Shown here: positions 1-64,000 of the stretch, in pieces | Position numbering within the stretch: position 1 is the stretch's first letter | Layout of the letters: every line of letters begins with the position of its first letter | NCBI GenBank assembly: GCA_009780315.1 | Contig: WRAH01000003.1 | Location: 1-64,000, forward strand | Reading direction: 5' to 3' | Length of the DNA stretch: 64,000 nt | From: Defluviitaleaceae bacterium | Lineage (GTDB): Bacteria > Bacillota > Clostridia > Lachnospirales > WQUN01 | Made by a program: the position numbers and the translations under genes | Notes under the pieces: model-generated | What the model saw: only the letters and a program-made list of their open reading frames with translations | What the model was told of the DNA's origin: nothing | The model's database searches: none

Positions 1-1
1 A

Positions 2-208
2 AGTAGTCATCTTGCATTAGGGAATGGATATCCACCCACAGTCAAAGACACAGAAAGCCTGACAGAAGCAGAGCGCATGACAAGGGGATTAAACCAATGT
101 GAAAGCCATGTAGACTTTATGATAGGTTCACCCTGCTTACAAGTCACAGGCAAAACCCATGATGGGCAACACGTTCAAGTCTTCTCTGATGGTGAGTGGG
201 CGATTTAA
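2..208 (+). CDS. M29-family aminopeptidase, C-terminal fragment
   Basis: Open from the left edge of the window to a TAA at 206-208; only the last 68 residues are present. The fragment contains SSHLALGNGYPP and HVDFMIGSP, which match the C-terminal end of thermophilic-type (M29, AmpS/PepS) metallo-aminopeptidases, where the final His and Asp of this segment help bind the two active-site metals. These are cytoplasmic enzymes releasing N-terminal amino acids from peptides. The gene start and the other metal ligands lie outside the window. It is followed by a hairpin shared with the convergent gene on the other strand. Confidence 0.8.
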   Translation, partial: SSHLALGNGYPPTVKDTESLTEAERMTRGLNQCESHVDFMIGSPCLQVTGKTHDGQHVQVFSDGEWAI

Positions 209-216
209 TCACTAGC

Positions 217-261
217 AAAAAAGGCGTTTACACCACGCGTATGTTGGGGTAAACGCCTTTT
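217..261. terminator. Bidirectional intrinsic terminator
   Basis: A 13-bp inverted repeat (AAAAGGCGTTTAC at 219-231, GTAAACGCCTTTT at 249-261) sits between the aminopeptidase stop and the convergent csaB-fusion stop. A-runs on the left arm and T-runs on the right arm allow it to work on both strands. Confidence 0.8.
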
Positions 262-268
262 GCTTCCC

Positions 269-2482
269 CTATTTTTCTATCAACTCCACGCACAGTTCAG
301 CATTTTTTGTGGCTAGGTTTCGTAAATGGCTGGCAGATTTATATATTTCTGTAGATATATTTTCTTTATCCCCATGAATGGTATCAGAAAATTTTATAAG
401 TTTGTCAGCGTGGATTTCTTCCACAGGTATATGCCACGGTTGCCCCATGGTTTCCATAAACTGACGTATTTTAGGGCTGTATACTAACCCAATGGCTGGC
501 ACACCTTTTTCCATGGCATAAATCAGTGCGTGAAGACGCATACATATTGCAAAGCTTGCCAGCCCCAAAATATTGCGGGCCTGGTCGTAATCACCAATGG
601 CAGGGGCAACAAAAATACCTGGGTTGCTCATAAGCCCCATCACACGGCGGGAAAGCTCGCTATCTTCTTCAGGGCGCATGGGGATGAACACGGCTTGATA
701 GCCATAAGTATTAACAAGATGGTCAGCAAGCTTGGCAATTTCAATATCTACATTGGGCGGGTTGTGTTTCCAGTCGCGCAATGCCACACAAAAGAATGGT
801 TTTGTAATGCCGAAGGTATTTAAAATATTTTCGTTGCCGTCTGCTGGCGGAAGAGCAAAGGCGGCATCAGCCGTTACATGAATTTGAGGCCCATTGATAC
901 CCATGTCCTTTAACACTTCAAGCGAACCCCTTTCACGCAAAGTGATTAAGTCCACATGGGTAAGGGCATTTTGTACACGGCGAATATTGCCGGGGCGATT
1001 GACTGGGCCTATGCCCTTTGCATACAGCATGGTTTTTATGCCTAAACGGCGGGCAGTATTGATAACCCATAAATAATAGATAAGGGATTGAGTGCTTGTC
1101 TCATCTTGAATTAAATTGCCGCCGCCCATAATAAGCAGGTCGGCTTTGCGCAAGCGTTGAAAAACTTTTAACAAATTAAAACGATGTACAGCCCCTACAT
1201 TAAACTTTGCACGGGTTTCCTTTGGCTTTAGGGAAAGCACTGTAATTTTCAAGTTATCATGGTTGGCTCTAAGGTTTTCTACGATAGATTTTAAAATAAT
1301 GTCATCACCGCTATTGTTGTAGCCATAGTAACCAGAAATAACCACATTGGCCGCTTTTTTAGACGAAAGGATACCATCATATACCGCAATTGCATCCTTT
1401 GCCATGCGCGCTAATGAATATTCACTCAGTATTAAGTCCCGTCCGTATTGTCCAAGGGCGGCAAGGGATTCATCAGACATGTTGATAAGTGTCAGTAAAT
1501 CTTTGGCTAATTTTTCGCGGGTCATCTCTCCGCAATTGCGGCAGGTGAAGTTTGTCTCAACTGCCGCGGCTTTTGCGTCTTCATTCATGATACCCAAATA
1601 ACCCTGAATGTTGCCAAGGATAACAGGCGCACCGCTGGACATGGCTTCTAAAGCGGCACGGCTTACATTGACAAAAATATCTGCAAGGGCTGTAAATTTA
1701 TTGATATCCATGCGCTGCCCTGTAAGATGAATAAGCTTATATTTGACACGTGCATTCACTGCATCGGCTTTGGCTTTAATGGGTGCAAAATCATCCCCGT
1801 CACCAACCAAAATAAATTCGATGGGGATGTTGGCTTTTTCCGCCATTTCTTCTGCAAGGTCTACCAGCATGTGGGCAGGTAGGCTTCGGTCTTTGTCCAT
1901 ACGGCTTACGGAAATAATTTTTCGTGTGTCACTTCTAAATCCAAAGGCTTGCACAATATCTGATGTGTCCAATGCTGGCGTAAATTTTTCTGTGTCCACA
2001 CCATTGACGGTCAGGCTGATATTTTCTTCCTTCACCTTGTAATTTGCCAGTAAATAATCTTTTATATCGCTGGATACGGCAAGGGTTTTATCCCCCCAAT
2101 TGCTCAATACATTAAAAGGAAACGCCACAGAAAAATCCAAGTGCGCACTCGTTACCAGTGAAAATTTAAGCCGTTTTTGCAAAAGCCCGCAAATAAAAGC
2201 GGGTATGCGGGCATGGGCATGAACCAGCTTAATATCATTGTCTATAATGATTTTTTTAAGGGCGTTGTATGATGAAAAAATATTGATAAATTGCTTGTTG
2301 TGCAATGGTACACGATAATGTTTTATCCCGCACGCTTCCAACTCTTTTACATAAACGCCGCCATTAGAAACAACATGGACATCAAGCCCCATGTACTGCA
2401 AAGTTTTGCTTAACTCTAATACATGGGTTTCTGCACCGCCAATTTCCATACCCATCAGCGTCATTAAGATTTTATACGGCAC
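269..2482 (-). CDS. csaB: GT4 glycosyltransferase fused to CsaB polysaccharide pyruvyl transferase
   Basis: Two enzymes in 737 residues. Residues 1-372 form a GT-B fold GT4 glycosyltransferase (GGAETHV near residue 15, the LVGDGDD strand near 226, and an ALEAMSSGAPVI donor-site motif near 277). Residues from about 380 form a CsaB-type polysaccharide pyruvyl transferase (SGYYGYNNSGDD, then MGGGNLIQDE). CsaB adds ketal-linked pyruvate to secondary cell-wall polymers, the receptor for SLH domains; a protein with three SLH domains is encoded at 7448-12034. Start is GTG at 2482 with AGGAGG just upstream. It lies 15 bp after the DHH gene on the same strand, so the two probably form an operon. The GT half may build the polymer that the CsaB half pyruvylates; that is inference. 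Confidence 0.88.
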   Translation of the reverse strand: MPYKILMTLMGMEIGGAETHVLELSKTLQYMGLDVHVVSNGGVYVKELEACGIKHYRVPLHNKQFINIFSSYNALKKIIIDNDIKLVHAHARIPAFICGLLQKRLKFSLVTSAHLDFSVAFPFNVLSNWGDKTLAVSSDIKDYLLANYKVKEENISLTVNGVDTEKFTPALDTSDIVQAFGFRSDTRKIISVSRMDKDRSLPAHMLVDLAEEMAEKANIPIEFILVGDGDDFAPIKAKADAVNARVKYKLIHLTGQRMDINKFTALADIFVNVSRAALEAMSSGAPVILGNIQGYLGIMNEDAKAAAVETNFTCRNCGEMTREKLAKDLLTLINMSDESLAALGQYGRDLILSEYSLARMAKDAIAVYDGILSSKKAANVVISGYYGYNNSGDDIILKSIVENLRANHDNLKITVLSLKPKETRAKFNVGAVHRFNLLKVFQRLRKADLLIMGGGNLIQDETSTQSLIYYLWVINTARRLGIKTMLYAKGIGPVNRPGNIRRVQNALTHVDLITLRERGSLEVLKDMGINGPQIHVTADAAFALPPADGNENILNTFGITKPFFCVALRDWKHNPPNVDIEIAKLADHLVNTYGYQAVFIPMRPEEDSELSRRVMGLMSNPGIFVAPAIGDYDQARNILGLASFAICMRLHALIYAMEKGVPAIGLVYSPKIRQFMETMGQPWHIPVEEIHADKLIKFSDTIHGDKENISTEIYKSASHLRNLATKNAELCVELIEK

Positions 2483-2497
2483 AACAAACCTCCTTGT

Positions 2498-3427
2498 TTA
2501 ACCTTCCAGTGCTTTGCGTGGGACTCCATTGATTGCCTTGACCAGCGTGTCAATGACATCATCTGTATCATCCTCAAGGACTTGACAAGTCCCTACTTGC
2601 ATATGCCCCCCGCCGCCGTATTGAGACATCATTTCGCCCACATTCACGCCAGATGAACGATTTAAAATGCTATGACCCACGGCAATCATATTATTGCCGG
2701 CAATACCTGCCACCACCCAAATAGAAATATTTTGGTCTGGAAACAAGCTGTATAGTATGAAGCGATTGCCTGTGTAAATGGGGCTAACGCCCCGCAGGTC
2801 TGTAATGATTACATCATCTTCTGAACGGGTATATTTTAACAGCATATTGCGGAACTCTTCGCTTTGCTTGTGATAGTATTCGATACGTTCTGCCACATTG
2901 GGCATCATCATAATTTCATCTATTTCATAGTCACGGCAAGCGTCCATTAACTCTTCCATCAATTCCCAATTGCTTACTGTAAACTGATGATGCCGCCCAA
3001 GCCCTGTACGGGGGTCCATAATAAACCCTAGTAAAATCCAACCTGTTGGATGTATCACTTCGTCTACAGTTAAGTTTGCAGAGTCCACTTTATCCACTGC
3101 GTCAATCATTTCTTCAAGATAAGGCAGACGGCTTACCCCGCCATAATACTCATATATAATGCGCGCCGCACTGGAGGCCGCATACCTTGCGCCTTCTACT
3201 GCAATATCTGACCCTACCCGTGTCAACTCACTGGAATGATGGTCAAACCACATACCGCACCCTTCTACATAAGGCACGTTGGCAAGTAAATCATTTTCTG
3301 TCACTTCTATTTTGCCATCTTGTAGGTCTTTTGGGTGGACGTATTTCCATGAGTCAATCACGCCAAGTTCTAGCAAAATGGCACCACAAGTCAATCCATC
3401 AAAATCTGCACGGGTTATTAGTCGCAT
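2498..3427 (-). CDS. DHH/DHHA1-type phosphoesterase-like protein
   Basis: 309 residues. An N-terminal TRADFDG (residues 5-11) stands where DHH enzymes usually have HxDxDG, WFDHHSSE carries the DHH triad, and GGGGHMQVGT near residue 275 is the DHHA1 glycine-rich substrate loop. The family includes nanoRNases, c-di-AMP/pApA hydrolases and exopolyphosphatase-like proteins, all Mn-dependent. The altered first motif (His replaced) makes the substrate uncertain, so I call it only to family. Start ATG at 3427 with AAGGAG upstream. Co-directional with the GT4-CsaB gene 15 bp downstream. Confidence 0.8.
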   Translation of the reverse strand: MRLITRADFDGLTCGAILLELGVIDSWKYVHPKDLQDGKIEVTENDLLANVPYVEGCGMWFDHHSSELTRVGSDIAVEGARYAASSAARIIYEYYGGVSRLPYLEEMIDAVDKVDSANLTVDEVIHPTGWILLGFIMDPRTGLGRHHQFTVSNWELMEELMDACRDYEIDEIMMMPNVAERIEYYHKQSEEFRNMLLKYTRSEDDVIITDLRGVSPIYTGNRFILYSLFPDQNISIWVVAGIAGNNMIAVGHSILNRSSGVNVGEMMSQYGGGGHMQVGTCQVLEDDTDDVIDTLVKAINGVPRKALEG

Positions 3428-3511
3428 AGGTATACTCCTTAGAATTTGTCTCTACATCATATTATGCCACAGTCATTTGTCATAAGCAACGATAACATTG
3501 TACATAAGATA

Positions 3512-3540
3512 CTGTCATATTTCGCGGGTTGTGATACAAT
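3512..3540 (+). promoter_or_regulatory. Sigma-A-like promoter of gshA
   Basis: CTGTCA (3512-3517), 17 bp, TACAAT (3535-3540), followed by a short leader and GAGGTGA ahead of the gshA ATG at 3562. Confidence 0.55.
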
Positions 3541-3561
3541 AAATGTATGAGGTGATTCTTA

Positions 3562-4722
3562 ATGGATTTTAGGACATATAATTTATCCGCTATGGTTGAA
3601 TATTTTACAGCAGGATGTAAAAATGATGAACTGCTGGGTCTGGAATTAGAGCATTTTGTGGTGCGTCATGATACAGGGCTTTCTTTGCCCTATGAGGGCG
3701 GTGTAGAAGAAATTTTAAAACGCTTACAGCCTGTGTATGGTGAACCCACAATAGTGAATGGGCGTATTATCGGTATCATGCGAGAGGGCGCATATATTAC
3801 GATTGAACCTGCCGCCCAGTTGGAGGTCAGCATAGGCCCATGTAAGGAAGTCTCAGACATTGGGCGTATCTACAAAGAATTTACAGACAAAATTGCACCC
3901 ATTTTAGATGAATTTGGGTGTGGTTTAGTTTGCACAGGTTATCACCCAAAAAGCAAAATTGATACCTTGCCCACAATTCCAAAACCCCGTTATGATGCAA
4001 TGTATAAGTATTTTGCTACAGTAGGCACACATGGGCGCAATATGATGAAAGGTTCTGCGGCAACGCAAATTAGCATAGACATTGCAAACGAAGGGGATTT
4101 TAAAAAAAAGTTTCGGGTGGCAAATATTCTAAGCCCGATTTTTTCTTTGATGTGTGACAACACAAAAGTTTTTGAAGGTGAACCCTATCAAAAGCACATG
4201 GCACGGACGCATATTTGGAACAATGTAGACCCTGACCGCGCTATGATAGTCAAAAATGCCTTGGATAAAGATTTTGGATTTTTAGACTATGCAAAATGGG
4301 TTTACGATTCCCCCGCAATTATTGCCATGGACAACGGAGAAGTGTCCTATGTAGGCAAAACCCCTGTGTCAGCCCTTTTTGAAAACCGTAAAATGGATAC
4401 CGCTGACATAGAACAAGTGCTATCCATGATGTTTCCAGATGTTTGTCTTAAAAATCATTTAGAAATTCGCATGGCAGACAGTATGCCCATTGAAAACGCG
4501 CTGGCATATACAGCCCTAATCAAAGGAATTTTTTATGATTCTGCAAACTTGGACATGCTTTATGAACGGACTCTAGACATAAAAAATCAAGATGTAGCAC
4601 ATGCCAAGGTCGAACTTATAGAAAAAGGCAAGTCAGGCTTTATATATGGTAAATCGGCTGTCCATTGGATAGACGAAATGTTTAAACGAACAGGAGTGGA
4701 TAAATTTGAAACGGTTGAATGA
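3562..4722 (+). CDS. gshA: Glutamate-cysteine ligase-like (GCS2 family)
   Basis: 386 residues. The fold signature is that of the GCS2 branch of carboxylate-amine/glutamate-cysteine ligases: an early LGLELEHFVV strand, then REGAYITIEPAAQLEVSIGPC, which resembles the glutamate- and Mg-binding strands of the plant/proteobacterial gamma-glutamylcysteine ligases, and ATQISIDI. The reaction would join L-Glu (gamma-carboxyl) and L-Cys using ATP in the cytoplasm. Start ATG 3562 has GAGGTGA 6 bp upstream. The downstream ATP-grasp gene starts inside its 3' end (17-nt overlap), so the two are probably translated together and make one product. The amine substrate might not be cysteine; GCS2 relatives use others. 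Confidence 0.82.
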   Translation: MDFRTYNLSAMVEYFTAGCKNDELLGLELEHFVVRHDTGLSLPYEGGVEEILKRLQPVYGEPTIVNGRIIGIMREGAYITIEPAAQLEVSIGPCKEVSDIGRIYKEFTDKIAPILDEFGCGLVCTGYHPKSKIDTLPTIPKPRYDAMYKYFATVGTHGRNMMKGSAATQISIDIANEGDFKKKFRVANILSPIFSLMCDNTKVFEGEPYQKHMARTHIWNNVDPDRAMIVKNALDKDFGFLDYAKWVYDSPAIIAMDNGEVSYVGKTPVSALFENRKMDTADIEQVLSMMFPDVCLKNHLEIRMADSMPIENALAYTALIKGIFYDSANLDMLYERTLDIKNQDVAHAKVELIEKGKSGFIYGKSAVHWIDEMFKRTGVDKFETVE

Positions 4723-6040
4723 TGAATTTATGACGCTAGTACGAGATTTTCCAGAAGAAAATTTCAAAAGCGGGCAACAGGCAGTGGAGTACATGGAGTC
4801 TTCTACTGCCATTTATAAAGGTATACCTGTGGCGTGTTTGTACGCGCCTAAATTGTTTTCCATGGACGAATGGGAAAGCTTAAAAAAAGCGGCTCATGGC
4901 ATTTGCGGAATACTGGACAAAGTGATTCAAAGATACTTGGATGATGCCTCATACCGCAAGCTTTTTCCATTTCCCAAAGCATTAGAGGAGCTGATACTTA
5001 CCGAAGCAGGATATCCGCGGCTTTTGCCTATTGGACGGCTGGATATTTTCTTTAATGAAGAGGATTATTCCTTTCAATTTTGCGAATTTAATGCCGACGG
5101 CGCAAGTGCCATGAACGAAGACCGAGAACTAGGGATTGCTTTGCAACAAAGCCATGCCCTAAATAAAATGGGTGAAATCTATAAAATCACAGGCTTTGAG
5201 TTTTTTGATTCATGGGTAAAAGAATTTGCAGATATTTATAGCCAATACACAAACAAAGTGGATACACCCCGCATTGTCATTACAGATTTTATTGAAGGCC
5301 CAATGCCTAATGAATTTATTGAATTTAAAAAAGCTTTTCAAAAAGCTGGATATGATACAGACATTTGTGAAATTCGCCAGTTCACATTTTCTGACGGCAA
5401 ACTTCGCACCCCAGACGGCAAGCCTGTAGACGCGATTTATCGTCGTGCTGTCACCCGTGATATTATGGATAATATGGACGCAATCCCTGGGTTTTTGCAA
5501 GCGGCCAGAGAAAATGCAGTGTGTATTGTTGGGCATTTCCGCACACAAATTATCCACAACAAGGCGATTTTCAACATTTTAAGACGGCCTGAGACCTTGG
5601 CTTTTTTAACAGAAGAAGAGCAGGAATATGTAAAACAGCACATCCCCGAAACATTGTGGCTTAACAGCGGCACATTTGATTTAGAGGAAGTGCTGACAAA
5701 CAAAGATGCTTGGATAATCAAACCAGAAGACTTATATGGTTCTAGGGGTGTTTTTGCAGGGGTAGACATGGACGCAGATACTTGGCGCAAGGCTGTAGAA
5801 ACATCCATGAACACAGGATATCTCTTGCAAAAATTCTGCCCGCCCTATCAAACACCCAACATGGATTTTAACGGAAACCACCGCCCCAAACCTGCCATGT
5901 ACAACAATATTACAGGTATGTTTGTTTACAATGGCAAACTACAAGGGGTTTATTCCCGCGCGGCACTTACAGGGGTCATTTCACCCATGAACAACGCCAT
6001 GACGGTCTTATCTTTGCTTGTGGATGAACAGCCGTCATAG
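4706..6040 (+). CDS. Circularly permuted ATP-grasp ligase, glutathionylspermidine synthase-like
   Basis: 444 residues starting at a TTG (4706) with AGGAG at 4692-4696, inside the end of gshA. The sequence shows RLDIFF...FQFCEFNADGASAMNED and, toward the C-terminus, WIIKPEDLYGSRGVFAGVD, which resemble the permuted ATP-grasp of glutathionylspermidine synthase/YgiC-type ligases. No canonical glutathione synthetase (GshB) is visible nearby. Context suggests it extends gamma-Glu-Cys with a further amine or amino acid (glycine would give glutathione, a polyamine a conjugate). The second substrate cannot be read from sequence. Confidence 0.75.
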   Translation: MKRLNDEFMTLVRDFPEENFKSGQQAVEYMESSTAIYKGIPVACLYAPKLFSMDEWESLKKAAHGICGILDKVIQRYLDDASYRKLFPFPKALEELILTEAGYPRLLPIGRLDIFFNEEDYSFQFCEFNADGASAMNEDRELGIALQQSHALNKMGEIYKITGFEFFDSWVKEFADIYSQYTNKVDTPRIVITDFIEGPMPNEFIEFKKAFQKAGYDTDICEIRQFTFSDGKLRTPDGKPVDAIYRRAVTRDIMDNMDAIPGFLQAARENAVCIVGHFRTQIIHNKAIFNILRRPETLAFLTEEEQEYVKQHIPETLWLNSGTFDLEEVLTNKDAWIIKPEDLYGSRGVFAGVDMDADTWRKAVETSMNTGYLLQKFCPPYQTPNMDFNGNHRPKPAMYNNITGMFVYNGKLQGVYSRAALTGVISPMNNAMTVLSLLVDEQPS

Positions 6041-6045
6041 GACTT

Positions 6046-6091
6046 GTTATAACGATTATTTCTTCACAACGGCGTTATAACATAGTATACT
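6046..6091 (+). promoter_or_regulatory. Autoregulatory promoter/operator of the toxin-antitoxin pair
   Basis: Two copies of the perfect palindrome GTTATAAC (6046-6053 and 6074-6081), themselves arranged as an inverted repeat extended by CG. The right copy lies in the spacer of a promoter TTCACA (6063-6068)-17-TATACT (6086-6091). This fits negative autoregulation by a RelB-type antitoxin. The repeat could also fold as a weak terminator for the preceding operon. Confidence 0.5.
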
Positions 6092-6109
6092 GATGATGAG
6101 GTGATTTCA

Positions 6110-6415
6110 GTGATATCGACTAAATCAAATGTTAATGTAAAAATTGATACTGTTGTTAAGGAAACTGCCACCATGCTTTTAGACCGCATGGGTATTGATC
6201 AGACTACAGCAATAGATATGTTTTACAGGCAGATTATAGCTGAACGACGTTTGCCTTTTCAACCCGTGGTTGCTTTTTCATTAGAGGAGCAACTCACGGC
6301 GGCTATCGCAAAAAGAAACATCCCAAGAGTGAAGCTGGAGGCAGACGAAAACGGTAACGCCATTGTGAATAAAGATAAGCACCCTGAGATTCATGATTGG
6401 GCGGTGAATGGCTGA
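6110..6415 (+). CDS. RelB/DinJ-type antitoxin
   Basis: 101 residues from GTG at 6110, preferred over a GTG at 6101 because GAGGTG (6098-6103) is correctly spaced for 6110. The start has the ribbon-helix-helix pattern of RelB/DinJ antitoxins (VNVKIDTVVKETATMLLDRM..., then TTAIDMFYRQI), with an acidic C-terminal tail for toxin binding. The stop codon overlaps the toxin ATG by one base (TGATG), so the two are translated in series. Two GTTATAAC palindromes upstream are the likely operator. Confidence 0.82.
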   Translation: MISTKSNVNVKIDTVVKETATMLLDRMGIDQTTAIDMFYRQIIAERRLPFQPVVAFSLEEQLTAAIAKRNIPRVKLEADENGNAIVNKDKHPEIHDWAVNG

Positions 6416-6729
6416 TGAATCCATACGGCATTCATGTTGCCTATGTGTCTTGGGGCAGTGATGGAAAGCACCGCCCTGTTTTGATTTTATCTACTGACGA
6501 AAAGGAAGTATCAGTTTTTCAGATTACATCACAGTACGACAATAAAAGTGCAAATATTAAATCCCAATATATCGCCATTGACGATTGGGCGCAGGCAGGG
6601 CTTGCTAAACAATCTTATATAGATATTGGTAGAATTATTGATTTGCCATCAGCAACTGTGCAACCTACACCCATTGGAAAACTGTCAAAAAGTGACTTAT
6701 ATAAACTGCTTGTTGCAATGAATGTGTAA
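6415..6729 (+). CDS. PemK/MazF-fold toxin
   Basis: 104 residues from ATG 6415, which overlaps the antitoxin stop by one base; a TTG further upstream at 6397 is less likely. HRPVLILS followed by VFQITSQYDN... and a C-terminal IGRIIDLPSATV...GKLSKSD match the PemK/MazF beta-barrel endoribonuclease family, where the R-P-V strand and the conserved late L-S are typical. It would act as an mRNA interferase restrained by the antitoxin. Pairing a MazF-like toxin with a RelB-like (not MazE-like) antitoxin is a mixed combination. Confidence 0.75.
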   Translation: MNPYGIHVAYVSWGSDGKHRPVLILSTDEKEVSVFQITSQYDNKSANIKSQYIAIDDWAQAGLAKQSYIDIGRIIDLPSATVQPTPIGKLSKSDLYKLLVAMNV

Positions 6730-6776
6730 CGATAAAAATATTATATTTTAAAAGAATTTTGCAGGAGGAAGTCGAT

Positions 6777-7211
6777 TTGATTACTGGAATTAGCCACATG
6801 ACATTTATCGTTAAGGACTTGGAACGCTCTGCTGATTTTTTTACAAATATCTTTAATGCAAGAGAAGTATATTCAAGCGAAAATAAGACATTTTCCCTTT
6901 CAAAGGAACGATTTTTCCTTATAGGAAATTTATGGGTGGCTATCATGGAAGGGGAGTCACTTTCAGAGCGAACGTATAATCACATCGCTTTTCATATCCA
7001 AGAAAGTGATTTTGATGCTTATATCCAACGAATACAGCGTATAGGAGTGGATATAAAACCCGAACGTCCTCGGGTTAGTGGCGAGGGTCTTTCGGTTTAT
7101 TTTTATGACTTTGATAATCACTTATTCGAGCTACACACTGGTTCACTTGCTGAAAGACTGGCTTGTTACCAACTTATCTCATGCATTGATGATGAAGCCC
7201 ATCTCCAATAA
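6777..7211 (+). CDS. fosX: FosX fosfomycin epoxide hydrolase
   Basis: 144 residues from TTG 6777, chosen because AGGAGG at 6763-6768 is 8 bp upstream. A vicinal-oxygen-chelate metalloenzyme. From this start the metal ligands fall at H7 (GISHMT), H69 (YNHIAF) and E118 (HLFELH), and E44 (LSKERFF) matches the catalytic base that in FosX activates water to open the fosfomycin epoxide. KPERPRV and YFYDFDNHLFELH follow the Listeria-type FosX pattern closely. It would give Mn-dependent fosfomycin resistance or have a related housekeeping role. It lies just after a toxin-antitoxin pair, as acquired genes often do, but I see no transposase or flanking repeats. Confidence 0.9.
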   Translation: MITGISHMTFIVKDLERSADFFTNIFNAREVYSSENKTFSLSKERFFLIGNLWVAIMEGESLSERTYNHIAFHIQESDFDAYIQRIQRIGVDIKPERPRVSGEGLSVYFYDFDNHLFELHTGSLAERLACYQLISCIDDEAHLQ

Positions 7212-7364
7212 CATAGAAGGTGCTTGGGTATTTCTTAATAATGCAGAGAACGACCATTCCACTATACAATCGGCCACTGGTTTTAATTGGATTATCTCTG
7301 CTGCTTAGATTGCGAATTGGTATTACCATCGGTATCTTTTACTGATATGTACTAAAGTAAATGT

Positions 7365-7409
7365 AAAAGCCCAACAAATAAGACAATTTTACCTATTTGT
7401 TGGGCTTTT
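7365..7409. terminator. Bidirectional intrinsic terminator
   Basis: A 16-bp stem (AAAAGCCCAACAAATA at 7365-7380 with its complement at 7394-7409) between convergent fosX and the SLH protein gene. A- and T-rich flanks suit termination in both directions. Confidence 0.85.
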
Positions 7410-7447
7410 GAGTTATTTTGCTTTTATTTTCTGATTTTATCTGTAAA

Positions 7448-10400
7448 CTAAACCACAGATGAACCATCCCTGCGGGGTAGGTCTGCTACTTCTAAAAACC
7501 TTGCAAAAATGGTGGCTACTTCGGCACGAGTGGCTGTGTCTTGTGGTGCAAATCTGCCGTCTGGGTGTCCTGTGATTATCCCTGCGGCTTGTATTGCAGC
7601 TACGTCATCTTGCGCCCATGTAGAAATGCTATCATGGTCTGTGAATAGGCTTATTTCATTTTGTGGCAAAACTACAACTCTGCTCACGATATATCTGTTA
7701 AGCATAACCGCCATTTCTTCACGGGTAATGAGCCTGCTTGGAGCGAAGTTGCTGTTACCTACGCCATTGACAAATTCTTGCCGCACCGCCCATTCTATTG
7801 CCCCGAAGTACCAAGAGTCTGATGCTGTATCATTGAATGTGGCTGTTTGCGTTCTGTATGCTGTCAAGTCTACCCCTTCTAAATTAGCCAAAACTTGCAC
7901 GAACATTGCACGGGTCATACTGCCTTGTGGGGTGAAAGTAGTAGGGGCTGTGCCTTGGAATAGCTGTTGCTCCCATACTGCCCTCACGAAAGAGTAATAC
8001 CATGCAGTGGGGCTTATATCTGTAAATGGAATCAATACAGGGGCTGGTGTTGGTTGCGGTGTAATGTCTGGTGTCGGTGTAGAGGTTGGCTCTGGTGTAG
8101 GCGCAGGGACTGGCGTAGACCGTGGCATTGTTGTGCCATTGTTGTCGCTTTGACTGTTTTGGTCATTGCCTTGATTGTTATTATCTCCGCCTTGGTTGTT
8201 GTTATCCCCATCTTGGCTATCATCTACTACTATCCACTGTGCATAAAGGGATATATTTGCCGTTACGGTGATAACAGCCCCTACTGCATGGGCAGTCCCG
8301 CCGCCGTTGGCTTGGGTGTTCCATCCTATGAAAGTGTACCCCGTTCTGGTGAACCCATTTGCTGAAACGGTGTGGTTATCGCCGCTGATAACATTTGCGC
8401 TTGGCATTATACCTGTGCCGTCGTTGGCGTGGTAGGTAATAGCATGGACGGGCAGTGTAGCCCAACGGGCAAAAATAGTCGTATCTGCGTCAAAGACCGT
8501 GCCTGTTGCCCCTGCGGTTACTTGCGTCCCCCCTGTGGCTTGTGTGAACCAGCCTATAAAATTATAACCAGCCCTTGTAGGCGTGGGCAGGGTTGCAAGC
8601 CTGCCGTCTGTGCCTGCTGTCCCGCTTGTGGGGGTGACTATTCCACTATTCGGGTTAAATGCTATGGTGAAGATTTCAAGTGGTATATTTTCAAATATGG
8701 CATTTACTTCAGTTACTTCTGCGGTTTTTGCGAATGCAACGGTAGTTGAGCCAACTGTATTGCCTATGAACGTGGTCACGCCTGTTGCTGTTACGCCGTC
8801 TGCCGCAAGCCTTTGATTTGATGGCGGGGTGATTGTCACAGTGATGGTATCTCCTACCATTGCCACTGTATGGCTAACGCTAACATAATCAGACACACCC
8901 GTCGCAACCGTCACAGGATAGGTAGCCCTAATATCAGCAATAATCATGCTGTACGCTGGAATTTCAAGAACGGAACTAAAATTTCCACTATGCACCGTTG
9001 GATGTGGTACATAAGTTGGTAAATGAGTCCAATATCCTACTTGGTTCACAGCAAAATCGGGAAGTGGGTTGCCTCCGCCATAACTCCATGTCTTTCTAAA
9101 AACGTGGCTAGGTATGCTAATATTTGCGGGAGTATCCGATGTGTTTACAAAGACAGCCTGACTTAACCCATCACCATCACCAAAAGCCCATCCACTTAAC
9201 CTGTGTACATCCACAACCGTTGGTGTAGGTCCAAAAGAAATGGATAGTGAATAACTGTTTTGGGGTGGTGGCACAAGGGGATAAACATGCGAATATTCAT
9301 TGAAGATTCTGCCTACTTCTCTAAATGCGAAATAACTTGGCAATGGCATTAAAGTGTCATCGCTTGGGCGATACTGGGCGTAACTTCTTTGAATAACACC
9401 AAATCCATGTGTATGGTTAAAACTATAGTAATTAGCCATAGTAACTTCTTTGCTTTCAAGAAGCGTGAATAATCTTTGTACATACCCTATAGCATTCCCT
9501 ACGGATTTTGGATATTGCAATCTTGCCCGCGTATTATCTGACATGGGATGCAAGATAGGAAAATGTAGAAACGGCAAATCGCCAAATTCGGTGTACCAAA
9601 TTTCTTTGCCATAAAAAATATTGCTCAGTCTTTCAACATCATATCTTTGGACTGCGGCGGCGGCTGAAAAATCCTCCATAAGATTATCTGTCGATATGCC
9701 ATGAAGATTCCAAAGACCAGAATAATGATGTACTACAATCGCATCAAAATAATTCTGATTTTGGGCTACATGTGCGTTCCATGTTGCAAGCCTATGATGA
9801 CCCGTACCGGGTATAGTTGGCTGTGCATTAAAAATTAAGTCAAAAGTATAAGGCAATACAAATACACCTATTGTTATATCGGGGTAAATCGGTTTAACTG
9901 CTTGGTAAACTTCCTGAACTATTTGCATATAGTCGTAAACCGTAAATCGTCCCTCATGAATAGGATCCCACGGCTCATTCATAATGGATACAAAAAGCCG
10001 CCCATATCCTACAATAGACCTGGCTTCTTTTATTAAATCAATCATTTCTTGTGCCGAATAATGGCTGCTCGTTGCAATATTTACAGGCACATCCAGCCTA
10101 ATGGGATGCCTTAACACATCCGAAAGGGTAAATGGAACGTCCATTGTACTGTTATACAATCTATTTGTACCCGTTGCGCTGTCATAGTGTTCTAATATGA
10201 AACGCACTGTTTGAGGTTGAAGGCTTCGTAAAAACGGATACTCATTGTCTTCAAAATCAATAATAATTTGCCTTTCAGGAACATCTGACCTGTTTATCAA
10301 GTTTGTAGTATAGCCCAAGTTAACACCCCAAAAATGCTCTGGTATCTGGCGCGGCGAATTTGGAAGCGCGAAAACTCTGTCAACCGCTGTATTCACAGTA

Positions 10401-12034
10401 GGCAGTACATGGATGGTGGTTTCTGCATAAATAGCTCCATTTTCTAATGATGTGGCCCGCACACTGATATTATCCGCAGGAGCTAAGGCACGAACACCCC
10501 TAGACAAATCATCATCTCCAACCAATTGAATAGCAAGAGGATTGTCCGTTGTCCATACAATATGTTGGTTGGCAGCATAGGCAGGATATGCGGAAAGGCT
10601 CAAGTTTAATGTTTCGCCTACGCGCAGGGTTTGACTGGGTCTGCTAAATACATAAGACATATGAGCGTAAATAAACGCTAAAGATGAAAGTGTTGCGTAA
10701 ACGGCTATATCATAGCTTGCTGTATACGTTATGCCGTTGATTTCAGCCGTTGCGGTAATCATGGCAATTCCAGCTGAATATGCGGTGATTTCTCCTGTAG
10801 TGGCATCAACTGTTATAACCGAAGGGTCGCTAGAGGAAAAATAAATACTATCTATGGGGTGTATCGTACTGTTTGTGGGATATATTGCTTGATTTGCTCC
10901 AACTCCAATCCTTGCAAATGTATCTGCAAAGAAGAAATAGTGAGGAGTGTTGTTGTCGGTTATCCGTACACTTTCAACGGCTATTTGGTCATTAAAAGTT
11001 TGCAAACTTATTGTGCCTGCATCTGTTCTGGTATACGAAAGAGTGTTTAGGTGAGTAAATGATACTTCATCATAACGCCTAACCGATAATGTAATATCTT
11101 GCTCATCCGCTTCAATTTTAAGGATGTGCTTTGCATAACGAGTGAATGGATGAAAAATAACTTCGCTTTCAACTTCCCACACACCGTCACTTTCCCGTAT
11201 AACGCTTATCCTGTTTTCACGAATAAGAATGCGAAGCCTATAGTTTGATACTTCGCGTATGTTGAATAAAACAAACCCGCCCGTGTATGCTCCAAACATT
11301 GTAAACTCAATTTCAGCGGTGAAGTTATCCCAAAGCCTTCCTCTGGTGGTGGCACTACTCCATCCGACTGAATCGGTAACAAGTGCGTTGTTATGCAGAA
11401 CCATGTCTGTTCCCATTTCTCCGCTGATATTCCAAAACAAGGTGTCGTGCGTGAAATCGTCAAAAAAGGTAGGCGCGACGACGTTCAAAGGCGCAAAAGC
11501 CACAGGCTCAATCACATAGACCCTAATTGTTTTAATAATAGGCTCTTTTGCTTCTTCTTCGGTATCATTGTCAACATCTTCTTGGATTTGTGTTCCATTC
11601 GGGTAGTTGTGAATAGCCACAGAAAGCGCACTTGGAGTAATGGTGGCAGCCAAACTATGATGCGCCAAAAATGTAATCGTGATATCGCTTTCTCCAACAG
11701 AACGGCCTTCAATTCTAGCCATTCCATCTTCAGTGAGAATATTAGGGCTTACAAGCACAAAATCCTCATTGCTTGAAATTTCAGCACGCTTGATTTCCTC
11801 GCCAAGCAAAACAGCGAGGTCAATATTTTTTCCTACTTCTAAGGTTAATGTTTCGACATTTAGTTCATTCGCAGAAACAAAAAATCCTTTGCACGCTCCT
11901 GTTTCCATGACCGTTGTTTTGGGGTATCCGTTCTCGATATAATTTGCTAGCGCAACAGGTGCATTACCAACGATAAGGACGAACGCTAACACAAAGGCTA
12001 ACAGCCTATGGCCCACTCTCGTAGTGTTTTTCAT
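7448..12034 (-). CDS. Large SLH-anchored secreted glycoside hydrolase, clan-A-like
   Basis: 1528 residues with ATG at 12034 and GGAGG upstream. Order: signal peptide 1-31 (AFVLAFVLIVGNAPVALA); N-terminal beta-rich part to about 180; a concanavalin/LamG-like stretch about 190-360; two Big2-like Ig repeats about 370-545; a TIM-barrel-like hydrolase about 555-920 with acid/base candidate E687 (SIMNEPWD) and nucleophile candidate E816 (WYTEFGD), as in clan GH-A; a beta tail; two InlB/Listeria-Bacteroides repeats (about 1123-1191 and 1197-1267, each with a GW core); an Asn/Gln/Gly then Pro/Thr linker to about 1334; and three SLH domains about 1335-1515. The SLH domains should bind pyruvylated wall polymer made with CsaB. 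The polysaccharide substrate is unknown and the GH family is not assigned. Confidence 0.85.
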   Translation of the reverse strand: MKNTTRVGHRLLAFVLAFVLIVGNAPVALANYIENGYPKTTVMETGACKGFFVSANELNVETLTLEVGKNIDLAVLLGEEIKRAEISSNEDFVLVSPNILTEDGMARIEGRSVGESDITITFLAHHSLAATITPSALSVAIHNYPNGTQIQEDVDNDTEEEAKEPIIKTIRVYVIEPVAFAPLNVVAPTFFDDFTHDTLFWNISGEMGTDMVLHNNALVTDSVGWSSATTRGRLWDNFTAEIEFTMFGAYTGGFVLFNIREVSNYRLRILIRENRISVIRESDGVWEVESEVIFHPFTRYAKHILKIEADEQDITLSVRRYDEVSFTHLNTLSYTRTDAGTISLQTFNDQIAVESVRITDNNTPHYFFFADTFARIGVGANQAIYPTNSTIHPIDSIYFSSSDPSVITVDATTGEITAYSAGIAMITATAEINGITYTASYDIAVYATLSSLAFIYAHMSYVFSRPSQTLRVGETLNLSLSAYPAYAANQHIVWTTDNPLAIQLVGDDDLSRGVRALAPADNISVRATSLENGAIYAETTIHVLPTVNTAVDRVFALPNSPRQIPEHFWGVNLGYTTNLINRSDVPERQIIIDFEDNEYPFLRSLQPQTVRFILEHYDSATGTNRLYNSTMDVPFTLSDVLRHPIRLDVPVNIATSSHYSAQEMIDLIKEARSIVGYGRLFVSIMNEPWDPIHEGRFTVYDYMQIVQEVYQAVKPIYPDITIGVFVLPYTFDLIFNAQPTIPGTGHHRLATWNAHVAQNQNYFDAIVVHHYSGLWNLHGISTDNLMEDFSAAAAVQRYDVERLSNIFYGKEIWYTEFGDLPFLHFPILHPMSDNTRARLQYPKSVGNAIGYVQRLFTLLESKEVTMANYYSFNHTHGFGVIQRSYAQYRPSDDTLMPLPSYFAFREVGRIFNEYSHVYPLVPPPQNSYSLSISFGPTPTVVDVHRLSGWAFGDGDGLSQAVFVNTSDTPANISIPSHVFRKTWSYGGGNPLPDFAVNQVGYWTHLPTYVPHPTVHSGNFSSVLEIPAYSMIIADIRATYPVTVATGVSDYVSVSHTVAMVGDTITVTITPPSNQRLAADGVTATGVTTFIGNTVGSTTVAFAKTAEVTEVNAIFENIPLEIFTIAFNPNSGIVTPTSGTAGTDGRLATLPTPTRAGYNFIGWFTQATGGTQVTAGATGTVFDADTTIFARWATLPVHAITYHANDGTGIMPSANVISGDNHTVSANGFTRTGYTFIGWNTQANGGGTAHAVGAVITVTANISLYAQWIVVDDSQDGDNNNQGGDNNNQGNDQNSQSDNNGTTMPRSTPVPAPTPEPTSTPTPDITPQPTPAPVLIPFTDISPTAWYYSFVRAVWEQQLFQGTAPTTFTPQGSMTRAMFVQVLANLEGVDLTAYRTQTATFNDTASDSWYFGAIEWAVRQEFVNGVGNSNFAPSRLITREEMAVMLNRYIVSRVVVLPQNEISLFTDHDSISTWAQDDVAAIQAAGIITGHPDGRFAPQDTATRAEVATIFARFLEVADLPRRDGSSVV

Positions 12035-12060
12035 CTTTCAGCCTCCAAAATCGAATCTCT

Positions 12061-12097
12061 TTATCATAGTTGTATGATAAGTTGTATGTAATGTCAA
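12061..12097 (-). promoter_or_regulatory. Promoter of the SLH hydrolase with a palindrome over the -10
   Basis: On the minus strand TTGACA (12097-12092), 17 bp, TACAAC (12074-12069). A perfect inverted repeat TTATCATA-gttg-TATGATAA (12061-12080) covers the -10, a good position for a repressor. A CATACAACT direct repeat overlaps it. Confidence 0.5.
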
Positions 12098-12131
12098 TAT
12101 ATAAATATCCCCAGTCCGCGCCCCCTTCAAC

Positions 12132-12178
12132 AAAAAACGACTTGCACAAGACCAATCAAAATCTTGCACAAGGCGTTT
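12132..12178 (-). terminator. Intrinsic terminator of the hybrid kinase gene
   Basis: Nested hairpin built from two copies of CTTGCACAAG (12141-12150 and 12163-12172) flanked by AAACG/CGTTT arms. Read on the minus strand it is followed by TTTTTT (12137-12132), downstream of the kinase stop at 12266. Confidence 0.65.
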
Positions 12179-12265
12179 CCATTTAAAACAATATAATCAT
12201 GCCCATTACTTAACATGACAGGTCGTTTATCGTAATAATTTTACAGCCTTTACTTTCTTAAGTCC

Positions 12266-14533
12266 TCAAGCCGTCATCTCTTGCACCAGTTTTTTTGCGT
12301 GTTCAGCCGCTTTTTCAAAATGGGTGTGCAAGAATAGCATTTCGCGGAGTGCCTGAACCTCTGTAGATTGAGGCAATGCGTCTAAAGCGGTGTATGCGGC
12401 ATCATCATCATAATTTTCACAGGCGGATATGAAGGATTGTAGGATAGAGATATGGGTTTTTGATACTTCTGTTACAGATATATGAATGTCTGACTCTAAA
12501 CGGATATAAAGCTGTTCCAGTGCATGAATAAAGGCTGGCAACTGGGCGTTGATGATGGAAATATCGCTAAGTATGCCCGCGGCTTCAAGTTTTGCGGCTT
12601 TTTCGGACAGTTCTGGTTCGCCTATCGTCCTTAGTGCAGATTTTATTGCGTGGACTGTGGTGGTAAATAATTTAATATCCTCTGCGGCAATGATTTCAGT
12701 TAAAATGATTGCCGTTTTTTTTGCGTCTTTGATGAATATATCAACCAATGCAGGGTCTGGAACCACTGGCGATACAGTGGGTGTAATATTTTTTACACGT
12801 TTATCTCTGATAAATTGTTTAAGCAATTGGTCAAGTTTACGTGTGTCAATGGGTTTTGAAACAAAGCCATCAAAGCCATGTTTTTTAAACATCACATCAT
12901 TGCCGATAATGGCATTGGCTGTAAAAGCTACAATAGTGCCATGATAGCCAAGTTGGCGGAGTTTTTTGGTGGTTTCAATACCATCCATTTTGGGCATCAT
13001 GTGGTCCATGAAAATAATGTCGTATACATGCCCCTCTTGCACCTTTGCAATGGCGGCAAACCCGCTGTCAACTGTGTGAATATCCAAGTGATAGGGGCGG
13101 AGCAAACCAGACGCTACATATAAATTGGTTTCCACATCGTCCACCACCAGCACCTTGCCATACTGCATTTGTTCACGGGCAATTTTTAAATGGGCGGCAG
13201 GCCGTCCTTCGTTGAAGGTGAAAGTTTTTAGCCCATTGGCAATTTCCGCCCCAATGGGAGGGGCATTTTTAACAGCTTGCTGTTTTAACCGTATTGTAAA
13301 AGTACTGCCCTTGCCAAAATTACTTTTGATTGATATGGTGCCGCCCATCATCTCAACCAAGTGCTTGGTAATGAACAACCCAAGACCAGTACCTTGAATA
13401 TAGCGGTTTGACTCAAGATTAAATCGGGCGTATTGAGAAAATATTTTTTCTAAATCTTCTGACTTAATGCCCTGTCCTGTGTCTTTTACCCAAATATGCA
13501 GTTCCACATCGTTTCCATAAGTGGTGTGCCTTATGCCTGTGATGATTCGCCCTTCATCTGTATATTTTATGGCATTTGACAGGATGTTGTTTAAAATTTG
13601 CTTGAGACGCAACTCATCCCCAATGAGACAGGAGGGCAAGTTTTTGCAAATATCCACCACCACTTCAATAGGCTTTTCTGAAAGCCGCACCATGTTTAAT
13701 TGGATAACATCATGAATAAGGCTGGGTACGTCATATTCTGTGGGGGTAAGTTCTACTTGTCCTGTTTCGACTTTTGACATATCTAAAATATCATTGATGA
13801 TACCCAGCAAGTTATTGCTTGCATAATAAATGCGCTGTAATGCGTCGTCTAAGTCAAGGGGCAAATCCTGCCGCATAAGCTGAATTTGTGTGACACCAAT
13901 GATGCCATTCATGGGCGTGCGTATTTCATGGCTCATCCGTGCAATAAAATTGCTTTTGGAACGGTTATTTGCTTCGGCAATTTCACAGGCTTCAATAAGC
14001 TCTGTAATATCTATGCCAAACCGAAGATGGACTTTAGACTTCATTTCAGGCCAGTCAATAAGATTGTCTGAATACCGTAGATAACCATGACCAGGAACAT
14101 ACTCATCCCAAGTGATGGTGTCCTCCCTTCCAGCGTCAGCACAAGTTTCATAGAGTTTATCAATGTTTTGAAGCATATTGGTGCAGTACGCCCCAATGGC
14201 TTCTCCCCCGTCGCACATTTTTTTAAACTTTTTATTGACAAAAAGCACTTCCCCCGTTTCAGGCACAGTGACAAAAATATATGCGTCCATGTTGTCCAAA
14301 ATCGCCAAAAGGGTATCCATAGATTTTTGAATCATTTGTTTTTTGCGCAAATTCTTGGATAGTATCAGGGTTAAACCCTCCAGCAAAATGAATATCAAAA
14401 TATAAGCTATCAAACCCAACCCTACATAATTTGATGTAGGCAACAAGGGCATATCATAAATAATTGCAAAAACTAAAATACCAATACAGGGTAAAAATAA
14501 AAGTACACCTAAAATTTTCAATATCTTGTCCAT
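12266..14533 (-). CDS. Hybrid sensor histidine kinase/response regulator with Hpt domain
   Basis: 755 residues from ATG 14533 (GAGGTG just upstream; the frame stays open to 14638 but without a good site). Two N-terminal membrane helices within residues 5-60, a PAS-like sensory region about 70-180, HisKA with phospho-acceptor H202 (RMSHEIRTPMNG), HATPase_c (N box near 315, DTGQG, GTGLGL), a receiver with D510 (IIFMDHMMP) and a C-terminal Hpt with H629 (VHAIKSAL). Such proteins run a His-Asp-His relay and pass the phosphate to a separate response regulator, not found beside it. The signal is unknown; the output domain may be encoded elsewhere. The gene stands alone, with a terminator after it and another hairpin 70 bp before it. 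Confidence 0.88.
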   Translation of the reverse strand: MDKILKILGVLLFLPCIGILVFAIIYDMPLLPTSNYVGLGLIAYILIFILLEGLTLILSKNLRKKQMIQKSMDTLLAILDNMDAYIFVTVPETGEVLFVNKKFKKMCDGGEAIGAYCTNMLQNIDKLYETCADAGREDTITWDEYVPGHGYLRYSDNLIDWPEMKSKVHLRFGIDITELIEACEIAEANNRSKSNFIARMSHEIRTPMNGIIGVTQIQLMRQDLPLDLDDALQRIYYASNNLLGIINDILDMSKVETGQVELTPTEYDVPSLIHDVIQLNMVRLSEKPIEVVVDICKNLPSCLIGDELRLKQILNNILSNAIKYTDEGRIITGIRHTTYGNDVELHIWVKDTGQGIKSEDLEKIFSQYARFNLESNRYIQGTGLGLFITKHLVEMMGGTISIKSNFGKGSTFTIRLKQQAVKNAPPIGAEIANGLKTFTFNEGRPAAHLKIAREQMQYGKVLVVDDVETNLYVASGLLRPYHLDIHTVDSGFAAIAKVQEGHVYDIIFMDHMMPKMDGIETTKKLRQLGYHGTIVAFTANAIIGNDVMFKKHGFDGFVSKPIDTRKLDQLLKQFIRDKRVKNITPTVSPVVPDPALVDIFIKDAKKTAIILTEIIAAEDIKLFTTTVHAIKSALRTIGEPELSEKAAKLEAAGILSDISIINAQLPAFIHALEQLYIRLESDIHISVTEVSKTHISILQSFISACENYDDDAAYTALDALPQSTEVQALREMLFLHTHFEKAAEHAKKLVQEMTA

Positions 14534-14600
14534 ATAAGACACCTCACAAGTCTTATATAGTATGCAGATAGGCTGGACATGGGTGAAAAAAAGCCATATC

Positions 14601-14625
14601 AAAAAGGCGCGCCAAACGACGCGCC
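14601..14625 (-). terminator. Minus-strand hairpin with U-tract upstream of the hybrid kinase
   Basis: GGCGCG/CGCGCC stem (14606-14611 with 14620-14625) followed on the minus strand by TTTTT. It lies about 70 bp before the kinase start, so it either stops transcripts entering from the right or acts as an attenuator in the kinase leader. Confidence 0.5.
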
Positions 14626-14678
14626 GCCAAAGCTGCAAAAAAAATGAAGAAAATGCGCTAAATTTTTGTCAAAAAAGC

Positions 14679-14707
14679 TTTACTTATTAGTAAATATAGG
14701 ATAAAAT
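14679..14707 (+). promoter_or_regulatory. Promoter of the AbrB-like gene
   Basis: TTTACT (14679-14684), 17 bp, TAAAAT (14702-14707). This gives an RNA starting about 14714, with roughly 330 nt before the start codon at 15043. Confidence 0.5.
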
Positions 14708-14711
14708 ATGT

Positions 14712-15042
14712 ACACACGGCAACAAACGCGGTGCGCCGTGGAGGTCAAAGATGTCCAAGAAACATCAGAGACTTACGTAGCGATGGAGAACAGCCATCAC
14801 TCAACGCAAACAGGTTAACCTGCCACCACAGCCATTTGATTATACCACACTTTCCCCCAATCACCAAGTGGAGGTATCTCATCAGAGGCTCGCCAGCTTG
14901 TATTTTTATTGTGTGTGTAGGCAGATAGACCCAGCTTGATTTATACATATGTCAGGTGTGTGAGTGGAGAGTGGTGGTGCCGTCGTTGCGTGTCGGTGCC
15001 TATTTTATTGCTGTGAATATTGACAGAGAGAGGTAATAAGCC
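14712..15042 (+). other. Long structured 5' leader of the AbrB-like gene
   Basis: A gene-free stretch of about 330 nt with several short stems: CACGGC/GCCGTG near its start, GATGT/ACATC, GATGG/CCATC, and the palindrome CAGGTTAACCTG. A possible closing pair joins ACACGGCAAC (14712-14721) with GTTGCGTGT (14985-14993), one base bulged. I compared it by eye with common riboswitches, tmRNA, RNase P and SRP RNA and did not recognise it. The small ORFs inside it on both strands lack ribosome binding sites. It may be a regulatory leader or a separate small RNA. Confidence 0.35.
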
Positions 15043-15339
15043 ATGGAAAGGCATAATACCCGAAGGATTGACCAGCAAAGCAAGATGACTTTACCCAGTG
15101 CATTAAGACGGGACTTGAGCTTAAACGAAAAAGCCCAAGTGTCCCTCATGCCTGTAGAGTCCATTGTTATCTTATGGCGTTTAGACGGTGAGCCGTCATC
15201 CCATTGCTACACAAGCACCATTGATGACCTGGGCAGAGTGGAGATACCTGCCGAAATCATGCACCAGCTAAACTGGCAGTTGGAAAGTGAAATTTCACTT
15301 TACGCTACAGACAATCTGGTGATACTCAAATCAGTGTAA
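15043..15339 (+). CDS. AbrB/SpoVT-like transcription regulator with two half-domains
   Basis: 98 residues, ATG 15043 with AGAGAGGT upstream. Two swapped-hairpin-like halves follow each other: TRRIDQQSKMTLPSALRRDL... (residues 5-45) and STIDDLGRVEIPAEIMHQL... (57-98). Both have the basic/hydrophobic D-x-x-G/S-[RK]-[IVM]-x-[LI]-P pattern of AbrB/SpoVT DNA-binding domains. The family acts as dimeric or tetrameric transition-state regulators. A tandem arrangement in one chain differs from Bacillus AbrB, which has one such domain plus a different C-terminal domain. Target genes are unknown. Confidence 0.78.
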   Translation: MERHNTRRIDQQSKMTLPSALRRDLSLNEKAQVSLMPVESIVILWRLDGEPSSHCYTSTIDDLGRVEIPAEIMHQLNWQLESEISLYATDNLVILKSV

Positions 15340-15348
15340 GAAAGTATC

Positions 15349-15378
15349 AAAAAACCTCACGATGTGTGAGGTTTTTTT
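15349..15378. terminator. Bidirectional intrinsic terminator
   Basis: A 12-bp stem, AAAAAACCTCAC (15349-15360) with GTGAGGTTTTTT (15366-15377), between convergent genes. The last codons of the ECF/DUF1893 gene lie inside it. Confidence 0.8.
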
Positions 15379-16373
15379 TGATGCATCAATTGGGCAATGG
15401 TTGCTTTAAGTATGGGGTATGCTTCTTCGGGGCTGTCAACGGCTAATACCGATTGCTCTAGGGGACAAATGCCGTCTTTTTTCCTATTGCTAATGGCATC
15501 CACACATTGACCATAGCCTGTAGGGATACCGCGGCTACTTAAAAAATCCCGCCCGCTGACACTCATGATTTCTCCGTATACATATTTTACACCAGCCAAA
15601 GTCAACATCATGGCAGCCGCCTTGCCTATCACTTTGTCAGCCACTTGGGCATCTTTGAGGGTTTCCCTTTCATTTTCAAACAAATGCATGATGGGCTTTA
15701 TGCCTATGCCGCTGGTTTTGTAAGTGACTTCTCCATTGTGCATGACAACACAGGTATACTCACCACTTTTTATATATGCCTTTGCTTCTTCAAGAGACTT
15801 AGGCGCAAAAGATTCTTTCGCCCCATCAACACTTGAAGGACGGGTTTCCCGAAAAACCGCATATACAATTAAGGGAATTAAAGTAAGCTGGATAAGCAGC
15901 CCAGGCCAGCCTGTTACAATGGCCCCAGGCACACTTAATGCACGCAAAGGCTCTGCTGCCGTGAAAAATAATATGCCAAAAATCACACCATACACCATAC
16001 GCCCCGCCACCATGGCAATAACAAGAGCAATATAAATTTTAATGGTCTTATGCAGTGCAAGCCGATTGATTTTGCCAAAAACCAAACCACTCATGAAACC
16101 ATACATTCCAAGTTCACCAATCATGATAGGAAGCATTGGAAACGTTGGGGGCATACCCGTTAATACAGAGGACAAAATAGGTATCATCATCCCTGCAATA
16201 AGCCCAAATTTAGCACCGCACAAAAGCCCTATTAAAAATACAGGAATGTGCATGGGCAAAAGCACTGTGCCCGGCACACCAAACATGTGTGCTGTAAAAT
16301 ATGGCAAAAGTATACCCACTGCCACAAACATACCCGCCACCACTAGCCGTTTCGTACCTTCTAACTGCTGCAT
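15357..16373 (-). CDS. ECF transporter S-component-like membrane protein fused to DUF1893
   Basis: 338 residues. Residues 1-175 form about five or six membrane helices rich in Gly/Ala/Leu with the look of ECF (energy-coupling factor) S components (TAHMFGVPGTVLLPMHIPVFLIG... early). After an RETRPSS linker, residues about 190-330 form a soluble domain ending in GYGQCVDAISNRKKDGICPLEQSV, which fits DUF1893, a small deaminase-fold family. ECF S components bind vitamins or other small molecules and share a common ATPase module encoded elsewhere. The fused soluble domain could process or sense the imported compound; that is inference. It is 24 bp upstream of dapB in genome order, reading in the same direction. 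Confidence 0.72.
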   Translation of the reverse strand: MQQLEGTKRLVVAGMFVAVGILLPYFTAHMFGVPGTVLLPMHIPVFLIGLLCGAKFGLIAGMMIPILSSVLTGMPPTFPMLPIMIGELGMYGFMSGLVFGKINRLALHKTIKIYIALVIAMVAGRMVYGVIFGILFFTAAEPLRALSVPGAIVTGWPGLLIQLTLIPLIVYAVFRETRPSSVDGAKESFAPKSLEEAKAYIKSGEYTCVVMHNGEVTYKTSGIGIKPIMHLFENERETLKDAQVADKVIGKAAAMMLTLAGVKYVYGEIMSVSGRDFLSSRGIPTGYGQCVDAISNRKKDGICPLEQSVLAVDSPEEAYPILKATIAQLMHQKKPHTS

Positions 16374-16397
16374 TTTATGACTCCTAAGTTCTATATT

Positions 16398-17171
16398 TTA
16401 TATGTCGTTGATTAAATCCTGCATAGAGTACATGCCCGCAGGTTTATTTTTTATATAAATAGCGGCTTTTAACGTACCCACTGCAAAAGCGTCACGGGAT
16501 TGGGCAATGTGTGTAAACTCTACCACTTCATCAAGCCCAGCAAAAACCACACTATGCTCGCCCACAATACTTCCACCACGCAGGGCATGAAGCCCTATTT
16601 CATTACGGTCACGTGTGGCTTTTTCACAGCTTCGGTCGTTGACCATTTTCATTTCTCCGCCTAAAGCGGCATTGATTGTCTCTGCCAGCATAACGGCTGT
16701 TCCGCTGGGGGCATCAAGCTTTTGATTATGGTGTTTTTCAATGATTTCAATATCAAAGCGGGCATTGTATAAAAGCCGTGCCGCCTTGCTCATCATGTTG
16801 GACAACAAGTTAATGCCAAGGGACATATTGGGTGAGCGCAATATGGCGGTTTTTGTCTTCGCACTTTGTAACTCATCCTCTGCTTGTGATGATAATGCCG
16901 TTGTACACATGACCAGCGGGATTTTTTTTGCAACACTAAAGGCAATCAACGCCAAAATGTCTGCGTCTGCCGTAGGGGGCAGACAGCAGACGATAACATC
17001 CCCATCAATGGTACACTGACTAATTTCTCCATATGTAGGAAAAGTAAGCCCGCCATCAGCAGGGGTGATGTCCACCCCTGCCACGATTTCGGTTAAGGGT
17101 TCTTTTTCTGCCAGCTTACAAATGACTGCACCAAGCCGCCCGAAACAACCGCATACAATTATCTTTGTCAT
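16398..17171 (-). CDS. dapB: 4-hydroxy-tetrahydrodipicolinate reductase
   Basis: 257 residues, close to the family norm. The N-terminal VCGCFGRLGAVIC is the NAD(P)-binding Rossmann glycine motif, and EIIEKHHNQKLDAPSGTA carries the His-His and Lys active-site segment with the substrate-binding GT. It reduces hydroxy-tetrahydrodipicolinate to tetrahydrodipicolinate in lysine/meso-diaminopimelate synthesis, needed for peptidoglycan. It starts 4 bp inside the end of dapA, a translationally coupled pair. Confidence 0.93.
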   Translation of the reverse strand: MTKIIVCGCFGRLGAVICKLAEKEPLTEIVAGVDITPADGGLTFPTYGEISQCTIDGDVIVCCLPPTADADILALIAFSVAKKIPLVMCTTALSSQAEDELQSAKTKTAILRSPNMSLGINLLSNMMSKAARLLYNARFDIEIIEKHHNQKLDAPSGTAVMLAETINAALGGEMKMVNDRSCEKATRDRNEIGLHALRGGSIVGEHSVVFAGLDEVVEFTHIAQSRDAFAVGTLKAAIYIKNKPAGMYSMQDLINDI

Positions 17172-18070
17172 AGAATACCAAACCGTTTCATCCCTTGCTT
17201 TAAGCTTTCATGAAGCCCGTCTTCAATGGCAACAAGGGGCAAGCGGCAAGTGCCTGCGTCAAAGCCTAAAAGGTTTACCGCCGCCTTTACAGGCATTGGG
17301 TTAACATCAGAAAATAACAACCGTACCAATGGCAAAATGCTAAATTGCAATGCGCGACTGCCCTCAATATCACCTGCCATAAATTTTGCCACAATGTCAT
17401 GAACAGCCCTAGGCGCAATGTTGGCAATGGTGGATATAACCCCTTTTCCCCCTAAACTAAGTATCGGAAGAATCTGGTCATCATTGCCAGAGTACACATC
17501 TATATCACCACCACAGCGTTCAAAAACCTCTACAATTTGGCTAATGTCTCCGCTGGCTTCTTTCACCGCAGTAATATTTGGCAGTTTTGCAAGGGTGGCT
17601 AAGGTCTTTGGTTGTATATTCAACCCTGTGCGGCTAGGCACATTGTATATGATAATGGGGATATCTACCCCTTTTGCAATGGCAGTATAGTGCTGTATTA
17701 AACCTGCTTGTGAAGTCTTGTTATAATAGGGTGTGACATACATGAGGGCATCCACCCCTGCTTGCTGTAGTTTTTTACCCACGGCACAACAGTTTGCAGT
17801 ATCGTTTCCCCCGCCGCCAGCAATTACAGGGACTTTTTTGCCAGCTTCATCGCCAAATTTTTTCGCCGCTACAACAGCGGTTTTAACCACTTCTAAATGT
17901 TCATCTCCATTAAGGGTTGACGCTTCTCCTGTTGTTCCACAAGAAACAATCGCGTCAGTACCTTTTTCCACATGAAATTTTATCAAACTTTCGTAAACAT
18001 TCGCGTTAAACGCGCCTGTGCTGTCAAATGGCGTACAAACCGCCACGCCAGAACCAGTATAGATAGACAT
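17168..18070 (-). CDS. dapA: 4-hydroxy-tetrahydrodipicolinate synthase
   Basis: 300 residues. GTTGEASTLNGDEH near residue 46, YVTPYYNKTSQ with the catalytic Tyr, YNVPSRTG, and TAVKEASGD with the Schiff-base Lys are all present. It condenses pyruvate with aspartate semialdehyde, the first step of the lysine/diaminopimelate branch. ATG 18070 has TTAGGGG upstream and a TTGACA promoter about 60 bp ahead. Forms an operon with dapB, and probably with the ECF/DUF1893 gene downstream. Confidence 0.95.
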   Translation of the reverse strand: MSIYTGSGVAVCTPFDSTGAFNANVYESLIKFHVEKGTDAIVSCGTTGEASTLNGDEHLEVVKTAVVAAKKFGDEAGKKVPVIAGGGGNDTANCCAVGKKLQQAGVDALMYVTPYYNKTSQAGLIQHYTAIAKGVDIPIIIYNVPSRTGLNIQPKTLATLAKLPNITAVKEASGDISQIVEVFERCGGDIDVYSGNDDQILPILSLGGKGVISTIANIAPRAVHDIVAKFMAGDIEGSRALQFSILPLVRLLFSDVNPMPVKAAVNLLGFDAGTCRLPLVAIEDGLHESLKQGMKRFGIL

Positions 18071-18101
18071 GCTTACCCCTAACTTGCTTAGAATATGTCA
18101 A

Positions 18102-18129
18102 TGATAACGATATAATTCCCCCATGTCAA
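18102..18129 (-). promoter_or_regulatory. Promoter of dapA-dapB
   Basis: On the minus strand TTGACA (18129-18124), 16 bp, TATCAT (18107-18102), about 30 bp before the dapA start. Confidence 0.5.
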
Positions 18130-18141
18130 ATACCTTCCATA

Positions 18142-18171
18142 TTTACATGAGAATTTTTCTTATGTTATAAT
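18142..18171 (+). promoter_or_regulatory. Promoter of the Cys-rich small gene and cca
   Basis: TTTACA (18142-18147), 18 bp, TATAAT (18166-18171), diverging from the dapA promoter and leading to the ATG at 18216. Confidence 0.55.
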
Positions 18172-18215
18172 GCAGTCGATTTTTGATGTGAATATGTAGT
18201 GAATGAGGTGGGAAT

Positions 18216-18401
18216 ATGAAATGCCCCAGTGTAAATGATTGTAGTTGCCCCAAAGTAGAATGTGCTAACCATAAAAGGTGCTGTGACTGTATTGTAAGAC
18301 ACCGCAGTACAGACTCTCTGCCCTATTGCTTGTTTCCAGCAGAAAATAAAAAAGTTGAAAATTATTATCACACCTTAAAAGAGCGATTTGAAAAAGAATG
18401 A
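18216..18401 (+). CDS. Small cysteine-rich protein, DUF6485-like
   Basis: 61 residues with a metal-binding look: CPSVNDCSCPKVECANHKRC with C-C-x-C after it gives eight Cys in the first 25 residues (positions 3 to 25), then a basic helical tail. ATG 18216 has TGAGGTGGG upstream. The last bases overlap the cca start (ATGA). It resembles a family of clostridial small Cys-rich proteins; binding of zinc or an Fe-S cluster is inferred. No function is known to me. Confidence 0.7.
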   Translation: MKCPSVNDCSCPKVECANHKRCCDCIVRHRSTDSLPYCLFPAENKKVENYYHTLKERFEKE

Positions 18402-19603
18402 AAATACCAATCCCGCCCAATGTACAAGCCATCCTAGACACGCTGGAAAGCCCAGGCCATGAAGCCTTTATTGTCGGTGGCTGTGTACGTGATGTGATTC
18501 GCGGCACTGGGCCTAAAGATTGGGATGTGGCAACCTCTGCCACCCCTGCCCAAGTGAAGGCTTTATTTTTGCGTACCATTGACACAGGCATAAAACACGG
18601 CACAATCACAGTGCTGATACACCATGAATCCTATGAAGTAACGACTTATCGGATAGACGGTGAATATCTGGACAATCGCCGTCCAGAATCTGTGATATTT
18701 ACAACACAAATAGAAGATGACCTAAGCCGCCGTGATTTTACCATGAATGCCATTGCATATCATCCCACACAAGGTTTTGTTGACCCTTTTCACGGGCAAG
18801 AAGATATAGAAAAAAAGATAATCCGCTGTGTAGGTGTGGCAGAAAACCGCTTTAATGAAGATGCCTTGCGAATGCTTCGTGCCATTCGATTTTCAGCCGT
18901 GCTGGGCTTTGATGTAGATGAAGAAGCTTTCATTGCCATGACCACCTTAAAAAAAAATCTAGCCCACATAAGCCCAGAACGTATCCGTGAAGAATTAGGC
19001 AAGCTCATATGCGGTGCATACCCTCAAGCTATAAAACGATTAGAAGATACTGGGCTATTAAAATATGTATTGCAGGGTAGACATTATAAGGGAAACTTAA
19101 CCCACATCATTGAAAAAATCCAAAATTGCCCCCCTGATGAACCTATGCGACTAACCTTATTCCTATCATGGGCAGAATCCGATTGTGAAAATATTTTAAA
19201 AGACTTGCGCTATGACAATAAGACCATTAAAGAAGTTGCGTTATACATACGCTTACTTTACGTCCCCATTAAAAATGACCCTGTGGAAATAAAAAAACTC
19301 CTAAGGCAAATGCCCCAAGAGTCTTTTAAAAAACTATTAGACTTGAAAAAAATTGAACTGGAAAATATAAATGCCATTCGTCAAACGGCTTACAGCATTA
19401 TCGCAAAAGGCGAATGCTTCACCTTGGGTGACTTAGCCGTCAATGGGCGTGACTTAGCCCAAGCGGGTATTCCCCACGGTAAAATCATGGGGGATATACT
19501 GGAGACTTTACTCAATGCAGTCATGCACGACCCGTCTCTTAACAAAAAAGAACGGCTTTTGGCATACTTACACCAGCATATTCACACGGCTTCCGCTTTC
19601 TGA
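18398..19603 (+). CDS. cca: CCA-adding tRNA nucleotidyltransferase
   Basis: 401 residues. The class II head has GGCVRDVIRG near residue 23 with the catalytic DWDVATSATP (DxD) after it; DDLSRRDFTMNAIAY is motif B/C, and LRAIRFSA with ISPERIREELGK are later tRNA-nucleotidyltransferase motifs. It adds or repairs the 3' CCA end of tRNAs. The start overlaps the Cys-rich gene by 4 bp. The 3' end overlaps the convergent small yjfB-like gene by 36 bp. Confidence 0.93.
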   Translation: MKIPIPPNVQAILDTLESPGHEAFIVGGCVRDVIRGTGPKDWDVATSATPAQVKALFLRTIDTGIKHGTITVLIHHESYEVTTYRIDGEYLDNRRPESVIFTTQIEDDLSRRDFTMNAIAYHPTQGFVDPFHGQEDIEKKIIRCVGVAENRFNEDALRMLRAIRFSAVLGFDVDEEAFIAMTTLKKNLAHISPERIREELGKLICGAYPQAIKRLEDTGLLKYVLQGRHYKGNLTHIIEKIQNCPPDEPMRLTLFLSWAESDCENILKDLRYDNKTIKEVALYIRLLYVPIKNDPVEIKKLLRQMPQESFKKLLDLKKIELENINAIRQTAYSIIAKGECFTLGDLAVNGRDLAQAGIPHGKIMGDILETLLNAVMHDPSLNKKERLLAYLHQHIHTASAF

Positions 19604-19768
19604 ACCTGCTGGCATGAGCGGCACTTGCATATTTTGCATCATATCCATAAGTGCTGCACCAACTTGCTCAATTTGGTCAAGCCCACGCCGTACCGAGCCA
19701 ATGCTCATGGTTTGTGCCGTTTCCATATTCGCCATGGTTGTCGCCACTGCTGGTAATCCAAAATCCAT
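19568..19768 (-). CDS. YjfB-like putative motility protein
   Basis: 66 residues from ATG 19768 with GAGGGAG about 7 bp upstream (a longer start at 19786 has no site). MDFGLPAVATTMANMETAQT...SIGSVRRGLDQIEQVGAALMDMM matches the short helical YjfB family linked to motility genes in Firmicutes. Its 3' end overlaps the end of cca on the other strand. It suggests a flagellated organism; the molecular role is unknown. Confidence 0.72.
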   Translation of the reverse strand: MDFGLPAVATTMANMETAQTMSIGSVRRGLDQIEQVGAALMDMMQNMQVPLMPAGSESGSRVNMLV

Positions 19769-19828
19769 AAAAACTCCCTCTTCCATAGGTGTATGAAGTT
19801 ATATCGGCAGAAAAGAGGTACATCTCAA

Positions 19829-20191
19829 GTGAAAACAAAGTACCAACAAGGAATGCACGGACAAGACGAAGCGGAAATATTTTTAAAATCAAAAAATTAC
19901 AAAATCCTAGAACGAAACTACCGCATAAGAACAGGTGAGATAGACCTTATTGCCCGTGACGGTAGTTTTATTGTTTTTATAGAGGTAAAGTATAGGCGCA
20001 GTGTGTCTTATGGTTTTCCAAGAGAAGCTGTAGGGCGTGTCAAACAGGAAAAAATCATTCGCACTGCCATGCACTATATTGCAACAAAAAAACTAGAAAA
20101 TCAAGATTGCCGCTTTGATGTGGTAGAAGTACTACACCAAAACGGCAATATCCATATCAATCATATTGAAAATGCTTTTGCGGTTTCTTAA
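19829..20191 (+). CDS. UPF0102/YraN-family protein
   Basis: 120 residues from GTG 19829, chosen because AAGAGG lies at 19813-19818; the frame is open from 19793. It has GEIDLIARDGSFIVFIEVKYR, the PD-(D/E)xK nuclease-like core (E-x-D...E-V-K) of the UPF0102 family, then VGRVKQEKIIRTAMHYI. The family has a restriction-endonuclease-like fold, with a proposed role in DNA processing. Its stop overlaps the convergent degV-like gene by 4 bp. Confidence 0.85.
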   Translation: MKTKYQQGMHGQDEAEIFLKSKNYKILERNYRIRTGEIDLIARDGSFIVFIEVKYRRSVSYGFPREAVGRVKQEKIIRTAMHYIATKKLENQDCRFDVVEVLHQNGNIHINHIENAFAVS

Positions 20192-21027
20192 AAAGCGATA
20201 ACAACTCCGCCACGGTTGGCATAGGTGGTGGTTACACCGCGGCTTTCTTGAATATGCACATCTTTTACGTGCAAGTTAGCCATAAGCTCTTCTTTGATTG
20301 CCATTGCTTTTTCATAGGCTTTCACATGGGTAATAAAAACGATACGGGTTTCAATATCTGGTGTGTTTTCTTTGATGATTTGTATTAACTTTTTAACAGA
20401 CTTGGGGAATCCACGTGCCTTGTCCACCATTTTTATTTCACCGTTTTCCTCACTACAAACAGGCTTCACATTTAAAAACCCTGCGATTTTAGCAATGTAC
20501 GGCTTTACACGGCCTGTTTTGACAAGGTTGTCAAACTTATCTAATATGAAATAGGTACTCATACCTTTAATAAACTGATTCACTTGTGTCACGACTTCAC
20601 TAGGGTCTACACCATTTTTCAGTAGTTCTGAAATTTTCATGGCAATAACACCTTCACCAACAGAGGCAGAAAGACTGTCGAATACATGAATAAATTTTTT
20701 GCCGTATTCTTCAATATACATATCTTTAGCAGTGATGGCACTTTGATAAGTGGCACTAAGCTTGCTGGACAATGTGACAGCAAACACATTATTGCCTGTT
20801 TTAAATGCTTCATAAAATAAGCTTGGAGACGGCGCAGAACTTTTGACCGCAACGGGACTTGCCTCCATGTGGGCTAAGTAGTCGTCAAGATTTATATTTT
20901 CGTCGTCTAAATAAACCTTGTCTTCCAGTTGTAGGTTTAGCGGAATGTGTGTGATTGTGTGATTTTCGCAGTTGATAAATTCTGGGTTTACATCGCACCC
21001 GCTGTCAACGACTATATGGTTGGGCAT
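20188..21027 (-). CDS. DegV family fatty-acid-binding protein
   Basis: 279 residues from ATG 21027 (GGAGG upstream; the frame runs further to 21117 without support). VDSGCDVNPEFI at the N-terminus, then KSSAPSPSLFYEAF, TLSSKLSATYQSA and DKFDNLVKTGRV match DegV proteins. These bind a fatty acid and, in the FakB type, present it to the kinase FakA for phospholipid synthesis. No FakA is in the window. It lies 44 bp after the lipoprotein gene on the same strand. Confidence 0.88.
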   Translation of the reverse strand: MPNHIVVDSGCDVNPEFINCENHTITHIPLNLQLEDKVYLDDENINLDDYLAHMEASPVAVKSSAPSPSLFYEAFKTGNNVFAVTLSSKLSATYQSAITAKDMYIEEYGKKFIHVFDSLSASVGEGVIAMKISELLKNGVDPSEVVTQVNQFIKGMSTYFILDKFDNLVKTGRVKPYIAKIAGFLNVKPVCSEENGEIKMVDKARGFPKSVKKLIQIIKENTPDIETRIVFITHVKAYEKAMAIKEELMANLHVKDVHIQESRGVTTTYANRGGVVIAF

Positions 21028-21071
21028 ATTAAGATGCCTCCTTCTTTTACATATTGGTTGAAAGTATATCA

Positions 21072-22355
21072 CTAATCTAAGTGCCCGTCTATGAAAATAA
21101 CATGTTGGTCTTGACAAGCAGTAATGTTTAAGCCTGAAAGATGACGGGCTTCAGCAAAATGATGGTTGTTTATTTCTGTAGATTGGCGGGGTAGGGGGAT
21201 GTTAAGTTCATTTGAAAGGGTTTGCGCGCTAATGTAAATGCGCCCTTCCCAATAATAGCCTTGATTTTTTGAACGTGTCCAGCGGGTTGCCGCAGCTGCA
21301 TTGGTTTCCAGTATGGAGAGGAAATGGGGGTGGGCAATGGCTTCATGATAGGCCGCAAGCAAAATAGGTTCAGCAGAAATTGAAAAATCATTCCAACTTT
21401 CTGGTGAAAGGGTCAAATTGTCGGCATAAATGACTGCGCCTATACGGGGGAAGCTTCGCAAAGTATCATACACTTGACGGATTTCTGCCGCTGTTTCATG
21501 GGTGCGGTAAGTATAATCCCCTCGGGAGAAATGACTGATGCCCAGCGGCAAGAGCATGATAGGCTTATGGCTTTGAAAGTGATGATAAAAGATTTCTAAT
21601 TGAGAAAAAATATCTGACTTTTCACCCTCATGGTCACGGGTTGCAAGCAACGAAAGGGCAACCCAATCTACAGCATCATGCCCAGGGTAGAATGGGTTTT
21701 GGGGTGTCGCGTCAAAATATGGTGCTGTCCACACAAATGACGCAAGCGGTGCGTGAGATGAGAACACCGAGCGGGCAAAACGAAACATAATTGTGTATTC
21801 TGTAGGAGAAATGTTGCCAATAAACTCAGGGGGGAAAAATGCGATAAACATAGGCAAATTAAATGAACCTAACCTTTGGGCTTGATATATTATCATTTGT
21901 GTAGGGTGAATGTCCTCATGGGGCGTTTCATCAGGGGTTATGATAATAAGGGGGGTTGCTTGCATGGCGATACAGTGCAATAGCCATGTGATTGGGATTT
22001 CTTCGCTAAGTTGCATTTCGTGGGTGTAGATGGCATGGTGAAGGGATACTTGATTTTCAAATATTCTCATAGGGGTTTCAGGGGAAAGCCACGCGCCAAT
22101 ATATGCACCTTCCGCTGGCTCGTGCATTCCATGGGGTGTTGCTGTTGTGCGGTAGAGAATGGGAAAAGCGCGGGGGGCGTTTTCTATTTCTGCATAAACT
22201 AAGGCGGTTTCTGGCGAAGCTTGCTCTGCACCTCTTGCTGATTGGGTGCGCGTCACAGCAGGTGTACCCACAATAGGTGCAGGCTCTCCTGTTTGGCAGG
22301 ATGTTAAAGTGATAAGGATAGGGATGGCTATAAGTAAAAGTTTTATTATTGTCAT
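21072..22355 (-). CDS. Lipoprotein with a GH26-like domain
   Basis: 427 residues. The signal peptide ends in a lipobox, LITLTSC, giving a lipid-anchored outer-face protein. Residues about 85-340 look like a TIM barrel of the GH26 type: GAYIGAWLSPE near 82, SFVWTAPYFD then PFYPGHDAVDWVALS in the middle. I cannot identify both catalytic glutamates with confidence, so activity is uncertain. The last 60 residues (YYWEGRIYISAQTLSNELN...) resemble a copper-amine-oxidase-N/stalk-type wall domain. Probable wall-polysaccharide function; substrate unknown. Confidence 0.62.
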   Translation of the reverse strand: MTIIKLLLIAIPILITLTSCQTGEPAPIVGTPAVTRTQSARGAEQASPETALVYAEIENAPRAFPILYRTTATPHGMHEPAEGAYIGAWLSPETPMRIFENQVSLHHAIYTHEMQLSEEIPITWLLHCIAMQATPLIIITPDETPHEDIHPTQMIIYQAQRLGSFNLPMFIAFFPPEFIGNISPTEYTIMFRFARSVFSSHAPLASFVWTAPYFDATPQNPFYPGHDAVDWVALSLLATRDHEGEKSDIFSQLEIFYHHFQSHKPIMLLPLGISHFSRGDYTYRTHETAAEIRQVYDTLRSFPRIGAVIYADNLTLSPESWNDFSISAEPILLAAYHEAIAHPHFLSILETNAAAATRWTRSKNQGYYWEGRIYISAQTLSNELNIPLPRQSTEINNHHFAEARHLSGLNITACQDQHVIFIDGHLD

Positions 22356-22446
22356 GGGCTACTGCTCCAGTCCTTTAATCTTCTGACTGGAATTGTCGCC
22401 TTTTTTGCAAGGGTTGATACATGGTATGGCTTAAAATGAATTTTCT

Positions 22447-22475
22447 TTGACTTTTTCCTTTGACCATGATAGGAT
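22447..22475 (+). promoter_or_regulatory. Promoter of the manganese riboswitch-mntP unit
   Basis: TTGACT (22447-22452), 17 bp, TAGGAT (22470-22475), just before the aptamer. Confidence 0.55.
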
Positions 22476-22489
22476 TGTTGTAACAACAT

Positions 22490-22581
22490 CCGTGAGGGAG
22501 TAGTTGGCACGGTTTGCCGTGTGGTAAGTCAACATACTGACCTATGTAAGGGTCTGGCTTGCCTTGATTAACGAGACTCAT
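22490..22581 (+). ncRNA. yybP-ykoY (manganese) riboswitch aptamer
   Basis: GGGAGTAG at 22496-22503, the hallmark GTCAACATACT at 22528-22538, and CTTGCCTTGATTAACGAGACTC at the 3' side match the yybP-ykoY consensus. These include the two internal loops that bind Mn2+ and the P1 closing pair GTGAG/CTCAT. Families of Mn exporters such as mntP carry this switch. A terminator stem follows at 22628, so Mn binding should let transcription read on into mntP. Confidence 0.85.
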
Positions 22582-22627
22582 GTGTAGCTGAATTTAGCTG
22601 TGCATGATTTCATCCTTTGATTGATTG

Positions 22628-22666
22628 AAACCCATGTGTAGCTTTTCGGCTGACTATGGGTTTTTT
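22628..22666 (+). terminator. Expression-platform terminator of the Mn riboswitch
   Basis: Stem AAACCCAT (22628-22635) with ATGGGTTT (22656-22663), an inner AGC/GCT pair, and six Ts (22661-22666), 19 bp before the mntP start. Confidence 0.75.
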
Positions 22667-22684
22667 ATATTGGAGAGGGTATAC

Positions 22685-23293
22685 ATGAATTTCCTTGAGT
22701 TATCTGTACTTGCCTTGGGGCTTTCAATGGACGCTTTTGCAGTGGCTGTATGTCTTGGAATTACTATGGCAAAAGTAAGTGTCAAAAAGGCTTTGGTGGT
22801 AGGGCTATACTTTGGTTCTTTTCAAGCTGGAATGCCAGCATTAGGCTACATCGTAGCCATTCAGTTTGCCGAGCAAATTACCCAATATAGTCATTGGGTT
22901 GTATTTGGTTTGCTTTTATTTCTTGGTGTAAAAATGATATGGGGCAGTTTTAAAAAAGACAAGTGTGCTGACAGAACATGCGCTACTTTGCCCTGTTCAG
23001 ATAGAAAATGCCCAAATAGCAGAAATGAAGTTTCCTTGAAGCCCTTAAAAATGGTTCCTTTAGCACTTGCAACCAGTGTTGACGCAATGGCTGTAGGCGT
23101 ATCCTTTGCCTTTTTGCAAGTCCCCATTATGCCTGCAATTTCACTTATCGGCATTATCACACTTGCCCTTTCCATCCTTGGGGTAAAAATAGGCAGTGTT
23201 TTTGGTGCGCGGTTCAAATCAAAAGCAGAATTGGCAGGTGGTGTTATTCTGGTGTCTATGGGCTTGTGGATAGTATTTAATCATTTATATTAG
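22685..23293 (+). CDS. mntP: Manganese efflux pump MntP
   Basis: 202 residues from ATG 22685 with GGAGAGGG upstream. Six membrane helices in two repeats. The conserved acidic motifs LSMDAFAVAV (D16) and SVDAMAVGVSF (D133) mark the family. It exports excess Mn2+ and sits under a Mn riboswitch. The cytoplasmic loop between the repeats has four Cys at 94, 99, 104 and 109, evenly spaced by five, which is unusual and may add metal sensing. Confidence 0.92.
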   Translation: MNFLELSVLALGLSMDAFAVAVCLGITMAKVSVKKALVVGLYFGSFQAGMPALGYIVAIQFAEQITQYSHWVVFGLLLFLGVKMIWGSFKKDKCADRTCATLPCSDRKCPNSRNEVSLKPLKMVPLALATSVDAMAVGVSFAFLQVPIMPAISLIGIITLALSILGVKIGSVFGARFKSKAELAGGVILVSMGLWIVFNHLY

Positions 23294-23344
23294 GCGTGAG
23301 TTGCATGACAATAGATTTTAAGTACCCAAACAGTAACAATCATA

Positions 23345-24100
23345 TCAAACTTTCACTGCGGCATCTTTTATTACTTGCAACATATACTCTATGAACTTTG
23401 TAATACCGAGGGATTTATCGGGAATAGCCAGTGTATCAAAATAATCTTGTTGACGTTCACAAATGACATCTGCCAGTGGCAGTCTTATCGGCATGAGCCA
23501 ATGGTAAAGCAAAAGTATTTGCCACAATCGTGCTACATACCCATTGCCAACACTAAAGGGTTGAATGGACATAATCTCATAATGAAACACACAGCTTTTG
23601 ATAAGTGGGTGTTCGTCCGACGTTTTTAACCAATCCATCAAATTATCCATATGACGTTGCACAAGTTTAGCTAAAGGAGCTGTATTTTCCCACTTTTGCC
23701 CCACAGTAACCACTTTGTTGGAGCGAAAACGCCCAGCCTCTTTTGTCAAGCCAGCCATAAATACACAGTGAACATGTAACATGTCAACAGTGCTATATGG
23801 ATTTGGCGGATGATATGGGTCTAGAAGATTGTATGCTTCATAAGCATTCTTTACTTTGCGCATTTCGTTTGGCGTACATGATACATGTTTGTCGTCAATG
23901 ATATCTGCTACTTGTTCCAACGAGAGAGCGATGTCTTCTTCTATAGCAAGGGTTGAATGAACAGAATGTATATGGGCGTTGTGGAGCAGTTGTTGTGTTG
24001 CATGTGTGTGTATCTTAATACTTTTTTCATACTTGATAATTTGTGCTTTTAAAAGATGGACTTTATCCGTAATAGTAAACTGAGGTTTGTATTGGCTCAT
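23345..24100 (-). CDS. Fic-family protein with degenerate active site
   Basis: 251 residues with the Fic fold: an N-terminal inhibitory-type helix (HSTLAIEED near 48-56) and a core with FHYEIMSIQPFSVGNGY (residues 172-188). In active Fic enzymes the motif is HPFxxGNGR. Here the catalytic His is Gln180, the usual Asp/Glu is Val184 and the Arg is Tyr188, so AMP transfer by the usual mechanism is unlikely. It may act as a regulator or be decaying. Start ATG 24100. No toxin or antitoxin partner sits beside it. Confidence 0.78.
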   Translation of the reverse strand: MSQYKPQFTITDKVHLLKAQIIKYEKSIKIHTHATQQLLHNAHIHSVHSTLAIEEDIALSLEQVADIIDDKHVSCTPNEMRKVKNAYEAYNLLDPYHPPNPYSTVDMLHVHCVFMAGLTKEAGRFRSNKVVTVGQKWENTAPLAKLVQRHMDNLMDWLKTSDEHPLIKSCVFHYEIMSIQPFSVGNGYVARLWQILLLYHWLMPIRLPLADVICERQQDYFDTLAIPDKSLGITKFIEYMLQVIKDAAVKV

Positions 24101-24248
24101 GGGACTTCCAACTTTCTTTTTATATAATGTCTACATCAAGCAAATGTAATCTACCAAAGACACATTTGGCTTCTTGTCCATAGCCTTTATATCTTTTATA
24201 ACTAAATAACTTGAAATAGAACTTGCTTTTCAAATTTAGTGATACAAC

Positions 24249-24758
24249 TTATAAAGTCATCCTCATGACTTGTTCATTTTCTCCCTCTGGGTCTAAAACT
24301 TCGCCAGTCTTTTCAAAGCCGAGACTTAGATAAAAATTAGCGCCTACGGGGTTTACTTCTTCCATTACAACCGAGGTATAAAAGGCTTTGGCTTCGCCTA
24401 GGGGAAGTTTTTTTACTTCTTCTAGGGTTAACAACATTGCAGCTTTGCCGTAGCCCTTGTTTTGATGGTTTTCATCTATCATCAGCCGCCAAAGATAGTA
24501 ATAAGGCTCGCCATTATTATTGATTACATCTGTGTCCTCGGTAGATTCAGCGGCGTTTGCATAGCTTACCATTACAAAACCAACAGGGGTTTCCTCATGA
24601 TAAATAGCCCGTACAATAGGCGGCACGCCCTTGTCCATCGTGTATGCAAAAGCTTCAGCCATGCTTATCATGTTATTCGCCACCAAATTTTCATCAGCCT
24701 TTAGTAACATAATAGCATCTGCATTTTCTCGTGTAATCTGTTGAAGTGTTATTTTCAT
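24249..24758 (-). CDS. GNAT-family acetyltransferase
   Basis: 169 residues from ATG 24758 (AAGGAA upstream). Motif A is WRLMIDENHQNKGYGKAAM (V/I-D-x-x-x-Q-x-x-G-x-G-K-A), which binds acetyl-CoA; the N-terminal ITLQQITRENADAIMLLK and late NPVGANFYLSLGFEKTGEV complete the fold. The pattern is nearest to the small polyamine/diamine acetyltransferases of the BltD/PaiA type. The substrate is unproven. Confidence 0.85.
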   Translation of the reverse strand: MKITLQQITRENADAIMLLKADENLVANNMISMAEAFAYTMDKGVPPIVRAIYHEETPVGFVMVSYANAAESTEDTDVINNNGEPYYYLWRLMIDENHQNKGYGKAAMLLTLEEVKKLPLGEAKAFYTSVVMEEVNPVGANFYLSLGFEKTGEVLDPEGENEQVMRMTL

Positions 24759-24994
24759 CCCAATCATTCCTTTATTTTGTGGTTTGATATTTTTCCATTA
24801 TGCTCTCGGCAGATATGTCACCACTGACATCTATTGTCCTGTACCGACTGAAAAGACATCGGCAATGATTGAGAGCGGCTTTATAAAGACAGCATATTAC
24901 AGTGGGAATACGCCTGTAAAGATAAATTTTAGTTATAATCAAACATTCACAAAAAAATTTAAACTCAGGAAGAATTTTTAATTCAGTAATTGAC

Positions 24995-25468
24995 TCACCA
25001 TTTTCCATCTAGAAATTTCTTTACATCTTCTACGGGTATTCCACAACGCTTGGCAACGGCTTCAACGGACATACCATCAGAGATGAAGCGTTGAATCACT
25101 TGTGAAAATTTTTCTCCAACTTCAACAATATGCCCATCTAAATCATAAATGTGAAGCACTCTTTGCCCCCAAGGCTGTTCAACCACTCCGCCCCTTACAA
25201 ACGCAATATTTGGGTAATGCTCAATCTTTTTAATAAACGTATCAAAATCATCTGTTTCAAAAACCAGCTCCATATTATGAGGACGGGAGACAATACTTTC
25301 TTTTGGTACGCCAATTATTTTATCAAAATCTTGCTGTAAAGCAATGCCGCCTTTAAAGCCAACATTTATGCCCCAATCACTATCTATCTCCAACCCTATT
25401 AAATCTTGATAGAATTTTTTTGAAGCTTCAATATCCTTTACGGATAAACATAAACTTTCATATTTCAT
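24995..25468 (-). CDS. VOC (glyoxalase/dioxygenase superfamily) protein
   Basis: About 157 residues from ATG 25468 (GAAGGG at the right spacing; 25477 is too close to it, and the frame is open to 25552). YESLCLSVKDIEASKKFYQDLIGLEI is the opening beta-alpha-beta of the vicinal-oxygen-chelate fold, with LHIYDLDGHIVEVGE as the closing strand and its metal-type Glu. The last 25 residues (SVEAVAKRCGIPVEDVKKFL) look like a small HTH-like tail. Function not assigned. Confidence 0.78.
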   Translation of the reverse strand: MKYESLCLSVKDIEASKKFYQDLIGLEIDSDWGINVGFKGGIALQQDFDKIIGVPKESIVSRPHNMELVFETDDFDTFIKKIEHYPNIAFVRGGVVEQPWGQRVLHIYDLDGHIVEVGEKFSQVIQRFISDGMSVEAVAKRCGIPVEDVKKFLDGKW

Positions 25469-25583
25469 CTGTTTCATATCCCTTCTTTTTTTCTTAAATT
25501 TATAACATAAGAAACACGGCAACAGTATGTCATATTTCATGGGAACATGCAAAATTATTTTTAGATGATTGCCCCAGGGCAGA

Positions 25584-25892
25584 TTATTTCCACACCCCTA
25601 GCTGTGGTGCGATTATCATTTTCACATTTTTAGGGTCTACGCACTTTACAAAAGATTTTGCAGCACTATCTTCAAATATTTTTCTTGAAGCCTCCTTTAA
25701 TTGCTCTGCCGTTTCCCAATGCTGTATCATAATCCATGTATCATTTTTCTCGTCATAGATAAGTTCAGAATCAATAAACCCTGGTTGCTTAGAATGAAAA
25801 TTCATTTCCAATCCATCTACGATAGATACAAACGCGTCTCTTGTGATATCAACCGCCAATTTCATTGTGACTACTTCTGTGATAATGTGCAT
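25584..25892 (-). CDS. Antibiotic biosynthesis monooxygenase (ABM)-like protein
   Basis: 102 residues from ATG 25892 (AGGAGG upstream). A ferredoxin-like dimeric ABM fold: HIITEVVTMKLAVDITRDAFVSIVDGLE, then PGFIDSELIYDEKNDTWIMIQHWETAEQL. The family includes heme-degrading and small quinone monooxygenases. No catalytic residues are diagnostic here, so only the family is called. Confidence 0.75.
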   Translation of the reverse strand: MHIITEVVTMKLAVDITRDAFVSIVDGLEMNFHSKQPGFIDSELIYDEKNDTWIMIQHWETAEQLKEASRKIFEDSAAKSFVKCVDPKNVKMIIAPQLGVWK

Positions 25893-25974
25893 AAAAATAC
25901 CTCCTGTTTTTTCTTCATTGTAGATGAAAAACAGCAGGAGGTATTGAATAAAACGGACATGCATATGTGGCATA

Positions 25975-26802
25975 TCAAATTATACGGAGACTGATATCAA
26001 GTGATGAATACGAATGTGTAAGTGAGCCGCAGGATATAAAATCAAGTCCTATGCCGTTAAGTGCTTGCAAGCGGTTAAAATTAATATTCCCAGAACATTC
26101 GGTCATTGCACGTCCATCTATTAATGCAACCGCTTTTTTCATTGTATCAATATCCATATTGTCAAGCATAATTATATCTGCGCCTGCTTCAAGAGCCTCC
26201 TTCACCATTTCCAAAGTTTCCACTTCCACTTCGATTTTACGGACAAACCCATGTAAACTTCTGGCTTTTTCCACAGCGGGTTTTATGCCCCCTACAGCCA
26301 CTATATGATTATCTTTAATCAAAATGCCGTCCGAAAGACTAAATCTATGATTAACGCCCCCTCCAATGGTTACAGCATATTTTTCTAAATACCGCATACC
26401 TGGCGTTGTTTTTCTTGTGTCAAGTAGCTTCGTGTGGCAACCTGAAAGTGCCTCGGTATACTTTCGTGTCATGCTGGCGATACCACTAAGTCTTTGTATA
26501 AAATTTAGGGCTATTCGTTCTCCTTTTAGCAAATTAATGGCATTGCCTGTAATCTTGGCAATTTTTTGATTATGTCGGATTGTCTCGCCGTCTTTGTAGA
26601 AAAATTGGCATGTAACATCACCCAAAAGGGCGTACACCCTTTCAAAAACCTCAATCCCAGCTATAACGCCGTCTTCCTTGCAGACAAGGGCAGCGTCAAG
26701 CATTGTGCAGGGGTCAATCAAAGATTCTGATGTGATATCTCCATATGGGAAATCTTCGGCAAAAGCCCTTTTAATAATTTCATCAACAAATACATAATTC
26801 AT
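25975..26802 (-). CDS. nadC: Nicotinate-nucleotide pyrophosphorylase (quinolinate phosphoribosyltransferase)
   Basis: 275 residues from ATG 26802 (GGAGG upstream). DVTSE/EDFPYGDITSESL at the N-terminus, RIALNFIQRLSGIAS, DTRKTTPGMRYLEKYAV and EVEVETLEMVKEALEAGADIIMLDNM are the QPRT signatures with the PRPP and quinolinate sites. It makes nicotinate mononucleotide from quinolinate and PRPP. Overlaps the nadB end by 20 bp and is the last gene of the nadA-B-C operon. Confidence 0.93.
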   Translation of the reverse strand: MNYVFVDEIIKRAFAEDFPYGDITSESLIDPCTMLDAALVCKEDGVIAGIEVFERVYALLGDVTCQFFYKDGETIRHNQKIAKITGNAINLLKGERIALNFIQRLSGIASMTRKYTEALSGCHTKLLDTRKTTPGMRYLEKYAVTIGGGVNHRFSLSDGILIKDNHIVAVGGIKPAVEKARSLHGFVRKIEVEVETLEMVKEALEAGADIIMLDNMDIDTMKKAVALIDGRAMTECSGNINFNRLQALNGIGLDFISCGSLTHSYSSLDISLRII

Positions 26803-28081
26803 CTGATATTCCTCCATTTTCACTAACTAATAATGACTTTACAAGTGTTGCTTTGTACTCTGCGTCCCTTAGTTCGGGATATACTACACAGTTCTTCGCG
26901 GTAGTTGAATATAGATTGATGCGCTCATTAATATCAAGGGCGGCTTTTTCACCGTATACCAGTGCTTCAAGCAAAGCATTGCTTGCAAGCCTATTTGCAC
27001 CATGCGCCCCACTGCAACTAACCTCACCGATGGCATAGAGATTATTCATAGATGTTTTGCCGTGCAAATCAACCTGTATTCCGCCCATATGATAGTGCTG
27101 GGAAGGTGTAACTGGTATGCTTTCCTTTGTAATATCATATCCTGCTACAAGACATTTTTCGTGAATATAAGGAAACCTTGTAACGAGATACGCTTTGTCC
27201 TTATGGGAAATATCCAAGTAAACGTATTGGCTATTATTTCTTTTTTGCTCGGTTAGGATAGCTTGAGTAACCACATCTCTTGGCAGCAATTCATCAATAA
27301 AACGCTTTTTATCAATGCCTAATAAATATGCCCCTTCGCCTCGCACTGATTCTGAAATAAGAAAACTCCGTACGCTGGATATGCCCTCGTACAAAGTAGT
27401 CGGATGAAATTGTATATAGCCTAAATTTCTCATTGTTATGCCATGTTTATAGGCAATTGCTATAGCATCGCCAGAGACAGTTTTCTGATTGGTTGATTTT
27501 TTAAAAAGGCCCCCAATTCCTCCGCAGGCAAGAACTGTTTTGTCACAGTGCAGGTTAAACATCTCTCCGTTTCTTTCAACCACGACACCAACACAGGATT
27601 TCATTACAGAATCTTCTAAAATATCAACCAAAGACGTTTGCTCCCACAGGGTTATGTTTTTACGGTCAATGACTCTGCTTGCAAGGGTCTCAATTAAGTG
27701 CTTCCCTGTTTCATCATTTGTATAGACAACACGTTTTTTGCTGTGTCCTCCTTCTTTTGTAAAGCATAACTGTCCATTTTCAGCAGTAAACGTCATTCCA
27801 AGCGTTAATAGTTCTGAAATCAGGTCACTAGCACAGTCCGCAAGCATTTTGACGGCATCCCCATCATTTTCATACCGCCCTGCTTTAAGCGTATCGTTTA
27901 CGAAAGATGCCTTATCACACGCTCCTATTACTGATGTAATGCCCCCTTGGGCAAGATATGAATTACATTCTCTTAAATCGGTTTTGGTTATGATTAAAAC
28001 TTTCAAATTATGATTGAGGTGCAAGGCACAATAAAGACCTGCCGCACCAGAACCTACGATGATTACATCAAATTCATTCAT
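26783..28081 (-). CDS. nadB: L-aspartate oxidase
   Basis: 432 residues from ATG 28081 (GAGGTAA upstream). An FAD-binding GSGAAGLYCAL near the N-terminus, GGITSV, GGHSKKRVVYTNDETGKH, FHPTTL, RGEGAYLLGIDKKRF, and HYHMGGIQVD...GEVSCSGAHGANRLASNALLEALV match the aspartate oxidase/succinate dehydrogenase family. It oxidises aspartate to iminoaspartate, which NadA uses. The C-terminal helical part appears shorter than in E. coli NadB. Confidence 0.93.
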   Translation of the reverse strand: MNEFDVIIVGSGAAGLYCALHLNHNLKVLIITKTDLRECNSYLAQGGITSVIGACDKASFVNDTLKAGRYENDGDAVKMLADCASDLISELLTLGMTFTAENGQLCFTKEGGHSKKRVVYTNDETGKHLIETLASRVIDRKNITLWEQTSLVDILEDSVMKSCVGVVVERNGEMFNLHCDKTVLACGGIGGLFKKSTNQKTVSGDAIAIAYKHGITMRNLGYIQFHPTTLYEGISSVRSFLISESVRGEGAYLLGIDKKRFIDELLPRDVVTQAILTEQKRNNSQYVYLDISHKDKAYLVTRFPYIHEKCLVAGYDITKESIPVTPSQHYHMGGIQVDLHGKTSMNNLYAIGEVSCSGAHGANRLASNALLEALVYGEKAALDINERINLYSTTAKNCVVYPELRDAEYKATLVKSLLVSENGGISDELCIC

Positions 28082-28091
28082 AGGCATTACC

Positions 28092-29000
28092 TCAATTTCC
28101 AAGTCTATGCATTGCGTTTAAGCAGTTTAGGGCAGAGATTCTTAATGCTTCGTCAATATGTATCTCAGTTGTTTCATCCTCTAATGCCCAAAGCACATTT
28201 TCAATAGTGGTTTTTTTCATGTTGGCACAAATTATTTGCGGATAAGGGAAGTGAAATATTTTTCTAGGGTTTTGCTGTTCCAGGGCATAGCGTATCCCTT
28301 CTTCGGTTACAACAATCAACTCAGAGCTGTCAGAAGATTTAGCATAGCTAAGCATTTCACCCGTACTGCCCACAAAATTCGCAAAAGCAAGCACTTCTTT
28401 TCGGCATTCTGGATGTGCCACAACAGGTACATTAGGGTGCTTAATTTTAAGCTCCATTATATGCTCAGGTAATATTTTGTTGTGTACAATACAATATCCT
28501 GGATAAATAATAAACTCCTTTTCAGGGCATTTATCGGCAATGTATGCCGATAAATTTCGGTCAGGTAAAAAAATAATCGTTCTCTCTGGCAGCTTGCGAA
28601 TAATATCAAAAGCATTGGAAGATGTAACGCAAACATCACAAAGAGCCTTAACTTCAACTGACGTATTGATGTAGCAAACCACTGCCCCATCAGGATATTG
28701 CTTTCTTAACGCTTTTATCTTATTTATGTCAGCCATGTCCGCCATTGGACAGCCTGCATCTGCAACAGGTAATAGTACCTTCTTATGCGGAGAGCGTATT
28801 TTAGCTGATTCTGCCATAAATCGAACGCCACAAAATATAATTAATTCTTGTCCTGTCTCTTTGGCTATTTTACTTAAATAGTATGAATCACCAACATAGT
28901 CGGCTATTTGCTGTATCTCTGGGCATTGATAATAATGTGCTAGAATTACCGCATTTTTTTCTTGCTTTAGCTTTTTTATTCTTTCTTCGATGCTGTCCAT
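28092..29000 (-). CDS. nadA: Quinolinate synthase A
   Basis: 302 residues. AHYYQCPEIQQIADYVGDSYYLSK near the start, ADAGCPMADM (cluster Cys), YPGYC, HPEC, TGEMLSYAK and ICANMKKTT (third cluster Cys region) mark the [4Fe-4S] quinolinate synthase. It condenses iminoaspartate with dihydroxyacetone phosphate. First gene of the nadA-B-C operon, with promoter and palindromes in the 29003-29090 region facing the divergent nrtR-like gene. Confidence 0.94.
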   Translation of the reverse strand: MDSIEERIKKLKQEKNAVILAHYYQCPEIQQIADYVGDSYYLSKIAKETGQELIIFCGVRFMAESAKIRSPHKKVLLPVADAGCPMADMADINKIKALRKQYPDGAVVCYINTSVEVKALCDVCVTSSNAFDIIRKLPERTIIFLPDRNLSAYIADKCPEKEFIIYPGYCIVHNKILPEHIMELKIKHPNVPVVAHPECRKEVLAFANFVGSTGEMLSYAKSSDSSELIVVTEEGIRYALEQQNPRKIFHFPYPQIICANMKKTTIENVLWALEDETTEIHIDEALRISALNCLNAMHRLGN

Positions 29001-29019
29001 AGCTACCCTCCCATTAAAT

Positions 29020-29083
29020 ACATATTATCTACTTGATAATATGTGTGCTTATTATGATAATGATAATAAGTAATTTTGTCAAG
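29020..29083 (-). promoter_or_regulatory. nadABC promoter with two palindromic operators
   Basis: Minus-strand promoter TTGACA (29082-29077), 17 bp, TATCAT (29059-29054). Palindrome 1, CTTATTAT-N7-ATAATAAG (29048-29070), covers the -10 and spacer. Palindrome 2, ACATATTATC-N5-GATAATATGT (29020-29044), covers the transcription start. Probable binding sites for the divergently encoded NrtR-like protein. Confidence 0.6.
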
Positions 29084-29093
29084 ACTTTTTTTA

Positions 29094-29122
29094 TTGCTTC
29101 TCTATCTTGAGTGGGGTAAAAT
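29094..29122 (+). promoter_or_regulatory. Promoter of the nrtR-like gene
   Basis: TTGCTT (29094-29099), 17 bp, TAAAAT (29117-29122), then AAGGGGAAG and the ATG at 29147. Confidence 0.5.
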
Positions 29123-29146
29123 AAAAGTAGAGAAAGGGGAAGTCGG

Positions 29147-30016
29147 ATGAGTTTCAACGATAAGGATTTTTTAGTTACGGTTAATCTTGCATTATTCAAA
29201 GTTGAAGATGTAGAAAAGGATAACGTAAAAAAACTTCCTCAAAAGGAAATCATGGTTCTTTTGGCAAAAAGAGATAAAGAACCATTTAAAAATTGTTGGC
29301 TGTTTCCATATGGCTTAGTAGACGTTAGTGAAAGCTTAGATGATGCGGTGTACCGCCAGCTAAAAGAAAAGACAAACCTTGAAAATATTTATTTTGAGCA
29401 GCTGTATACATGGGGGGCGGTAGAACGTGACCCTACCGCAAGAACCATAGCAACGTCATATTATGCGATTGCTCAAAAGGAAAGCATAAAAGAGTGCGCT
29501 ATAGCCAAGAGGGATAGCCTTAAATGGTTTAGTATAAAAAAACATTCGGTATCAGTTGAAAAGATTTCTGATTTTCAAATGATATCCGAATATATAATTA
29601 CATTGCACAACGATGCAGACATGATTACCATATCATATCGCGTGACGGAAGAAACCATAGTCAGCGGCTTTGAGAAAAGGAAAAAATATAGTTATGACCT
29701 ATGCGATAACTCGAATGAGCGCATGGCCTATGACCACATAAAAATATTAGACTATGCTCTAGATCGCATAAAAAACAAAACCCTTTATACCAATATTGCT
29801 TTTGGCTTAATATCTGAAAGTTTTACCTTGACCGAACTGCAACAGGTTTTTGAAGTATTATTGGGTAAAACACTTACCAAGTCCAACTTCCGCAGATGGA
29901 TTAGCAAAAAGGTAGAAGAAACGCAAATAACAAAAAAGACAGGCGCATACCGTCCGTCTAAATTATTTAGGCTCAAGAAGGATTCAATTATTGAAGATAT
30001 TGATTCTTTTATGTAA
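29147..30016 (+). CDS. nrtR: NrtR-like Nudix-domain transcriptional regulator of NAD synthesis
   Basis: 289 residues. An N-terminal Nudix fold (residues about 5-145) with GLVDVSESLDDAVYRQL in the Nudix-box position. The catalytic REUxEE is degraded to RQLKEK, so hydrolysis is unlikely and the domain probably senses an NAD-related metabolite such as ADP-ribose. The C-terminal half is a winged helix with the NrtR-type LTELQQVFEVLLGKTLTKSNFRRWI segment and basic tail. It faces the nadABC operon across palindromes, the expected NrtR arrangement. ATG 29147 with AAGGGG upstream. Confidence 0.85.
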   Translation: MSFNDKDFLVTVNLALFKVEDVEKDNVKKLPQKEIMVLLAKRDKEPFKNCWLFPYGLVDVSESLDDAVYRQLKEKTNLENIYFEQLYTWGAVERDPTARTIATSYYAIAQKESIKECAIAKRDSLKWFSIKKHSVSVEKISDFQMISEYIITLHNDADMITISYRVTEETIVSGFEKRKKYSYDLCDNSNERMAYDHIKILDYALDRIKNKTLYTNIAFGLISESFTLTELQQVFEVLLGKTLTKSNFRRWISKKVEETQITKKTGAYRPSKLFRLKKDSIIEDIDSFM

Positions 30017-30070
30017 TAATAACAACTTCTTTTGCGGAGATAGCAAAGGGCGAAAATAAAAAAGACAAAA

Positions 30071-30099
30071 TAAGCCGTGGCTTTATTCAGCACGGCTTA
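30071..30099. terminator. Convergent hairpin between nrtR and the metallopeptidase gene
   Basis: TAAGCCGTG (30071-30079) with CACGGCTTA (30091-30099). On the minus strand it is followed by a T-rich run, so it mainly serves the metallopeptidase gene. Confidence 0.6.
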
Positions 30100-30127
30100 G
30101 CGGTTTTACAATGAAGTAATGATTTTG

Positions 30128-31255
30128 CTATTGAAAAGTCATAGCCATTATTTGCTCTGTTTCGTCCGCCCATAATGACCTTACGCGCAGTACCCGCCCC
30201 GCTTCAATGTTCGGCTCTAAAAGTGACCGAGGCATAGGATATTGATACATATGTGCATTCGGGTCTGTGCTAAACGCTATATAAACATCCGGGAGGTTCT
30301 CCACGCCCCAATTCTCCAAAATAGAGATTGCATCCCCAACGATTATCGGCACTATATCGGTGCCTAAACTCTGGTATACCAGCCTTTGTCGTGGTTGCGC
30401 TTGGATATTTTCAGAGTCGGTCATTTCTGTTAATAGCTGCGCTAAATTAAGTGAATCTCTATCACGCAAAATGTCGCGCACTATACTAAATTGAAACCAG
30501 CCGTAAATTTCAAATGTGAACACTTCCGCAAAGCGTCCTGTATCTACTGCTTCACGCATAAAATCAAGGTGATGTACATTTTCTGCGGGAGGGGTTATGT
30601 TACTTAAAATATATTCGACAGTTTCTTCTAGTGCGTACAGCTTTTCTTCTTCACCAAAATATGTCCAAAACGCAATAGCAAATGAGTTTGCCAGCATTTC
30701 TTCCTCTACCATGTGCCGTGATTGCACTGTGCCGTTGCTATGAGTAATCATGTGACCCAATTCGTGTATCGTATTATACCATTGAAAGTAAAGCTCAAAC
30801 CTATCTCTTGCTAACTCACCCCCAAGCAGTGAATGTATCATTTCGTTTTGCTCTTGAGTGCCTTGCCCATAAAGTCCATTAACAATGACTGCAACAGGTG
30901 AGGATGTGTCTGCTTCGATTATGTGGTCAAGTGCATTGGGGCCAACTACCCACAAATCTCTCATATTAATATATGGTCTGCCATTTCTCACTCTGATGCC
31001 GTCACGCATCACCATGCGTTCATTGCCAATATAAACAACAGGTTCTTTTGTGTGAAACACTATGTCAAACATACCATTATTATCATAAGTAAATGTTGCA
31101 TCGCCTTCATGATAAGTGAATACAACACCAAGGTCATCATCTATAGACAGCCAGCTTAAATGTAATCTAAATAAAAGCCATCCGCCCACAGCAAGAACAA
31201 CAACCAAAACACCTATCCCTAATAAGATTTTGAATTTTTTACTTTTTACCATCAT
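30128..31255 (-). CDS. Membrane-anchored HExxH metallopeptidase-like protein
   Basis: 375 residues from ATG 31255 (GGAG 9 bp upstream). One N-terminal membrane helix (about residues 9-30, LLGIGVLVVVLAVGGWLLF), then an extracellular domain with NTIHELGHMITH (HExxH zinc site) and, about 20 residues on, VEEEMLANSFAIAFW. The latter supplies a plausible third zinc ligand Glu, as in gluzincins. An N-terminal segment about 60-130 has a copper-amine-oxidase/stalk-like look. I do not recognise a named family. Its promoter region is a diverged copy of the nadA/nrtR control region. Confidence 0.62.
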   Translation of the reverse strand: MMVKSKKFKILLGIGVLVVVLAVGGWLLFRLHLSWLSIDDDLGVVFTYHEGDATFTYDNNGMFDIVFHTKEPVVYIGNERMVMRDGIRVRNGRPYINMRDLWVVGPNALDHIIEADTSSPVAVIVNGLYGQGTQEQNEMIHSLLGGELARDRFELYFQWYNTIHELGHMITHSNGTVQSRHMVEEEMLANSFAIAFWTYFGEEEKLYALEETVEYILSNITPPAENVHHLDFMREAVDTGRFAEVFTFEIYGWFQFSIVRDILRDRDSLNLAQLLTEMTDSENIQAQPRQRLVYQSLGTDIVPIIVGDAISILENWGVENLPDVYIAFSTDPNAHMYQYPMPRSLLEPNIEAGRVLRVRSLWADETEQIMAMTFQ

Positions 31256-31342
31256 AAACAAAAGCTCCTTTGATTTTGAGTGCTGTACAAACAGCGTCGT
31301 TGCACTATGCCTTCTGCCTGTGCGTGTCGATACTGCTCATTT

Positions 31343-31508
31343 TAACCTTCCCATCAAATACATATTATCTATTTGACCATAAGACGCTTATTATAGTAAT
31401 GATAATAAGTGTCTTTGTCAAGATTTTTTTATTCCTTCTCTGTCTTGAGTAAGATGAAATAGAAGTAGCGGAAAGGGTAGTAAGATGAGTTTCAACGATA
31501 GGTGTATT
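31343..31508 (+). repeat. Diverged copy of the nadA-nrtR control region, with nrtR start remnant
   Basis: Aligns by eye with 29003-29170 over about 165 bp at roughly 80% identity with few gaps. It keeps the palindrome CTTATTAT-N7-ATAATAAG (31387-31409) and the minus promoter TTGACA-17-TACTAT (31421-31393); the second palindrome is broken. It also keeps the nrtR ATG and the first codons MSFND (31485-31499), after which the reading frame stops at 31529. The same promoter now faces the metallopeptidase gene. Confidence 0.75.
31393..31421 (-). promoter_or_regulatory. Promoter of the metallopeptidase gene inside the nad-type repeat
   Basis: Minus strand TTGACA (31421-31416), 17 bp, TACTAT (31398-31393), overlapping the CTTATTAT palindrome as in the nadA promoter. 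Confidence 0.5.
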
Positions 31509-32304
31509 TTACATTCTCTTTCACGGTAATTTTTTCTTGCTGAAAAACGCGTGGGGATGTCCCTGAAAATTTGCGAAACACTCTGATGAAGTGCGCTTGG
31601 TCAGCAAAGCCATTGCTATATGCTATATCCAAAAGTTGGTTTGATTTTTGATAGACCAACTGATTCCCTATTTTTTGAAACCGTTTTATTGAGCGCAAAG
31701 TCTTAGGTGTATAGCCTGTATAGTATTCGACATTGCGTGTGAATGTTTTTGTATGTACTCTGTGTCTGGCACAGAATGATTGTATAGTTATTTTATCGTC
31801 TGATTCCAAAAAATCAAGAATCAGGTTTGCCTTGTTTGTGTATTCATCCGTAACTTCAAGGTTAGTACATAAAGCCTTTTCAATGCTATTAACAATGCGC
31901 TCAGTGGTTGCCTCGTCTGAAATTGCTAGTTTGAGACTTTGTGCCAAAGGCGTTGAAACTTCAAATAAGTTCATAACTTTATCATTTATGCTGGCTAATG
32001 ATTTATTGACAAACGGATAAAAGCCAAAAGGATGAAACGATATTCCAAAAATACGGATTTTTCCCGTGTGACGAATGTAACTGTGCTTTCCTCTTAAACC
32101 GTTTATATGAAATGGAGCGGCAAGTATACAAAGAGAATCAACCTCATAGACTATGTTCCCTGATAAGTTCAATATTATATCAATACAATCTGTTGGCAGC
32201 AGCTTATAGCGAATATTTGCATCCTCAACTTCCAAATGCCATATGAATTTTACCCAAGGTTTAAGGTGTTCATCTTTTATAGAATATCGTGTGATATTAA
32301 GCAT
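31492..32304 (-). CDS. AraC-family transcriptional regulator
   Basis: 270 residues from ATG 32304 (GAGGGGTGA upstream; the frame is open to 32391). An N-terminal beta-rich sensing part with PTDCIDIILNLSGNIVYE, and a C-terminal pair of HTH motifs (FCARHRVHTKTFTRNVEYYTG and LLDIAYSNGFADQAHFIRVF) typical of AraC DNA-binding domains. The type resembles DUF6597-bearing AraC regulators. Its last codons run into the edge of the duplicated nad control region, so a rearrangement may have set its 3' end. Target unknown. Confidence 0.85.
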   Translation of the reverse strand: MLNITRYSIKDEHLKPWVKFIWHLEVEDANIRYKLLPTDCIDIILNLSGNIVYEVDSLCILAAPFHINGLRGKHSYIRHTGKIRIFGISFHPFGFYPFVNKSLASINDKVMNLFEVSTPLAQSLKLAISDEATTERIVNSIEKALCTNLEVTDEYTNKANLILDFLESDDKITIQSFCARHRVHTKTFTRNVEYYTGYTPKTLRSIKRFQKIGNQLVYQKSNQLLDIAYSNGFADQAHFIRVFRKFSGTSPRVFQQEKITVKENVKYTYR

Positions 32305-32381
32305 CTTTGAGTCACCCCTCAATCCTATATTTAGTATAGCATTTTTGCGAAGATAGTTCAATTGAAGATTATACTCCAGTT

Positions 32382-33143
32382 CTACACCCATCCTCTAAAT
32401 CTAAATGTCATCATTTCGACACAATGGCTAGTCAGCCAATCAAGCCAAGGTGTTTCATGTCCACGAGCAGTTTTTATAGACTCCATCAACCATTGTTTCT
32501 GTTCTTCTGAAAGTAATGGCATGATTGTCTTAAAATCAGCTTCTGTCTTAGGCCTTACACTTGGATGTTCTGAAGAAAATTTATCTGACTTGTAAAACAG
32601 TATAATTTCTGGTGCAAGATAGGGTATACCGTCACGGTGCAAAATCCCTTTATCTAATGGGCGTGTTATCCGTGGATTTTCCTGTACCACAAAATCATTG
32701 CCCGCTTTTGCATCAATTTCTAGCTCGATAAATTCAATATTGTCTTGTACAAGCCATTTGCGGGTTTGATAGGTATATACCTCACCCACACCCCCTTGCA
32801 GGCGGTCAAGTTTGTGTAGCACATTCGGCAAGCCATCTTTTTTTATGACCCACATGTTTTTACAATCACGCCAGTAATTGTCCGTGATGTCCTCTATCTT
32901 ATAAAATAAATGTTGCGTTATTGGTACACCCTCTTCCATAAATCTGCCGTAAACAGTCCAATCTCTATCCATAAAAAACTGCACTATACGCTGTTTATCA
33001 TCATTATACACAACAATGTCAAAATCCCCATGTGAGCGAAGTTCCTTACCCACAAACATATCAAGACCATAGCCGCCGCATACAGCATAGTCAAAGCCAC
33101 AGTCCTTAAATATGTCTTGTGCTTGTAGTATTACGTTATTCAT
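32382..33143 (-). CDS. Nucleotidyltransferase-fold protein A, aminoglycoside-adenylyltransferase-like
   Basis: 253 residues from ATG 33143 (AGGAGATG upstream). The early VCGGYGLDMF and HGDFDIVVYNDD (DxD metal pair) give a minimal nucleotidyltransferase core as in ANT(2'')/LinB-type enzymes, followed by YLAPEIILFYKSDKF and DFKTIMPLLSEEQKQWL. Such proteins can adenylylate small molecules including aminoglycosides or lincosamides; the substrate here is not known. It is a paralog of the next gene, arranged head to tail 38 bp apart. Confidence 0.75.
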   Translation of the reverse strand: MNNVILQAQDIFKDCGFDYAVCGGYGLDMFVGKELRSHGDFDIVVYNDDKQRIVQFFMDRDWTVYGRFMEEGVPITQHLFYKIEDITDNYWRDCKNMWVIKKDGLPNVLHKLDRLQGGVGEVYTYQTRKWLVQDNIEFIELEIDAKAGNDFVVQENPRITRPLDKGILHRDGIPYLAPEIILFYKSDKFSSEHPSVRPKTEADFKTIMPLLSEEQKQWLMESIKTARGHETPWLDWLTSHCVEMMTFRFRGWV

Positions 33144-33180
33144 CAATTTCATCTCCTTAAAAATAATGATATAAGTATTT

Positions 33181-33876
33181 TTATAACAATCCATCCAACC
33201 ATTCATACCCATCTGGGTAAGTGGCGTTTATTGCATTTATTAACCATGCTTTGCTTTCGGTTGATAGTAACGGCATAATCGCCTTAAAGTCGGCAGGTGT
33301 TTTATTTGCATGAATTTCATGGGTTGTATATGCTTTTGACGATTTCAAGAATAACACCACTTCTGGTGCCATGTATGGCACACCGCAATCATTGAATAAA
33401 ATCGCCTTATCTAACTTACGCAAGATACGCTTGTCCTTACCCAGCAAGAAATGATGACTATTCTTTTCATCTAAAACAATTTCAATGAAGCTAAAATCTG
33501 TTTGGGTGTTTGATAAGATTTCAAACCCATAAAAGTCAATCGCACCTTCTCTTGGTTTTAGCGCAAATTGGCAATCACCTTTAATCGCCCATATAATCCT
33601 TATGTCATCTAGCTTGCTGTCGTTTTCATCGGCTATAGGGGTAACTCCACCAAGGCTTTGTGGTTCAAAAATTCTTTTGTAGACGGCAAAGCCATTCTTT
33701 TGTAAAAGCTCCACCACATCCCTTTTGTTTTCTTGGAATACGGACACATCCAAATCACTATGGGTGCGCATTGTCTTGCAAGCAAACAATTCCAAGGCGA
33801 AACCGCCGCAAATGTAGTAAGGAAAGCCACAATTTTTAAATAAGTTGTGCGCTTGTAAAATCAGTTCATTCATCAT
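33181..33876 (-). CDS. Nucleotidyltransferase-fold protein B, paralog of A
   Basis: 231 residues from ATG 33876 with GGGAG 7 bp upstream. Same layout as its neighbour: ICGGFALELF, HSDLDVSVFQEN (DxD), YMAPEVVLFLKSSK, DFKAIMPLLSTESKAWL. Clear sequence similarity across the whole length points to a local gene duplication. Expressed with protein A and possibly with the TetR gene upstream (24 bp gap). Substrate unknown. Confidence 0.75.
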   Translation of the reverse strand: MMNELILQAHNLFKNCGFPYYICGGFALELFACKTMRTHSDLDVSVFQENKRDVVELLQKNGFAVYKRIFEPQSLGGVTPIADENDSKLDDIRIIWAIKGDCQFALKPREGAIDFYGFEILSNTQTDFSFIEIVLDEKNSHHFLLGKDKRILRKLDKAILFNDCGVPYMAPEVVLFLKSSKAYTTHEIHANKTPADFKAIMPLLSTESKAWLINAINATYPDGYEWLDGLL

Positions 33877-33899
33877 TCCATAGCTCCCTTATATTTTTC

Positions 33900-34475
33900 T
33901 TATTCGTAAATTTCATCAATAACACACTCCAGCAAAGTGCAAAATATCTCATAATGGTCAGGAATGACATCTTTATTAGCCACAGACAACAAGAGTGTGT
34001 CGATTATTCCATGGGCCCGTTCTTTGCTTACTTTTAGTTTAACAGTGGGCGCAAAAAGGGTATGCTCAAGATTATTGTTGCTGTTTGCCCTGTGCTTTTC
34101 TTTCCACTCCTTGGGTAATTTATTTAGCAAACGCTTATAGTCGTTGCTATGCCGTTTAGTAATGATGTCGTTTTCTGCATACTCAAGGTAGAGTTTTTTT
34201 AGCCCATTACAAATTTCTACTTTGGTTGGCGGAGAGGATAGTGTTTCATCAAACATTTGTCTAGTGCTTTCTTGGAAATCATCCATAACATCACAAAACA
34301 ACGCTTCTTTGGAAGTATAGAATGTGTAAAATGCGCCTGTAGATATGCCTACCTTGACACAAAGCTCGCCTACGCTGGTTTTTTGGTAGCCGTGTGCAGA
34401 CCAACTTTTTTTGCATTCATGAATCAGTGCTTGGCGGATATTTTCCTTTTCGGTTTCGCTAAAACTTCTGGGCAT
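33900..34475 (-). CDS. TetR-family transcriptional regulator
   Basis: 191 residues. An N-terminal HTH: ETEKENIRQALIHECKKSWSAHGYQKTSVGELCVKVGISTGAFYTFYTSKEALF, the TetR DNA-binding pattern; the remainder is an all-helical ligand domain. It probably controls the two downstream nucleotidyltransferase genes and itself; a palindrome lies at 34497-34522. Confidence 0.88.
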   Translation of the reverse strand: MPRSFSETEKENIRQALIHECKKSWSAHGYQKTSVGELCVKVGISTGAFYTFYTSKEALFCDVMDDFQESTRQMFDETLSSPPTKVEICNGLKKLYLEYAENDIITKRHSNDYKRLLNKLPKEWKEKHRANSNNNLEHTLFAPTVKLKVSKERAHGIIDTLLLSVANKDVIPDHYEIFCTLLECVIDEIYE

Positions 34476-34496
34476 TTATGTTCTCCATTCAGGGCA

Positions 34497-34522
34497 ATGA
34501 ATATTTGAATATATTTATTCAT
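34497..34522 (-). promoter_or_regulatory. Palindrome upstream of the TetR gene
   Basis: ATGAATA (34497-34503) and TATTCAT (34516-34522) as an inverted repeat, about 20 bp before the TetR start. Candidate autoregulatory operator. Confidence 0.45.
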
Positions 34523-34619
34523 AAGTTCATTTTAGTCAATTCATTTTCACTTGTCAAGTATAGCCGTTTGATTTTTGCCAGTGTTATTATATTTGAGAAC
34601 TTATACGCCCCTTCCGCAT

Positions 34620-34661
34620 AATCAGCCGTGTCATATAGATATTTCAATGACACGGCTGATT
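34620..34661. terminator. Strong hairpin after the ABC transporter gene
   Basis: A perfect 15-bp stem, AATCAGCCGTGTCAT (34620-34634) with ATGACACGGCTGATT (34647-34661). There is no clear U-tract on the minus strand, so it may end or protect the ABC transcript. Confidence 0.5.
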
Positions 34662-34675
34662 TATATTTATAATGA

Positions 34676-37066
34676 TTATTCTGTTCGGAGTGCTTCTACA
34701 GGGTCTTTCTTCGCTGCACTTCTTGATGGGAAGAAACCAGCAACCATTGTAAGAGCCATGCTGCCAGCGATTAAAGCCACGCCATATATCGGATTGAATG
34801 ATACCATTCCACTAATACCAGACAAGGTTCTGAATAATGTTTCAAGTGGTATGGAAAGTGCAAAGGCTAATGTTACACCCAGCGTTCCAGAAGCCAATCC
34901 AATAACCATTGTTTCAGCAATAAACACTCTTGAAATATCCTTTTTCCTTGCACCTACGCTACGTAAAATCCCAATTTCTTTTGTGCGTTCCATAACTGAA
35001 ACATAGGTAATAATTCCTATCATAATCGTGGACACCACAAGGGAAATAGCGGCGAAGCCAATCAGAAGCGGTGGCAATACATCAAACACTCCACCCATTA
35101 CGGACAAAACCATAACTTCTGCTACATCCATTGCAACAATGTGTTGGTAAGTAGGTCTGCCTGTGTTCCATGCGTTAATGTAATCTATAACTTGCCCTTT
35201 TGCTACGAAATCAGCAGTGAAAATGCTCATGCTTGCGGGGTTGGGGTTTGCACCGATATTTTCAAAAACCTCATCTTTTTCATCATCATCAATAAATGGG
35301 TTGCCTGTGAAAACATTGATATTGCTATCAATTTGTGATTGTACTATAATGGATGTTGCGGAGTTGGCTAAAATATGATGTGTTAATTCTGTTGTGTGGA
35401 TTAATCCTTCTGAAAAAATAAACATACTGCCAAGTCCAGGTGCGTCTGGGTCTGCATTACTACGTAATACGCCCACAATTGTTAAATCTACACCACCAGC
35501 ATTGTCAAAAAGGTTATTATACATACTTGGCATTGCTGGTGAAAATACATCATTTACATATTGGAAATAGTAATCGTTGTAAATGACACGAAGCATAGTT
35601 TGACCTACGAAGTCATTAAAATCAAATGTGCGTCCATCTTGTGCTATACCAAGGTTTATGAAGAAATCATCTTCTAAGCGGTTTTGTTGGTCTACTACCA
35701 GTATCAATTCATTTTTAGATTTTGGCATACGCCCAGCAAGCAAATCAAAATGAGTTAAAACAAAATCGTGGTCATCGTGCATTTGTTGCCAGTGGGTATC
35801 TGCCATGCCCAGTGCATGAATTGGTAAATCTGAATATGTGGCTGTGCTAAAGCGTACTGCATGACCGCCAGCATTTGAAAGTACATTAAAGTTTAGTTCA
35901 TATCCAAGTGAAACGGCGGTCACGGCATTAGGTAAAACATTGTGTATATTTGCCATGTAATCTAAAAATTCTTCGGACATGATGTTATAGTGTAAATCTT
36001 CATCTTCTTCTAAAAATCTGTGTATGACTGTACCATCTGGCAACATAGGGAACTGTGCTGTACCACCAGTACCGCCCGCAAGCAAAGCACCCGCACCACT
36101 GCCACCAGTGACCATTTCGCCGGGTACATATGCACCTATAACCAGTGGGAAGCTGTCAGCAGTTTCTTCTTCTAAACTTCTCATGTAGCTGTTGATACCA
36201 CCGATTAAAGCCAGTACAAGACCTATACCGATTATGCCTATACTTCCAGCAATAGCCATTGTTACAGTTCTACCTTTTTTGGTAAGCAAATTTTTGAATG
36301 ACAAGGACATGGCTGTAAACATAGACATTGATGTATGTTTGAATTTTTTAGCGAAATTCTCTTTAGGTATTTTTGCCTTTTCTTCTTGTGTTAATGGGTT
36401 GCTGTCGGATTGCAATTCACCATCAAGCAAGCTAACGATTCTTGTGGAGTATTGCTCTGCAATTGTTGGGTTGTGCGTTACCATTATGACTAGGCGAGTT
36501 TTCGCTACTTTTTGCAAAATCTCCATAATTTGAATACTGGTTTTGCTGTCCAACGCTCCTGTTGGTTCGTCTGCCAAAATAATCTCTGGATTATTCACCA
36601 ATGCACGAGCAATGGCTACTCTTTGCATTTGACCGCCCGATAACTGATTGGGCTTATGCCCCAACCTATTACCTAAGCCAACATCTTGAAGTGCTTTGGT
36701 TGCTCTAGCGGTTCTTTCAGCACCAGACACGCCCGAAAGTGTCATAGCAAGTTCTACATTTTGTAGAATGGTTTGATGTATTATTAGGTTGTAGTTTTGG
36801 AATACGAATCCGATTGAGCGATTTCTGTATGCGTCCCAGTCTACGTCTTTGAAATGCTTTGTAGAAGTTCCGCTGATTACCAAGTCACCGCTATCGTACT
36901 GGTCTAAACCACCAATAATGTTTAGCATGGTGGTTTTACCACAACCAGATGGCCCAAGGATTGATACAAATTCGTTGGTTCTAAATTCAAGTGATACACC
37001 TCGCAAGGCTATTACTGCTTCTCCGCCAGTGTTATAAGATTTTTTGATGTTTTCAAGTTTTAACAT
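34676..37066 (-). CDS. MacB-type ABC transporter, ATPase and permease in one chain
   Basis: 796 residues from ATG 37066 (GGAGG upstream). Residues about 1-225: ABC ATPase of the LolD/MacB type (Walker A GPSGCGKTT, LSGGQMQRVAIARAL, Walker B ILADEPTGALD). Then a membrane helix near residue 270-290, a long periplasm-type extracellular domain and three C-terminal helices as in FtsX/MacB permeases, with ERTKEIGILRSVGARKKDI before the last helices. This class exports or responds to peptides, antibiotics or lipids in a mechanotransmission manner. The two-component pair lies upstream on the same strand and probably controls it. Confidence 0.85.
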   Translation of the reverse strand: MLKLENIKKSYNTGGEAVIALRGVSLEFRTNEFVSILGPSGCGKTTMLNIIGGLDQYDSGDLVISGTSTKHFKDVDWDAYRNRSIGFVFQNYNLIIHQTILQNVELAMTLSGVSGAERTARATKALQDVGLGNRLGHKPNQLSGGQMQRVAIARALVNNPEIILADEPTGALDSKTSIQIMEILQKVAKTRLVIMVTHNPTIAEQYSTRIVSLLDGELQSDSNPLTQEEKAKIPKENFAKKFKHTSMSMFTAMSLSFKNLLTKKGRTVTMAIAGSIGIIGIGLVLALIGGINSYMRSLEEETADSFPLVIGAYVPGEMVTGGSGAGALLAGGTGGTAQFPMLPDGTVIHRFLEEDEDLHYNIMSEEFLDYMANIHNVLPNAVTAVSLGYELNFNVLSNAGGHAVRFSTATYSDLPIHALGMADTHWQQMHDDHDFVLTHFDLLAGRMPKSKNELILVVDQQNRLEDDFFINLGIAQDGRTFDFNDFVGQTMLRVIYNDYYFQYVNDVFSPAMPSMYNNLFDNAGGVDLTIVGVLRSNADPDAPGLGSMFIFSEGLIHTTELTHHILANSATSIIVQSQIDSNINVFTGNPFIDDDEKDEVFENIGANPNPASMSIFTADFVAKGQVIDYINAWNTGRPTYQHIVAMDVAEVMVLSVMGGVFDVLPPLLIGFAAISLVVSTIMIGIITYVSVMERTKEIGILRSVGARKKDISRVFIAETMVIGLASGTLGVTLAFALSIPLETLFRTLSGISGMVSFNPIYGVALIAGSMALTMVAGFFPSRSAAKKDPVEALRTE

Positions 37067-37194
37067 TATTGATTCCTCCGTTTTATTGAGTTTGGATACT
37101 ATCTCTCCTGCACAGTTATTATGATAAGGCACGATACTTAACTGCAAATAAACCTAAGATAAACTGTAAATAAACTATTCCATATTTTGAGCAA

Positions 37195-37227
37195 CAAAAA
37201 AATCGGACACATATCATGCCCGATTTT
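37195..37227 (-). terminator. Intrinsic terminator after the response regulator
   Basis: AAAATCGG/CCGATTTT stem, followed on the minus strand by a T-run (37202-37196). It separates the two-component genes from the ABC gene. Confidence 0.7.
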
Positions 37228-37248
37228 AGATAATAGCTTATAAAGTTA

Positions 37249-37941
37249 TCAATATGACTTAAAACGATACCCAGCACCACGCACAGTCTGAATATATTTA
37301 GGCTGTGATGGTTCAGCTTCTATTTTTTCACGAAGTCTGTTTATATGAACGACAACAGTCGCATTATCGCCTAGGGCTTCAAATCCCCAAATACGTTCAT
37401 ATAATTGTTCCCTGTTGAAAACAATGTCAGCATTTGTTACAAGAAAAAGCAGTAGTTCATATTCCTTATTTTTTACGTCTATTTCTTTGCCACGCACAAA
37501 AACACGGTGAGAGCTTGTTTGTATGCGAATATCATCAATGACAATTTTATCAGCGAGTGTTTCATTTGACTGCTTTAACCTTTCATATCTTGTAATACTG
37601 GATTTTACACGAGCCACAAGTACACTTGGGGAAAATGGCTTGGTTATATAATCGTCTGCCCCAAGGTTAAGCCCCTTTATTGTGTCAATATCTTCTTGCT
37701 TTGCTGTCACCATTATAATGGGAATATCAAGTGTTTCCCTAAGTCTACGGCATACCTCGTAACCGTCCATTTCTGGTAGCATTAAATCAAGCAAGATTAA
37801 ATCATACTGTCTCGCTAAAGCCATTTGTAAACCCTCTGTACCTGTTGTGGCAATATCGGAATCAAATTCGCTTACGGCTAAATAATCTTTTTCTATTTTG
37901 GCAATTTGTGTGTCATCTTCAATGATTAAAACTTTTTTCAC
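37249..37941 (-). CDS. OmpR-family response regulator (ABC-linked)
   Basis: 230 residues. A receiver with IIEDD near the start, phospho-acceptor Asp in LILLDLMLPEMDG, and a trailing KPFSPSVLVARV; the C-terminal winged helix ends in TVRGAGYRF. The start overlaps the kinase end by 4 bp, so they are coupled. The pair precedes a MacB-type ABC transporter, a common arrangement for envelope stress or antimicrobial peptide response. Confidence 0.9.
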   Translation of the reverse strand: MKKVLIIEDDTQIAKIEKDYLAVSEFDSDIATTGTEGLQMALARQYDLILLDLMLPEMDGYEVCRRLRETLDIPIIMVTAKQEDIDTIKGLNLGADDYITKPFSPSVLVARVKSSITRYERLKQSNETLADKIVIDDIRIQTSSHRVFVRGKEIDVKNKEYELLLFLVTNADIVFNREQLYERIWGFEALGDNATVVVHINRLREKIEAEPSQPKYIQTVRGAGYRFKSY

Positions 37942-39086
37942 TTTGGGAACGCTCCTTCCATTTTGGGTATTCTAATTATCACACGCAATCCACCCTTATT
38001 TGGCAAATTTTCGGCTTTGATACTGCCGCCCATGCGTTCTAATGCTTTTGATACGATTGCAAGCCCAAGCCCACTACCTTGATTTGGCTTAGTCCGCGAT
38101 AAATCGGCACGATAAAAGGCTTCAAATAATTTGGGTAGTGCTTTATCTGAAACGCCTGTGCCATTATCTTCTATTACAATATTTACGGCTTCGTCTGCTG
38201 TCATGCTATAGATAGTGGCAGTTACAGTATTTTCTAGTTTATATTTTATACTATTATCTAGTATGTTTGCAAAAATGCTTTGTAGCTGTAGAGGGTCTGC
38301 TTGAATATATGTTTCTACTGGAAGGTCGTTTATTATGATTGACAATCCCCTTGCCTTAAACTCTTCTTCTGAAGCAGATACAAAGTCATAAATTTCTTTT
38401 CCTATATCAAGTACTTCTGGATTGGTTGGGTAGTTTCCCATATCCATTTTTGAATAGAGGAATAATTGGGCAACCATATTATTTACTTCTTCTGCCTTTT
38501 GTTTGATAATTTCTAGGTATTCTTGCTGTGTTTCTGGCGTAGTGGCTATGCCGTCTATTAAACCCTCTGCAAATGCCTTGATGGAAGTTAGTGGCGAACG
38601 TAAATCATGCGAAATACTTGTGAACAATTCTTTTCTGTTTTGTTCGTTCTTTTTAATTTCTTCAGCAGAAGTTTTTAATTGCAATCCCAGGTCGTTAAAG
38701 GCTTCGCACACTGGCTTAAATTCGTCTTGTACAACGTAGTTGATTTTATAGTCTAAATTACCTTTGCTGATATGCTGAACGCCATTTGACAGCAAATCTA
38801 AAGGTTGTATGATTTTGCTGAAAACAAATTTAGTCAAAAATCGATTAGTAAAGAACATGATTACAAACAGTAAGGAGACCATGAACACAGTCATTAGCAA
38901 CACTAGAACAATATCGTCTGTTCTGTCATACATCCCACGCCTACGCCTTGCTAAAAATTCCATTTCACCGTCGAATATAAGCAGGTCAAACGCAAAAGCA
39001 CTAGCCCCTACTGTAATTATTGAAATAATGATTGGTATGACTATCATTAGAATATTTGAAATAAATAGCCGCTTTTTTATTGTCAT
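37938..39086 (-). CDS. Sensor histidine kinase (ABC-linked)
   Basis: 382 residues from ATG 39086 (GGTGG upstream). Two membrane helices flank a short extracellular part with DGEMEFLARRRRG, then HAMP, HisKA with SISHDLRSPLTSIKAFAEG, and HATPase_c (DNSIKY, EDNGTGVSD, GSGLGLAI). Its order before the response regulator, kinase first, is the reverse of most pairs. Probably senses envelope damage and drives the ABC gene. Confidence 0.9.
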   Translation of the reverse strand: MTIKKRLFISNILMIVIPIIISIITVGASAFAFDLLIFDGEMEFLARRRRGMYDRTDDIVLVLLMTVFMVSLLFVIMFFTNRFLTKFVFSKIIQPLDLLSNGVQHISKGNLDYKINYVVQDEFKPVCEAFNDLGLQLKTSAEEIKKNEQNRKELFTSISHDLRSPLTSIKAFAEGLIDGIATTPETQQEYLEIIKQKAEEVNNMVAQLFLYSKMDMGNYPTNPEVLDIGKEIYDFVSASEEEFKARGLSIIINDLPVETYIQADPLQLQSIFANILDNSIKYKLENTVTATIYSMTADEAVNIVIEDNGTGVSDKALPKLFEAFYRADLSRTKPNQGSGLGLAIVSKALERMGGSIKAENLPNKGGLRVIIRIPKMEGAFPK

Positions 39087-39199
39087 GCAATGCACCACCT
39101 TGTAAAAAATTTTTCTGTCACATGGATAGTGTATCATGCGACAATGAACTGATTATAAACAGAAGTTAAACAGGAGATAAAATACTTTTCATGATAGAT

Positions 39200-41194
39200 T
39201 CAAGGACGCATAGTGCTTACCCAAACTGTGCGTCCATTGGTTTCCAGTAAAACCGCACCATTTTCCGCGGTTCTTACATAGTGATTTTGTATGGTAAGGG
39301 TTGATGATTCTATTGTGATGTTTACATCATGAAATGTGACTTGCAACCCTTGGCGCATGAGGGGCAATGCAATGGGCTGTTGACGCACATTACCCACCAT
39401 ACGAACATCCCCGTCTTGAAGGTAAATCATATCCATGCGTTGGGTTAAGCGTTCCAGTCTTAGGTTGTCTTGAGGGCGTGGGGATTCTGTTAATAATAGT
39501 GACGCACGATGTACGCCGCGCATATCCAAGTATCGCAATAAAGCCTCTTCACCCCCTCGTGGTGCGCCTATAACCAAAGTGTCACCGCGATGCCGCAGTA
39601 CTACATAATTCCCGTGGGTATCAAGGGCAGTGATATGAAGCCGCGGCGGATTTGCATGAATGAAAACAGCAATAATAAAAGCCAGTATGCTTATCAATAA
39701 AAATACTCTGCGGCGGCGAAAATCTGCACCATATCCATGGAAAGTATAGGCGAAAAGTAACAATACAGTCACCCCAAAGGCGGCAATAGGTAAACTCCTG
39801 CCCCCAGTAAGCAACATTGCATGAGGCAAGGCAGAAAAAAATGTCGCACCCAATTCATAAAACCGCAAAATAAAATATACTGCACCTGATAAAATCATGG
39901 CCGCAGGCATCCAAACCAAACCCACTAACCCCACCGCCACGCCCAAGACCAAAATTAAGCTGGTGGTGGGCATGATGATTAAGTTGCCAATGATACTATA
40001 TAACTGAATCTCATAAAAATGAAACATGAATACATTATAGGTCGTAAAAACTGCGGCAATTCCATAAGAAAGGCTGCTACGTAAGTTTTTTCCAAGGGGT
40101 AAAACTTTCCGCACCTTAATCAACGCCCGCTCAATTGGCGCAGAAAGAATACCCATGCCAAAAACTGCACTAAAGGACAACTGAAAGCCTGCATTAAATA
40201 AATACAGCGGTTCGTAAATTAAAAGTGCAATGCACGCCCATGAAACAGATACCAATAAATTATATTCCCTGTATAAAATCTTTGCGGCAACAAGTACCCC
40301 GCCCATGGTGACTGCACGCACAGTTGCCACAGCTGCACCTGTGAGTAAGCAGTACATAATCATTAAAATCAACACAATAACGCCTGCGCGGCGTTCATCC
40401 ATAAAAGTCCCTAAAAGCTTGTTTGCCGCAATCATCAGTGTTGCAACATGTAACCCAGAGATGGACAAGATATGGAAAATTCCCATCCCACGGTAAAGGT
40501 CTGCCAAATCCCAGTCCATATCATTACGGTCCCCCAGCACCATTGACCGTATAATACCTGCTTCACGAGGCGGAAGAATAGCATCATAAACGGCTGCCAT
40601 TCTGTCACGAAACCCTCGCAAAACAACCATCAGCGTTCTTTGTACATGACCCCGCTCTACATTATCAGCCCAAATGACTGCGTCTATTTTTTGTGAGCGC
40701 AAATGCTGGAATTGATTATATCCCCCTGGGTTAGCTGGTGTATTTAGGGGACGAAGTTCTCCAATGATACGGACTTCCTGCCCTAACTGTACACTGGGCA
40801 AATGAGGGCGGATATACACCATAATGCGCACATTTGCCCCTGTGACTGGATGTATGCCCCGTATAACCGCCCGTTGATTGGCACTGGCAGTATACCCTAC
40901 ATCCAGCACCACCCCTGTAAACTCCACTTGTATTGGCTCGGTGGTGTGATTATGTAAACTATGCCCTGTACGCCACATGCCCAAGCCCAAAAACAAGAGA
41001 AAAATAAACACAGGTTTGTATTGATACACTTTATATAAAACCGCGCATAAAAAAAGCCCTAGCCCAAGTACAAGCCCTAGGCTAATGGCAGTCATTTCAG
41101 CAAATCGTCCAAAGATTATACCGCAAATCAAAAACCCTAACGCCCACATGATGGGGCTTGGGATTGCAAGGGGTCTGTTGCTGGTTTCATTCAT
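39200..41194 (-). CDS. comEC: ComEC/Rec2-type competence channel protein
   Basis: 664 residues. N-terminal helices and an OB-like part (DUF4131), then the competence domain with FHILSISGLHVATLMI and the helix bundle. It forms the DNA uptake channel of natural transformation. The C-terminal metallo-beta-lactamase-like part has LHITALDTHGNYVVL... but no HxHxDH zinc motif; the place where LTHPHADH would sit reads LLLTESPRPQDN. So the nuclease-like domain is probably inactive or degraded. Follows the GerMN gene directly (1-bp spacing), in the WalRK-like operon. Confidence 0.85.
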   Translation of the reverse strand: MNETSNRPLAIPSPIMWALGFLICGIIFGRFAEMTAISLGLVLGLGLFLCAVLYKVYQYKPVFIFLLFLGLGMWRTGHSLHNHTTEPIQVEFTGVVLDVGYTASANQRAVIRGIHPVTGANVRIMVYIRPHLPSVQLGQEVRIIGELRPLNTPANPGGYNQFQHLRSQKIDAVIWADNVERGHVQRTLMVVLRGFRDRMAAVYDAILPPREAGIIRSMVLGDRNDMDWDLADLYRGMGIFHILSISGLHVATLMIAANKLLGTFMDERRAGVIVLILMIMYCLLTGAAVATVRAVTMGGVLVAAKILYREYNLLVSVSWACIALLIYEPLYLFNAGFQLSFSAVFGMGILSAPIERALIKVRKVLPLGKNLRSSLSYGIAAVFTTYNVFMFHFYEIQLYSIIGNLIIMPTTSLILVLGVAVGLVGLVWMPAAMILSGAVYFILRFYELGATFFSALPHAMLLTGGRSLPIAAFGVTVLLLFAYTFHGYGADFRRRRVFLLISILAFIIAVFIHANPPRLHITALDTHGNYVVLRHRGDTLVIGAPRGGEEALLRYLDMRGVHRASLLLTESPRPQDNLRLERLTQRMDMIYLQDGDVRMVGNVRQQPIALPLMRQGLQVTFHDVNITIESSTLTIQNHYVRTAENGAVLLETNGRTVWVSTMRP

Positions 41195-42253
41195 TTAGTT
41201 ATCTTCTTCCTCATCATCATAGTCCTCTACTTCCTCTGTAAACCCAAGCATGAGCCGCTCGTTAAAAGTAAATTCTAAATGGAAATTTTCAACACCATGA
41301 AAATCCTCCCGCCGTACAGAATCTATTAAAAAGAAAACTCTGCGTGTCCTTGGACCAGGTGTGCTTTCTATTAAGGTATTTACAATGGAGCCAATCATCA
41401 AATTGGCTTGGGTGGGTGTGCCGCTAAAACCTGTTAAAAATGCCGATGACAAGTCTACATAAATATCTGTCACCCCTTCACCGGTTATAACATCACGCAC
41501 CCGCGTTCCTTCGGGGATTGAAACCGCAGGAGTAAAGTATAAATCAGAAGACCCTGCAATTAGCCGCTCAACCACATCTCTTTCTCGCCGTCTGATATTG
41601 ATACCCTCTGCAAAGTATGTTTCTACAACCAGCCCTTCGCCCGTTTCATCGACAAAAAACAGGGAAAAAGTTGCGTTGGAAATCCGCGTGGGGGAAATAG
41701 AAGGATAATTTGCAATGGTTGCGGCAGACTCTGTCCGTTCATTCCAGTTTGTGCCGTATTCTGTCACATAAGCAACACGCATTTGTACTTCATCTACATC
41801 AGGTAGTCCCACCATTGTTAATGTAAATGCACCGCGGAACAAGGCTTCATCTAATGGAGACATCTGATGATATGCTTCTGAAAATGTGGCTATCAGTGTA
41901 TTTTCATACATTTCAAGCCCCAGTATAAGGTCGTGATATTCCAAATCCCGCGGCCACACTTGGGATAAGCCGGAACGGCGCGGCCCAGCAAGGAGATGTG
42001 TCATTGCCATGTCCACCATAGAAATGACACCTACAGGCGGTGTTGGAGATGGAATGGGGTGAAACTCTGCCGTCAATCGCCCATCTGAAGGACTAAAAAA
42101 ATATATCGCCCTGCTGTCTTCTAAAATCACACCAAAATTACGTTGAGCCAGCACTGTGGCAACAATGCCGCCTGCAATAAGCACCGTCACAAAAATAATA
42201 GACGCAATATGAACCCGCGACAAGCGGCGGAAAAAATCTAAAAATTTATCCAT
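41195..42253 (-). CDS. GerMN-domain lipoprotein-like membrane protein
   Basis: 352 residues. A membrane helix near residues 14-36 (ASIIFVTVLIAGGIVATVLA), then two GerMN-like domains with VGLPDVDEVQMRV and TPTQANLMIGSIVNTLIE segments. GerMN domains occur in the sporulation/germination lipoprotein GerM and its relatives. The gene follows the kinase gene by 7 bp and precedes comEC by 1 bp, all transcribed as one unit. The C-terminus is acidic (EEVEDYDDEEEDN). Role in the wall inferred from the WalRK-like context. Confidence 0.8.
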   Translation of the reverse strand: MDKFLDFFRRLSRVHIASIIFVTVLIAGGIVATVLAQRNFGVILEDSRAIYFFSPSDGRLTAEFHPIPSPTPPVGVISMVDMAMTHLLAGPRRSGLSQVWPRDLEYHDLILGLEMYENTLIATFSEAYHQMSPLDEALFRGAFTLTMVGLPDVDEVQMRVAYVTEYGTNWNERTESAATIANYPSISPTRISNATFSLFFVDETGEGLVVETYFAEGINIRRRERDVVERLIAGSSDLYFTPAVSIPEGTRVRDVITGEGVTDIYVDLSSAFLTGFSGTPTQANLMIGSIVNTLIESTPGPRTRRVFFLIDSVRREDFHGVENFHLEFTFNERLMLGFTEEVEDYDDEEEDN

Positions 42254-42260
42254 AGGATAC

Positions 42261-43622
42261 CTACTTCCGAATCGGGATTCTTAACACAAATACAGAGCCT
42301 TCTTCTGGTGTGGATGTTAGCTTAATACTGCCATTGTGCATATGCACGGTAGACCTTGCAATGGCCAGCCCCAACCCTGTGCCGCCTGTGTCGCGGTCGC
42401 GGGTTTTATCTACTCTATAGAAGCGGTTAAAAATTTTATCCTGTTCATCTTCAGGGATTCCAATGCCTGTATCTTGAATCGTAATATGGGCAAATTGCCC
42501 GTCAGAATCTACAACCACTTTAACCGTTCCACCTCGGGGGGTATATTTTATTCCATTCTCGACAATATTTGAAATAGCAAGTGCCAGCTTAACATCATCT
42601 GCGTCAATTTCTATACGCCTTACTTCTTCGTATAGCAAGACTACTTTCTTTTTCTCTGCCAAAGGGGATAGCCGCTTTAGAATATCCTCTACCAATCCAT
42701 TAAGATTGATGGTTGTCAAATGGATACTCTGCTCGCGTTGGTCTACCTTCACAAGGGCCAGTAAGTCGTTGTTGATATTGGTCATGCGGTCAACTTCGTT
42801 TGTTATATCTTGAAAAAACTCCCGATAAACGTCTTCTGGCACAGAATCAAGAGTGAGAATGGACTCACTCAAAACCTTAATGGCTGAAAGGGGTGTCTTC
42901 ATTTCATGTGACACATTGGAAACAAATTCATCACGGGTTTTTTCCTGTTGCTCTAGCTTTTCTGCCATATTATTAAATGCGCGGGACAAAATGGCGTACT
43001 CATCTTTACTGGTGACAGGAATGCGCACATTCAGTTGCCCAACTGCCATCCGTTGTATCACTTTCATAATTGTCCGTAATGCGGCAATAAGCCGATGTGA
43101 GATGAAAAATACCAACACAACCACGACAAGTCCAACAGCCAAACTATATAAAAGCAATGTATTTCTAATGTTTGCCACAGTGTAAGAAATATCTGAAACA
43201 TCTGCAATAAGCACCACCGCGCCTACACGGTCGTTAATTTCATCATTGATACTCACGGCAACATTGAGCGCATACTCATCCCGCCTAAAAACAGAAGCAT
43301 ATTGGCGGTTGATTGCACTAATGACCTCAGGTCTAATCAATGTTTGCCCTGCAAGAGAATCCATCACCCCATGATTTGAGTCTCTAAGTACAAGGGCTTG
43401 GTCATTGATAACCAAAATACGAACATCCCAATCCAGACTGTTTCTGTCGATTGAACTTTGTACAAGCCCAGGCACGGCAGTTTGTTCCAGCCTGTCTAAT
43501 GTATGGCGCGCCACTGTATCACTCATCATGAACGCTTGAACCCGCATTTCGCCTTCGCGTACTTCCAAGTGATACGTCTCTATAAGCGTCACTATCGTCC
43601 AATTAAATACCAACAGCGGCAA
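42261..43622 (-). CDS. Sensor histidine kinase, WalK/PhoR-like
   Basis: 453 residues from TTG 43622, the first canonical start. An extracytoplasmic sensor region, a second membrane helix near 150-175, HAMP, HisKA with FVSNVSHEMKTPLSAIKVLSES, and HATPase_c (NGIKYTP, DTGIGI, GTGLGLAI). The coding frame clearly continues upstream to about 43694, giving the basic/hydrophobic N-terminal start LRWKLALAFVSLSILPLL, but this stretch has no ATG, GTG or TTG. ATT at 43694 has GGGGAG (43709-43704) nine bases upstream, so the true start may be ATT, or the region contains a sequence change. Probably works with the response regulator at 43684. Confidence 0.88.
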   Translation of the reverse strand: MPLLVFNWTIVTLIETYHLEVREGEMRVQAFMMSDTVARHTLDRLEQTAVPGLVQSSIDRNSLDWDVRILVINDQALVLRDSNHGVMDSLAGQTLIRPEVISAINRQYASVFRRDEYALNVAVSINDEINDRVGAVVLIADVSDISYTVANIRNTLLLYSLAVGLVVVVLVFFISHRLIAALRTIMKVIQRMAVGQLNVRIPVTSKDEYAILSRAFNNMAEKLEQQEKTRDEFVSNVSHEMKTPLSAIKVLSESILTLDSVPEDVYREFFQDITNEVDRMTNINNDLLALVKVDQREQSIHLTTINLNGLVEDILKRLSPLAEKKKVVLLYEEVRRIEIDADDVKLALAISNIVENGIKYTPRGGTVKVVVDSDGQFAHITIQDTGIGIPEDEQDKIFNRFYRVDKTRDRDTGGTGLGLAIARSTVHMHNGSIKLTSTPEEGSVFVLRIPIRK

Positions 43623-43683
43623 AATGCTTAGTGATACAAAAGCAAGGGCAAGCTTCCACCTTAAACTGTGGTACCAGGGTAAT

Positions 43684-44364
43684 TTATCTGAAATAGTAAC
43701 CCACTCCCCATTTGGTATAAATATATTTCGGGTCGGAAGGATTTTCTTCTATTTTTTCCCGTAATCGGCGCACATGCACATCCACTGTACGCACATCCCC
43801 AGTGTTGTCTGCACCCCAAAGTTCTTGCAGCAAGGCTTCGCGGGTATACACTTTGCCTGCATTGTTCATCAAGTACTCCAAAAGGTCGTACTCCTTGGCC
43901 GTGAGATAAATTTCACTTTCAGCCACAAATACCCGTCGCGATTGCGTGTCTAAAGAAACCTCACGCATTGTGACAATATGAGACTTTGCCGCAGGTTCTG
44001 CCTTGGTTGCACGTCGCAAGATGGCTTTAATCCGTGCTTTAAGTTCTAAAATATTAAAGGGCTTTGTGATGTAATCATCTGCACCATATTCCAGTCCCAT
44101 GATTTTATCCATATCATCACCCTTGGCTGTCACCATCACCACAGGCACTGCGCTAAATTCCCTAATGGCTTGGCACACATCAGTGCCTTCCATTTTCGGA
44201 AGCATGATGTCCAAAATCACCAAGTCATAGGCATTATCCTTCACCAGTTGTAAAGCTTCTTCACCGTCATAGGCGGTGTCCACTTTCATTCCGTCTTGCT
44301 CTAGGCTAAATTTTATACCTTTTACAATGTTCTTCTCGTCATCCACGACTAAAATATGCGCCAT
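43684..44364 (-). CDS. OmpR-family response regulator, WalR/PhoP-like
   Basis: 226 residues. A receiver with VDDEK, phospho-acceptor Asp in LVILDIMLPKMEG, and KPFNILELKARI; the winged helix ends in YTKWGVGYYFR. The pattern is that of the WalR/PhoP regulators controlling cell-wall metabolism. First gene of the operon with the kinase, GerMN protein and comEC. It diverges from the DacF-like gene across a palindrome. Confidence 0.9.
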   Translation of the reverse strand: MAHILVVDDEKNIVKGIKFSLEQDGMKVDTAYDGEEALQLVKDNAYDLVILDIMLPKMEGTDVCQAIREFSAVPVVMVTAKGDDMDKIMGLEYGADDYITKPFNILELKARIKAILRRATKAEPAAKSHIVTMREVSLDTQSRRVFVAESEIYLTAKEYDLLEYLMNNAGKVYTREALLQELWGADNTGDVRTVDVHVRRLREKIEENPSDPKYIYTKWGVGYYFR

Positions 44365-44394
44365 AAAATCACCACTTTACAATAGATTATCTCA

Positions 44395-44412
44395 TATCGC
44401 GCAAGCGCGATA
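44395..44412. promoter_or_regulatory. Perfect palindrome between walR-like and dacF-like genes
   Basis: TATCGCGC-aa-GCGCGATA: 8-bp arms and a 2-bp centre in the 97-bp divergent region. Candidate operator for one of the two divergent units; as RNA it would be a small hairpin. Confidence 0.45.
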
Positions 44413-44461
44413 CCCGCAACCTGGGGCAGAGTCCCATTTAATGAGAAAGGAATTATTACTT

Positions 44462-45850
44462 ATGAAAATCTTTTTTGCCATTTCCCTAGTATTATACCTA
44501 TTGACAGTGCAAAATACCAGTGTTTCCGCACAGGAAGTAGAATCTCCTATGTATTCCGCAGAGGCAGTGGTACTCATGGATGCAACCACAGGGCTTGTTT
44601 TGTATGGTCATGAGGGGAACACACCAATGTATCCAGCCAGTATTACTGAAATTATGACAGCCCTTATCGTGTTGGAACAAAATAGCGATTTAGACGAGCG
44701 TATTGAGTTTTCTCATCACGCCATATGGTCAATTCCCCGCAATTCCAGTCATATTGCAATGGATGAAGGGGAAACCCTAACCATTTATGAAGCCCTGCAC
44801 GGGCTTATGCTAGAGTCTGCAAATGAAGTATCCATTGCCCTTGCCGAGCATACCGCAGGCAGTGTTGAAGCCTTTGTAGATTTGATGAACCGACGTGCCG
44901 TATCCCTTGGCGCAGTCGATACCCATTTTACCAATCCAAGCGGCTTACCCGGTGCAGGGCATGTGACTACTGCATATGATATGTCACTTATCATGAGGGA
45001 AGCTGTGCGTAATCCTGTTTTTGTGAATATCATATCCACAAACCGCTTTGATATCCCTCCAACAGAGCGTCAGCCTGAAGTACGCCAACTACTCAACGAC
45101 AATCGCATGATACGACCGGGTACACACTTTAATGAATATGTAGTTGGCGGAAAAACAGGTTGGACACAAGCCGCGGGCAACACATTAGTCACCTATGCAA
45201 CCGATGGCAACCGCCGCCTTATCGCCACTGTGCTTCGTGGGGACGGCGCGGCCGCATTTACTGACACCACTGCATTGTTTAACTATGGCTTTGCCCTTCC
45301 CTTTGAAACCACCACCGTTTTTGATGCAGAAACTTACGCAATATCCGTGCCAGTGCTTCAATCAATCAACGGTGCGTATACAGAAATTGGTACGGCAAAT
45401 ATCCGTGCAGAACAAAGCTTAACCTTTGACCTGCCCCCGGGTTTTGACGCAACTTGGCTGCGTTATGAACTTCACACGCCAGAAACCCTCACAGCACCAG
45501 TCCTGCTCAACGACAATGTAGGGCTGGTAGAGGTATATGTACAAAATGTGCGCGTGGGGAGTGTTCCCCTACGCGCACAAGAAGCCGTACTACCCTACGT
45601 ACCACCCGCAGAATATTACGCTGAAACCATATATGAACCCATTGCTGAAACCGTATATGGCTATATCTATAATACAAGAATATCGTTCCTAGACAATGAA
45701 TATATCCTAACCCTTGCTATTCCTCTTGCCATTTCCGCAGTGACGCTCATCGTCGCAACGATAGCATACTTCACCCGTCGAAAAAGAAGAATGCGCAATG
45801 CGTTATATTCAAAGTATGCAAGGTATCCCCATTACTATAGGTATAGATAA
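44462..45850 (+). CDS. DacF/PBP5-like D-alanyl-D-alanine carboxypeptidase with altered active site
   Basis: 462 residues from ATG 44462 (AAAGGAA upstream; the frame is open from 44276). Signal peptide 1-23, then a peptidase S11 domain: S119-A-N (SxN) and K231-T-G (KTG) motifs are intact, and the nucleophile Ser60 is present, but the SxxK lysine reads Glu (S60-I-T-E63; codon GAA at 44648). In S11 enzymes that Lys activates the Ser, so normal carboxypeptidase activity is doubtful. A PBP5-type C-terminal domain follows, then a membrane helix (about 418-440) and a basic tail. Diverges from the walR-like operon. Confidence 0.85.
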   Translation: MKIFFAISLVLYLLTVQNTSVSAQEVESPMYSAEAVVLMDATTGLVLYGHEGNTPMYPASITEIMTALIVLEQNSDLDERIEFSHHAIWSIPRNSSHIAMDEGETLTIYEALHGLMLESANEVSIALAEHTAGSVEAFVDLMNRRAVSLGAVDTHFTNPSGLPGAGHVTTAYDMSLIMREAVRNPVFVNIISTNRFDIPPTERQPEVRQLLNDNRMIRPGTHFNEYVVGGKTGWTQAAGNTLVTYATDGNRRLIATVLRGDGAAAFTDTTALFNYGFALPFETTTVFDAETYAISVPVLQSINGAYTEIGTANIRAEQSLTFDLPPGFDATWLRYELHTPETLTAPVLLNDNVGLVEVYVQNVRVGSVPLRAQEAVLPYVPPAEYYAETIYEPIAETVYGYIYNTRISFLDNEYILTLAIPLAISAVTLIVATIAYFTRRKRRMRNALYSKYARYPHYYRYR

Positions 45851-45855
45851 GATGT

Positions 45856-46806
45856 CTAGAATACTGGGTGAAGGATTACAGAACCGCTTTCTGAAAGCCA
45901 AATTTCAATTTGATGTCCTGTAGCATTAGTTGCAGTGAATATAAAATCGGTAAGAATAAAAGTGTGATTCCCATGGCTAAGAAGCTCTGTCGGGTCAAGA
46001 CCTATAATAACGCCTGGGAATTGTGTTGGCACTGTGTCTCCGATAACCATGACACCATCTATTTCTCTTGGTTCATCAAAAAGTACAGTTACACCTCGCT
46101 CATACTCCAACACAATATCTACAAGGGTTGAAATGTTAAAGTGGGCTTCTGCTATTGCCCTTGCTTCTTGCATTGCTTCTTCAATACGCTCTTGGGTAAG
46201 CCCTACAAGATTTGCTCGTTCATTATTATCTAAGGCTAATATAGCCACACCTTGTTCAGATGCAAAAAATGCTCTTGATTCTGCATTAAAACGATAGGCT
46301 TCGTCATTATCAGCCCAAGGCAGCTCTGTTGGCGGAGTGTAGAATAATTGTATCCTTTCGCCTGTGACAGCATTAACCGTGAAATGGATTGGTGAATCAA
46401 CATACTCCCAACCATCAATGCCTGTACCTGCCCTCGTTAAAGCAACCATCCCTTCCCATGTATAGATTCGTGTCTCACCGTACCTATCAGAACGAAAACT
46501 ACTTCTCATCGACACATACATGCCGTCCATACTTATACCAAGGACATCATAAATGTACTGTGCGCCTGCTTGGGCACCTGCCTCCATTGACATTGCATTT
46601 GCAGGTAGCTCCGTTGCCCATTCATCATCATTGTCTGGCGAAGATAAAACGGTCATGTTAAATGTAGTGGATGCTGGTGCTGACTGTGTCACAGCAAGGG
46701 GCTGTGGGGTTGCATTGACTGTCGTTGCTTCTGTAGTGCAAGCAGGCATGACACCAACTGCCAAAACAAGCATTGCAGTTGTTGCTAAAACTGATTTGAA
46801 TTTCAT
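45856..46806 (-). CDS. Lipoprotein of unknown function (two-component operon)
   Basis: 316 residues. Signal peptide with lipobox VMPAC near residues 19-23, then a Thr/Ala/Ser-rich linker and a mixed alpha/beta domain. VTGERIQLFYTP and NERANLVGLTQERIEEAMQEARAIAEA are visible. The pattern of a VTGxI strand and repeated helix resembles the neighbouring membrane protein, so the two may share a domain. It is the last gene of an operon with a response regulator and kinase, probably acting in the same response. Not recognised further. Confidence 0.65.
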   Translation of the reverse strand: MKFKSVLATTAMLVLAVGVMPACTTEATTVNATPQPLAVTQSAPASTTFNMTVLSSPDNDDEWATELPANAMSMEAGAQAGAQYIYDVLGISMDGMYVSMRSSFRSDRYGETRIYTWEGMVALTRAGTGIDGWEYVDSPIHFTVNAVTGERIQLFYTPPTELPWADNDEAYRFNAESRAFFASEQGVAILALDNNERANLVGLTQERIEEAMQEARAIAEAHFNISTLVDIVLEYERGVTVLFDEPREIDGVMVIGDTVPTQFPGVIIGLDPTELLSHGNHTFILTDFIFTATNATGHQIEIWLSESGSVILHPVF

Positions 46807-46881
46807 CTCTGTTTCTTCCTCTCTATGTTATTACGAAAAGAGTATATCAAAGAGATTCGTTAAAGTTTTGGCAAAGATGTG

Positions 46882-47805
46882 TCAAAGTTGTAAAGAGATT
46901 CTGAAATAGCTAAGATATAAAACATTTTCTGGCGTAAATACACCTGTGACATAAATTTCTACTTTTCCATGGTTATCTGCAAAATAGTGAATATATGATA
47001 TTAACGTGCGCGTTAACTCTGGCGCAAAAGGTTCAACCTCCACCAAAATTATAGTATCATCATCAAGGTTGATTTCCTCCCAAACTACAGGAATATTTAT
47101 AATATAAGGGTCTACAGCTTCAAAATATCTGTCTTGAGGGTCGCTAACATCAATGATATATATTTCATCAAAATGCAAGTCTAGTGTATACATAAAAGCG
47201 GCTAATATATCCGTTATCGTTTCATGTCTGACCTCAATATGCGCAGCAGGCGAAACAAAGTCATTAAAGGACATTTGTACGCCTATTTCTATACGCCAAA
47301 TTTGCCCTGTTACAGCGTTAAGTTCTATCGTTGTAAAAATATAATCATTGAAAGAATGGATGTGCCAAAAACTATATCGCTCTGGTAAAAAATCTTCATG
47401 GTGGTGAATATTTTGGACAAGTTGCGCACTAACCGAGTTAAACCCTAGCATTTTTTCAGGCAAAAGCCCGTGTTGATGTAAAAAATCCATACCGTCCCGT
47501 GCCACTTCGATAGCTTCCGCCATACTGATTTGCCCCTGTGAAGGCTCATGTAACCGCCAACCCGTCCGAACATTCCAATTTTGTAAAATGGATACCATGT
47601 CTGCTTCAGACATGTTCGTACCAAATACATCATACATCCCCAGCGCGTCTGCTACAGGGGCATTGATTATAAATGAACTGCTGGAGGTAATCAGCCGTTC
47701 TGCATCTATGTCAATCAATCGATTGGTTAACATCCAGCCACCAATAGCCACTAAAAAGGATATGGCTATACCACTTACAGTAAAAATATTACGCTTACAT
47801 ATCAC
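46882..47805 (-). CDS. Single-pass membrane protein of unknown function (two-component operon)
   Basis: 307 residues. One N-terminal membrane helix (about residues 9-28, VSGIAISFLVAIGGWMLT), then an extracellular domain with helical MSEADMVSILQNW and beta strands such as TTIELNAVTGQIWRIEI. The NAVTG segment resembles the one in the next gene. It overlaps the kinase end by 11 bp, so it is coupled to the two-component genes. Possible sensor accessory protein; this is inference. Confidence 0.65.
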   Translation of the reverse strand: MICKRNIFTVSGIAISFLVAIGGWMLTNRLIDIDAERLITSSSSFIINAPVADALGMYDVFGTNMSEADMVSILQNWNVRTGWRLHEPSQGQISMAEAIEVARDGMDFLHQHGLLPEKMLGFNSVSAQLVQNIHHHEDFLPERYSFWHIHSFNDYIFTTIELNAVTGQIWRIEIGVQMSFNDFVSPAAHIEVRHETITDILAAFMYTLDLHFDEIYIIDVSDPQDRYFEAVDPYIINIPVVWEEINLDDDTIILVEVEPFAPELTRTLISYIHYFADNHGKVEIYVTGVFTPENVLYLSYFRISLQL

Positions 47806-49168
47806 GACACGCCCCCCATTCTAATACAAATGTTATCATTGTACCAACACCTTCTTTACTACTGAAAGATAGTGTGCTTTGATGTACTTCAGCAATTTTT
47901 GCCGCCAATGACAACCCAATCCCTGCACCATGTTGTTTACGTGAGCGGGATTTATCTACTGTATAAAAGGCTTCTGTTATTCGCGTAAGTTCTTCATCAG
48001 GTATTCCGCGCCCATCATCTGACACACACATGCTATAGCCTTTTTCATCATGCTTTCCGCTGATATCAATGGTTTTACTGTCTGCATTGATTGCATTATC
48101 AATAAGGTTTAAAATCAAGGTTTTAAACAAATCATAGTCAACTTTAATATAGGCAGGCTGAATATTGAGATGCATTGCTACTTTTTTTTCTTCCAATTTA
48201 GGGGCGAGACTGCCTGCAATATCCTGTAAAAGTGCTTCGGCATTCATTTCTTCTAAAACAAAATCTTGTCTGTTAAGTACAATCAAATCCATCAATTTTA
48301 AAGATAAGGACTCCAGCCGCATTCCTTCATTAAGAATATACCATGCTGCACTCTTTATTCTTTCTGGCGGCAAGTCCTTTTGGTAAATCATATCCGCATA
48401 ACCAATGACAGAAGTTAGCGGCGTTTTTAACTCGTGGGCAAAGTTGGCAACAAAATCATCTTTTTGGCGCGCATTTTCCATCAGTTCATTTATTTTTTCT
48501 TCTACAGCATCCACCATCTTGTTAAAACTACGTGATAACTCACCAATTTCATCATGACTGGAAACATGTAAGCGTTCGTTGTACCGCCCCTTTGAAATTT
48601 CAGAGGCAGCGCGATTCATTTTTCTAATGGGTATTGTAATAAACCCACACAGAATCAATACGATAACCATACTAAACAATAGGGTAAAAAAATAAATTTG
48701 TGCAAAACTTCGCGTCATCTGCTGACGCTGTGCAATAACAGCCGTGATGTCATTTGCAATAAGTAAGTAAAACTCCATATCTCCTTGGCGCACAATGCCG
48801 CCTACCACAATATAGGTTGCGTCCTCAACCTCTTTAAAGGACACAATACGTGTGTTTCCATAAATTTCATCAAACAATGAAAAATGATGCAGTTGTGGTA
48901 TGTCAGAATAAATAAGTTGTAAGTCTACAGTGAAAAAGGCTGTCATTCCGCTAACCTCGGATGAAAGCCTTTCAAAGGAACCACCGCCATGTGAAATTAA
49001 ATGAGACTGCACCATAAAATTATCATATTGAAACTGATTTAACGCCCTTTCAACTTCCCGCGCTATTGCACTTTCATGGGAAAAAGTAATGAGCAAATAT
49101 CCAGAAACCAGCAGTGCAACACTAAGCACAAATGTTGTACACAAAAAAGACTTAGCAAAAAACCGCAT
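47795..49168 (-). CDS. Sensor histidine kinase (second wall/envelope pair)
   Basis: 457 residues. Two membrane helices (about 7-29 and 155-177) around an extracellular sensor, HAMP, HisKA with FVANFAHELKTPLTSVIGYADM, and HATPase_c (DNAINADS, DDGRGIPD, GAGIGLSLA). It begins 1 bp after the response regulator stop and is coupled to the downstream membrane protein. Signal unknown. Confidence 0.9.
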   Translation of the reverse strand: MRFFAKSFLCTTFVLSVALLVSGYLLITFSHESAIAREVERALNQFQYDNFMVQSHLISHGGGSFERLSSEVSGMTAFFTVDLQLIYSDIPQLHHFSLFDEIYGNTRIVSFKEVEDATYIVVGGIVRQGDMEFYLLIANDITAVIAQRQQMTRSFAQIYFFTLLFSMVIVLILCGFITIPIRKMNRAASEISKGRYNERLHVSSHDEIGELSRSFNKMVDAVEEKINELMENARQKDDFVANFAHELKTPLTSVIGYADMIYQKDLPPERIKSAAWYILNEGMRLESLSLKLMDLIVLNRQDFVLEEMNAEALLQDIAGSLAPKLEEKKVAMHLNIQPAYIKVDYDLFKTLILNLIDNAINADSKTIDISGKHDEKGYSMCVSDDGRGIPDEELTRITEAFYTVDKSRSRKQHGAGIGLSLAAKIAEVHQSTLSFSSKEGVGTMITFVLEWGACRDM

Positions 49169-49169
49169 T

Positions 49170-49823
49170 TTACCCCTCCAGTCGATATCCGATTCGGAAT
49201 ACGGTTTTTATGTAATCATCCCAGCTAAGTTTCTTTCGTATCCGTTGGATATGAGAATCTAATGTGCGTGTTTCCCCAGCATATTTTTCTTGCCAAACCT
49301 TTTCATACAACCTGTCCCGATACAAGGCTACATTTTTGTTGCGTATGAGTTCTATTAGCAAGTCAAATTCTTTTACTGTGAACTCAACGGCTTGCCCCCT
49401 TTGGGTGACTTGGCGGGATTCAATGTTAATCACTACATCTTTGAAGATAAGCTGTTTTTCACTCTTTCCGCAACGCCGCAGGACTGCTTCAACCCGGGCC
49501 ATGAGTTCGCCAATTTGAAAAGGTTTTACAATGTAGTCATCTGCGCCAAGCTTCAAGCCTTTTATTTTGTCCGTCACCGTATCCTTTGCCGTGATAAAAA
49601 TAACAGGCGTTCCTGTAGGTTTAATATACTCTAACAGTTCATATCCACTAATTTCTGGCAACATAATATCAAGTAAAATTAAGTCATAATTTTCTTCTTC
49701 GATAAAATCTGCCGCCTGATGTCCGCTAAACGCACAGGTACACCTATAGCCCTCTTCACTTAAATTGACATACAATAAATTGGCAATCGAAGGTTCATCT
49801 TCTACTATTAAAATATCCAGCAT
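49170..49823 (-). CDS. OmpR-family response regulator (second pair)
   Basis: 217 residues from ATG 49823 (GGGAGG upstream; an earlier ATG at 49844 lacks a site). A receiver with IVEDEP, Asp in LILLDIMLPEISG, and KPFQIGELMARV; the winged helix ends in TVFRIGYRLEG. First gene of the operon response regulator-kinase-membrane protein-lipoprotein. Heptamer direct repeats upstream (49860-49877) fit an OmpR-type binding site. Confidence 0.9.
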   Translation of the reverse strand: MLDILIVEDEPSIANLLYVNLSEEGYRCTCAFSGHQAADFIEEENYDLILLDIMLPEISGYELLEYIKPTGTPVIFITAKDTVTDKIKGLKLGADDYIVKPFQIGELMARVEAVLRRCGKSEKQLIFKDVVINIESRQVTQRGQAVEFTVKEFDLLIELIRNKNVALYRDRLYEKVWQEKYAGETRTLDSHIQRIRKKLSWDDYIKTVFRIGYRLEG

Positions 49824-49848
49824 GTGTTGTGCCTCCCATAACATCTAT

Positions 49849-49877
49849 TTTAACACATTGTTGTGTTAAAGTTGTGT
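49849..49877 (-). promoter_or_regulatory. Direct-repeat/palindrome site upstream of the response regulator
   Basis: GTTGTGT-taaa-GTTGTGT (49860-49877): two heptamers 11 bp apart, the typical spacing for OmpR/PhoB-family dimers. It overlaps an inverted repeat TTTAACACA/TGTGTTAAA (49849-49870). Located about 30 bp before the start; probable autoregulation. Confidence 0.45.
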
Positions 49878-49903
49878 CATAATCATTGGAAGGCACATGT
49901 ACA

Positions 49904-50908
49904 TTAGGGTTTAATCCAATCGCTCAAAAGCGTCACTTTTTGCTTCGTGGCATCAAGTTCAATTTCACAGCCCAGCGGAAGTGTAAGCATGGGATGCATA
50001 TGCGAACAGTCAAACTCTGCAAGTATAGGGCATTTAGGCGTGCCAATGACTTCCATTAACACATCATAAGGCTTGCGTCCTGTATTTGCGTCTTTAAAAA
50101 TTTCATGTTTACCAAGGATGATTCCCCCAACCCTGTCAAATACGCCGCATAGTTTAAGCAAAGAAAAGTCGCGCTCAACCCCTGAAATGTGAGATAGGCA
50201 ATCTTCAATAAATAGTATATCGCCTTTTTTAATTTCTGGCATATATGGGCTACTCCAAATACCCGTCATAGTGTTCAAGTTACCCCCAATGACACGTCCT
50301 TTGACAACACCTTGGTTCAAAGTCACCAGTTTATTCTCATTTTGATTTTTTGCTCTATCTTGTTCTTCCCAAGAAATATACTCATCTGTCCAAAATGGCG
50401 GGGTTTTAAGTGTAAACGGTGGTTTGTTTTCCTCAATCAAAATATCGCAAAAATATTCATACGTCATGTCTAAATAAGGAGAAAACTCTCCAAAACTTGC
50501 GACAAGGGCTGGGCCGTAGTATGTGGTCAATCCCGTTTTTGCATAAATCCCTAAAAGTAAAGCGGTTACATCAGAATAACCAATAATAATTTTAGGGTGT
50601 TTAACCAGTGCATCATAGTCAATATAGGGCAATATAGAATTTGAGTTCATTCCGCCAATCGTTGAAATAATACATTGAACCTCAGGATTACGAATCAGAC
50701 TGTTCAGTTCTTCAGCCCGCTCTATAATAGAGCCTGAACGGTAAAAGTCGCTTTTTCCCGTAAGATTTCCTTCAATTAAATGAAACCCCTTATCACGAAA
50801 AAACTCCACAGCCCGCTTAAACCGTTTAGGCGCGAAAACTGTTGCTGGCGAAGACGGCGAAAAAAATGCAATAGTATCCCCTTTTTTTAATTTATTAGCG
50901 AATAACAT
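49904..50908 (-). CDS. LD-carboxypeptidase / MccF-like serine peptidase (S66)
   Basis: 334 residues, ATG 50908 with AAAGGAG. Residues near 105 give GYSDVTALL with the nucleophile Ser, FIEDC gives the Glu and DCSHMHPMLTLPLG gives the His of the S66 triad. S66 enzymes cut L,D-peptides of murein (LdcA) or microcin C-like nucleotide peptides (MccF). The insert around 190-215 (DEYISWEEQDRAKNQNENK) is MccF-like in place, so either role is possible. Diverges from the glycan operon, with overlapping promoter elements. Confidence 0.85.
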   Translation of the reverse strand: MLFANKLKKGDTIAFFSPSSPATVFAPKRFKRAVEFFRDKGFHLIEGNLTGKSDFYRSGSIIERAEELNSLIRNPEVQCIISTIGGMNSNSILPYIDYDALVKHPKIIIGYSDVTALLLGIYAKTGLTTYYGPALVASFGEFSPYLDMTYEYFCDILIEENKPPFTLKTPPFWTDEYISWEEQDRAKNQNENKLVTLNQGVVKGRVIGGNLNTMTGIWSSPYMPEIKKGDILFIEDCLSHISGVERDFSLLKLCGVFDRVGGIILGKHEIFKDANTGRKPYDVLMEVIGTPKCPILAEFDCSHMHPMLTLPLGCEIELDATKQKVTLLSDWIKP

Positions 50909-50930
50909 TTTATACCACTCCTTTGCCTAA

Positions 50931-50960
50931 ATTATACTACAAACATAGTAGATTTGACAA
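50931..50960 (-). promoter_or_regulatory. Promoter of the S66 peptidase gene
   Basis: Minus strand TTGTCA (50960-50955), 18 bp, TATAAT (50936-50931). Its -35 overlaps the -35 of the divergent glycan operon promoter. Confidence 0.6.
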
Positions 50961-50982
50961 CTTCTAAGGTGAGTGATATTAT
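50954..50982 (+). promoter_or_regulatory. Promoter of the phosphonate/glycan operon
   Basis: TTGACA (50954-50959), 17 bp, TATTAT (50977-50982). No further clear promoter or terminator is visible from here to the window end. Confidence 0.65.
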
Positions 50983-51041
50983 GCAATAATAACTATTAGG
51001 CACTTTAGGCAAAGTAAGAATTATCAATAAGGAAAATGCAT

Positions 51042-51836
51042 ATGACAAAATTGCGCAAATTGCAACTTGCTGAACTACAATTACTTCAAGAGTTAGACCG
51101 CATATGTCGTAAGCATGGCATAAATTATCATTTGACATCAGGGACGCTGTTGGGTGCAATCCGTCATAAAGGTTTTATACCTTGGGATGATGACCTTGAT
51201 GTGGCAATGCTTCTTGATGATTATGTGGAATTTTGTAATATTTGCAAAGATGAGTTGAATGTAAAAAAATTTTTTTTGCAAACTATGGATACAGACCCTT
51301 ATCATAGATATATTTTTGCAAAATTTCGGATACAAAATACTTTATGTGTAAGAAAAAAACAAGAACACATGAAGCACCATCATGGCATATATATTGACAT
51401 TTTTCCTTTATATCCTGTTCCTCAAGGTATATTTTTATTCAAAATATTTGCAAAAATAGTGACTAAATGCAAAACCATATTATGGTCGCCAGTAGGTGCT
51501 GTAAGTGAAAAAAAATATAAAATTTATAGTCTAATACCAAAAAAAATACCCAAAAAAACAATTGATTTTCTTGTTTCGCGATGCAAAAAAAGTATTTTTG
51601 TCTCATCACTTGGCTGTCCTAGCTTTTTAAAAGTCAGACGATTAGCCTCTGATTGTCAAGATTTAGTTGAAGGTGAATTTGAAGGGCAAAATTTTTTTAT
51701 ACCCGCAAATTACGATGCACTACTTAAAAGTTTTTACGGAAATTATATGATTTTACCGCCAAAGCACAAACGACAAGGGCATCATCCCGCTGCAATGATT
51801 GATTTTGGAAATATTTTAAAAGGGGATAATCCATGA
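51042..51836 (+). CDS. LicD-family transferase
   Basis: 264 residues from ATG 51042 (AAGGAAA upstream; an ATG at 51036 is too close to the site). LLQELDRICRKHGINYHL, SGTLLGAIRHKGFIPWDDDLDVAM is the nucleotidyltransferase-fold LicD core with its D-D-x-D. LicD proteins transfer phosphocholine or related phospho-/phosphono-substituents from a CDP/CMP donor to glycans. Here it leads a phosphonate operon and probably adds the phosphonate to a polysaccharide. Overlaps the next start by 4 bp. Confidence 0.85.
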   Translation: MTKLRKLQLAELQLLQELDRICRKHGINYHLTSGTLLGAIRHKGFIPWDDDLDVAMLLDDYVEFCNICKDELNVKKFFLQTMDTDPYHRYIFAKFRIQNTLCVRKKQEHMKHHHGIYIDIFPLYPVPQGIFLFKIFAKIVTKCKTILWSPVGAVSEKKYKIYSLIPKKIPKKTIDFLVSRCKKSIFVSSLGCPSFLKVRRLASDCQDLVEGEFEGQNFFIPANYDALLKSFYGNYMILPPKHKRQGHHPAAMIDFGNILKGDNP

Positions 51837-53128
51837 AAACTGCTTATGTATCAATGACAACGGATGTATTTCATTCGGGGCATATAAATATCATCAACAA
51901 TGCTGCAAAGTACGGGCAAGTTATTGTGGGTGTGCTGTCTGACGAAGCAATTGCAACATACAAGCGGCCGCCGCTTTTAAACACGGAAGAAAGAATAAAA
52001 ATTGTATCCAATTTTAAAAACGTGGAACGCGTAGTTGTACAAAACAGCCGCGAATATACAGAGACTTTATTAGAGCTTAAACCTGATTATGTCGTCCATG
52101 GTGACAATTGGCGAACAGGGTCTTTGCAAATTATCCGTGCGCAGGTCATTAAAACATTAAAAGCATGGGGCGGAGAATTGATTGAAGTCCCTTACTCTAA
52201 ACATTTATCTGGGGATAAATTGTCAAGAAAAGTCTCAAGTATACTATCTACACCTGCCATAAGACTTGCTAAACTAAGCAACCTTTTAAAATGGAAGCCA
52301 TATATCCGCGCCATTGACACTTCCAATGGGTTAACGGGCATCATTGCAGAAAATTCAAGAGTAATGGATGAAAAAACCAATACTGTAAAAGAATTTGACG
52401 CTATGTGGATTTCTAGTCTATGCGACTCTGCATTTAAAGGAAAACCAGATATTGAACTTGTTGACCTAACCAGTCGTATAAACACTATCAATGAAATCAT
52501 GGAAGTCACAACAAAACCAATTATTTTAGATGGTGATACAGGCGGCAAATTAGAACACTTTGGGTTTCATGTGAAAACACTTGAACGCATTGGCGTTTCA
52601 GCTGTAATTATTGAAGATAAAACGGGATTAAAACAAAACTCGCTCTTTGGCACAGATGTAGAGCAAGTGTTAGATAATCCAGCAGATTTTGCAGTTAAAA
52701 TTGCAGAAGGAAAACATGCTCAAGCTACGCGTGAATTTATGATTATTGCCCGCTTAGAAAGCCTTATTGCCGGAAAAAGTGTAGATGATGCCATGATGCG
52801 TGCAAAAATATATATTGACGCTGGAGCAGATGCAGTGATGATTCACAGCAAGGAAAAGCACGGTGATGATATTTTTGCATTTATGAAACAGTTTCGCGAA
52901 TATTCATCAACCATTCCAATTGTGGTTGTGCCCACAACGTATAACCAATTTACAGAAGATGAACTTCATGCAAAAGGTGCAAATGTTATTATTCATGCAA
53001 ACCACCTGTTGCGCAGTGCTTACCCTTCAATGATGAAAACGGTGCAAAGCATACTAACTACAGGCAGCAGTAAAGAGGCATCGGACAAATATTGTATGCC
53101 GCTTAAAGAAGTTCTTACATTTATATAG
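51833..53128 (+). CDS. aepX: Phosphoenolpyruvate mutase with N-terminal cytidylyltransferase-like domain
   Basis: 431 residues. Residues 1-135: a TagD/glycerol-3-phosphate cytidylyltransferase-type fold with HSGH (14-17) and a later HLSGDKLS in the place of RTEGISTT. Residues about 145-431: PEP mutase, with DGDTGG (233-238) and EDKTG (261-265), the EDK active-site loop that separates mutase from other isocitrate lyase-fold enzymes. It forms the C-P bond by turning PEP into phosphonopyruvate. The fused domain may activate a product or an intermediate with CTP. Overlaps the licD stop by 4 bp. Confidence 0.93.
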   Translation: MKTAYVSMTTDVFHSGHINIINNAAKYGQVIVGVLSDEAIATYKRPPLLNTEERIKIVSNFKNVERVVVQNSREYTETLLELKPDYVVHGDNWRTGSLQIIRAQVIKTLKAWGGELIEVPYSKHLSGDKLSRKVSSILSTPAIRLAKLSNLLKWKPYIRAIDTSNGLTGIIAENSRVMDEKTNTVKEFDAMWISSLCDSAFKGKPDIELVDLTSRINTINEIMEVTTKPIILDGDTGGKLEHFGFHVKTLERIGVSAVIIEDKTGLKQNSLFGTDVEQVLDNPADFAVKIAEGKHAQATREFMIIARLESLIAGKSVDDAMMRAKIYIDAGADAVMIHSKEKHGDDIFAFMKQFREYSSTIPIVVVPTTYNQFTEDELHAKGANVIIHANHLLRSAYPSMMKTVQSILTTGSSKEASDKYCMPLKEVLTFI

Positions 53129-53141
53129 ATAGGATTGTGAC

Positions 53142-54260
53142 ATGGACATTAAAAATTTTTTATCTATTTTAAAAGATTTAGGTGGAAGTTTTTATGCTGG
53201 GGTTCCAGACTCGTTACTTACACCTTTCATTGATGCTATAGTTGATACACATGGGGTAGGGGATAGTCATATCGTAGCTGCCAATGAAGGCGCCGCTGTA
53301 GGATTAGCGGCAGGACACTATCTTGCCACATCGCGCCCTGCCATTGTTTACATGCAAAACAGTGGCATTGGCAATGCAGTGAATCCGATTGCTTCTCTAT
53401 TACACAAAAAAGTCTATTCCATACCTGTAATATTTGTAATCGGTTGGCGCGGTGAGCCTGGAATAAAAGACGAACCCCAACATGTTTTCCAAGGCGAATC
53501 CACATTGTCATTGCTAGAATGCCTTGAAATTCCACATGTAGTGATATCCAAAGAAAATCACAACTTAAATTCTGTCATTCAAGACTTTAAACAGCATATT
53601 AGTCGTGGTCAATCCGTTGCTTTTGTCATATGCAAAGATGCACTGCAAAACAATAAAAAAATGAAATATACTTCTGATGCTACATTATCACGAGAGGATG
53701 CCCTAAAAATCATTCTTGCTAATACAGGCGAAGATGCAACTTATGTATGTACAACAGGCAAACTTTCACGTGAAGTTTTTGAAATTAGAGTACAAAATGG
53801 CGATTCACATGCCCATGACTTTTTAACGGTAGGCTCAATGGGGCATAGTCTGATGATTGCACATGGCATTGCACTTGCCAAACCTAAAAAGCGTATTTTT
53901 TGCTTAGACGGAGATGGTGCAATACTCATGCATATGGGAAGTCTAGCGGTTGTAGGCACCCGAAACCCTAAAAATCTTGTGCATATCGTTATCAACAATG
54001 GTGCTCATGAAACTGTTGGCGGGCTTCCAGCCGTCAGCAACAAATTAAATCTCTGTAATGTAGCCAAAGCATTGGGGTATAGCCAAGTCTTCCAAGTCTC
54101 ATCCAATGAAGTGTTACAAACGACTTTAAATGGTATAAGCAATTCAGAAGGTTCTGTTTTTGTGGAAATAATATGTAATCTTCTATCTCGTACGGATTTA
54201 GGTCGTCCGACCACTACACCCATTCAAAATAAAAATGACCTTATGGAGAATCTTAAATGA
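53142..54260 (+). CDS. aepY: Phosphonopyruvate decarboxylase
   Basis: 372 residues. A thiamine diphosphate enzyme: AGVPDSLLTPF and AANEGAAVGLAAGHYLAT at the N-terminus (with the conserved Glu), and CLDGDGAILMHMG...NNGAHETVGG as the TPP/Mg GDG-N motif. It removes CO2 from phosphonopyruvate, giving phosphonoacetaldehyde and pulling the unfavourable PEP mutase reaction forward. Starts 13 bp after aepX; overlaps the next gene by 4 bp. Confidence 0.94.
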   Translation: MDIKNFLSILKDLGGSFYAGVPDSLLTPFIDAIVDTHGVGDSHIVAANEGAAVGLAAGHYLATSRPAIVYMQNSGIGNAVNPIASLLHKKVYSIPVIFVIGWRGEPGIKDEPQHVFQGESTLSLLECLEIPHVVISKENHNLNSVIQDFKQHISRGQSVAFVICKDALQNNKKMKYTSDATLSREDALKIILANTGEDATYVCTTGKLSREVFEIRVQNGDSHAHDFLTVGSMGHSLMIAHGIALAKPKKRIFCLDGDGAILMHMGSLAVVGTRNPKNLVHIVINNGAHETVGGLPAVSNKLNLCNVAKALGYSQVFQVSSNEVLQTTLNGISNSEGSVFVEIICNLLSRTDLGRPTTTPIQNKNDLMENLK

Positions 54261-55966
54261 AAGCACTCATACTCAATTCAGGGACAGGCAGTCGCATGAA
54301 GAACTTAGTCACATGCAAATGCTTAATGGAACTCGAAAAAGGTGTAACCATTTTAGATGCACAAATCCAAGCCATTTTGCGTTCAGGCATAACCGATATA
54401 TGCATAACAACAGGCCCACACGCGGATATATTAGAAAACCACGCTCGAAAGAATTATCCCAAGGTAAGTTTCACATTTGTCAATAATCCGTTATATGACC
54501 AGACAAATTATATTTATTCAATATATCTTGCGCGTGAACATTTGCTTGGTGATGAAATGCTGATTTTACATGGTGATTTGGTTTTTGAGCAAAATGTACT
54601 ACATGATATTATTGAATCCCTTGACAGCGTAATGGTTGTAGACTCTACAAAACCACTGCCAGAAAAAGATTTTAAAGCAATGGTGCAAGATAGTCGCGTA
54701 ATAGAAGTAAGTACAACTAGATTTGAAAGTACGCTTTATGCGCAACCCCTTTACAGGTTAAGACGTCATGATTGGTATATGTGGCTAAAAGCGATTACTG
54801 CGTTTTGTAAACAGGGGCGAACTAATGTGTATGCCGAAGAAGCCCTAAATGGTATAAGTGAAATTATAAATCTCTATCCGTTTGATATTGCTGGACGTGC
54901 ATGTTTTGAAGTAGATAATCAAGACGATTTAAAGTATGCACAAGAAAAATATCAGCAATTCCCTGAAAAGTTTCAAGCCATATACACTGGGCATTATGCT
55001 TTAGATAATATCAAAGATGTTTTGTCTAAAGCAAAAAAGCCCCTTATCGTATGCGAAGCATGGGCTGTTTACAAATTATCAACACTGATAACAGATTCCG
55101 CAGTTTACTTTACTCATTTCACACCAAACCCTACTGTAGAAGAAGTTATGGCTGGAATTGAATTGCTGGAAAAAGAAAACTGTGACTTTATTGTATCAGT
55201 TGGCGGAGGTAGTGCCATTGACACTGCCAAAAGTATAAATATTCTTAATAAAGAAATGCCGAGGGCTTGTCATTTAGCTATCCCCACCACTGCTGGCACA
55301 GGAAGTGAATCAACATGTTTTGCTGTAATATATGAAAATGGAGAAAAATTATCAATTGAGCATCAGGATATACGTCCTCAACATGTTATTTTAGACGCTA
55401 TTTTATTAAACACCTTACCAATCTATCACAAGAAAAGTGCGTTGTTAGATGCACTGTGTCAATCTATTGAGTCTCTATGGGCAAAGGGACAAACTGTAGA
55501 AAGTAAATCATATGCGCTAGCCTCAATCCATTTAATCTTTGCGCATTATAAAGATTACATTGGTGATGATGACCTCCAGATGGGAATCTTCATGTTGCAA
55601 GCCGCTAATCTATCGGGCAAAGCTATTAACATCAGTAAAACAACAGCTCCCCATGCCATGAGTTATAAACTTTCTACTCTTTTTGACATTGCTCATGGTC
55701 ATGCGGTGGCACTTTGTTTACCTCCTGTTTGGAAACATTTACAAGAGATAAATGCTGTACCTGATACACTAACCCAAGAATATTACGATACTTTTATGAG
55801 GATTGTAGCCGAATTTAATCTTGAGTTTAACTATAAAAGTAAATTGTACAGTCTAGCTGAAGAACTTGCAGCTGATGTAAACACACAAAGGTTAAACAAT
55901 CATCCTGTTGCGCTTTCCCAACAAGTATTAGCTGACATGTACCGCTCTATAGGAGAAATTATTTAA
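54257..55966 (+). CDS. Nucleotidyltransferase fused to Fe-type alcohol dehydrogenase (phosphonate branch)
   Basis: 569 residues. Residues 1-235: a LicC/PntC-like nucleotidyltransferase (LNSGTGSRM at 6-14; LHGDLVF near 104). Residues 245-569: an iron-type alcohol dehydrogenase with GGGSAID (316-322), TTAGTGSE, and metal positions D398, Q402, H466, H480; the second ligand is usually His and is Gln here. Phosphonoacetaldehyde reductases of this fold make 2-hydroxyethylphosphonate (HEP). So the fusion probably reduces the aldehyde to HEP and activates it as a CMP derivative for the LicD transferase. No 2-aminoethylphosphonate transaminase is seen in the operon. That assignment is an inference from order and fold. 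Confidence 0.85.
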   Translation: MKALILNSGTGSRMKNLVTCKCLMELEKGVTILDAQIQAILRSGITDICITTGPHADILENHARKNYPKVSFTFVNNPLYDQTNYIYSIYLAREHLLGDEMLILHGDLVFEQNVLHDIIESLDSVMVVDSTKPLPEKDFKAMVQDSRVIEVSTTRFESTLYAQPLYRLRRHDWYMWLKAITAFCKQGRTNVYAEEALNGISEIINLYPFDIAGRACFEVDNQDDLKYAQEKYQQFPEKFQAIYTGHYALDNIKDVLSKAKKPLIVCEAWAVYKLSTLITDSAVYFTHFTPNPTVEEVMAGIELLEKENCDFIVSVGGGSAIDTAKSINILNKEMPRACHLAIPTTAGTGSESTCFAVIYENGEKLSIEHQDIRPQHVILDAILLNTLPIYHKKSALLDALCQSIESLWAKGQTVESKSYALASIHLIFAHYKDYIGDDDLQMGIFMLQAANLSGKAINISKTTAPHAMSYKLSTLFDIAHGHAVALCLPPVWKHLQEINAVPDTLTQEYYDTFMRIVAEFNLEFNYKSKLYSLAEELAADVNTQRLNNHPVALSQQVLADMYRSIGEII

Positions 55967-57171
55967 TGGAAAAAAAAATTGTTTGTTTTGGTGCGGGGAA
56001 GTTTGGTATATTATATGCACGTGCAGCTGCCTTGCAGAATATAGCTATAAATTGCTTTGTAGATAATGACACTATGAAATGGGGTAGTGAATGCGAAGGG
56101 ATTAAAATATTTCCCCCTTCATATCTTGCAGAATTAGCAGATGAGGATATAGAAGTTGTTATAGCTGTAAGCAAAAGCGCGGGGTTAGATAAAGTAGTTG
56201 TGCAACTCGAAAATATGGGCTTTAAGTACGGCAAAAATATTATATCCCATGCTGTGCAAATGGAAAAAGATGCTGAAAAACTAATCAGCAAAAAATATAA
56301 AAACGCCAAAGTATTAGACTTAGGAAATTCTCCGTGCCTTAAGTATTATGTAGAAACACCTGATGGTAAACCCTTCTTTTTGAGAGTCTCTACACTTTCA
56401 CAGTATGAAAGAAGAAAAAGAGAACAAGATTTGATGAGTCTGCTGTTAAACAATGGCATATTTGTCTCGCAAATGGTAGCACTTGGTAAGCTAAATTCAT
56501 GTATATATACTTTATCTGATTGGATTTTTGGCGAGAATATAGACACAGCATTGCTAAAAACCAACCCAAAGTTTCATTATAATCTAGGCATAAAGTCAGG
56601 GCAATCCCTGAAAAAAATGCATTCACTTTCATTGGAAAACAAAGATTTAGACTCAATTTTACTTTGGAATATTGATGATGTTAAAAAAAGATATTATGAA
56701 AATGGCTTACGCTCTGTAGAAAATGACATAATTTTCAACTATTTAGACAAGCATAAAAATATTATTAAAAACCGTCCGCTATCTTTGGTTCATGGGGACT
56801 ATGATATCAAAAATCAAATGCTTACACCGAGCAATGATATCATTATCATCGACTTTGACAAAACAAGTTTCGCAGATGCTTTAAGCGATATGGGAATGAT
56901 TGTATATAGCGCGTTGATAAGCAAGGATTATGCCATAGGTCAACTACATGGCTATTTTAATGGTAATCCATCTAAAGAAATATGGCAGTACATTGCATAT
57001 TACACTATGCATTATGCTGCATATCATGCATTAAGAACTGTTAGCCAAACAAAAGAAGTTCAAAAAATATACAGCCAGCAAAATGCAAGCGTGCTTAGTT
57101 GGTTTAATAATATGAAAAGTTTAATGCCAAATTGGTATAAAAACTACTTAGGAGGAAACTCACTTGCATAA
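55966..57171 (+). CDS. Rossmann-like domain fused to APH/choline-kinase-fold phosphotransferase
   Basis: 401 residues. The start ATG at 55966 overlaps the previous stop by one base. Residues 1-105: an NAD-binding-like Rossmann half (KIVCFGAGKFGILYARAAAL, then VFVDND-type strand CFVDND and VVIAVSKSAGLDKV). Residues about 120-400: APH-fold kinase with LVHGDYDIKNQM (HxDxxxxN) and IIIDFDKTS (DFD). Choline and aminoglycoside kinases use this fold; in this operon it may phosphorylate a sugar or phosphonate precursor. First of five consecutive proteins with the same N-terminal module. Confidence 0.8.
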   Translation: MEKKIVCFGAGKFGILYARAAALQNIAINCFVDNDTMKWGSECEGIKIFPPSYLAELADEDIEVVIAVSKSAGLDKVVVQLENMGFKYGKNIISHAVQMEKDAEKLISKKYKNAKVLDLGNSPCLKYYVETPDGKPFFLRVSTLSQYERRKREQDLMSLLLNNGIFVSQMVALGKLNSCIYTLSDWIFGENIDTALLKTNPKFHYNLGIKSGQSLKKMHSLSLENKDLDSILLWNIDDVKKRYYENGLRSVENDIIFNYLDKHKNIIKNRPLSLVHGDYDIKNQMLTPSNDIIIIDFDKTSFADALSDMGMIVYSALISKDYAIGQLHGYFNGNPSKEIWQYIAYYTMHYAAYHALRTVSQTKEVQKIYSQQNASVLSWFNNMKSLMPNWYKNYLGGNSLA

Positions 57172-58672
57172 AATTTTTGACCGAAAAGATTTAAAAAATT
57201 TTGACAATATTATAGTTTATGGCGCAGGTTATTTTGGCAATTACATTCTTCGGTACTTGTCGCATTATGGATTTGATAAACGCAAAGTCACAGTAATGGA
57301 TGTAAATTGGAAAAAAAAGTCTCCTATGTTTGGTTATGTAGCAACAGAACCAAATTTTATGCCCGCCTCCAATAAAGGAATAAATACTATTGTCATCATC
57401 GCAATGAACCGCAAAAAATATACAACAACGATAGATAATTTGTATGCTCAGTTCCTAAATGCAGGATACAACACAATCATTGGCTTTGAAGCGTTTATGG
57501 GCGTTGAGGTTATTAGCGAAAATCAATTTATCGTTGACACTCCACCTTTGTTATATCAAGATGAGATAGATTTTTCTGATATGAAGCCTCTTGTGAAGCC
57601 AATCGCATTTTATCTGCCACAATTTCATGAGATACCTGAAAATAGTAAATGGTGGGGTGAAGGTTTTACAGAATGGACAAATGTAAAAAAGGCCCGTCCT
57701 AAATATGTCGGGCACTATCAACCACGAGAACCGCATGATGACTTAGGATATTATGACTTGTCTGATGTGAAAATCATTCGCAAGCAAGCTGCCATGGCTA
57801 AACGCCATGGTATATATGGATGGAATATATATTATTATTGGTTTTCCGGCAAAACACTTTTAACAAAACCTCTTGATTTGATTTTAGAAAATAAAGATAT
57901 AGATATCCATTTTTGTTTGACATGGTGCAATCATTCGTGGAGTAAAAGTTGGGTTGGAAATAAGCATGAAACATTGATTGAGTGTGAATATCTTGAACAT
58001 GACCCTGAAAAATTTATTGATGATATAAAAAAATATATAGATGATGAACGGTATATTAAAGTTGATGGCAAGCCGTTGGTTTCAGTATATCTAGCCCAAG
58101 ATATGGTAGATGCGAGTGATATCATAGAACGCTGGCGAAATAGAGCGCGAGAAATAGGTATTGGAGAAATTTATGTAAACTCAACTATTCGCCCCTTTAC
58201 ACTTGCAGAATTAGGACTTCAAGCCACCTTTGACAGCGAAATGGAGTTTTTTTCTTGGTGGTATGCATTTGCTGCTGAAAACCCTAAACTATATCAAATG
58301 GAAAAGGATAATGAATTTATAAGTTCAATTATTTCTCGATATGTCGATTTTGTTAGGGGTTATAAAAATATAACAAGTGAGAATAACAACGCCGCCTACA
58401 TGTGTGTCCCTTGTGGGTTTGATAATACACCTAGGTATGAAAAAAACTATCGCTTACACAGCCTAGAATTTTCTCTCAACGACTATTACAATTTTGTAAA
58501 GTACGCAACAGAACAGACTATTGCACAAGGCAAAGAATATATGTTCCTTTTTGCGTGGAATGAATGGGCAGAAAGCGCGTATTTAGAACCCGATAAAAAA
58601 ACAGGGTATGCAATGCTCAATACTTTATCAAAGGCTATAAATGGGTTACCTTTGGATTATAAGGGGATATGA
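57164..58672 (+). CDS. Rossmann-like domain fused to WbsX-family glycan enzyme, copy 1
   Basis: 502 residues from TTG 57164 with GGAGG upstream, 8 bp inside the previous gene. Residues 1-125: the Rossmann-like module (IIVYGAGYFGNYIL, VMDVNW, VIIAMNRKK). Residues about 145-495: WbsX/GH99-like domain with YLPQFHEIPENSKWWGEGF, WNIYYYWFSGK, LTWCNHSWSKSWVG and WNEWAESAYLEPD. WbsX proteins are found in O-antigen and other surface-polysaccharide loci and are thought to be glycosyltransferases. It is a close paralog of the gene at 59730. Confidence 0.85.
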   Translation: MHKIFDRKDLKNFDNIIVYGAGYFGNYILRYLSHYGFDKRKVTVMDVNWKKKSPMFGYVATEPNFMPASNKGINTIVIIAMNRKKYTTTIDNLYAQFLNAGYNTIIGFEAFMGVEVISENQFIVDTPPLLYQDEIDFSDMKPLVKPIAFYLPQFHEIPENSKWWGEGFTEWTNVKKARPKYVGHYQPREPHDDLGYYDLSDVKIIRKQAAMAKRHGIYGWNIYYYWFSGKTLLTKPLDLILENKDIDIHFCLTWCNHSWSKSWVGNKHETLIECEYLEHDPEKFIDDIKKYIDDERYIKVDGKPLVSVYLAQDMVDASDIIERWRNRAREIGIGEIYVNSTIRPFTLAELGLQATFDSEMEFFSWWYAFAAENPKLYQMEKDNEFISSIISRYVDFVRGYKNITSENNNAAYMCVPCGFDNTPRYEKNYRLHSLEFSLNDYYNFVKYATEQTIAQGKEYMFLFAWNEWAESAYLEPDKKTGYAMLNTLSKAINGLPLDYKGI

Positions 58673-58676
58673 TTAT

Positions 58677-59708
58677 ATGTTCAGCGAAGATAAAGCAATA
58701 AAAGAACACAGAATAAATGATATATTTAAAGCTCATCGTAAAATTATAGTTTATGGTGGAGGAAAAATAGGTGTTAAATTTTTAAAATGGTCCGTTGACT
58801 GTGGAGTTGATACTAACAAAATAGAAATTTGGGACAAGCATTACGAAACTGTTAAAAATGTGAATGGTCTTGATGTGGTTGAGCCCAAGTTTATGTCCAA
58901 TGAAAGTAAACTTGACATATTTGTGATAATCGCCATTAGTTCAAATAATACCCCTCTTCTTGTTTCTAAAATAAAGAAAAAATTTTTAGAGTTTGGATAT
59001 TGCAATATATTTTTAGCCAGCGACCTAATGTATCATGAAAAATATGACATTACATTAAACATGTCAAAAGAAAACAGCTCTCATGTAAAGCTTTTAAAAA
59101 GAATAAAACCAAATTCTACTATATTAGAATTTGGCTCATCATGGGGGGCTATGACAAGATATATGCAAGGTGAGCTTAATTGCCAAGTATATATCATTGA
59201 AATGGATGAAGATGCATATAAAAGCTCTATAAAATATGCAGAAGATGGATTTTGCGGAGACGCTACCAGTCTAGACTGGCAAAAACACTTTAGTCACATG
59301 ACGTTTGATTATATTTTATTTGCAGATGTACTAGAGCATTTATACTATCCTGGCGATGTTTTGAGAGAGGCAGCAAAATTACTAAATCCCAATGGAAACA
59401 TGCTTATATCTGTGCCTAATATTGCGCATAATTCAATTATAATTGATTTGCTTCAAAATAAATTTGAGTATGCACGGTATGGAATTCTTGATAACACACA
59501 TATCCGGTTCTTCACTTATGATAGCTTATTGAAAATGATTAGTGATGCAGGGCTTACCGTCTCAAGTGAAGATGCCGTTTACAAAAGTTGTGATATTGAT
59601 TTAAGCAATATTTTTAACAAAGAAGAATCTAAAGTGCTTTTAAATGTTCTCACCAATAAAAAATATGGCAATATATTCCAATTTATTATCGAAGCACAGG
59701 TTAGATGA
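58677..59708 (+). CDS. Rossmann-like domain fused to class I SAM methyltransferase
   Basis: 343 residues from ATG 58677 (AAGGGG upstream; the frame opens at 58641). Residues 1-115: the shared module (KIIVYGGGKIGVKFL, EIWDKHY, FVIIAISSNN). Residues about 140-343: SAM-dependent methyltransferase with ILEFGSSWGAMTRYM (SAM site), IIEMDED, and FADVLEHLYYPGDVLREA. Similar methyltransferases decorate sugars. Sits between the two WbsX paralogs. Confidence 0.82.
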   Translation: MFSEDKAIKEHRINDIFKAHRKIIVYGGGKIGVKFLKWSVDCGVDTNKIEIWDKHYETVKNVNGLDVVEPKFMSNESKLDIFVIIAISSNNTPLLVSKIKKKFLEFGYCNIFLASDLMYHEKYDITLNMSKENSSHVKLLKRIKPNSTILEFGSSWGAMTRYMQGELNCQVYIIEMDEDAYKSSIKYAEDGFCGDATSLDWQKHFSHMTFDYILFADVLEHLYYPGDVLREAAKLLNPNGNMLISVPNIAHNSIIIDLLQNKFEYARYGILDNTHIRFFTYDSLLKMISDAGLTVSSEDAVYKSCDIDLSNIFNKEESKVLLNVLTNKKYGNIFQFIIEAQVR

Positions 59709-59729
59709 GTTGCTTTAGGAGAGATTTAT

Positions 59730-61229
59730 TTGTATAAAAAATTTGACCGCAAAAAATTGAAAAAATTTGATAATATTATTATTTATGGAGCAGGACGTTT
59801 TGGAAATTACATTCTTCGATACTTATCTCACTATAGGTTTGATAAAAATAAAATAACAGTGATGGATGTAAATTGGAAAACAAAAACGCTCATGTCCGAT
59901 TATTTAGCAGTTGAACCAAACTTTAACCCTCCAAAAAATGGAGTAAATACCATCGTTATAATAGCAATAAGTAGCAAAAAAGATTCATCAACCGTGGACA
60001 ATTTGTATAGCAAGTTTCTAAACGCTGGCTACAAAACCATAATCAAATTTGAAGAATTTATGTATGCTGAGATTATTCCGGAAGACCAGTTTACTTTTGA
60101 TTCTTCACCTCCACCCTACCAAGATGCAATAGATTTTTCTCACATGAATCCCCAAGTTAAGCCAATTGCATTTTACCTGCCGCAATTTCATGAAATACCT
60201 GAAAATAGCAAGTGGTGGAGCGAAGGTTTTACAGAGTGGACAAATGTAAAAAAAGCTCGCCCTAAATATACAGGGCACTATCAACCGCGCGAACCACATG
60301 ACGACTTAGGGTATTATGATTTATCTGACGTGGATGTTATTCGCAAACAAGCGGCAATGGCTAAACGTCATGGGATATACGGGTGGAATATATATTATTA
60401 TTGGTTTTCAGGCAAGAAGCTTTTAACTAAACCTCTTGACTTGATTTTAGAAAACAAAGACATAGACATAAATTTTTGCTTGACATGGTGCAATCATTCG
60501 TGGAGCAAAACATGGGTTGGAAACGATAATGAAATATTGATTGAATGTAAATATCTTGAAGATGACCCGGAAAAATTTATGGATGATGTAAAAAAATATA
60601 TGGATGATAAACGGTATATTAAAGTTGATGGTAAGCCCTTGATTTCAATATATTTAACCCAAAATATGGTAAACGCAAGTGACATCATAAAACGTTGGCG
60701 AAACAGGGCTAGAGAAATAGGCATTGGCGAAATTTATGTAAACTCGACTATACGCCCGCGTACACTTGCAGAGCTAGGACTTCAAGACGCTTTTGACAGT
60801 GAAATGGAGTTTTACTCTTGGTGGTATGCTTTCGGCATTGAAGACCCTAGATTATATCAAATTGAAAGAGATAATGAGGTTGTAACCCCAATTATTTCTC
60901 GATATGTAGATTTTGTAGAAGGTTATAAAAATATAACCAGTGTCAGTGACTTCTCTGCATACATGTGTGTCCCTTGTGGGTTTGACAACACACCAAGGTA
61001 TGACAAAAACTATCGGCTGCACAGTTTGGAATTTTCTCTCAAAGACTATTACGACTTATTAAAATATGCCGTAGAGAAAACAATAGCACAAAATAAAGAA
61101 TACATGTTTCTTTTCGCTTGGAACGAGTGGGCAGAAAGTGCATATTTAGAACCTGATAAAAAAACAGGGTATGCAATGCTTAACACTCTGTCAAAAGCTA
61201 TAAACGGATTGCCTTTTGAGTATATCTAA
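59730..61229 (+). CDS. Rossmann-like domain fused to WbsX-family glycan enzyme, copy 2
   Basis: 499 residues from TTG 59730 with AGGAGAG 6 bp upstream. Same plan as copy 1: Rossmann module (IIIYGAGRFGNYIL, VMDVNW) in 1-125, then WbsX domain (YLPQFHEIPENSKWWSEGF, WNIYYYWFSGK, WNEWAESAYLEPD). Most of the length is near-identical in pattern to copy 1, with changes scattered mainly in the N-terminal module, so one arose by duplication and they may act on successive sugars. Confidence 0.85.
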   Translation: MYKKFDRKKLKKFDNIIIYGAGRFGNYILRYLSHYRFDKNKITVMDVNWKTKTLMSDYLAVEPNFNPPKNGVNTIVIIAISSKKDSSTVDNLYSKFLNAGYKTIIKFEEFMYAEIIPEDQFTFDSSPPPYQDAIDFSHMNPQVKPIAFYLPQFHEIPENSKWWSEGFTEWTNVKKARPKYTGHYQPREPHDDLGYYDLSDVDVIRKQAAMAKRHGIYGWNIYYYWFSGKKLLTKPLDLILENKDIDINFCLTWCNHSWSKTWVGNDNEILIECKYLEDDPEKFMDDVKKYMDDKRYIKVDGKPLISIYLTQNMVNASDIIKRWRNRAREIGIGEIYVNSTIRPRTLAELGLQDAFDSEMEFYSWWYAFGIEDPRLYQIERDNEVVTPIISRYVDFVEGYKNITSVSDFSAYMCVPCGFDNTPRYDKNYRLHSLEFSLKDYYDLLKYAVEKTIAQNKEYMFLFAWNEWAESAYLEPDKKTGYAMLNTLSKAINGLPFEYI

Positions 61230-61265
61230 AAAATCTTATAAATTTCATTAATGTAGGTGGTTTTG

Positions 61266-63185
61266 ATGCGAGTATGGCTTTTTCCATTTAAACAAATTAA
61301 AAAAGATTCGCGCATTGTTATTTATGCGGCAGGTGCTGTAGGCAGGGCTTATTACCAGCAGCTAAAACTTACAAATTATGCAGATGTCGTATTGTGGGTT
61401 GATAAGCATGTTACGCAAAAAGACGTTAATTCAATTGATATGCTAATAGCCGAAAATTCTAGTAACTACGACTTGATTTTAATAGCGGCTAACGATGAAA
61501 ATACAGCAGACAATATAAAAACTGAGCTTATTTCTCTAGGCATAGAGAGTGGAAAAATTGTTTATGAGAAGCCAACCTGTTACTATTCTACAGATTTTGT
61601 CGGTCTACTAACCAAGCTGTCCCTTGCAGATATATTGTTGAAAAACCACAAAGCTATATCAACAGTTTTAGACGAATATCAAGCATATGGCAGGGGAAAA
61701 CTTGATTTTTTTTCTGAAATTATTAGAGAAATGTCTGCCTATGCGATATCCGAAGATGGGCGCAGTAAAGAGTTAAATACGCTATTTATTGAATATATTG
61801 AGACTTTCAAACCATCCCCCCAGCAAGCTATTATATTGTTGTGTCTTTTATATAAATCAAATTGCTTTTTTAGCGATACTCTTCGTTTGCTTGTTAAGTA
61901 CACTAGTCTCTTGGATATGAAAATACCACAAGCTTATGGAATGTTTTGTGATATTAGCGAAATCTGGGCTCACCGTCCTCGTTCACTATATGACGAATTT
62001 TTTATAGAGTTTAAGAATTTAGGACATAAAATTGCAACCAGTTGGACGCTTTCTTGGGATACAAAACCCTATGAGATGAAAAATAACAAGCGAATTTGCA
62101 TATTGGTTCATTCTTTTTTAAGCGGTCCTCTAGCTCCCATTATTTCACAAATAGCGAATGGGCTTATTAACAAGGGCTATGAATTACACATTGTAAATAT
62201 TGAATCTTTGGTGCATGAAAAAGATTCAAATTTCCTTGCTCATTCTATCGTATCTACAAGCAACAGCAATTCTCCTTCAAGCAGAACGTCTATTATTGAT
62301 TATGCCTCTAGTCACGTTATTTATCATGAAGCGACAAATCACCACCTTCGAGATCGTCAACAGGAATTATTAAATATCATTGCATCAACTCATCCTTTAT
62401 GCGTGATTGACTATTCTATAAGCTTTGGGCTTGTCACCTATTATGTATCTCAACATTATCCTGTAATTGAACTTCCTGGGCGCAAAAGTGGTTATTCCAG
62501 CTCATTTTTTCATAAGCATCTATCCTATAACGATGATGGTTTTCATGCACCCATTGCAGCCAATCAAGCTATCACACAAGTTCCTCCGCATTATGAAATG
62601 CAAGAAATTAAACGTATACATTCCCGATCCGAATACGGATTTGACGACGATGATATTATTTGCATCACAGTGGGAAATCGGCTTGATTTTGATTTGTCAA
62701 AAAATTTATTCGACTCAATGCTTAGTATCCTGAACAAAAATAGGACTCTTAAATGGTTGATTGTAGGGACAGAATCATTGCCATGGATTAAACCATCATC
62801 ACTAGGTGAAATAAGCAGATCTATTCACTTTATACCTTATGAAGAAGATTTAACAGGGCTTTATCAAATTTGTGATATTTATATTAATCCGCTAAGAACT
62901 GGTGGAGGCACATCTGTTGCGTGGGCTGCACTGTCTGGAGTTGCAGTTGTTACTCCAGCAGAAGCATGTGATGCATGTACGATAGTTGGAAGCGTTAATT
63001 GCGTAGAAAATGAAAGTGATATATCAGCAAGAGTTTATGAACTGTCAATAACGCCTGCTTTATTAAGCCAGCAAAAATCTATTATGAAAAATATATCTTC
63101 TACATGGGGCATGAAAAAACTTGTTGCCCGAATTGAAGAGGAAGTGCTAAAGCTAGTGAATGAATTTTCAGAGGGGACAATATGA
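61266..63185 (+). CDS. Rossmann-like domain fused to GT4-type glycosyltransferase
   Basis: 639 residues from ATG 61266 (AGGTGG upstream). Residues about 15-105: the shared module (RIVIYAAGAVGRAYYQQL, LWVDKHV, LILIAANDENT; GxGxxG has become AAGAVG). A helical middle, then a GT-B half with LKWLIVGTES and YINPLRTGGGTSVAWAALSGVAVVTP, a GT4-like donor site. The last of five consecutive proteins with the module. Overlaps the next gene by 4 bp. Confidence 0.8.
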   Translation: MRVWLFPFKQIKKDSRIVIYAAGAVGRAYYQQLKLTNYADVVLWVDKHVTQKDVNSIDMLIAENSSNYDLILIAANDENTADNIKTELISLGIESGKIVYEKPTCYYSTDFVGLLTKLSLADILLKNHKAISTVLDEYQAYGRGKLDFFSEIIREMSAYAISEDGRSKELNTLFIEYIETFKPSPQQAIILLCLLYKSNCFFSDTLRLLVKYTSLLDMKIPQAYGMFCDISEIWAHRPRSLYDEFFIEFKNLGHKIATSWTLSWDTKPYEMKNNKRICILVHSFLSGPLAPIISQIANGLINKGYELHIVNIESLVHEKDSNFLAHSIVSTSNSNSPSSRTSIIDYASSHVIYHEATNHHLRDRQQELLNIIASTHPLCVIDYSISFGLVTYYVSQHYPVIELPGRKSGYSSSFFHKHLSYNDDGFHAPIAANQAITQVPPHYEMQEIKRIHSRSEYGFDDDDIICITVGNRLDFDLSKNLFDSMLSILNKNRTLKWLIVGTESLPWIKPSSLGEISRSIHFIPYEEDLTGLYQICDIYINPLRTGGGTSVAWAALSGVAVVTPAEACDACTIVGSVNCVENESDISARVYELSITPALLSQQKSIMKNISSTWGMKKLVARIEEEVLKLVNEFSEGTI

Positions 63186-64000
63186 TTCCATTTAATCTTC
63201 CACCATATTTAGGACTTGAAACTGAATATATTGCCAGAGCTATACAAAACCGTAAGTTGTGCGGCGATGGTAGCTTTACATTTCAGTGCAGTGAACTATT
63301 AGAAGCCCAAACTAACGTAAAAAAAGCTCTGCTTACTACATCATGCACTCATGCTCTAGAAATAGCGGCAATACTATGCGATATTCAGCATGGGGATGAG
63401 GTCATTATGCCTTCTTACACCTTCGTATCCACGGCAAATGCATTTGCGCTTCGTGGCGCAAATATCGTGTTTGTAGACATTCGCCCAGATACAATGAACA
63501 TTAATGAGCAGTTGATTGAAACTGCCATCACAAAAAACACAAAAGCAATTGTTCCTGTTCATATTGCGGGCGTTTCATGTGAAATGGATACAATTCTTGA
63601 TATAGCCGACAGGTATAATCTTACCATTGTGGAGGACGCTGCTCAAGGTATCGGCGCAACATACAAGGGGATACCGCTTGGAACAATGGGCATTGGCTCA
63701 TTTAGTTTTCACGAAACCAAGAATATCTCTTGCGGAGAAGGCGGTGCGCTGTTACTTAAAGATGAAACATATATTTCCCGAGCAGAAATTATTCGTGAAA
63801 AAGGAACAAATAGGAGCAGCTTATTCCGCGGAGAAGTTGATAAATATTCATGGCATGACATTGGGTCTTCATATTTGCCCAGCGAACTAAATGCTGCATA
63901 TTTATTAGCCCAGTTGGAAAATGTTGAGCATATAAATCAAAACCGCATAAATACTTGGAAATTCTATAACCAGAGCCTTTGTTCCTTAGTATCAGACGGA
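63182..64000 (+). CDS. WecE/RffA-like sugar aminotransferase, N-terminal part
   Basis: Starts at ATG 63182 (GAGGGG upstream) and is open to the window edge, 273 codons. DegT/DnrJ/EryC1 family: MPSYTFVSTANAFALRG, VPVHIAGVSCEMDTI, VEDAAQGIGATYKG and SFHETKNISCGEGGAL with the PLP lysine in HETKN. The HETKN/GEGG form is that of dTDP-4-amino-4,6-dideoxygalactose aminotransferases. It would supply an amino-dideoxy sugar to the same polysaccharide. It is not the phosphonate aminotransferase. Confidence 0.88.
   Translation, partial: MIPFNLPPYLGLETEYIARAIQNRKLCGDGSFTFQCSELLEAQTNVKKALLTTSCTHALEIAAILCDIQHGDEVIMPSYTFVSTANAFALRGANIVFVDIRPDTMNINEQLIETAITKNTKAIVPVHIAGVSCEMDTILDIADRYNLTIVEDAAQGIGATYKGIPLGTMGIGSFSFHETKNISCGEGGALLLKDETYISRAEIIREKGTNRSSLFRGEVDKYSWHDIGSSYLPSELNAAYLLAQLENVEHINQNRINTWKFYNQSLCSLVSDG

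Follow-up and report, generated by a model that had tools for sequence, protein, structure and literature searches.

A Duplicated nadA–nrtR Control Region Precedes a Putative Zinc Peptidase Gene in a Defluviitaleaceae Bacterium

The nadA–nrtR Locus and Its Control Elements

The window analysed here, a stretch of 64,000 nucleotides from a Defluviitaleaceae bacterium (assembly GCA_009780315.1, contig WRAH01000003.1, positions 1 to 64,000), carries the quinolinate synthase gene nadA (28092..29000, minus strand), identified by a NadA Pfam match with an E value of 2.9e-117 and by an NCBIfam NadA match above the cut-off, and followed on the same strand by nadB and nadC. Divergent from nadABC, and with two palindromes over the promoter, a linkage characteristic of NrtR, lies an nrtR-like repressor gene (29147..30016, plus strand). 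Its product combines a degenerate N-terminal Nudix-like domain (NUDIX, 36 bits, E 7.1e-9) with a C-terminal NrtR winged-helix domain (PF21906 NrtR_WHD, 65 bits versus a cut-off of 27, E 6.7e-18), and matches with an E value of 1e-24 the Shewanella Nudix-family chain 3gz5/3gz6, which we take to be Shewanella NrtR. Since it scores 124 bits against the curated cut-off of 400 for the NCBIfam equivalog NF050029, the protein belongs to the wider NrtR family and not to that equivalog. The catalytic box is impaired, GX5EX7REUXEEXGU reading G-x5-E-x7-RQLKEKTNL in this protein; an impaired Nudix box is described for NrtR NAD regulators, and the motifs of the family differ greatly between groups (PMC4666351). 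Like its closest relatives, this NrtR has about 70 inserted residues separating the Nudix domain from the winged helix, which the aligned Lachnospiraceae/Ruminococcus homologues lack.

The control region shared by both genes contains two operators in tandem, with the common design TATTAT-N7-ATAATA and a spacing of 27 bases. Operator O1 (TATTAT-GATAATG-ATAATA, 29050..29068, extended 29048-29070) covers the -10 element of the nadA promoter (TTGACA-17-TATCAT, 29054..29082, minus strand), while operator O2 (TATTATC-TACTT-GATAATA, 29023..29041, extended 29020-29044), a perfect inverted repeat, is located just downstream of the expected nadA transcription start. The initial annotation had described a palindrome here, which is present, but overlooked that there are two of identical design. 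A promoter-like pair facing nrtR, TTGATA-17-GATAAT, occupies 29033-29061.

A Derived Copy of the Divergent Region

The segment spanning the nadA start, the divergent control region and the nrtR start (28987..29174) recurs on the same strand at 31327..31512, 2.3 kb away, as a copy of about 185 bases in which 148 of 185 aligned columns are identical (80%) with two 1-nt gaps. This agrees with the recurrence at roughly 80% identity reported initially for about 165 bp (29003-29170 and 31343-31508), an extent that proves too short, as on the left the match extends for another 16 bases, into the first five nadA codons. It starts within nadA codon 5 and takes in about nine codons of nrtR, recognisable similarity being gone after MSFND. 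Identity drops to chance immediately outside both ends, which suggests breakpoints at these positions and not a match shortened by slow decay. An origin of the similarity in AT-rich promoter composition, which the initial annotation had itself named as the finding that would overturn its reading, is ruled out, because the local alignment score of source and copy is 210, compared with a maximum of 49 in 300 first-order-Markov shuffles (mean 26.8, sd 3.8) and with no more than 41 for the other 500-base pieces of the window. The segment is likewise no dispersed repeat and no mobile promoter element, since source and copy are the only two places in the whole genome (2.9 Mb, 73 contigs) that match the segment over more than about 30 bases.

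The duplication took in the entire divergent nadA–nrtR region. That the copy is the derived member of the pair follows from the flanks, the source being bordered by intact genes and the copy holding only their first codons. The nadA start survives as an 11-codon leader ORF, MSSIDTHRQKA* (31305..31340, minus strand, read from 31340 down to 31305), beginning MSSID where the original reads MDSIE, and the nrtR start as a 14-codon ORF, MSFNDRCILHSLSR* (31485..31529, plus strand). The latter is the nrtR ATG with MSFND and a quick stop that had been noticed at the outset; the nadA remnant had been missed, and with it the fact that both divergent halves were copied. Duplication and not convergence, as originally proposed, is clear because the starts of both genes were carried along and persist as remnants. 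The direction and the ends of the event can thus be read directly, as the source is still in place nearby and the copy holds the truncated gene starts.

At its right end the copy contains the stop codon (31492-31494) of an AraC-type regulator gene (31492..32391, minus strand, identified by domain search and sequence). The stop and the last residue or residues of this gene (31492-31503) derive from the duplicated segment, so the C-terminus of the AraC-type protein may have been altered by the duplication. Further along, at 32382-33876, stand two related nucleotidyltransferase-like genes in tandem, the first of them weakly similar to aminoglycoside/lincosamide nucleotidyltransferases.

Retained and Lost Elements of the Copy

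The promoter TTGACA-17-TACTAT (31393..31421, minus strand, from 31421 to 31393) is found in the copy as first described, and so is the palindrome CTTATTAT-N7-ATAATAAG at 31387-31409. The retained O1 (TATTAT-AGTAATG-ATAATA, 31389..31407) covers the -10 element of this promoter, which is weaker than its source counterpart (TACTAT, 4/6, versus TATCAT, 5/6). The palindrome has here become longer, with 14-nt arms containing one mismatched pair, AAGACgCTTATTAT-N7-ATAATAAGtGTCTT, that reach 31381-31415, compared with 8-nt arms in the source. Most of the added flanking positions in 31381-31415 differ from the source on both sides. One palindrome was thus kept, as initially claimed, but the second is damaged, a point overlooked at that stage: O2 (31363..31381) retains an intact left half, and its right half has changed from GATAATA to GACCATA. 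The nrtR-facing promoter-like pair was looked for in the copy and is absent.

Source and copy do not differ at any of the 22 positions that make up the O1 arms and the -35 element (P 0.005 with the 37 differences placed at random, a post hoc value). Since a run of 16 bases at the nrtR start with no evident function is likewise unchanged (P 0.024), and since the elements were chosen afterwards, this conservation is only suggestive as a sign of selection.

The Putative Zinc Peptidase Gene

The copied promoter faces, as had been stated, a metallopeptidase gene (30128..31255, minus strand), which is intact, lies directly downstream and has a ribosome site, AGGAG, nine bases ahead of its ATG. No other promoter-like sites were seen on the peptidase strand between the copy and the gene, and a search for a structured leader RNA ahead of the gene gave a fold no better than shuffled sequences (z -0.58). 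The product, of about 375 residues, is recognised from motifs, model and relatives as a putative membrane-anchored zinc peptidase with HELGH and a downstream EEEMLANSFA. It shows the HExxH pattern with a putative third Glu ligand, and H163, E164, H167 and E185 are invariant in four sequences, namely the peptidase and three distant relatives aligned at 25-34% identity. In a single-sequence structure model with a mean pLDDT of 40.9, the predicted N-terminal membrane helix is the only confident part. The Pfam match to Peptidase_M78 is sub-threshold (14.2 bits versus a cut-off of 22, E 0.039). The Peptidase_M78 and IrrE-ImmA zinc peptidases are alike in having HExxH followed by E..AN.FA, whereas the present protein has an N-terminal membrane anchor and extra sequence and matches below the curated cut-off; it is most suitably described as a putative HExxH zinc peptidase, distantly zincin-like, of no named family. 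Plasmid relatives of the peptidase were searched for and none was found.

The Palindromes in the Light of NrtR Relatives and of the Genome

NrtR relatives were collected from named genomes and from genomes of the same order. Upstream of most of them, when up to one mismatch is allowed, lies the site TA[GT]TA-N9-TA[AC]TA, of which a shuffled region would contain 0.01-0.4 by chance. It often occurs in tandem, about 32-34 bases apart, and over promoters of the TTGACA...TATCAT type; several relatives have one full site only. The sites of the window share this 19-bp geometry, with T instead of G in the middle of the half-site. Because inverted repeats of this 19-bp geometry are found on the nrtR promoters of most relatives themselves, the reading of the palindrome as a predicted NrtR operator is well supported, and the earlier proposal of a NAD-type operator in the promoter of the peptidase gene gains from this comparison of sites. 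Among the collected homologues, those of Lachnospiraceae/Ruminococcus type (L041-L071) have a clear TAGTA-N9-TACTA operator upstream, often tandem and overlapping the promoter, and several of these nrtR genes are not adjacent to nadB/nadC.

The two closest relatives, L041 and L042, with 46-48% identity, have in the winged helix the same NFRRW stretch as the protein encoded here, and their nrtR genes head an operon of nicotinamidase (pncA)-, pncB-, nadD- and nadE-like genes, as named from the translations. The half-sites upstream, GATATTATC, are of the TATTATC type and can be read both as a direct repeat and as an imperfect inverted one, so that more than one exact form of the operator is conceivable.

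In the genome itself, four sites match TATTATC-N5-GATAATA with at most one mismatch, three of them at this locus and one within an oxidoreductase-like coding sequence. The two-mismatch sites checked (L021-L022, L079-L081 and L083-L087, about half of all) lie in coding sequence, a perfect TATTAT-N7-ATAATA on contig C10 falls between genes, and at the nadE-like locus no operator site is present even with three mismatches allowed. The promoter of an iron-transporter-like permease gene (contig C25, 1480-1560 of L003) bears an inverted repeat of the GGTTAGT...ACTAACC type, and in its -35 region a stretch of 20 bases is the same as in the nadA promoter.

Among 60 related genomes, the control region has no copy beyond two weak matches of less than 50 bases (L010 and L011); the former, which adjoins an AraC-type gene and an aldo/keto-reductase-like gene, looks like chance. 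The one other genome of the same genus searched gave no match to nrtR or nadA, and nadA is present in 2 of 24 other family members searched. Close relatives of the AraC-type and peptidase neighbours were absent from the genomes searched. These relatives have neither the control region nor a closely similar peptidase, and the copied arrangement is absent from them.

Probable Recruitment of the Peptidase Gene and Competing Explanations

Control of the peptidase gene by NrtR, which the initial annotation had raised only as a possibility, is plausible, and recruitment into the NrtR regulon through the copied control region, which would have given the gene the nadA promoter and one NrtR operator and placed it under NrtR repression, is in our judgement the probable explanation. 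In this account, the divergent control region of about 185 bp was duplicated together with the first codons of both genes and landed between the araC-type gene and the peptidase gene. There the promoter that had faced nadA was kept along with the operator over its -10 element, and the nrtR-facing promoter and the second operator decayed. We infer that the peptidase gene would be transcribed from the copied promoter and that NrtR would bind the retained operator and repress it, the repression being lifted, as for nadABC, by a NAD-derived effector, presumably ADP-ribose or NAD. Since just one full operator is left, repression would be less tight than that of nadABC, and given the weaker -10 element and the loss of the second operator and of the nrtR-facing promoter, a weaker response or partial decay is possible.

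The chief rival to recruitment accepts the duplication and holds that the copied region is a decaying relic that neither drives nor regulates the peptidase gene any more. The divergence of 20%, the broken O2, the weakened -10 element and the lost nrtR-facing promoter all fit such decay, which we nevertheless regard as unlikely, given that the -35 element and both O1 arms are untouched, that O1 has longer palindrome arms in the copy (14 nt, compared with 8 nt at the original locus), and that a good ribosome site and an intact gene of 374 codons follow directly. It is less probable still that the copied promoter drives the gene constitutively, with NrtR binding too poorly to matter. Here the single full operator with its imperfect inner pair (TATTATa...GATAATA) and the frequency of paired operators in NrtR relatives have to be set against the relatives with a single full site and against the source O1, which has the same kind of inner mismatch.

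Sites of the Fur/PerR type have a consensus of GATAAT repeats, and O1 contains GATAATGATAAT, which resembles them in sequence. The palindromes are nonetheless very improbable as sites of a metalloregulator of this type instead of NrtR: O2 has no GATAAT-type repeat yet follows the same TATTAT-N7-ATAATA design, the TAGTA half-sites of NrtR relatives are arranged in this geometry too, none of the other promoters checked in this genome has a close match, and the repeat at the iron-transport-like promoter described above is different.

Recruitment into the NrtR regulon could be taken further, to a link by which NrtR would couple the NAD status of the cell to a membrane-anchored zinc peptidase through a copy of its own control region, with the lengthened palindrome reflecting selection. 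We put forward this physiological role only tentatively, as a possibility on which we would not rely.

Comparison with Known Systems and Significance

NrtR of Shewanella (3gz5/3gz6) and of S. sobrinus (PMC12735969) resemble the present system in the Nudix-like domain with an impaired box, the NrtR winged helix, the position of the gene beside NAD genes and the palindromic operators on the promoter. They differ in that the half-site here is TATTAT(C), in a tandem pair, and that the predicted targets include a peptidase gene, brought in by the copying of a control region. BtAraR of Bacteroides (PMC4666351) has the same fold and shows that the NrtR family is able to control non-NAD genes; however, it forms a separate branch with its own effector, whereas here the regulator is linked to nadABC and the target would have been added by DNA duplication.

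That regulons can grow by the copying of control regions is already known, as is the family of the regulator; what is new, in detail only, is the target gene and the variant of the operator. The locus offers a well-preserved example of such growth, with the source next door and the truncated starts of both flanking genes in the copy. If NrtR controls the copy, a peptidase would be added to a regulator that in its closest relatives is otherwise tied to NAD genes, and the locus would help to establish which operator belongs to this NrtR branch.
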